The position numbers and the translations under genes were made by a program. Shown in pieces: positions 1 to 27,784 of a stretch of DNA of 27,784 nt. The notes under the pieces were generated by a model that did not search any database, was not told the DNA's origin, and saw only the letters and a program-made list of their open reading frames with translations. Position 1 is the stretch's first letter. The number at the start of each line of letters is the position of its first letter. This stretch comes from a virus, in IMG/VR virus record IMGVR_UViG_3300048037_000710, positions 1 through 27,784 of that record, one strand, 5' to 3'.

Positions 1-987
1 GTAATTGATTATTGGATGAACGAAGTTGATGGATTAAAAAAAGATCAAGACGCTTTAAACGAATTTTATAGACAATTTCCCCGGACTACTCAGCATGCAT
101 TTAGAGATGAAACAAAACAATCTTTATTTAATCTAACTAAGATTTATGAACAGATTGATTATATTGAAGAAACAAAATACACGGGCCTTATAACACAAGG
201 TAATTTTCAATGGCGAGGTGGAGTAAAAGATTCTGTAGTAGAATTCTATCCTAATAATAATGGAAGATTTTTTATTTCATGGATTCCGCCTCAAAGTATG
301 CAAAACAGGTCTATATCTAAAGGTAATTTAAGATACCCAGCTAATGAGCATTGCGGTGCTTTTGGTTGTGATAGTTATGATATATCAGGCACGGTAGATG
401 GGCGCGGATCAAAAGGGTCTTTACACGGGCTTACTAAATTTACGATGGAAGATATACCACCTAATCATTTCTTTTTAGAATATATTTCAAGACCTGATAA
501 TGCTGAAATATTTTTTGAAGATGTATTAATGGCATTAGTGTTTTATGGTATGCCGTTGCTTGCGGAAAATAATAAACCAAGATTATTATATTATTTAAAA
601 AGAAGAGGATATAGAGGCTACTCAATGAATCGACCAGATAAAGTTTATAATAAATTATCTATTACAGAAAGAGAAATAGGCGGAGTACCTAACTCAAGTG
701 AGGATATGAAGCAAGCTCATGCGGCCGCTATAGAATCGTATATTGATGCTCATGTAGGTTTTAATGGCGAAACACATGGGGATTTGTATTTTACACGTAC
801 CTTAAATGATTGGTCTAAATTTAATCTTAACAACAGAACAAAGCACGATGCATCCATAAGTTCTGGCCTAGCTATAATGGCTTGTAATAAAAACAAATAT
901 GCTCCGGTAGCTAAAAGAACATTTCAACCGGTAAATTTAGGAATAAGAAGATATAATAATGATGGAGTTACATCAAAAATAATTTAA
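1..987 (+). CDS. terL: Phage terminase large subunit, C-terminal nuclease part (5' truncated by window edge)
   Basis: The frame is open from base 1 (VIDYW precedes the first Met at 16), so the N-terminal ATPase lies outside the window and the Met at 16 is not the true start. What remains looks like the RNase H-fold nuclease that cuts concatemeric DNA into headfuls. An acidic strand motif, CDSYDISG, lies at 367-390. A glycine-rich turn follows (VDGRGSKGS, to about 420). Another conserved segment is AENNKPRLLYYLKRRGY at about 562-612. The closing helix TKHDASISSG at about 838-870 supplies the last acidic residue (Asp codon 847-849). These features match terminase C-termini of marine podovirus-type and crAss-like phages as I remember them. 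The stop lies 4 bases before the portal start, the usual packaging-gene pair. I cannot assign the exact metal-binding residues without an alignment. Confidence 0.85.
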   Translation, partial: VIDYWMNEVDGLKKDQDALNEFYRQFPRTTQHAFRDETKQSLFNLTKIYEQIDYIEETKYTGLITQGNFQWRGGVKDSVVEFYPNNNGRFFISWIPPQSMQNRSISKGNLRYPANEHCGAFGCDSYDISGTVDGRGSKGSLHGLTKFTMEDIPPNHFFLEYISRPDNAEIFFEDVLMALVFYGMPLLAENNKPRLLYYLKRRGYRGYSMNRPDKVYNKLSITEREIGGVPNSSEDMKQAHAAAIESYIDAHVGFNGETHGDLYFTRTLNDWSKFNLNNRTKHDASISSGLAIMACNKNKYAPVAKRTFQPVNLGIRRYNNDGVTSKII

Positions 988-991
988 ATAC

Positions 992-3406
992 ATGATTAAT
1001 ACTAACTATAACAGTTCATTCCCAGATCAGGTAGTACCTGATTCAGTAAAGAATAGTTATGACTATGGTATCCAAGTAGGGCGGGCTATAGAAAACGAAT
1101 GGTTTAGACAAGACATCGGAGGCGATAGGTATTTACAAAACTTTCAAAATTATCATAGATTAAGATTGTATGCTAGAGGTGAACAGCCTGTGCAAAAATA
1201 TAAAGACGAATTATCTATAAATGGTGATTTGTCTTATTTAAATTTAGATTGGAAAATAGTACCTGTTATACCTAAGTTTGTAGATATTGTAGTTAATGGT
1301 ATGACTGATAAAGGTTATGAAATAAAATCTTTTGCTACTGACCCATTTGCATTAAAAGAAAGAACTGATTTTGCTTTCAATGCTATTAGAGATATAGAAA
1401 ATAAAAATTTAATAGAACAATTTAAAGAGTTAACGGGCGAAGACATTTATGCATCAGCTCAGCCTGAAAAATTGCCGGCTTCTCAAGAAGAACTTGATTT
1501 ATATTTACAATTAAATTATAAACAAAGTGTTGAAATTGCTGAAGAAGAAATTATTAAAAATGTTTTTTCTTTTAATAAATATGATGAAATCCAGCGCAGA
1601 ATTGCTTATGATTTAGCTGTTTTAGGTATTGGAATATCTAAAACTAATTTTAATTTATCAGAAGGTATTACAGTAAATTATGTAGATCCAGCTAATGTAG
1701 TTTATTCTTACACTGAAGATCCAAATTTTGACGATATATATTATGTAGGCGAAGTTAAAAATTTAAGTTTATCAGAAGTAAAAAGATTATATCCTCAGCT
1801 TACAAATGAAGATTTAGAAGAAATACAAAAATATAAAGGGCCTAGCAATTATAGTAATTATACAAGAAACTATAAAGGGCAAGATGACAATAATTTAATA
1901 TCTGTGTTATTTTTTGAATACAAAACATACACAAATCAAGTTTTTAAATTAAAAAATACTGATCAAGGATTAGAAAAAATATTAGAAAAAGACGATACTT
2001 TTAATCCTCCTGAAAATGATAATTTTAGTAAAGTTTCAAGAAGTATAGAAGTATTGTATACAGGAGCAAAAGTTCTTGGTTTAAATAAACTTCTTGACTG
2101 GAGCTTGGCCGAAAATATGACTCGCCCGTCTTCAGATGTGACTAAAGTAAACATGAATTACTCTATTTGTGCTCCTAGAATGTATAAAGGAAGAGTTGAT
2201 TCTCTTGTAAGCAGAATTACAAGCTTTGCGGATATGATTCAGCTTACGCATTTAAAACTTCAACAAGTATTGTCAAGAGTTGTTCCTGATGGTGTTTATT
2301 TAGATATGGACGGTTTAGCGGAAGTTGATTTAGGCAACGGCACAAATTATAACCCGGCCGAAGCATTAAATATGTATTTTCAAACGGGGAGCATTGTTGG
2401 AAGATCATTAACGCAAGATGGTGATTTAAATAGAGGTAAAGTTCCTATACAAGAACTTCAATCTTCTAGCGGAATGGCTAAAATACAATCATTAATATCT
2501 ACTTATCAATATTATTTGCAAATGATAAGAGATGTTACGGGATTAAACGAAGCTGTTGACGGAAGTACTCCTGATAAAAATGCTTTAGTCGGATTACAAA
2601 AAATGGCTGCTGCGAATTCAAATGTTGCTACCAGACATGTTTTAAAAGCTTTAATGTATATAACAATTAAAACAGCAGAAAATATAAGCTTAAGAGCTAA
2701 TGATGCTCTACAATTTCCATTAACAAAAGATGCGTTACTTAATAGTATTAATACATTTAATGTTAATACATTAGAGGAAATGGAAAAAGTAGCAATGCAT
2801 GATTTTGGTATATTTTTAGAATTAGAGCCTGACGAAGAAGAAAAATCAAAACTTGAGCAAAATATACAAGTTGCTTTACAATCTGGAGGAATTGATTTAG
2901 ACGATGCAATTGATGTACGTCAAATATCAAATTTAAAATTAGCTAATCAATTGCTAAAATTAAAACGAAAAGAAAAAGCTGCAAGAGACCAACAAGCTAA
3001 TCAAGCTAATATACAAGCGCAGGCGCAAGCAAATGCACAAGCGTCCGAGGCAGCTGCACTAGCCGAAGTACAAAAGCAACAAGCTTTAGCGGAAACAAAA
3101 GTGCAAATTGAAAAAGCTAAATCAGATTTTGAAATTGCTAGAATGGAACAAGAAGCATTAATTAAGAAACAATTAATGGCAGAAGAGTTCAACTATAATA
3201 TACAACTAGCTCAAATACAAGCATCTGCCGCAACAAAAAAAGAACAAGAAATAGAAGATAGAAAAGATAAACGCGTAAAAATACAAGGTACGCAACAATC
3301 TGAACTTATTGATCAAAGAAAAAATGATTTATTACCTAAAGATTTTGAATCAGCGGGTAATGATAATTTAAGTGGCTTTGGCTTAGAACAATTTGAGCCG
3401 AGGTAA
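992..3406 (+). CDS. Portal protein
   Basis: An 804-residue protein placed directly between the large terminase and the scaffold/capsid genes. Its length and position fit the dodecameric portal that seats the terminase and the tail. The N-terminal two thirds are mixed alpha/beta, with the segment VVPIIPKFVDIVVNGM-like (residues about 88-105) common to phage portals of this type. A conserved block, ITSFADMIQLTHLKLQQV, lies near residues 410-427 in what should be the stem region. From about residue 650 to 775 the chain becomes an Ala/Gln/Glu/Lys-rich predicted coiled coil (for example QANIQAQAQANAQASEAA). This would suit the C-terminal barrel helices that extend into the capsid in P22-like portals. 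The start follows the terminase stop by 4 bases, with no Shine-Dalgarno motif. Function is assigned from context plus overall sequence character. Confidence 0.82.
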   Translation: MINTNYNSSFPDQVVPDSVKNSYDYGIQVGRAIENEWFRQDIGGDRYLQNFQNYHRLRLYARGEQPVQKYKDELSINGDLSYLNLDWKIVPVIPKFVDIVVNGMTDKGYEIKSFATDPFALKERTDFAFNAIRDIENKNLIEQFKELTGEDIYASAQPEKLPASQEELDLYLQLNYKQSVEIAEEEIIKNVFSFNKYDEIQRRIAYDLAVLGIGISKTNFNLSEGITVNYVDPANVVYSYTEDPNFDDIYYVGEVKNLSLSEVKRLYPQLTNEDLEEIQKYKGPSNYSNYTRNYKGQDDNNLISVLFFEYKTYTNQVFKLKNTDQGLEKILEKDDTFNPPENDNFSKVSRSIEVLYTGAKVLGLNKLLDWSLAENMTRPSSDVTKVNMNYSICAPRMYKGRVDSLVSRITSFADMIQLTHLKLQQVLSRVVPDGVYLDMDGLAEVDLGNGTNYNPAEALNMYFQTGSIVGRSLTQDGDLNRGKVPIQELQSSSGMAKIQSLISTYQYYLQMIRDVTGLNEAVDGSTPDKNALVGLQKMAAANSNVATRHVLKALMYITIKTAENISLRANDALQFPLTKDALLNSINTFNVNTLEEMEKVAMHDFGIFLELEPDEEEKSKLEQNIQVALQSGGIDLDDAIDVRQISNLKLANQLLKLKRKEKAARDQQANQANIQAQAQANAQASEAAALAEVQKQQALAETKVQIEKAKSDFEIARMEQEALIKKQLMAEEFNYNIQLAQIQASAATKKEQEIEDRKDKRVKIQGTQQSELIDQRKNDLLPKDFESAGNDNLSGFGLEQFEPR

Positions 3407-3437
3407 ATTTTATTAATTAATTTTATATTATCATATT

Positions 3438-4658
3438 ATGTCAACAGAAGTAAAACAAGAAGGAGATTTTAAAATTAAAAAAAGAACTCCTAAAAAATTA
3501 GTAGGAAAAGAAGATATTATTAAAGTAGATCTTTCTAAACCGGCTGTAGAACTTAAAAAAGAAGAAGATGCCATTCAAAAGCAAAGCACAGATGAAGTAC
3601 CTATACGCAACGAATCCAAAACTAGCGAAGGAATTCGAGAAGGAAACGAGCAGCCAACAGATGAAAAATCTACCAGACAAGATAATAGCAATGCTAGCGA
3701 AGCAGAAGTAGATTCTCCTATTCAAATTATTGAAGATGAAGAAAATAATTCTGAAGAGAAGCGAATGGCAGGAAGCGATGAAACTACCAACGCCGCACAA
3801 AAACAAAAAGAAGTATTACCGGAAACAAAAGCACAAGAGCTTCCTGAAGGAGTAGATAAGCTTATAAAGTTTATGGAAGAAACGGGTGGTACTGTTGAAG
3901 ATTATGCTAGGCTTAATGCAGACTATTCCAATGTAGATAATAACACATTGTTAAGAGAATATTATAAAACAAGCAAACCTCATTTAGATTCAGAAGATGT
4001 AAATTTATTATTAGAAGATTTTACATGGGACGAAGAAGTTGATGAGGACAGAGACATACGCAAGAAAAAAATTGCATATAAAGAAGAAGTTGCAAAAGCC
4101 AAAAACTTTTTAGAGCAAACTAAAAGTAAATATTACGAGGAAATTAAATTAAGACCTGGTGTTACTCAAGAGCAACAAAAAGCTACTGACTTTTTTAACC
4201 GATACAATGAAGAACAAAAGCGTAATGACGCGGTTCGAGAGGGGTTTATCAATACAACTAAAGATTATTTTTCTAATGATTTCAAAGGTTTTGATTTTAA
4301 ATTAGGAGAAAAAAAAGTTAGATATGGTATTAAAGATCCTGAATCAACCGCTGATAATCAAAAAGATCTTACAGACTTTGTTGGGACGTTCCTAGACAAA
4401 AACGGTCAAATGAAAGATCCTGCTGGTTATCATAAAGCAATTTACGCTGCGCGAAACGCCGATACCATGGCAACACATTTCTACGAGCAAGGCCGTGCCG
4501 ATGCCATTAAAGAACAAGTTGCTAAAACCAAAAACATAACTACTGAGCCAAGGCAAACTGCCCCGGGTGATGTATTTGTTAATGGTTTAAAAGTAAAAGC
4601 TGTTAGCGGTTTAGATTCTTCAAAACTTAAAATTAGAACAAAAAAATTTAACAATTAA
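3438..4658 (+). CDS. Probable scaffold / head assembly protein
   Basis: A 406-residue, highly charged protein between portal and major capsid genes, the usual place for a scaffold. The first 130 residues are a low-complexity mix of Glu, Lys, Asp, Gln and Ser (for example KKEEDAIQKQSTDEVPIRN) and are probably disordered. Residues about 130-380 are predicted largely helical. The last 25 residues are basic and end KLKIRTKKFNN, which would fit the short basic C-terminal element that scaffolds use to touch the capsid shell. No enzyme motif is visible, and I see no capsid protease gene in the window. The gene starts 31 bases after the portal stop in an A/T-only spacer and ends 10 bases before the capsid start. 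The call rests on position and composition only; an internal cargo protein is the alternative. Confidence 0.55.
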   Translation: MSTEVKQEGDFKIKKRTPKKLVGKEDIIKVDLSKPAVELKKEEDAIQKQSTDEVPIRNESKTSEGIREGNEQPTDEKSTRQDNSNASEAEVDSPIQIIEDEENNSEEKRMAGSDETTNAAQKQKEVLPETKAQELPEGVDKLIKFMEETGGTVEDYARLNADYSNVDNNTLLREYYKTSKPHLDSEDVNLLLEDFTWDEEVDEDRDIRKKKIAYKEEVAKAKNFLEQTKSKYYEEIKLRPGVTQEQQKATDFFNRYNEEQKRNDAVREGFINTTKDYFSNDFKGFDFKLGEKKVRYGIKDPESTADNQKDLTDFVGTFLDKNGQMKDPAGYHKAIYAARNADTMATHFYEQGRADAIKEQVAKTKNITTEPRQTAPGDVFVNGLKVKAVSGLDSSKLKIRTKKFNN

Positions 4659-4668
4659 AATTTAAAAA

Positions 4669-6132
4669 ATGGCAAATGTATTACCCGAATTTGGGTCAAT
4701 TAAACCTAGTCAGAAACAACAAGTTCTGTCTACAAATTATCTGCAATTTACAGATAAAGCTGGCGATGATTTTTCAGATTTCGCAGCACAATATCTTCCT
4801 GAGATCTACGAACAAGAAGTAGAACGATATGGAAACCGAACTCTTTCTGGATTTCTACGTATGGTAGGAGCAGAAATGCCTATGACTTCAGATCAAGTAA
4901 TTTGGTCAGAACAAAATAGATTACACATTGCTTATGACAATGTTTCAAAACTTGCAAACAACGTTGATCTACAATTTACTCTTAATGCAACTGCTGGAGC
5001 CACTTTTGTTGATAACGTAGTATCTGCAAACCAAACAATTGTAGTAATGAATCCTACTACAGGTGCTGAAGTAAAAGCTTTAGTTACTGCTAGTGCTGGA
5101 TCTAACGCTGCTGGAAGTGCTAATGGTACTCTTACTGTTGCTACCTACACGGGAGCTAATCTTTCTACTGCTCTTGGAAGTGCTGGCGCAGTATTAGCTG
5201 GTCTTAAAATATTTGTATATGGTTCTGAATATAGAAAAGGAACTGGCGATGCTGATATTAGAAGCGTAACCCCATCTTTTACTCAATTTAACAATTCACC
5301 AATTATTATTAAAGAAAAATATGTGGTCAACGGATCAGATATGGCTCAAATTGGGTGGGTTGAAGTTGCTACTGAGGATGGAACATCTGGATACTTATGG
5401 TACTTAAAAGCTGAGTCCGAAACTCGTTTAAGATTTGAAGATTATTTAGAAATGGCTATGGTTGAAGGTGAGAAAGCTGCCGCAGGTTCTGGGGTTGCTG
5501 GTATTGCTGCTGATTATGGTGGGACTGAAGGTCTTTTTGCTGCTATCGAAGCTAGAGGTAATGTACTAAACAATTTTAGTGCTGCTGCCGGTCTTGGCGA
5601 ATTTGATAGTATTCTTAAAAATCTTGACACTCAAGGTGCTATTGAAGAAAACATGCTTTTCCTTAATAGAAAAACTTCTTTAGATTTTGACGATATGCTA
5701 GCTAATATTTCTTCCGGTATTGGAGGAGGTACTGCTTTTGGTTTATTTGAAAACTCTGAAGAAATGGCTTTGAATCTTGGTTTCTCAGGATTTAGAAGAG
5801 GTTCTTATGACTTTTATAAAACTGACTGGAAATATCTTAATGACGCTTCTACTAGAGGTGGAGTAACTGTTTCAGCGATTGATGGAGTTCTTATTCCTGC
5901 TGGTACATCAACTGTATACGACCAAATTTTAGGTTCTAATATTCGTAGACCTTTCTTGCACGTTCGTTACAGAGCTTCACAAACTGAAGATAGAAGAATG
6001 AAATCTTGGATTACTGGATCTGCCGGGGGTGCTTTTACTTCTGACATTGACTCTATGGATGTTCACTTCTTGTCTGAAAGATGTTTATGTGTACAAGGTG
6101 CTAACAATTTCGTATTGTTTACTGCATCATAG
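4669..6132 (+). CDS. Major capsid protein
   Basis: A 487-residue protein in the capsid position downstream of portal and scaffold. Its features fit an HK97-fold shell protein of the crAss/N4-type podoviruses. The N-terminus (MANVLPEFGSIKPSQKQQ) is an apparent N-arm. A conserved block RTLSGFLRMVGAEMPMTSDQ lies at about residues 57-76. An Ala/Gly/Thr-rich segment at about 100-190 looks like a surface insertion domain. The C-terminus closes with the hydrophobic strand GANNFVLFTAS. Codon use differs from the neighbours: Leu is often CTT here, whereas the portal uses mostly TTA, and GCT/GGT/ACT are common. This suggests selection for high expression. The start is preceded by ATTTAAAAA and no purine-rich Shine-Dalgarno. 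A strong terminator hairpin begins 6 bases after the stop. Confidence 0.82.
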   Translation: MANVLPEFGSIKPSQKQQVLSTNYLQFTDKAGDDFSDFAAQYLPEIYEQEVERYGNRTLSGFLRMVGAEMPMTSDQVIWSEQNRLHIAYDNVSKLANNVDLQFTLNATAGATFVDNVVSANQTIVVMNPTTGAEVKALVTASAGSNAAGSANGTLTVATYTGANLSTALGSAGAVLAGLKIFVYGSEYRKGTGDADIRSVTPSFTQFNNSPIIIKEKYVVNGSDMAQIGWVEVATEDGTSGYLWYLKAESETRLRFEDYLEMAMVEGEKAAAGSGVAGIAADYGGTEGLFAAIEARGNVLNNFSAAAGLGEFDSILKNLDTQGAIEENMLFLNRKTSLDFDDMLANISSGIGGGTAFGLFENSEEMALNLGFSGFRRGSYDFYKTDWKYLNDASTRGGVTVSAIDGVLIPAGTSTVYDQILGSNIRRPFLHVRYRASQTEDRRMKSWITGSAGGAFTSDIDSMDVHFLSERCLCVQGANNFVLFTAS

Positions 6133-6137
6133 TATTT

Positions 6138-6190
6138 GGTGAGATTGCCCTCGTTAAATTAACGGGGGTAAGTCTTACCTTATTTTTTTA
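6138..6190 (+). terminator. Intrinsic terminator after the capsid gene
   Basis: A long hairpin with outer arms GGTGAGA (6138-6144) and TCTTACC (6173-6179). The inner arm TTGCCCTCGTTA pairs with TAACGGGGGTAA around a 3-base AAT loop, allowing a few G-T pairs and one bulged G. A run of seven T follows at 6183-6189. It lies wholly between the capsid stop and the next start. It should end or attenuate transcripts that include the capsid gene. Confidence 0.85.
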
Positions 6191-6211
6191 ATTATTTAAT
6201 TTTATTATATC

Positions 6212-7057
6212 ATGGCTAAAAAAGCTACTCAAGCAGTAAAAGATATTGAGGTTGCACCTCAAGTAATTGAAACAAAAGAAGCTGCAAAACCCGCGGCTAA
6301 AGTATCAACACCTAAAAAACCACAATGGGAAATTAAAGACAGAACATATTTATTAAACGGTCTTAAAACTCCATTAACATATACTATATCATCTCGTCAC
6401 ACAAACCGCTATCCTTTATTATGGTTTGATAAAGAAAAAAATGAACAAAGAGAATTAAGGTATGCAACTAATCAAAATTCACCTTTAGTTGATGAACAAT
6501 CAGGCGAAGCAACATTAGGTCATATTGTTTTTAGAGATGGCACATTAACCGTAACTAAAGAAAAACAAAATTTGCAAAAATTATTATCTCTTTATCATCC
6601 AATGAAAGGAGTTAAATATACCGAATTTAATCCCGTAGAAGAAGCCGTAGATGATTTAGAAACTATTGAATATATTATTGAAGCTTTAAATGTAGCAAGA
6701 GATATGGATATAGATCAGGCTGAGGCTATTTTAAGAGTTGAGGTTGGCTCTAAGGTATCTGACATGAGTTCTAAGGAGATCAAAAGAGATCTTTTAATAT
6801 TTGCTAAAGAAAACGCTCAACTATTCTTAGAATTAGCTAATGACGAAAATGTACAATTAAGAAATGTAGCTATTAACGCTACCGAATTGGGTCTTTTAGA
6901 TTTATCACAAGATCAAAGAACTTTTGCGTGGGCTAAAACAGGAAGAAAAATAATGAACGTTCCTTTTGATGAAAACCCGTACTCAGCTATGGCTGCATTC
7001 TTTAAAACAGATGAAGGCATAGAGGTTTACAAATCTATAGAGAAAAAACTTCTATAA
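6212..7057 (+). CDS. Conserved phage protein of unknown function next to the capsid gene
   Basis: A 281-residue soluble protein. Residues 1-40 are an Ala/Lys/Pro-rich linker (KEAAKPAAKVSTPKKPQ) that is probably disordered. Residues about 45-120 look beta-rich, with the conserved-looking block RYATNQNSPLVDEQSGEATL, and seem to form a small domain. The remainder is helical and ends with the motif VPFDENPYSAMAAFFKTDEG. I associate this family from memory with marine phages, always beside the capsid gene, so a head-associated or head-completion role is possible. No catalytic motif is seen. The gene stands alone between two hairpin terminators (6138-6190 and 7077-7102), so its level may be set separately from capsid and tail genes. 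No clear promoter is visible in the 79-base upstream gap, which the terminator largely fills. Confidence 0.6.
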   Translation: MAKKATQAVKDIEVAPQVIETKEAAKPAAKVSTPKKPQWEIKDRTYLLNGLKTPLTYTISSRHTNRYPLLWFDKEKNEQRELRYATNQNSPLVDEQSGEATLGHIVFRDGTLTVTKEKQNLQKLLSLYHPMKGVKYTEFNPVEEAVDDLETIEYIIEALNVARDMDIDQAEAILRVEVGSKVSDMSSKEIKRDLLIFAKENAQLFLELANDENVQLRNVAINATELGLLDLSQDQRTFAWAKTGRKIMNVPFDENPYSAMAAFFKTDEGIEVYKSIEKKLL

Positions 7058-7076
7058 CGTGTAATATTTATAATAT

Positions 7077-7102
7077 GTAGAGCCGTCTTTTGGCGGCTTT
7101 AC
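7077..7102 (+). terminator. Hairpin, probable terminator or attenuator
   Basis: The arms GTAGAGCCGTC and GGCGGCTTTAC pair over 11 positions (two G-T pairs) around a TTTT loop. It sits 20 bases after the stop of the preceding gene and 22 bases before the next start. The downstream sequence is A/T-rich (TATTATATAA) but has no long T run, so termination may be partial. It could instead be an RNA processing or stability hairpin. Confidence 0.65.
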
Positions 7103-7124
7103 TATTATATAACAAAAAATAAAA

Positions 7125-7880
7125 ATGGCAATAAACGTAAATACTGTATATCAAACAGTGTTGTCTATTTTAAATAAAGAGCAAAGGGGGTATATGACTC
7201 CTGATGAATTTAACAAAGTAGGGACACAAGTTCAACTTGAAATATTTGAAAAATATTTTGAAGATTTAAATCAACAGGCTAGAGTTCCTCAAAGCAATTT
7301 AAACTACGCTGATAGGCTAGAAAATATAGATGAAAAATTAGCTATATTTAAAACGTTTGGTAATGCTGCATATAATAACGTTTCTGTTACTCCTACCAAT
7401 TATTTTACTTTGCCTACTACAGATGCTTATGGAATATCTGTAGAACTATATAGAATAGGTGAAGTAACATATAATAATGAAGTCCTTGTGCAAAAATTGC
7501 AAAGAAATGATTTCTATACTTCTGAAAAATCAAAACTAACAAAAGCTACTGAAACTTTTCCTACATATTTATATGAAAATAATTATTTATTTATAAAGCC
7601 CGATACAATTCAAAATAATATACAAGTTGAATATGTAAGAAAACCATTAGATGTTATTTGGGGATTTACTGTGGGCAATAGAGGCCAATATATATATAAT
7701 TCAACTGCATACAATCCTTCTACTAAAGTTGGTTCTAGAAGTTTTGAATTAGATATAAGCGAGCAATCAGAAGTTATTTTAAGAATATTACAATATGCCG
7801 GTATTATTATAAGAGATCCTCAGATAGTTCAAGCAGCGGCACAGCAAGTACAAATGGATGAAATAAATCAAAAAAGCTAA
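7125..7880 (+). CDS. Tail ring/adaptor-type structural protein
   Basis: A 251-residue protein and the first gene of the tail block. The N-terminus (NVNTVYQTVLSILNKEQRG, residues about 4-22) followed by TPDEFN is a block I recall as common in short-tailed marine and crAss-like phages, where this gene codes for a ring or neck protein. Residues about 90-200 look beta-rich, and a helical C-terminus (SEQSEVILRILQYAGIIIRD) follows. There is no signal peptide or membrane segment. It is followed after 6 bases by a second ring-like gene, as expected for a stack of neck rings under the portal. The assignment comes from gene order and recalled family resemblance. Which ring it forms cannot be told from sequence alone. 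Confidence 0.55.
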   Translation: MAINVNTVYQTVLSILNKEQRGYMTPDEFNKVGTQVQLEIFEKYFEDLNQQARVPQSNLNYADRLENIDEKLAIFKTFGNAAYNNVSVTPTNYFTLPTTDAYGISVELYRIGEVTYNNEVLVQKLQRNDFYTSEKSKLTKATETFPTYLYENNYLFIKPDTIQNNIQVEYVRKPLDVIWGFTVGNRGQYIYNSTAYNPSTKVGSRSFELDISEQSEVILRILQYAGIIIRDPQIVQAAAQQVQMDEINQKS

Positions 7881-7886
7881 AAAGCT

Positions 7887-9113
7887 ATGGCAAAACCAAA
7901 TGGAGGATTAATTCAAGAAACTAATGCGCAATATTATGCAGGATCCCAAACTTTTTTAGCAGATGGTACAATAACAAAATTTACCACTACATTTAATACA
8001 AATTTAGTTTTTGGTAATTATGATCCAACAAATATGGATTATGCTAAAAATAATTTTAAACTTTATACCAGCGCTAATGGTTTACCGGGAACTTATACAG
8101 AATATATTCAAAGTTATACTGTTTCTAATAATGTTATTACTACCACAGCAACATTGCCAAATAATAATATATTAGTTGTTCAATTAAAAAATTTAACAGG
8201 AGGCAATTATGGAAATGAAGATGCTTTTGGAAACGTTGTTGAAGAAAATTACGGCAATTATTCTTATATAAAAGTGTCTGAATTAGTTACAAATTTTTTA
8301 GTAGGTTATGTCGGGCAAGGAAAAATTATACAAAATGTTAAAAGAAATGACGTAATTTTCCATGTTAAAAGAGCATTACAAGAATTTAGTTATGATACTT
8401 TGCCTAGTATAAAATCGCAGGAAGCTACTATACCCCCTAATTTATCAATACCTCTACCTCAAGACTATGTTAATTATGTTAAAATGTCTTGGGTAGATCA
8501 ATTAGGTGTAAAACATATTATATATCCTACAACATTAACATCTAATCCAGACAGTTTATTACCGCAAGATTGGCAGGGAATACCTGTTCAAGATAATTTT
8601 AGTGAAGATTTAGATGCAACTTCTTTAACGGAAGATAGATGGGCTAAAGCTAATGATCGTTTAATAAATGGTAATTTAAATTTAAATGAAATAAATAAAG
8701 GTATATATCCAGGCTCTTGGTATGGATTTGGTTTTGAAGGAATTTTAGGCGAAAGATATGGATTAAATCCTGAAACATCACAAAGAAATGGTTGGTTTAC
8801 AATGAACCATCGAGAAGGTAAAATATCTTTTTCAAGTAATTTAAGAGATGCTTTGATAATATTTGAATATATATCTGATGGGCTCGCGTATGATCAAGAC
8901 ATGAAAGTGCCTAAAATGGCAGAAGAGGCTATATATGCTTATGTAAATCATGCCGTTTTATCTACTAAAGTAAATACCCCTGAATATATAGTTAATAGAT
9001 ATAAAAGAGAAAAAAGTGCTAAACTTCGTAATGCAAAAATTAGATTATCTAATATTAAACTGGATGAAATAGTTCAAGTAATGCGTAATAAATCTAAATG
9101 GATTAAAAGTTAA
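7887..9113 (+). CDS. Head-tail adaptor / tail tubular ring protein
   Basis: A 408-residue protein in two apparent parts. Residues 1-115 are Thr/Asn-rich and beta-rich (for example LADGTITKFTTTFNTNL), like a small decoration domain. From about residue 125 comes a block VSELVTNFLVGYVGQGKII, then RNDVIFHVKRALQEFSYDTL. These resemble the helical start of T7 gp11/P22 gp4-type tail adaptor proteins. The C-terminus is helical and basic (NRYKREKSAKLRNAKIRL) and ends NKSKWIKS. The gene starts 6 bases after the preceding ring gene and stops 4 bases before the large hub gene, so the three are probably co-translated parts of one tail. A tubular adaptor that binds the portal is the best reading. The fold assignment would need a profile or structure search. 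Confidence 0.6.
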   Translation: MAKPNGGLIQETNAQYYAGSQTFLADGTITKFTTTFNTNLVFGNYDPTNMDYAKNNFKLYTSANGLPGTYTEYIQSYTVSNNVITTTATLPNNNILVVQLKNLTGGNYGNEDAFGNVVEENYGNYSYIKVSELVTNFLVGYVGQGKIIQNVKRNDVIFHVKRALQEFSYDTLPSIKSQEATIPPNLSIPLPQDYVNYVKMSWVDQLGVKHIIYPTTLTSNPDSLLPQDWQGIPVQDNFSEDLDATSLTEDRWAKANDRLINGNLNLNEINKGIYPGSWYGFGFEGILGERYGLNPETSQRNGWFTMNHREGKISFSSNLRDALIIFEYISDGLAYDQDMKVPKMAEEAIYAYVNHAVLSTKVNTPEYIVNRYKREKSAKLRNAKIRLSNIKLDEIVQVMRNKSKWIKS

Positions 9114-9117
9114 ATAA

Positions 9118-12100
9118 ATGGCAGAAGTAAAAAATGCTTTTATAAAGTCTAAAATGAATTTAGACTTAGATGCTCGCTTAGTCCCAAACGGAGAATATAG
9201 GCAAGGATTTAATATACAGGTTAGCAAATCAGAGGGTGACGACGTAGGTGCTTTAGAAAATGTTCTGGGTAATAAACTGCTAGAAAATTTTGATACATTG
9301 GCCGGGGTAAGCGGGTTAACAATAATAGGGTCTCACGTAAGTGAAATTGATAATTTAATTTTTTTATTTTTAACTAATTACACCGACCCTTCTCCTAACC
9401 CAGCCGCTAATCCTACCTATAATCCAACCGGTCAAAATTATATATATTCTTATAATACACAAACAGAATTTGCTTATCAATTAGTATCAGGTTCATTTTT
9501 AAATTTTTCTACTACTAACCCTATTTATGGGGTTAACTTATTAGAAGATATTTTATTTTTTACGGATAATAGAAATCAGCCAAGAAAATTAAATATAACA
9601 TTAGCGTCTAATGATTCTAATTATTATACAAATGAAGACCAAATATCGATAGCTAAATTTGCTCCGTATGATCCTATAAGGCTATATAAAAATTCTACAA
9701 CTGCTGGCTTATCAGGATATGAAACAACTATGTACGATGTTGTTTCTCCCGCTCTCCCAAATACAACTACAGCAAACCCTTATTTACAAAATTCTAATGG
9801 TAACCCCGCATATGCTGGTGATGCTAATTTTTTAGAAGATAAATTTATTAGATTCAGCTATAGATATAGATTTGACGATAACGAATACTCTGTATTTGCT
9901 CCATTTACTCAAGCGGCTTTTATACCTAAACAAGATGGATATTTTTTAACAACGGGAGCGGCTGGAACAACAACAGACGAAGATGCTACTTATAGAAGCA
10001 CGGTTGTTGATTTTATGGAAAATAAAGTTAATAAAATATTACTACAAATTCCGCTTCCTGTAGCAGGTAACCAGTTATCAACAAACTTTCACATTAAAGA
10101 AATAGAAATACTTTACAAGGAAGACAGTGCAATACCTGTTTATGCTTTAGATACTATTACAAATTTTGGCACAGCTAGTACCTTAGAATATACTTATCAA
10201 GGCGGCAAGCCTTATAAAACTTTACCGGAAAGTGAATTAGTTAGAGTATTTGATAAAGTTCCAGTAAAGGCTTTAGCGCAAGAAGTTTCTGGTAATAGAA
10301 TTATTTATGGTAATTTTCAAGACAAACATACTCCACCTAGTGCAATAGATTATAATGTTAATGCAAGTAAAAAATTATCATTTAATATTTCCAGCGCTAA
10401 TACGCCGGCGGGTACAACAGCTATAACTGAATATCCCGCAAGCACATTAAAACAAAATAGAAATTATCAAGTTGGCGTAGTTTTATCTGATAAATATGGA
10501 AGATCTTCTACCGTAATTTTATCTAACAATATATCGCAGGCATCTCAAAATGCCGACGGCACTAATTTAAATTTTGACGCGTCCACTATATATCATAATT
10601 ATAGAACATCTTCGGATGCTACTAATTTGCCCGCAGGTACATGGCCAGGAGATTCATTAAAAGTATTATTTAATACTCAATTAGATGGGGCTGGCTTTGA
10701 TAAAAATGGTTCTACTGGCACTCCCGGCTTATATAACGGAACTTCTTCAAGCGCTAATTATAATCCGTTAGGCTGGTATAGTTATAAAATTGTAGTTAAA
10801 CAAACAGAACAAGAATACTATAATGTGTATTTACCTGGTATTTTAAATGGGCCCCCAAATGGAATAACTACAGACGATACTGTTAATGAAGTAGGATTTA
10901 TTACTTTAATTAATGACAATGTTAACAAAGTTCCTAGAGACCTGTCAGAAGTTGGGCCAGAACAAAAACAGTTTAGAAGTTCTGTCGAATTATTCGGGAG
11001 GGTATCGCCTGATTACGTGTTAAATACTAATCCCTCGTATAACACCCAATTTTACCCTGAAACATCTCAGAGTTTGCCTTTACCAAATACCGTTATTACA
11101 ATAGCGGAAGAAGATGATTTATTTGGTATAGGGGCTGGAGCGAGTATACCTAATATTTATGATACTTTATCAAATCCTTTAATTGGTAGAATATCTCAAA
11201 TTAATTCTAATGCAATAGGAGCTTCTGGCTCAGCTACAACTCCTTATAATTTTAAATTGAGTGTTTTTGAAACAAGCCCTGTAGAAAGTTTATTACAAAT
11301 TTATTATGAAACATCTACAACAGGATTAATTTCAGAATTAAATCAAGCTATTCTTACCGGAAACCCTAACGAAGCAACAGGCTTATCTAGCTTTACATCT
11401 AATTTTACAGAAGCAAAAGGTAATGGTGATACTATTGTTTCTCAGTTTGGTGTACTTACAGCTGCGGGCGGAGATACTCCACAGCCTGTAAATTTAACTT
11501 TAATAAGTGTTATTAATGAGGAGGGGACAAATGTTACTTCTCAATTTGAATTAGTACCAGATCCTGGCAGTAGCACGACTTTATATGATTTAAAAGTTGC
11601 TTCAGGAGCATATTTTGCTTATTTAGCCGATGGGCCTAAAGTTTATACATTTACTTTTAAAGATTTAAGTGGCTCTGGGGGATCTCCGACTGCAACTTTA
11701 ACATTAGGAAATGTTACTCCTAGTTTTGTATTTACTTCGGGGGGATCGGCTCCAACTACCATATCAAAAAGCGTTGGTACTAAAATTATAAATGCTAATA
11801 ATTCTATTTTTTCTGCTGTTAATGGTAGCGCAGATACAAGTACTGCAGACGGGAATAGTGTTCCTATTAATAAAAGAGAATTAGTATATTCATTAGTTTC
11901 TAATGCTCATCCCGATATATTTACCATTGATCCTGTTTCAGGACAAATTAATGTAAGCAATAATTCTGACCCCACTGGTTCTTACTCCTTAACAATTCAA
12001 GTTCAAGATCCAGGACCTAGTTCTAATAATAAAACATCTTTTACAGTAAATCTCGTATTTGGTCAAGCGGTTGTAAATCCTGGATTTGGAGCAAATTTAT

Positions 12101-13524
12101 TTTTTAATGCTAATAATTATTTAGATTCGCCAGGTGGCTCATCTTTAGCTCTTTATTGGACAAGTAACGCTACTAATGCTGTTGCAACTGGCCCCGCTTC
12201 TGGATCAGGATCTAATTATTTTGATAGAACAATTGGAGGCGCACAAGGAAGTGATGGTAATACTTTAGTGTTACCCACAACACTAGCAGATGCAAGCAAT
12301 TCTTATACAACGCAAGCAACAACTTTTAGAAATAGTTCTAACGGGGCAGTTAATTATAAAAATACAAATTATAATGTTTTAGGAACATCAAACCAATCCG
12401 ATGGCGGGCTAACAGCAGGCACGGGATACCTATATTTTGATGTAACAATGGAAAATATCCAGTATCAAAATTATTTAGAAAATTCAAATAACAATAGATT
12501 TCCTTTTGCATTATTTCCTATAATATTACAATATAGAGCCACTGGAGCCGGAGATAACCAATGGGTTGATGCTATAGATATAGAAGGAAAAATTATATCT
12601 TTTGGGGGTGTAACTAAAAATATATATGATTATTATAATCAATCTTTCCCAATAAGCAGCAATCAAGAATTTTCTTTTGAAGGAATGTTAGAGTATAAAA
12701 ATTCAGCAATAGGAGCATTTAATAGTAATAGAGTAAATAGTCCTATCAATACTAACAATGCTGTTTCAGGGCAATGCATGGCTGTAGAGACTCAAGCTAT
12801 GAATAACACTAATCAAAGTGAGTTGGCTACTATTGCGCAAAGAGCAGTAGCTTTTGGGGGCGCTGCTACAATAAATAGTGGTGGGACTAATGTTAAAGCG
12901 TATTCTTCAGTGTCAGATAAATTTGGAGATTATAGGTTTATAGTGCGATACCCTTACGGAAGCGATACAGCTGATTCCAGTATTATAACTACTCCTGGAG
13001 ATTGGAACGGAACACCTGCACAATTACCTTCAACAAGTTTTTATGATGCTTCTATGTTTAGCTACACTATAAAGTGGGGCGACTTTTATTATCCGGCTGC
13101 TAACGGGGAAACATTTTTTGAATATCAATTTTCTTCTGTTGGATATAATACTGCTCAAGAAGCGAGTAATAATGGACAATTTACGGGAGGTTTAAGTTTG
13201 TTTGCTAGAGAATTTTTGCCAAGATATATAACTCAGCTATATACTAATGAAGCTTTAACAACGACTTGGGCACCCTCTAATTGGTCAGAAAGCGCAGGAT
13301 GGTATGCTTTTAGATTAGTAAGTAATTCAAATTCTTCAGCTCAATATGGAACAGATACAGCAAGCCCTTTTCCTATAGGGGGTAGCACAATTAATAAATC
13401 AGGCATTGAAACTAATGATAGAATATGGGTAGCATTTATTGAAAATAATGGAATAAAAAGAAAAGGATTGGCTTTCCCTTCAAGCACTGTTTCATTTGGA
13501 GGTTATACAGATTCGGAATTTTAA
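9118..13524 (+). CDS. Large tail hub / stabilisation (muzzle-like) protein with cadherin-like inserts
   Basis: A 1468-residue, beta-rich protein. The N-terminal motif KSKMNLDLDARLVPNGEYR (residues about 11-29), followed by VSKSEGDDVGALENVLGNK, is the hallmark I recall for T7 gp12/P22 gp10-like tail hub proteins of marine and crAss-like phages. Residues about 230-620 continue that core, with blocks such as RFSYRYRFDDNEYSVFAPFT, QDKHTPPSAIDYN and KVPRDLSEVGPEQKQFRSS. From about 790 to 981 lie two Ig/cadherin-like modules; the second contains FTIDPVSGQINV at 935-946. Residues 990-1468 are Asn/Ser/Gly/Thr-rich and adhesin-like, with YITQLYTNEALTTTWAP near the end. The start is directly after TAAATA, with no Shine-Dalgarno. 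The protein probably forms the tail tip and may contact the host surface. It is unusually long compared with T7 gp12 (about 800 residues). Confidence 0.7.
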   Translation: MAEVKNAFIKSKMNLDLDARLVPNGEYRQGFNIQVSKSEGDDVGALENVLGNKLLENFDTLAGVSGLTIIGSHVSEIDNLIFLFLTNYTDPSPNPAANPTYNPTGQNYIYSYNTQTEFAYQLVSGSFLNFSTTNPIYGVNLLEDILFFTDNRNQPRKLNITLASNDSNYYTNEDQISIAKFAPYDPIRLYKNSTTAGLSGYETTMYDVVSPALPNTTTANPYLQNSNGNPAYAGDANFLEDKFIRFSYRYRFDDNEYSVFAPFTQAAFIPKQDGYFLTTGAAGTTTDEDATYRSTVVDFMENKVNKILLQIPLPVAGNQLSTNFHIKEIEILYKEDSAIPVYALDTITNFGTASTLEYTYQGGKPYKTLPESELVRVFDKVPVKALAQEVSGNRIIYGNFQDKHTPPSAIDYNVNASKKLSFNISSANTPAGTTAITEYPASTLKQNRNYQVGVVLSDKYGRSSTVILSNNISQASQNADGTNLNFDASTIYHNYRTSSDATNLPAGTWPGDSLKVLFNTQLDGAGFDKNGSTGTPGLYNGTSSSANYNPLGWYSYKIVVKQTEQEYYNVYLPGILNGPPNGITTDDTVNEVGFITLINDNVNKVPRDLSEVGPEQKQFRSSVELFGRVSPDYVLNTNPSYNTQFYPETSQSLPLPNTVITIAEEDDLFGIGAGASIPNIYDTLSNPLIGRISQINSNAIGASGSATTPYNFKLSVFETSPVESLLQIYYETSTTGLISELNQAILTGNPNEATGLSSFTSNFTEAKGNGDTIVSQFGVLTAAGGDTPQPVNLTLISVINEEGTNVTSQFELVPDPGSSTTLYDLKVASGAYFAYLADGPKVYTFTFKDLSGSGGSPTATLTLGNVTPSFVFTSGGSAPTTISKSVGTKIINANNSIFSAVNGSADTSTADGNSVPINKRELVYSLVSNAHPDIFTIDPVSGQINVSNNSDPTGSYSLTIQVQDPGPSSNNKTSFTVNLVFGQAVVNPGFGANLFFNANNYLDSPGGSSLALYWTSNATNAVATGPASGSGSNYFDRTIGGAQGSDGNTLVLPTTLADASNSYTTQATTFRNSSNGAVNYKNTNYNVLGTSNQSDGGLTAGTGYLYFDVTMENIQYQNYLENSNNNRFPFALFPIILQYRATGAGDNQWVDAIDIEGKIISFGGVTKNIYDYYNQSFPISSNQEFSFEGMLEYKNSAIGAFNSNRVNSPINTNNAVSGQCMAVETQAMNNTNQSELATIAQRAVAFGGAATINSGGTNVKAYSSVSDKFGDYRFIVRYPYGSDTADSSIITTPGDWNGTPAQLPSTSFYDASMFSYTIKWGDFYYPAANGETFFEYQFSSVGYNTAQEASNNGQFTGGLSLFAREFLPRYITQLYTNEALTTTWAPSNWSESAGWYAFRLVSNSNSSAQYGTDTASPFPIGGSTINKSGIETNDRIWVAFIENNGIKRKGLAFPSSTVSFGGYTDSEF
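11488..12060 (+). other. Cadherin/Ig-like domain insert within the tail hub gene
   Basis: This covers residues about 791-981 of the hub protein. The second module (about 867-981) has the typical cadherin-like order: LVYSLVSNAHPDIFTID, then a turn VSGQINV, then SYSLTIQVQDPG. The first (about 791-866) is weaker, with VTSQFELVPDPG and VYTFTFKDLSGS preceding TATLTLGN. Such modules in phage tails commonly mediate adhesion or act as spacers. The domain call is by eye. Confidence 0.55.
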
Positions 13525-13558
13525 GTAATTTATATATTAAATTAGTAATAATAATTAA

Positions 13559-15079
13559 ATGGGAGCAATAGTAGAAGTTAAATATTTTAATAGTTTTTTG
13601 CTAAAAAAAGCCACCAAAGCTGACAATACGCCAGTTTGGAATGGTTCTTTTGGCATACCTGGCTATGCTCCTGGAGATAGTTTAGTTCAGCCACCTTCAG
13701 TTTCTAATGCTACAAAAAATTGGGTTATTGAAGAATCAAGAATAAGAGGCGGATATAATAATGATAGTGTTACATACGGCCCTAGAGCTTATTTAGTTGA
13801 AGAAGAACCTTTAGCTAGATTTAGAACAAATGCTCTTATATATTCAGGAATATTTAATTCAAGAACAGGTATTAACGATAGTAATGTATTTAGTGTGGGT
13901 GAAGATATTACGCGTAGCTTAAATCCAGCTAATGGTACCATACAAAAATTATATTCGCAAGACTATTATCTAACAATATTTCAAGAAGCAAAAGTAAGTA
14001 GAGCGCCTATAAATAAAAATATTATATATTCTGCAGAAGGTAACCCAACAGTCACAACTAGCAACATGGTAATTGGTGAGCCACAAGCATATAATGGTAA
14101 TTTTGGCATTAGCAGAAATCCTGAAAGTCACGCTGTATATGGCTTTAGACAATACTTTACTGATAAAGATAGAAATGCTGTTTTAAGATTATCCAATGAT
14201 GGATTAACAGAAATACAGCGCTATGGCATGTATGACTTTTTTAGAGATAAGCTAAGCGCTTTAGATAGCCCGCTGGGCGCTAAAGGAAAAGCAATGGGGG
14301 CTTGGGACATACATACTAAACAATATGTATTGTCTTTACAGCCTGCTCAAAATTATACTATTAATGCATCTGGCGAAAATGCTGATATTAATTATTATAC
14401 ATTATCGTTTGATGAATCAGTAAATGGATGGACTAGTTTTTATGATTATAAGCCAGGCATGGGTGCTAGTGTAAAAAACTTTTATTATACTTTTCCTGCA
14501 GCAAGCTATAGTAATAACGTAAAAGGATTATATCGTCATAACGTAGAAAGCGTAAATAGAGGTATTTTTTATGGCACAGAATATAAATCAAAAATTAAAT
14601 TTATTTTTAATCCTAATGTAAGTGTTTCAAAAGTTTTTAAAACAATTAATTATGAAGGCAGCAATGGTTGGCAAGTAGATAGTTTTGTTTCAGATAGAAC
14701 TGGAATAGGTTCTATAAATACTTTGCCTTTTGAAACTACAGAATTAGGTCAAATATATAGTCAGTCAAATACATTAGATACCACTGCTTTTATATATAGC
14801 TATAACGAAGGCGCATATGATAATTTTGGAAATGAATATCCAGCGGCGTTAGTGCCTCCTATAAACAGAGCCGGCTTTAATAGAAAAGAAAATAGATATA
14901 TGACTAATTTAATTAATAATAGCTCACCTGTGTCTGAAGAAATACGTTTTGGAAATCAAATAACAGGTATTAAAGGCTATTTTGCAACAGTCACTTTATC
15001 AACTGATAACGTTACAGATTTAGGCGGTATGAAAGAAATATTTGCTGTATCTTCGGAATACGTAGGATCATCTTATTAA
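13559..15079 (+). CDS. Beta-rich tail protein, probable partner of the hub protein
   Basis: A 506-residue protein with no membrane segment. Blocks include NWVIEESRIRGGYNN (about residues 55-69), GPRAYLVEEEPLARFRTNAL, YSGIFNSRTGIND, ITRSLNPANGTIQKLYSQDY and FGISRNPESHAVYGFRQYF. The repeated beta-type motifs suggest a propeller-like or beta-barrel tail domain. I recall these blocks from short-tailed marine and crAss-like phages, where they belong to the tail tip/muzzle. The start codon is directly preceded by an in-frame TAA (13556-13558) and lies 34 A/T-only bases after the hub stop in another frame. The two genes are therefore truly separate here, not joined by a simple slip. It is likely to assemble on the hub. 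A C-terminal half of an originally larger muzzle protein is an alternative history. Confidence 0.55.
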   Translation: MGAIVEVKYFNSFLLKKATKADNTPVWNGSFGIPGYAPGDSLVQPPSVSNATKNWVIEESRIRGGYNNDSVTYGPRAYLVEEEPLARFRTNALIYSGIFNSRTGINDSNVFSVGEDITRSLNPANGTIQKLYSQDYYLTIFQEAKVSRAPINKNIIYSAEGNPTVTTSNMVIGEPQAYNGNFGISRNPESHAVYGFRQYFTDKDRNAVLRLSNDGLTEIQRYGMYDFFRDKLSALDSPLGAKGKAMGAWDIHTKQYVLSLQPAQNYTINASGENADINYYTLSFDESVNGWTSFYDYKPGMGASVKNFYYTFPAASYSNNVKGLYRHNVESVNRGIFYGTEYKSKIKFIFNPNVSVSKVFKTINYEGSNGWQVDSFVSDRTGIGSINTLPFETTELGQIYSQSNTLDTTAFIYSYNEGAYDNFGNEYPAALVPPINRAGFNRKENRYMTNLINNSSPVSEEIRFGNQITGIKGYFATVTLSTDNVTDLGGMKEIFAVSSEYVGSSY

Positions 15080-15088
15080 TAATAACAA

Positions 15089-15883
15089 ATGGAACAAATA
15101 ATTGAAATTTTAAAGCTCGCATGGTATGGCCATGATATTGAAGGACTAATTAAGCTGGAGCCTATTATAGCGGCGGCGGCCATTGGAGGTGGAATAAGTT
15201 TATTGAGCGGTTTATTCGGGTCGTCATCGGCAAATAAAAGAGCTAGAAGAGCACAAAGCGAAGCAAGAAGAAGAGAAAGAGAGCTTGATATTTTAGAAAG
15301 AAATAGACAAGCAATCATAAACCCTTATGATCAAATATCTAATCTTTCGGACACAGCTATAGATTTATCTGATCAAATGACTAATCCATTTGCTAATTTA
15401 GGTGTTGCTACAAAAGCTGCAGAAATACAAATAGAACAAACGGATATTGCTTTAGCAAATACTTTAGATACATTGAGAGCTACAGGAGCAAGTGCTGGTG
15501 GTGCAACAGCATTAGCTCAAGCGGCAGCAGCAGGTAAAAAAGGTGTTGCCGCTAATATAGAAGCCCAAGAAGCACAAAATGAAAAGCTCAGAGCACAAGG
15601 GGAAGCGGCATTAGAGGCTAATAAAATAGCAGAGCAAAGAAGGCTGCAAGGTATAGAATTATCTGAAGGACAAAGAATTCAACAAAGTACTGCAGCGGGT
15701 AGAGCGTTTGTTTTTGGCGAAAAAGAAAGAAGAGAAACAGAACAGCTTAATAGAAAACAAGCTCAAATAACGGGGCAAGAACAGGTGGCTGCTCAAGCAA
15801 GAGCTGATGCGAGTAATATATTAGGAACTGGTGTTGGGGGAGTTGCTGATATTGCCTCAGCCTACATGAAAGCAGAGTCATGA
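15089..15883 (+). CDS. Internal virion (ejection) protein, T7 gp14-like
   Basis: A 264-residue, Ala/Glu/Gln-rich protein. Residues about 27-48 form a short Ala/Gly-rich hydrophobic patch (IIAAAAIGGGISLLSGLFG), followed by a long basic/acidic helical region (RRAQSEARRRERELDILERN). The centre carries TLRATGASAGGATALAQAAA, a block I recall from small ejection proteins of marine podoviruses. In T7, gp14 is such a small alanine-rich core protein that enters the host outer membrane during DNA ejection. This gene is first of three genes of rising size, as in T7 gp14-gp15-gp16. It starts 9 bases after the previous stop. Three stops in a row (TGA TGA TAA, 15881-15889) end the frame, which is unusual. 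Function is inferred from composition and order. Confidence 0.6.
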   Translation: MEQIIEILKLAWYGHDIEGLIKLEPIIAAAAIGGGISLLSGLFGSSSANKRARRAQSEARRRERELDILERNRQAIINPYDQISNLSDTAIDLSDQMTNPFANLGVATKAAEIQIEQTDIALANTLDTLRATGASAGGATALAQAAAAGKKGVAANIEAQEAQNEKLRAQGEAALEANKIAEQRRLQGIELSEGQRIQQSTAAGRAFVFGEKERRETEQLNRKQAQITGQEQVAAQARADASNILGTGVGGVADIASAYMKAES

Positions 15884-15908
15884 TGATAAAAATAAATAAT
15901 TTATAACA

Positions 15909-17360
15909 ATGGGAGCATACGAAAATCCACAAACAGTTGTAGACACACAATCGGGTCAAATATGGGCTAATACAATAAGAAGTGTTACAAAATCAACTAT
16001 AGATTATATTGATTTTGTTGGTCAAAAAAATACTAAACTTGCCAAAGAAATAAAAAAACAGAATCAATGGGCGACTGATTATGCTTTAAATCAATCAGAA
16101 AAAGTACAAAGTAATATAACAAAATTAAAGGGCAAAGGTAATGCGGCAATTAAAGCGTCTGATATTGTTGACGGCTTAACTAATACAGCAATGAGCATGA
16201 GACAGGCCCAAACACAAGAAGAATTTAAAAAAGCAAAAGTTCTTAATTCTAAATATCAACAAAGGCTACAACAATTATATGCTGTACTTAAGGCTGATAC
16301 TTCTTCTCAAGAATTTTATCAAAAAGAATTTGATCCCACTATAGAAGGTTTACAAGGGGGAATGGATTTAACAGGCCCAAAAACATTGGCTTATGTTCAG
16401 GCTCAAACTGTAAACAATGGGTTGGCCCCTGGAGAAAAAGAATATTATTATGATTCTGAAAATGAAGAATGGAGAGTAAAATTTACTGGAGATAATTTTG
16501 AAGGAACAGTTGATGAAGTTGCATTAAGTTTTTTTAATTACGATCCTGGAAAAATTGTAAATATAAATTCTATGATAGACGGAGCGTATATAGGGGCGGG
16601 ATGGCTAAAGGATGGACTGCCTACTGATGCAGCAATATCTGAAGCTCAATATACGGCGGCTATTAAAGGAACTGATAAAAGAGGCTTATATGCTAAAACA
16701 GCAACAGGAAAAATTGCGGCTGCAATGGCTCCTACTTTTGAAGCTCAAGCGGAATCATTTTTTCAAGATATACCTGCGGCTCGGGGAATTTGGGGCATTA
16801 TTAGTAAAGAGTTAAAAGATGAAGAAATAAATTTTATTGAAGCAGATTTAGTTAAACAAGGTAGCCAAATGCAACAAGATTTTATAAAAGCATATACTTT
16901 GTTTGCTGGAAAGCGCATGCCTTCATCTATTTATATGAAAAAATTAGTAGATGGCCCTAAAAAAGACGACGATAAAGATACGGGCTCAGGGGGCAAAGGC
17001 TATGGAGATTTAAATTTAACACCAGAAGAATTATATAATAGATTCAAAAATGATCCCGCTACTAGTTGGGCCCAGTACTATGACGTGCCTAATGTACAAT
17101 ATGATGCGCAAACTAACATAGTAATTATACCTGAAACAGAAAAAACACAAGCTGAAACTTTTGATTTAAGTACCGATCAAGGTGCTGCAAAGTTTTTTAC
17201 ACTTGTTTTAAATAAATATCCAGGGATAGGTGGTAATACTATAGGCAAAAGATTTAAAAATGATTATTTAAGATTAATAAAACCTGAAATGGGCCCCGCT
17301 CAAGAAGCTGCTACGAAAGGAACAGGCCGTTTAGATCCTATTTTACAACAAATACAATAA
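15909..17360 (+). CDS. Probable internal virion (ejection) protein, middle subunit
   Basis: A 483-residue, mostly helical soluble protein. Residues 1-140 are rich in Lys/Gln/Asn/Thr heptad-like stretches (for example AKEIKKQNQWATDYALNQS). The middle, from about 175 to 235, is more beta-like (EYYYDSENEEWRVKFTGDNF). A Gly/Asp/Lys linker (KKDDDKDTGSGGKGYGD) at about 350-366 separates a C-terminal domain of about 115 residues. No catalytic motif or membrane segment is apparent. Its place between the gp14-like and giant proteins, with a 1-base gap to the giant gene, fits the role of T7 gp15, which forms the periplasmic tube of the ejectosome. I do not recognise it by sequence, and the function is inferred from context only. 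Confidence 0.45.
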   Translation: MGAYENPQTVVDTQSGQIWANTIRSVTKSTIDYIDFVGQKNTKLAKEIKKQNQWATDYALNQSEKVQSNITKLKGKGNAAIKASDIVDGLTNTAMSMRQAQTQEEFKKAKVLNSKYQQRLQQLYAVLKADTSSQEFYQKEFDPTIEGLQGGMDLTGPKTLAYVQAQTVNNGLAPGEKEYYYDSENEEWRVKFTGDNFEGTVDEVALSFFNYDPGKIVNINSMIDGAYIGAGWLKDGLPTDAAISEAQYTAAIKGTDKRGLYAKTATGKIAAAMAPTFEAQAESFFQDIPAARGIWGIISKELKDEEINFIEADLVKQGSQMQQDFIKAYTLFAGKRMPSSIYMKKLVDGPKKDDDKDTGSGGKGYGDLNLTPEELYNRFKNDPATSWAQYYDVPNVQYDAQTNIVIIPETEKTQAETFDLSTDQGAAKFFTLVLNKYPGIGGNTIGKRFKNDYLRLIKPEMGPAQEAATKGTGRLDPILQQIQ

Positions 17361-17361
17361 T

Positions 17362-20300
17362 ATGCCAAATTATATTTTTAATGATACCGCATTAACTCAA
17401 GATGATATTGAAGAAATTGCATCTATTAAAGGTTATACTCTTGATGAGCTATTTGAAAAAAACCCAGGTATAAAAGAAACCGATTCCGATCCCAATGAAG
17501 AGGGAAAGGAAACCCCTTCACAGGAGACAGAGAGTGCAGCTGTGGAGGAAAGTGTGGCACTCGAACCTACCGTTATGGATTCCAAGTCGGTAACTATTTC
17601 ATCGGATTTACCAGAAGTTAAAACTGGTACTGTTGCAGATACAGAATATATTCCGCCTGTTGTAACTTCAAAAGAATCACAAAAAATTATTGATGACTTT
17701 AATAAAATCAGTAATGTTGATGTTGAATTTGAAAACAAAAAAGCTACCGTTGAAAAAATAAATAGATTTAAAAAAGATCAATTTAAAACGGCAGAAAGAG
17801 AGGAATATAATTTATATAAACAAACCGGAAAAGTACAGCCCGTCGTATTAGAGGGTGTAGAAGTAAAGCAAAAAATTGAAAATAACAGAAGAGATTTTAT
17901 GGAAGATATTGCGCAAGATAAACGTGTGCAATTACTTAATCAAGAAACAAAGCTTAGGGATGCTTTACTTAATACTACTAATGAATTAACTTCTAATATA
18001 AATTCTAATATAAATGCTGTTAATAATATCATTTCTCAGTATGAAGAAAGCGTTAAGCAAGGTGTTCCATATTCAGAAGAGGAGTATAATATAGCAAAAC
18101 AAAAATCTCAAGAAATTATAAAATCCACTAAGCAAATGGAAAGCAATTTGCTAAGGGATCTTGCTATTTTAAATAAAAAAAATGAGTTTATAGATTCTTT
18201 TAAAAGATCTTATAGTAATATAGATCAATTAGAAAATGTTTTAAAAACTACCACCACTGATATAGCATTGGGGTTAGCGGTACCTTTAGACATGCTTAAG
18301 TCTGAAGAGGGAAAAGAAAAGTCTTATACTAAAGACTTATTAAATTACCGCCAAAAACTTCAAAAAGAATCAGCCGAGGGTTTGCCAAAAGCTATTCCTG
18401 TAGAAAGTATTTCTAGCTTAAAGGATTTAGTTAATTGGGGATCTGATGCGTTTGTAAATTTTGTACCTAGTGGAGCGATGGCTTTTACAGGTCCCGCTGC
18501 TCCTTATTTATTTGGAGCTTCAGGCTTTGGAGGTCGAATAGCACAATTTGAATTAGATGCATTAGAAGCAAAAAATCAAATTCCTAAATTACAAGAATTA
18601 CATAGTAAATCAGACGACCCATTAGAAAAAGCGGAAATACAAAAAGAAATTGATAAATATAATGAAGCTTTAAATGTAAGTGATTTAAAAAAACTTACTG
18701 TTAGCGGAATATATGGAGCGGCTGAAGTAGGAACTGAAATGCTAACTACTGTGAGGTTGGTAAAAGATTTAAAATCTGCAAATACATTATTTTATAAAGA
18801 AGGATTTGTTCCGGCATTTAAACAAGCAATTAAAGATATTCCTGCAGGAGGCGTATTAGAAGGTGGAGGTGAAGGATTAAATAGTATTATTGGGAATGTA
18901 GCTGATATAACTATATTAAATGAAGATAAAAATGCATTTGAAGGTGTTACAGAGTCGACTGCTCAAGGATTTTTTATTGGTAATGGTTTTAAAATAGCTA
19001 ATGCTGGTAATTTAGCTAGAGCCTATGCTTATGATGTTATTACAGATAAACAAAATAAACAGGAAATTGAGAATACATTGAAAGAAATAAACAATCTTTC
19101 GAATGCTTTTACGGAAAACACCAATGCAAACACTAAAGATGAAGCTGCTCGTGTTATAAGATCTAAAATTAAAGAGCTATCATTAAATCAAGATTTTTCA
19201 GCTTCTCAATTTTTAAAGCTTTCTGAAGCTGACCAAAAAGCTGTTTTTGAAGCTGACAGACAATCTAAAAAAGTAAATAGAAGATGGAAAAAAATAGCTA
19301 ATTCTAATTTAGACGAAACTAGTAAAGATTTAATTAGAAAAGATCTTGAAGCAGAATTTAATGGGTATCAAGATAAAAAAATATCTTTACTCAGAAAATC
19401 TAATGTAAACACAGAATTGCAACAGCCCAAAGGATTACAAGAAGGAGATTTTTATAGAGGATATAAAATACATCAAGTTAATGATGCAGCTGTAAAAAAA
19501 AATAATTCTTTAAATAAGCTTGCAAATAAAGTTGTAAATGTTTTAAGTGGTGAAGCTGAAACAATAACTGATTTTATTAATTCAGATGAAACATTACTAA
19601 CTTTAAATGACGGTAGTGTAATTACAAAGGAAGAAGCGCAACAAATTAATACTATTTGGCAAAATGGTGCTGACGGTGGGTTTGACCCCATTAGTAAAAA
19701 TCAATATACTATTGTTGAAAGGGCTGCGGTAAACAACCCATCAACTGCTTTACATGAATATTTTCACGCAATGGCTGCTGAAAAAGGGTTTACAGAAGAA
19801 CAATTTAATAAAATAAAAGATAATTATATTGCTTTGTTAAATTCTAAAAAAGAAAATGGTGAATTAACAGAAAAACAATATAATAAAATTTTTAGTAGAC
19901 TTCCTATATATGATGGTAAAGTTGAACAAGCAGAAGAATTAATTAACCTTACTGCCGATGCCGTAAATTTACAAATAATTAAAGAAACGGATTTTGATTT
20001 TTTACAAAGATTCGCTAATAATGTTAAATCAATAGTAGGTTCTATAATAGGTAAAGATGAAGCTGATAATTTTAATATTAATACAGCTGAGGACGCTTGG
20101 AATATGGTACAAACTTTTTCTAAAGATGTATTAAGTTCTGCCCCCCCAAAACAAATTATAGGTACCCAACCTGAAGAAGAAGAACCAGCGGTTAAACAAG
20201 CTAAAACGGTAATTAAAGAATCAAGATCTGAAGAGGCATCTCAATCTGTATTAGAAGCTGTAAATAAACTGGTTCCCCAAGATATTACTACACAAGAAGA

Positions 20301-23300
20301 GTATCAAAGCTTTGTAAATGATCGCAGGGCTTTTCCAAAGCTTTATAGGGCAATTACTGAACAAGGAGGCGTAATTAATAATTATATTAAAAGTATATCA
20401 ACTACGCCGGAAGAAGCACAAAAAACAATAGAAAATTTAACAAATAGAATATTAAAGTTTAATCCTGAAGCTAAACGTAAAGGTACAAAAAAAGCTGTAG
20501 GCATAGAAGCCTTTGGCGAAAGAATATTTGCTGATATACAATTTGCTAGAAAAGGATCTAAGCTTGAATTATATAAAGAAAGCGAAAAAACTAAAAGAGA
20601 AAGCAGAAGAGAAGACCGTGAAGATGGCTTTGAAACTTTAGCCGCTCCGGAAACTGAAATTGAAGTTGCAGAAACAAAACCTGCGGAAAGATTAATTGAA
20701 GTTAAAAAACAAATTCTTAGTGAGCCTAATCAAAAAGAGCTTGAAGATATTGTAGCAGAAAAACTACCAGAGCTGACTCCAGATCAATTTACATTTAAAA
20801 CACTACCTAACTGGGCAAAACAAACACTTGCTAAAGAAATTGGTATACCAGTTAAGAAATTTGAAGGATCATCTAATTTTACACAAGCAGAATTAGATAA
20901 GGTTATTTCATTCATAGAAAATAACATTGATACTGTTAGAAAAGCTTTACCTGATGCTGCTGTATTAGAAGGCGCTCCTGTTAGTGAGGGTCTTATAGGC
21001 ACTGCAACTGGCGTGCCAAATAATGTGTTAAAAAACATTAACTTATACGAAAGATTGGCAAGAGGCACTAAAAAAGCGGGGTTAATTGCTTATAAAAAAT
21101 TAAAAGGTATTAATAACGATTCAATTTTAAAAGCCATAGGTATTGTTGATGGTAAAAGAACCGCTGGTCCTAGAGATAAACAAGCACAGACTGCTAAAGG
21201 TTTAATAAACATACTTGCTAAGTTCATGACTAATCAAGAGGTCCGCAAGCAAGCTGATCTTACTCCACAACAAAAAACTGATATTGAAACTGGCAAAGGA
21301 AGTAGATTATTGTTTTCAAAAACAATGCTTCCTGATGTTAGAAAAAAGCTTAGTGAAGAAATTAGCAATATTAAAGATGTTAATAAATATGAAGGTTTAA
21401 CTGATGATGTTATTATTAAAATAAAAGGAGCATTAGAAGAAAATAAAGCTAAAACTTATAATCAAGTTTTTAATGAAATTAAAAATATAACATCTAAAAC
21501 TTTAAGCGTTGCTTCTCAAAATAGATTTGAAACAGATCTTTTAAAATCATTATTTAAAATATCAGAGGGCACTGCAAGTAAAGAAAATCTTATTTCAGCT
21601 TTTGAAACTTATAGAAAATTATTTAAGTATGAACAAAGAGAAATTGGATATAATTTTGCTCGTAATTATTTAGAATTAGAATTTAAAAACGCGGAAAATA
21701 ATGAAGCTAAACAAGAGGTAGTTAAAAACTTTTTAAAATACATAAGTAGATCTATAAGAACTTTAAAAATAGATGGCATTACTACTAATGAAGCAATATT
21801 TAATAAGATTGTTAATCCTTTATTAGGGAAAAATAAATTAGGATTTGGGCTTTTAAAAGAAAAAGGAAGAACATATATAACTTTTAATAATGAAAAATTA
21901 AAAGGATTACAAGATATAACTGAAATAAAAAAAGATTTTAAAGGTAATGTTGAAACTATTCAAGCAGAGGCAGAAGAAACATTAAAATATTATAAAAAAA
22001 TAATAGATCAAGCCAAGGAGCAAGGCACTGTAGAGCAAATTAAAGGATTTATAGCTTTAACGTCGGCAGATCAAAGGGGTATGTTAAGAAAATTATCTAC
22101 TCCCGGATTTGAAATTAAAGCTCCTGGCAAAAAAATGGTGCTAGAGCATGAAACAACTGCTTTAGAATTATTTAATAAGCTTGTTGACTATGCGGATGGT
22201 AAAATTGAATTTTCCGCATTACAAAAATTTGTTTTTCAAGCAAAAGTAAATTTAATTCCAGAAACTTTAGACAAAATATTAAATGCTAAAGGCTACACTG
22301 GGAATGGCAAAAGTCGTTATAATGCGGAAGAATTTTTAAAAGTTTTACAAAAATACAAAGATCAAAGAGAAGTAATAGACTATAGCATTGATGCTAAAGG
22401 ATTAATAAAATTAAGTAAATCAATATCCAAAGCTGCAGTAAAAAACAATTTAGAATTACCTAAATCTCAACGTTTACCTAAAGGCAGTACTAATGAACAG
22501 GTATTAGATAAAATGCAAGAGCTTGATAATGAGGCTAATGAAGCTAGGATTAAATATAGCAAATCACAAGATTTAAACGAAGATTTTAATAATATTATTG
22601 AGGCTAAAACCGGCATTGCAACATATAAAAGATTTTCACCAGCTAAAGCTCAAGTAAGAGGTGCAAGCAAAGGTAAATTTAATTTCTTTATTCCGCCCAG
22701 CGCTGAAGACTTTACGGGTTTATTATATAAAACATTGGCTAAGGGTAAAGTAGGTGATACTCAAATGCAATGGTATAAAGATAATTTATTAGACCCTTAC
22801 GCTAGAGCAATGAATGATATATCTGCAGCTCGTGTAGCTATGTTTGAAGATTATAAAGCGCTTAAAAACGATTTAGAAATTATTCCTAAAAACCTTAAAA
22901 AGAAAAGTGTTGATGAATATACGAGAGAACAAGCTGTAAGAGTTTATATATGGAATGATCAAGGTAATAACGTACCTGGTTTATTTAAAACAGATCAAAA
23001 AGATTTAGTTGATTATGTAAATAAAGATTCTGAACTTAAGCTTTTTGCAGAACAACTTATAGCTATTCAAAAAAATGATGAATACTCTGCTCCTAAAGAA
23101 GGATGGCTCGCGGGTAGTATTACAACAGACTTATTAGATAATGTTAACTCTATAAAAAGAAAAAAGTATTTAGAGCAATGGCAGACTAACGTAGACCTAA
23201 TATTTTCTGAAGAAAACATGAACAAGCTTGAGGCCGCGTTTGGAAAGCCATATGTGAAAGCTTTAGAAAATATTCTTACAAGAATGAAAACCGGTAGAAA

Positions 23301-24588
23301 CAAACCATTTACAAGTGATTCTCTTGCTGGTAGAGTTACTGATTGGTTAAACAATTCTGTTGGAGCAATTATGTTTTTTAATACTAGATCAGCTGTATTA
23401 CAAACAATATCCTCAATTAACTTCGTTAACTGGAGCGACAACAATATTTATCAAGCAGGAAAAGCTCTTGCAAATCAACCACAATACTGGAAAGACTTTA
23501 AGTTTTTATTTAATTCTGACTTTTTAAAAGAAAGGCGCGGAGGTTTAAGGTTTAATGTGAGTGAATCTGAAATAGCTGATGCGGCTAAAAAAGGTGGTGC
23601 AAGAGGCGTAGTGAGCAAAATACTTCAAGCTGGATTTTTACCTACACAAGCAGCTGACAGTTTTGCAATTGCATCAGGGGGCGCAACATTTTACAGAAAT
23701 AGGATTAAATCTTATATTAAAAAAGGGTTAACAGAAGCCGAAGCGCAAGAAAAAGCATTTTTAGATTTTAGAGAAATAGCTGAAGAATCACAACAATCCT
23801 CAAGACCTGATAGAATTAGCGCACAACAAGCGGGGCCATTAGGGCGCACCATATTAGCTTTTGCAAACACCCCAGCACAATATGCTAGATTAACTAAAAA
23901 AGCCGCCAGTGATCTTATAAATAGGCGTGGCGATGCTAAAACAAATATATCTAAACTATTATATTATGGGTTTGTACAAAACTTAGTATTTAATATGCTT
24001 CAAAAAGCAGTATTTATGATTGCTTTTGGAGATGACGACGAAGATGAAAAGAAAAAAGAAGAAAAATATTTGGATGTTGCAAATGGCATGGCTGATGGTT
24101 TACTTAGAGGTATGGGTATACAGGGTGCTATTGCATCTACTCTAAAAAATACTTTAATAAAAATTATAAAAGAATCTAAAAAAGCAAGACCAGATTATGC
24201 TGAAACCGCTTTAATACAATTATTAAGTATATCTCCTCCTATTCAATCTAAAGCACAAAAAGTAAGAAGTGCTCTTAAGTCATATGAATGGAATAAAGAT
24301 GAAATGCTTAATAAAGGATTTAGCTTAGATAATCCTGCATACATGGCCGGGGCTAATGTTATATCTGCTTTTACAAATGTTCCGCTAGATAGGGTTGTTA
24401 AAAAAGTAAATAACATTGCTGCTTCAACTCAAGAAGATATATCACCTGTTGAAAGATCTATGCTAGTTGCTGGATGGAGTGAATGGGAATTAGGTATACA
24501 AAAACCTAAAAAGAAAAAGAAAAAGAAAACTAGAAGCTCTGGCAGAGGAACTAGCAGAAGTAATAGTAGATCATCAAATAGAAGATAA
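17362..24588 (+). CDS. Giant ejection (internal virion) protein with HExxH peptidase motif
   Basis: A 2408-residue protein, the longest gene in the window and nearly twice T7 gp16. Residues 1-100 are a short N-terminal motif (LTQDDIEEIASIKGYTLDEL) then an acidic Ser/Thr/Glu linker. About 362-392 (FVPSGAMAFTGPAAPYLFGA) and about 497-545 are Gly/Ala-rich, membrane-prone stretches. HEYFH at 798-802 is a zinc-peptidase HExxH motif; Glu858 or Glu859 could be the third ligand. About 1200-1320 hold a block with GTATGVPNNVLKNI that I recall from other giant marine phage proteins. About 1850-2010 include IPPSAEDFTGLLYKTLAKGK. The C-terminal region (ILAFANTPAQYARLTKKA, about 2170-2187) resembles the LPD38-type domain of phage polyvalent proteins and is followed by a hydrophobic helix near 2197-2222. 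The last 28 residues are Lys then Ser/Arg-rich. It probably travels in the capsid and is ejected with DNA. Confidence 0.65.
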   Translation: MPNYIFNDTALTQDDIEEIASIKGYTLDELFEKNPGIKETDSDPNEEGKETPSQETESAAVEESVALEPTVMDSKSVTISSDLPEVKTGTVADTEYIPPVVTSKESQKIIDDFNKISNVDVEFENKKATVEKINRFKKDQFKTAEREEYNLYKQTGKVQPVVLEGVEVKQKIENNRRDFMEDIAQDKRVQLLNQETKLRDALLNTTNELTSNINSNINAVNNIISQYEESVKQGVPYSEEEYNIAKQKSQEIIKSTKQMESNLLRDLAILNKKNEFIDSFKRSYSNIDQLENVLKTTTTDIALGLAVPLDMLKSEEGKEKSYTKDLLNYRQKLQKESAEGLPKAIPVESISSLKDLVNWGSDAFVNFVPSGAMAFTGPAAPYLFGASGFGGRIAQFELDALEAKNQIPKLQELHSKSDDPLEKAEIQKEIDKYNEALNVSDLKKLTVSGIYGAAEVGTEMLTTVRLVKDLKSANTLFYKEGFVPAFKQAIKDIPAGGVLEGGGEGLNSIIGNVADITILNEDKNAFEGVTESTAQGFFIGNGFKIANAGNLARAYAYDVITDKQNKQEIENTLKEINNLSNAFTENTNANTKDEAARVIRSKIKELSLNQDFSASQFLKLSEADQKAVFEADRQSKKVNRRWKKIANSNLDETSKDLIRKDLEAEFNGYQDKKISLLRKSNVNTELQQPKGLQEGDFYRGYKIHQVNDAAVKKNNSLNKLANKVVNVLSGEAETITDFINSDETLLTLNDGSVITKEEAQQINTIWQNGADGGFDPISKNQYTIVERAAVNNPSTALHEYFHAMAAEKGFTEEQFNKIKDNYIALLNSKKENGELTEKQYNKIFSRLPIYDGKVEQAEELINLTADAVNLQIIKETDFDFLQRFANNVKSIVGSIIGKDEADNFNINTAEDAWNMVQTFSKDVLSSAPPKQIIGTQPEEEEPAVKQAKTVIKESRSEEASQSVLEAVNKLVPQDITTQEEYQSFVNDRRAFPKLYRAITEQGGVINNYIKSISTTPEEAQKTIENLTNRILKFNPEAKRKGTKKAVGIEAFGERIFADIQFARKGSKLELYKESEKTKRESRREDREDGFETLAAPETEIEVAETKPAERLIEVKKQILSEPNQKELEDIVAEKLPELTPDQFTFKTLPNWAKQTLAKEIGIPVKKFEGSSNFTQAELDKVISFIENNIDTVRKALPDAAVLEGAPVSEGLIGTATGVPNNVLKNINLYERLARGTKKAGLIAYKKLKGINNDSILKAIGIVDGKRTAGPRDKQAQTAKGLINILAKFMTNQEVRKQADLTPQQKTDIETGKGSRLLFSKTMLPDVRKKLSEEISNIKDVNKYEGLTDDVIIKIKGALEENKAKTYNQVFNEIKNITSKTLSVASQNRFETDLLKSLFKISEGTASKENLISAFETYRKLFKYEQREIGYNFARNYLELEFKNAENNEAKQEVVKNFLKYISRSIRTLKIDGITTNEAIFNKIVNPLLGKNKLGFGLLKEKGRTYITFNNEKLKGLQDITEIKKDFKGNVETIQAEAEETLKYYKKIIDQAKEQGTVEQIKGFIALTSADQRGMLRKLSTPGFEIKAPGKKMVLEHETTALELFNKLVDYADGKIEFSALQKFVFQAKVNLIPETLDKILNAKGYTGNGKSRYNAEEFLKVLQKYKDQREVIDYSIDAKGLIKLSKSISKAAVKNNLELPKSQRLPKGSTNEQVLDKMQELDNEANEARIKYSKSQDLNEDFNNIIEAKTGIATYKRFSPAKAQVRGASKGKFNFFIPPSAEDFTGLLYKTLAKGKVGDTQMQWYKDNLLDPYARAMNDISAARVAMFEDYKALKNDLEIIPKNLKKKSVDEYTREQAVRVYIWNDQGNNVPGLFKTDQKDLVDYVNKDSELKLFAEQLIAIQKNDEYSAPKEGWLAGSITTDLLDNVNSIKRKKYLEQWQTNVDLIFSEENMNKLEAAFGKPYVKALENILTRMKTGRNKPFTSDSLAGRVTDWLNNSVGAIMFFNTRSAVLQTISSINFVNWSDNNIYQAGKALANQPQYWKDFKFLFNSDFLKERRGGLRFNVSESEIADAAKKGGARGVVSKILQAGFLPTQAADSFAIASGGATFYRNRIKSYIKKGLTEAEAQEKAFLDFREIAEESQQSSRPDRISAQQAGPLGRTILAFANTPAQYARLTKKAASDLINRRGDAKTNISKLLYYGFVQNLVFNMLQKAVFMIAFGDDDEDEKKKEEKYLDVANGMADGLLRGMGIQGAIASTLKNTLIKIIKESKKARPDYAETALIQLLSISPPIQSKAQKVRSALKSYEWNKDEMLNKGFSLDNPAYMAGANVISAFTNVPLDRVVKKVNNIAASTQEDISPVERSMLVAGWSEWELGIQKPKKKKKKKTRSSGRGTSRSNSRSSNRR

Positions 24589-24589
24589 T

Positions 24590-24742
24590 ATGAATTCACC
24601 ATTGTATGCAAAAATTAGCGGACCTTGCAAAGCCGCTGCAAAAAGAAAATTTAAAGTATGGCCATCTGCCTATGCTTCAGGTTGGGGCGTAAGATGTACA
24701 AGTGCAGGTGGGCCTGGTAAAATGGGTAAAAAGAAAAAATAA
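24590..24742 (+). CDS. Small basic protein with WPSAYASG motif
   Basis: A 50-residue gene starting 1 base after the giant gene's stop. The protein has two cysteines (GPCKAAAKRKFKVWPSAYAS, then GVRC) and ends KMGKKKK. The K-x-W-P-S-A-Y-A-S-G motif followed by a Cys is one I recall from a small domain of unknown function found in marine phages and large DNA viruses of eukaryotes (DUF5872-like; recalled from memory, not checked). The tight spacing (1 base before, 2 bases after), the intact frame and the motif support a real gene. A nucleic-acid-binding or zinc-binding role would fit the charge and the cysteines, but is a guess. Confidence 0.65.
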   Translation: MNSPLYAKISGPCKAAAKRKFKVWPSAYASGWGVRCTSAGGPGKMGKKKK

Positions 24743-24744
24743 TT

Positions 24745-24867
24745 ATGGACAAAAATTTAAAATCAATTGTAGGGGAACTTAAAAAAGCTTCTCGCATGCA
24801 TGCCGCACAAGCTAAAAAAATTGAAGGGCATATTAAAGCTATGCAAAAAATGAATAAGAAAAAGTAA
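24745..24867 (+). CDS. Tiny Lys-rich helical protein
   Basis: A 40-residue gene starting 2 bases after the preceding stop and ending 2 bases before the next start, so it is embedded in a tight gene string. The sequence is a single predicted amphipathic helix (LKSIVGELKKASRMHAAQAK) with a basic C-terminus ending MNKKK. There are no cysteines or membrane segment. It is real mainly by spacing and by the absence of any better frame. The function is unknown. The Lys-rich end is shared with the genes on either side. Confidence 0.55.
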   Translation: MDKNLKSIVGELKKASRMHAAQAKKIEGHIKAMQKMNKKK

Positions 24868-24869
24868 TT

Positions 24870-25148
24870 ATGGCATTTGAACAAAACAATTCTCCGTTTC
24901 AAAAGCAAAAGGGTGGTGGCACAACAAAAGCTTGTTTACCACTTGCTAAAATACGTAGTATGAGTAAATCTGAAAAAGATAAAGTTGTTCGTGCTAAAAG
25001 AAAAGCTGGCAAAGCGGGTAAGTATAAAAGAGATTCTAAAACGAACGTAAAAGGTGCAAGCACTAAAGGTGGCACGCTGCGTGATTGGTTTGAAAAAGAA
25101 GACTGGAGGCAAGTATCTAACCCTAGTAAAAAATGTGGTGAAAAATGA
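24870..25148 (+). CDS. Small basic protein of unknown function
   Basis: A 92-residue, strongly basic protein. It has a Gly/Gln/Lys N-terminus (SPFQKQKGGGTTKACLP), a helical segment LAKIRSMSKSEKDKVVRAKR, and a C-terminal block GGTLRDWFEKEDWRQVSNPS closing with KKC. I recall similar proteins as conserved hypotheticals in marine phages, with no known activity. Two cysteines (residue about 22 and near the C-terminus) could bind metal or form a disulfide. The stop overlaps the next start by ATGA (25145-25148), so translation of the peptidase gene is probably coupled to it. No holin-like membrane helix is seen here, although the gene precedes the putative endolysin. Confidence 0.7.
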   Translation: MAFEQNNSPFQKQKGGGTTKACLPLAKIRSMSKSEKDKVVRAKRKAGKAGKYKRDSKTNVKGASTKGGTLRDWFEKEDWRQVSNPSKKCGEK

Positions 25149-25495
25149 AATATTTTAACGACAAAGAAGATTTTAAAGGCAACATGGACAAAATGGATCC
25201 TAAGCTGTTGACCATGCTTGATGAGCTTCGCGAAGAATATGGCCAGCCTATTATTCTTAATTCTTCATATAGATCTGCCTCTCATCCTGTAGAAATTGTA
25301 AAAAGCAAACCAGGTGAGCACACATATGGCGCCGCAGTAGATATTAAATGCGCTGGCGGTGAAAATACATTTAATTTGGTAAGCGCAGCTATTAAAGTTG
25401 GATTCAGACGCATAGGAATATCGCGTAAAAGTAATTTTGTACACGTTGGAATTGGTTATCCTAACGCGCCTGAAACAACTATTTGGACATATTAA
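25145..25495 (+). CDS. M15-family peptidase, probable endolysin
   Basis: A 116-residue single-domain protein of the Peptidase_M15_3 / D-Ala-D-Ala carboxypeptidase type. The order of motifs is clear: NSSYRSASHP at residues 39-48, then GEHTYGAAVDI at 57-67 (zinc ligands His59 and Asp66, the HxxxxxxD pattern), then FVHVG at 98-102 with the third ligand His100. Such enzymes cut peptide stem bonds of peptidoglycan. There is no signal peptide or cell-wall-binding domain, as is common for endolysins of Gram-negative hosts. It is last in the late gene string, so host lysis is the likely role; a virion-borne murein peptidase is the alternative. Its start overlaps the upstream stop (ATGA), and its stop overlaps the convergent reductase stop. 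Confidence 0.85.
   Translation: MKYFNDKEDFKGNMDKMDPKLLTMLDELREEYGQPIILNSSYRSASHPVEIVKSKPGEHTYGAAVDIKCAGGENTFNLVSAAIKVGFRRIGISRKSNFVHVGIGYPNAPETTIWTY
25492..25495. other. Shared TTAA: overlapping convergent stop codons
   Basis: The plus-strand peptidase gene stops with TAA at 25493-25495. The minus-strand nrdA gene stops with TAA read from 25494 to 25492. The palindrome TTAA thus serves both genes. No terminator hairpin lies between them, so each transcript must run into the other gene unless it is ended inside it. Confidence 0.95.
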
Positions 25496-27234
25496 CCATC
25501 ACAACTTAAACAATCAGGATCCATAGCCGCTGCAGCTATATCACCTCTTAATACAGACTCTGTTCTAGTATAATATAAAGTTTTAACTCCTCTTTTCCAA
25601 GCTTCAATATGAACTTGATTTAGCCATCTAGGCGACGCTTCCGACGGGAATGCTAAATTTAAACTTACCGACTGATCAATATAGTCTTGCCTTATTCCGG
25701 CTTGTCTAATCAATTCTAATTGATTTATTTCTTTGAATGTTTTAAATACATTCTTTACTAATTCTCCTTCTTCTTGGTTAAGTCTTCCTCCGTGATCGTA
25801 ATACCATCCGTCAAGTTGTTTAATTCCTTGAACGGATCCACCATCTTCCAAAATTTTATCCCAAGTTTCTTTAGTGTCGATTCCAACTTTTCTTAATACT
25901 TTTTTAAGTTCTTTATTTTTACGTATAAATGTACCTTTTGCAGATTGCTCTGTAAATACATTAGCAGCCCAAGGTTCAATTCCCGGCGATACATTACCTG
26001 CTAATTTACTATTAGATACCGTAGGTGCAATAGCTCTAAGGTGAGTATTCCTAAATCCAGTACCTACACACCACAAAGGTTCACCGTATGTTTCAGCTAA
26101 TGCTCTTGATGCTCTTTCTGTTTCAATTTTTATTTTTGAAAAAATTTCTCGTGTTTTGAATTGCGCTAATAAGCTTTCGAAACCAATTCCGTTTTTCTGC
26201 AACAGGCTGTGCCACCCAAGGACACCAAGCCCAAGAGCCCTCCCTTTTTCCGCACTGCGTACAGAGTTCTCGAATCCCTTCATATTCTTTGCCTTCTGGA
26301 TAAATTCTTCTAGCACACCGTCCAGGAACCATGTGGCGTCGTATATCAGATTGGTATTCTTCCATTCGTCATATTTATCTAAGTTAACTGATGATAAACA
26401 ACAAACAAAGCTATGGCTTTCATCCGTGTGCAATACTATTTCACTACAGATGTTAGTCATATGAACTTTTAAACTGTTCTTTTTGTATGCTTCTGGATTA
26501 TTTTTATTTGTGTTTCCCTTAAAAAGAATATAAGGTTCGCCAGTAGCTTTACGCTTTTGAAGGAGTTTGGACCATTTCCTCCGTGCTTCTTTATCTCCCG
26601 CTTCAAGTCTTCGCATAAACTTGTCGCCGACCACAGCACACTGGTGGAGGTTGAGTGATTGTCTATTGACATCTCCTTTAGGTTCTCGGATTTCAACCCA
26701 TTCATCAAAATCGGGATGTTCAATATTGATATTAACTGAAGCAGCTCCTCGTCTGACAGATCCTTGATTAGTGGCAAGTATTGTTGAATCGTATATCTTG
26801 CAAAACGGCACCACTCCATCACTTGTTCCATTGTTTGTTATTCTAGCTCCGGCAGGACGAATCATATTAATTCCGATACCAACACCCCCGCCGTGTTTTG
26901 CTAGTAACATCATTTCTAAATTTTTAGTACCAATATCATGAACGCTATCTGCTACATCAATACCAAAGCAACTAATAGGTAATCCGCGATCTGAGCCAGT
27001 ATTAGATAACACCGGTGAAGCTAAACACAGCCAGCCCTTCCATATATAATCAAAAAACTTTTCGGCTAGTTCTGGTTTGTATAAACGCTTTGCTATAGTT
27101 TTAGCAACCCTCTCATATGCGTCTTTAGGAGATTCCCCATTAATTAAGTAGCCACCTGTAATTGTTTTTTTATAAACATCGGTTTCTCCCCAAACAGGAT
27201 AGTCCTCCCCTTTTTTCCAATTGCTATTCCACAT
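25492..27234 (-). CDS. nrdA: Class I ribonucleoside-diphosphate reductase, large subunit
   Basis: A 580-residue catalytic subunit that reduces ribonucleotides to deoxyribonucleotides for phage DNA synthesis. The radical-site motif NICSEI is at 261-266, with Asn261, Cys263 and Glu265 matching E. coli Asn437/Cys439/Glu441. The redox pair is Cys89 (ISCFG) and Cys278 (VCCLSSVNL). The radical-transfer tyrosines are Tyr554-Tyr555 (KTLYYTRTES), and the C-terminal shuttle pair is CLSC at 575-578. These tyrosines and the tail mark a class I enzyme that needs a small NrdB-type subunit, not present in this window. It starts at MWNSNWKKGE, close to the catalytic core. The N-terminal ATP-cone of E. coli NrdA (761 residues) is absent, so dATP shut-off is probably lost. 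It overlaps the upstream 73-residue gene by 11 bases. GC content is patchy inside the gene. Confidence 0.93.
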   Translation of the reverse strand: MWNSNWKKGEDYPVWGETDVYKKTITGGYLINGESPKDAYERVAKTIAKRLYKPELAEKFFDYIWKGWLCLASPVLSNTGSDRGLPISCFGIDVADSVHDIGTKNLEMMLLAKHGGGVGIGINMIRPAGARITNNGTSDGVVPFCKIYDSTILATNQGSVRRGAASVNINIEHPDFDEWVEIREPKGDVNRQSLNLHQCAVVGDKFMRRLEAGDKEARRKWSKLLQKRKATGEPYILFKGNTNKNNPEAYKKNSLKVHMTNICSEIVLHTDESHSFVCCLSSVNLDKYDEWKNTNLIYDATWFLDGVLEEFIQKAKNMKGFENSVRSAEKGRALGLGVLGWHSLLQKNGIGFESLLAQFKTREIFSKIKIETERASRALAETYGEPLWCVGTGFRNTHLRAIAPTVSNSKLAGNVSPGIEPWAANVFTEQSAKGTFIRKNKELKKVLRKVGIDTKETWDKILEDGGSVQGIKQLDGWYYDHGGRLNQEEGELVKNVFKTFKEINQLELIRQAGIRQDYIDQSVSLNLAFPSEASPRWLNQVHIEAWKRGVKTLYYTRTESVLRGDIAAAAMDPDCLSCDG

Positions 27235-27445
27235 CTAAATCTAATTTTTTTTCTTCTATAGGTTTTTTTACAACTTCAGTCTTTAATTTTTCTAAAGCTT
27301 CATCATAACCGTCCATAAGTTTTACTAATTCTAATGTGCCTACACTTAATTCTCTAAGATGTGCTATTTCATTTAATACCTGTTGTGTAACGCGCTTAAG
27401 AGCTTCGACACTTCTTTGCATGTCTACTAATTTACTTTCTTTCAT
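27224..27445 (-). CDS. Small helical protein in the nrdA operon
   Basis: A 73-residue protein, predicted almost wholly helical (for example SVEALKRVTQQVLNEIAHLR), with an acidic/basic C-terminus KKPIEEKKLDLDVE. No family is recognised. Its start overlaps the upstream cysteine-cluster gene by ATGA (27442-27445). Its stop lies 11 bases inside the start of nrdA, so the three genes are probably co-translated. A coiled-coil accessory or dimerising protein is possible. Whether it acts with the reductase is unknown. Alternative starts inside the gene (Met9) would shorten it only slightly. Confidence 0.6.
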   Translation of the reverse strand: MKESKLVDMQRSVEALKRVTQQVLNEIAHLRELSVGTLELVKLMDGYDEALEKLKTEVVKKPIEEKKLDLDVE

Positions 27446-27784
27446 TTCATTTTATTTATAATAGTTTGTTGTATTTTTTCTAATTGTTCATTATAAACAG
27501 ATATTGGTATTTTATAAGATTCATCTAATTCATATAAATCTATAAGCATATGACATACTTTTGTGGCTTTTACATAATACTCGTATTTATCTACATAAGG
27601 ATATGTTTTTTGGATTTGTTTGTGCATATAATCCGCTCTACATATATCAGGCCTATCATCAAATATAGCACATAAATTTTCATTAGTTAAATGTACGCAT
27701 GCTCCATCTCCCCTATTAGGCATTCTACCGTCAGATCCTGCCGTTGCGCAACAGGCCCCACACGAAGAACATTGAAATTTAAGC
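27442..27784 (-). CDS. Cysteine-cluster (YkgJ/CxxCxxCC-type) metal-binding protein, 5' truncated by window edge
   Basis: The frame stays open to the right end of the window, so the Met at 27723 is internal. Upstream codons add LKFQCSSCGACCATAGSDGR before it, and the true start lies beyond base 27784. The CSSCGACC block (27748-27771) followed by LCAIFDDRPDICR fits the zinc- or iron-chelating YkgJ family (UPF0153), whose usual pattern is CxxCxxCC, then a further Cys, then RPxxCR. The biochemical role of this family is poorly known. It may bind an iron-sulfur cluster or metal. It overlaps the next gene by 4 bases (ATGA) and so belongs to the nrdA operon. An oxygen or redox link to the reductase is a guess. 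Confidence 0.8.
   Translation of the reverse strand, partial: LKFQCSSCGACCATAGSDGRMPNRGDGACVHLTNENLCAIFDDRPDICRADYMHKQIQKTYPYVDKYEYYVKATKVCHMLIDLYELDESYKIPISVYNEQLEKIQQTIINKMK

Follow-up and report, generated by a model that had tools for sequence, protein, structure and literature searches.

What do three tiny, lysine-rich genes contribute to a phage when they lie almost end to end between the gene for a giant ejection-type protein and the gene for an endolysin? The locus belongs to the virus record IMGVR_UViG_3300048037_000710; the window, meaning the whole stretch that we analysed, has 27,784 bases. A preliminary description of this DNA had drawn attention to the genes and offered DNA condensation or capsid cargo as possible roles, and our reading of the sequences comes close to that. 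We suggest that the three products, called g1, g2 and g3 here, are virion proteins, most likely of the capsid interior, where they would be bound to DNA or to the head and would become locked by disulfides after lysis. This reading has about an even chance of being right. Absent from the preliminary description were a cassette shared by many phages, a relation to the Pfam family DUF5872, a circular permutation of g3 and the paired cysteines as the most informative feature.

The locus and its neighbours

17362-24588, plus strand: gene of the ejection or internal-virion type, 2408 aa, with a basic tail and without Cys (context)
24590-24742, plus strand: g1, a 50-aa basic protein with the 'PSAYASG' module, relative of the first half of DUF5872, predicted at low confidence to be a helical hairpin
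24626-24628, plus strand: codon of g1 Cys13 (model column 8; partner column 31)
24695-24697, plus strand: codon of g1 Cys36 (model column 31; partner column 8)
24745-24867, plus strand: g2, a 40-aa basic helix module with LKKASxxHAxQAxxIxxHI, fused to g1 or g3 elsewhere
24870-25148, plus strand: g3, a basic protein of 92 aa, related in circularly permuted form to the second half of DUF5872
24912-25052, plus strand: 'CLP..K..SMS' half of g3 (second in non-flavophage g3)
25071-25145, plus strand: 'LRDWFEKEDW..CG' half of g3 (first in non-flavophage g3)
25145-25495, plus strand: M15 peptidase endolysin, overlapping the end of g3 by 4 bp (context)

The ORF coordinates bear out what had been described, namely genes of 50, 40 and 92 residues separated by one or two bases: the giant gene stops at 24588, a 1-bp gap leads to g1, and the g1-g2 and g2-g3 gaps are 2 bp each. 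All three had been called strongly basic, and their net charges at pH 7 are indeed about +11.5, +8.7 and +15.5 for g1, g2 and g3 (pI 10.3-10.5). Terminal lysine runs were correctly reported for g1 (KMGKKKK) and g2 (MNKKK), but only partly so for the giant gene, in which seven Lys stand about 20-26 residues before the end and the final residues are rich in Arg and Ser. The paired cysteines noticed in two of the genes are those of g1 and g3, with two each and zero in g2, and the WPSAYASG motif is located in g1. Zero Cys were found in the 2408-aa gene and in each of four further late genes that were examined. A HEYFHAMA motif resembling that of zinc proteases was seen by eye in the giant protein. 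The M15 gene matched Pfam M15_3 (4e-16) and a PHROG endolysin family (2.5e-24). We agree that none of the three genes looks like a holin; a holin of the XhlA type was considered for g2 and rejected, as g2 scored 13.5 bits against a cut-off of 34.7 and no hydrophobic stretch was seen by eye in g1, g2 or g3.

The portal protein of the window matched 87 phage records (68 of Flavobacterium, 15 of Cellulophaga, 2 of Tenacibaculum, 1 of Maribacter and 1 unclassified), with an identity of 43-51% among the 25 matches listed. Judging from these matches, the host of the window phage is probably a flavobacterium.

Reality of the three genes

A chain of three abutting ATG ORFs of at least 40 aa occurred in only one of 3000 mononucleotide shuffles of the region. 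Relatives of g1 were found in at least 579 stretches of IMG/VR. Nine close relatives of g3 were compared, and the gene order held, with g1 upstream in all nine and M15 downstream in eight, the remaining contig ending there. The pN/pS ratio was 0-0.29 for g1 (10 pairs with relatives) and 0.05-0.22 for g3 (7 pairs, from the nine relatives). Both genes are under purifying selection, and the refuting condition named in the preliminary description, frames without conservation or selection, does not hold for them. As for g2, a close syntenic relative was absent among the nine nearest relatives of g3, where its place was taken by nothing, by a PAP2-like gene, which fell slightly short of the PF01569 cut-off (26.5 against 27.2 bits, E 6e-6), or by other basic ORFs. 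We accept g2 as a real gene because of its homology to modules elsewhere. The possibility of orphan or spurious ORFs was thus ruled out for g1 and g3 by homology and selection, and for g2 by homology. The PAP2-like phosphatase gene occurred in 24 of the 80 loci found with a g1 query, and in L001 (6153-6704) it lies between g1 and g3.

It had also been remarked that such small genes easily escape automatic callers, and public phage records illustrate this. DSL-LC04 has no annotation for its g3 homologue, CRP-207 and 023Pt_psg01 have a partial one, and the CDS listed for CRP-2 sits in another frame; sites without annotation or with a wrong one are found at L111 about 5990-6255, L102 about 4687-4920, L105 about 6210-6455 and L113 about 2308-2502. 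Searches of phages with the window g3 (tblastn) and with the region (blastn) gave no match. A weak tblastn signal pointed to annotated phages with the cassette, and their g3 homologues were reached by using the homologue of HTVC027P as query. The g1 and g3 searches matched no phage of the nearest cultured relatives, Flavobacterium elemo and Maribacter Panino, whose gene lists were of no help either. Literature searches on two motif strings and on DUF6321 found nothing.

A cassette of small basic modules in aquatic phages

From sequence likeness, g1, g2 and g3 are part of a widespread and hardly studied kit of small basic modules in unrelated aquatic phages. They co-occur with the basic families A, D (DUF6321), E, F and G in several phage types: phages of the flavophage type, phages of Pelagibacter and of Roseobacter, and T7-like phages of cyanobacteria. 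We ran nine module models (eight families, with g3 as two halves) on 270 sources, and none of the nine had any match at E<1e-3 in the reversed-sequence control. Of 80 loci found with a g1 query, 72 carried g3, 28 each carried D and F, and G, E, g2 and A occurred in 23, 21, 19 and 18, respectively; 80 loci from a D query held g1 in 46 and g3 in 42, and 73 new loci from a g3 query held g1 in 71 and D in 58, all these counts being affected by the many contigs that are short. Between g1 and g3, the median distance came to 601.5 bp in the g1-query loci (n=72), 99 bp in the D-query loci (n=42) and 114 bp in the g3-query loci (n=71). With a Roseobacter-type g1 query, g3 accompanied g1 in 80 of 80 loci and A did so in 64, and two sets of 80 loci found with A contained g1 in 15 and 43.

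The annotated phages give the same picture. In the Pelagibacter phage HTVC027P, the consecutive genes gp49, gp50 and gp51 are homologues of g1, g3 and g2, and gp52 belongs to DUF6321 (family D). The T7-like cyanophage P-SCSP2 has g1, g3 and D between its scaffold and capsid genes; HTVC106P, CRP-207 and CRP-2 each have A, g1 and g3, and DSL-LC04 has D, g1 and g3. The g2 model, although seeded on flavophage-type loci only, found 18 places outside them at E<1e-3, among them HTVC027P gp51 (9e-11) beside the g1, g3 and D genes of that phage. In the window, zero matches to family D were found.

Each of six IMG/VR scans, with queries from g1, g3, A and D, gave at least 578-599 confirmed relatives. 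A short pattern searched over 84,980 cellular genomes gave 48 loci, of which 43 were titled as MAGs and 5 bore single-cell-style AG names; the families look viral, since the cellular loci carry only titles of these kinds. The PSAYA motif of g1 was invariant in all 17 aligned sequences.

A short tag, [STN]P[LFIM], often with Lys after it, was observed at module starts, N-termini and fusion joints of otherwise unrelated small basic proteins (for example L003:5887-6147, L026:6599-6985 and L015:7625-8035 in flavophage-type loci). It occurred 14 times in 32 small basic clusters compared with 3.1 in shuffles (sd 1.8), and 4 times within the first 40 residues compared with 1.2 (maximum of 300 shuffles, 5); other small clusters were also somewhat enriched (11 compared with 5.9, sd 2.3). 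The tag could be a targeting or processing signal.

Fusions and relation to Pfam families

Fusions link the modules with one another. Genes g1 and g2 formed a fusion in 16 loci, including 4 that do not belong to the flavophage-type set, and g2 and g3 did so in 4. In the T4-like cyanophage Bellamy, gp123, encoded between terS and terL, combines E, g3, g1 and D in one protein, and gp029 of S-SCSM1 is a fusion of g3, g1 and D; in these two proteins only the second half of g3 passed the model (3e-5 and 4e-4), and the first half was recognised by eye. S-RIM8 gp114 contains g1 and D, plus a g3-like stretch seen by eye. The T4-GC119/phrog_727 protein, to which S-RIM8 gp114 and S-SCSM1 gp029 belong, contains g1, D and g3-like modules, but it is a single large fused protein, compared with separate genes in the window, and most of the listed records call it hypothetical.

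Profile matches indicate that the Pfam family DUF5872 (PF19197; gathering cut-off 27.5 bits) corresponds to g1 and g3 within one domain. The g1-type and g3-type homologues match separate halves of the profile above the cut-off: CRP-207 gp70 scored 33.8 bits on positions 1-52 and P-SCSP2 gp22 scored 53.3 bits on positions 55-112. HTVC027P gp50 reached 21 bits, under the cut-off, and HTVC027P gp49 and HTVC106P gp25 had no match to this profile. The window g1 scored 15.8 bits, also under 27.5, and the window g3 had no match at E 10. The window locus differs from DUF5872 in that the g1 and g3 modules, while in that order, are separate genes with g2 between them and g3 is permuted. DUF6321 (PF19846, family D) shares the cassette, and T4-like cyanophages have it in fusion proteins together with g1 and g3 modules, but the window is without a D match. 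Family A (L102:4228-4503) matched the central part of phrog_220 ('minor head protein and DNA pilot'; 4.6e-6, 0.0085), which suggests that A is also a module in a large virion protein.

Circular permutation of g3

The two halves of g3 occur in both orders, and the gene is, by alignment, circularly permuted between flavophage-type and other loci. The CLP half came first in 63 distinct sequences from flavophage-type loci, and the DWF-EDW-CG half came first in 102 distinct sequences from elsewhere, with no exception in this first set. Among held-out loci, 29 had a g3 with the DWF-EDW-CG half first and 3 had the CLP half first, the latter titled as Saprospiraceae, Aliivibrio and Cryomorphaceae bins. 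Smith-Waterman alignment of the two halves with three homologues of opposite order gave Z values of 8.6/3.3, 6.6/6.0 and 6.1/4.3; in the lowest of these comparisons, the best score among 300 shuffles was 42, above the score of 36 for the real sequences.

Structure prediction with AlphaFold was poor for a natural g2-g1 fusion (pLDDT 66, pTM 0.33) and for g3 (pLDDT 60, pTM 0.43). At this low confidence, g2 is predicted to be one long helix, g1 a helical hairpin, and g3 a set of helices with a strand from each half; the models are unfit for measuring Cys distances because of the low pLDDT. Sequence searches for relatives of solved structure gave none that was accepted, the best being the ribosomal protein eS1 (E 0.62, not significant), and a Foldseek search with the low-confidence g3 model gave no match.

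Cysteines are gained and lost in pairs

The key result, as read from the alignments, is that the cysteines of these modules are gained and lost in pairs. The models of g1, A, E and F contain 12 variable Cys columns in total, and each of these has a concordant partner. For g1 there are two geometries, columns 5 and 32 or columns 8 and 31. Sequences with both, one or none of the cysteines numbered 94/0/121 for g1(5,32) and 103/0/119 for g1(8,31); at 90% non-redundancy the counts were 12/0/28 and 19/0/25, and at 80% they were 5/0/10 (Fisher 3e-4) and 5/0/12 (Fisher 2e-4), p-values that overstate independence, because sequences are related and some contigs occur twice. The pattern nevertheless recurs in several families and in two g1 geometries despite the relatedness. 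The raw counts were 13/0/18 for E, 15/0/14 for F, and 19/0/3 and 5/0/17 for the two pairs of A. In D, both Cys were present in 168 of 168 sequences with both columns aligned. The second Cys of G lies outside the model, and 15 of 21 distinct segments held two Cys and 6 held zero. Although g3 is permuted, each of its halves kept one Cys in every non-redundant sequence (23 of 23 and 24 of 24).

The pairs were tested again on 288 held-out loci that had not been used in their discovery. Held-out E sequences had zero Cys (0/0/13) and F had zero matches, so that the retest covers the g1 and A pairs. Counts of both, one and none were 116/0/128 for A(59,73) (30/0/41 at 90% non-redundancy), 6/0/219 for A(1,20), 43/0/136 for g1(5,32) (11/0/40) and 12/3/171 for g1(8,31) (8/2/44). 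Two of the three exceptions at g1(8,31) had a Cys moved to the C-terminus, and one was a true single. Outside the cassette, by our count, 2 of 33 variable Cys column pairs in other clusters of the same loci were without discordance; 6 of the 33 come from a cluster of probably antisense ORFs, and one of the two discordance-free pairs belongs to a protein whose start resembles a signal peptide. In one cassette cluster of mixed content, 0 of 6 variable Cys pairs were free of discordance.

The residues that replace the cysteines are also informative. At A(59,73), the 183 distinct held-out sequences included Cys-Cys in 82, Lys-Asp in 67 and Lys-Asn in 23; at g1(5,32), the 113 distinct sequences included Tyr-Tyr in 65, Cys-Cys in 23 and Trp-Tyr in 12. 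At these two pairs the replacements read as those expected of touching residues; at the remaining four of the six variable pairs a clear replacement of the contact type was not seen. Zinc binding was considered less likely than disulfides, as only two Cys vary and, at two of the pairs, Lys-Asp/Asn or Tyr-Tyr can stand in their place. One sub-group of flavophages has E, F and G without Cys pairs while g1 keeps its own (L003, L010, L038, L040 and L051 compared with L005, L057 and L061), and family G of L070 has two Cys at other positions. We infer that the pairs form disulfides, one per module and two in some A. Disulfides are not expected in proteins that act only within the reducing cytoplasm. 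Because the pairs read as disulfides and no signal peptide is visible, the proteins would be used outside the cell in the virion.

Evidence on residence in the virion

Virion residence is supported only through the larger fused relatives in T4-like cyanophages; the proteomic evidence comes from these and from no phage with separate g1, g2 and g3 genes. Trypsin suits the three window proteins poorly, as it would yield only 3, 2 and 3 peptides of 7-30 aa from them. The fusion protein gp029 of S-SCSM1, with a g3 half, g1 and D, is labelled 'virion protein' in its record. By our count, 47 CDS of that record bear the label, which seems to follow an MS proteome: terS and terL are unlabelled, and a translation repressor and an NMNAT are labelled. 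The S-SCSM1 paper gives 45 MS-detected proteins compared with 47 labels, so that the equation of label and detection is not strictly proven. For S-CREM2 gp137, which has D at its C-terminus as its only module of the cassette, Table 3 of PMC10665884 gives four unique peptides and 4.1% coverage from CsCl-purified virions. The records of S-P4 and RN05-S label homologues as structural proteins; most of the listed records of cyanophage homologues say hypothetical, as does Sullivan 2010 for the family T4-GC119. Statements from the literature come from portions of PMC10665884, PMC9602691, PMC3037559, PMC9026906, PMC12085832, PMC10575957, PMC9964418 and PMC11440229.

Of the 16 annotated phages inspected, 13 have the modules close to genes for the head, the neck or packaging, and in HTVC106P, HTVC203P and HTVC023P they lie near an M15-annotated gene. 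In T4-like cyanophages, the neighbours of the fused gene, which is close to terS or terL, include genes for tail fibres and other structural proteins, a point against our reading.

Possible role of the cassette

On the reading that we prefer, residence in the virion under a disulfide lock, the small basic modules would be made in reduced form in the cytoplasm, probably late, as the position of the genes suggests. Each module with cysteines would fold so that its two Cys face each other, and the positive charge would hold the modules on the packaged DNA or on acidic head or ejection proteins. When lysis brings the particle into an oxidising medium, the pair would close into one disulfide that locks the fold, and reduction and release might follow on entry into a new host. 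The g2 module may connect g1 with g3, as a helical linker or an oligomerisation element; its want of Cys and its absence from the nearest relatives count against the preferred reading. The modules would act like the small basic internal proteins of T4, which are packaged, bind DNA and vary, although the cassette is shared by unrelated aquatic phages. As described in PMC9026906, IPI, IPII and IPIII are small, basic, several per phage and variable between relatives, and bind DNA at low salt. They carry an N-terminal capsid-targeting propeptide that is cut by the prohead protease, to which the [STN]P[LFIM] tag was compared as a possible counterpart. The cassette families differ from them in their paired Cys and in their spread over several types of phage.

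The same T4 proteins bring up another explanation, unlikely in our judgement, in which the modules are effectors that the capsid carries along and delivers with the DNA, to work in the new host by anti-restriction, anti-defence or takeover of the nucleoid, as IPI does, the disulfides being only protective outside cells. The T4 internal proteins are ejected and IPI inhibits a restriction enzyme (PMC9026906). The position of g1-g3 directly behind the ejection module would suit such effectors, as would the make-up of the cassette, which differs between close relatives in having a PAP2-like gene, another gene or nothing for g2. However, conservation across phages of unrelated hosts, as in the PSAYA motif of g1, is unlike host-specific effectors.

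It is rather improbable that the modules are decoration or staple proteins of the capsid, neck or tail, placed outside or in the shell and not associated with DNA. The genes of DSL-LC04 stand between those for a cement protein and an adaptor, the modules are near neck and fibre genes in T4-like cyanophages, and disulfides suit surface proteins. The very high positive charge argues against such a role, and a term search of the main text of the cryo-EM report on the T7-like cyanophage P-SCSP1u gave no mention of disulfides, hypothetical proteins or unknown function, a result that counts only if this isolate carries the cassette.

Helpers of DNA packaging or head assembly that act late, inside the cell and outside the virion, are quite improbable. 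Bellamy, S-CREM2 and S-SCSM1 have the gene between terS and terL, and P-SCSP2 has its genes between those for scaffold and capsid; these would be the right places. However, the gain and loss of paired Cys suggests disulfides, which would be out of place in such factors, and the label of S-SCSM1 gp029 and the virion peptides of S-CREM2 point to the particle. A role as cationic lysis helpers of the M15 endolysin is highly improbable: M15 adjoins the cassette in the window, occurs in 42 of the 80 g1-query loci and is near it in the three HTVC phages named above, but elsewhere the cassette is near head or packaging genes, and the stretch seen there contains no gene annotated for lysis; a signal peptide and a hydrophobic face are absent by eye.

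An extension of the disulfide-locked virion reading would compare the cassette with protamines, which are basic, condense DNA, are locked by disulfides in the particle and are reduced on entry. The likeness is one of working only, in the basic charge and the Cys pairing, both known here from sequence. A literature search on protamine, disulfide and phage gave nothing on phages, judged by titles. The modules would be packed with the DNA, the disulfide (in some families, a salt bridge or an aromatic pair in its place) would close in oxygenated water, and the reducing cytoplasm of the host would free the genome; the g1 and g3 modules, fused as DUF5872, would have been taken up by algal giant viruses. 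We consider this protamine-like kit unlikely. DUF5872, of unknown function in Pfam, is also annotated in the algal giant virus CpV-BQ1, according to PMC12085832.

Significance

The Pfam families and nearly all of the PHROG families matched here are of unknown function, despite many hundreds of relatives in IMG/VR. The g3 domains switch their order, and Cys pairs take turns with salt-bridge or Tyr pairs; both offer a clean natural experiment in protein evolution. If the modules are indeed redox-locked virion proteins, a large set of hypothetical genes of aquatic phages would have a common role, and the survival of phage DNA and particles in oxygenated water would become a testable question.
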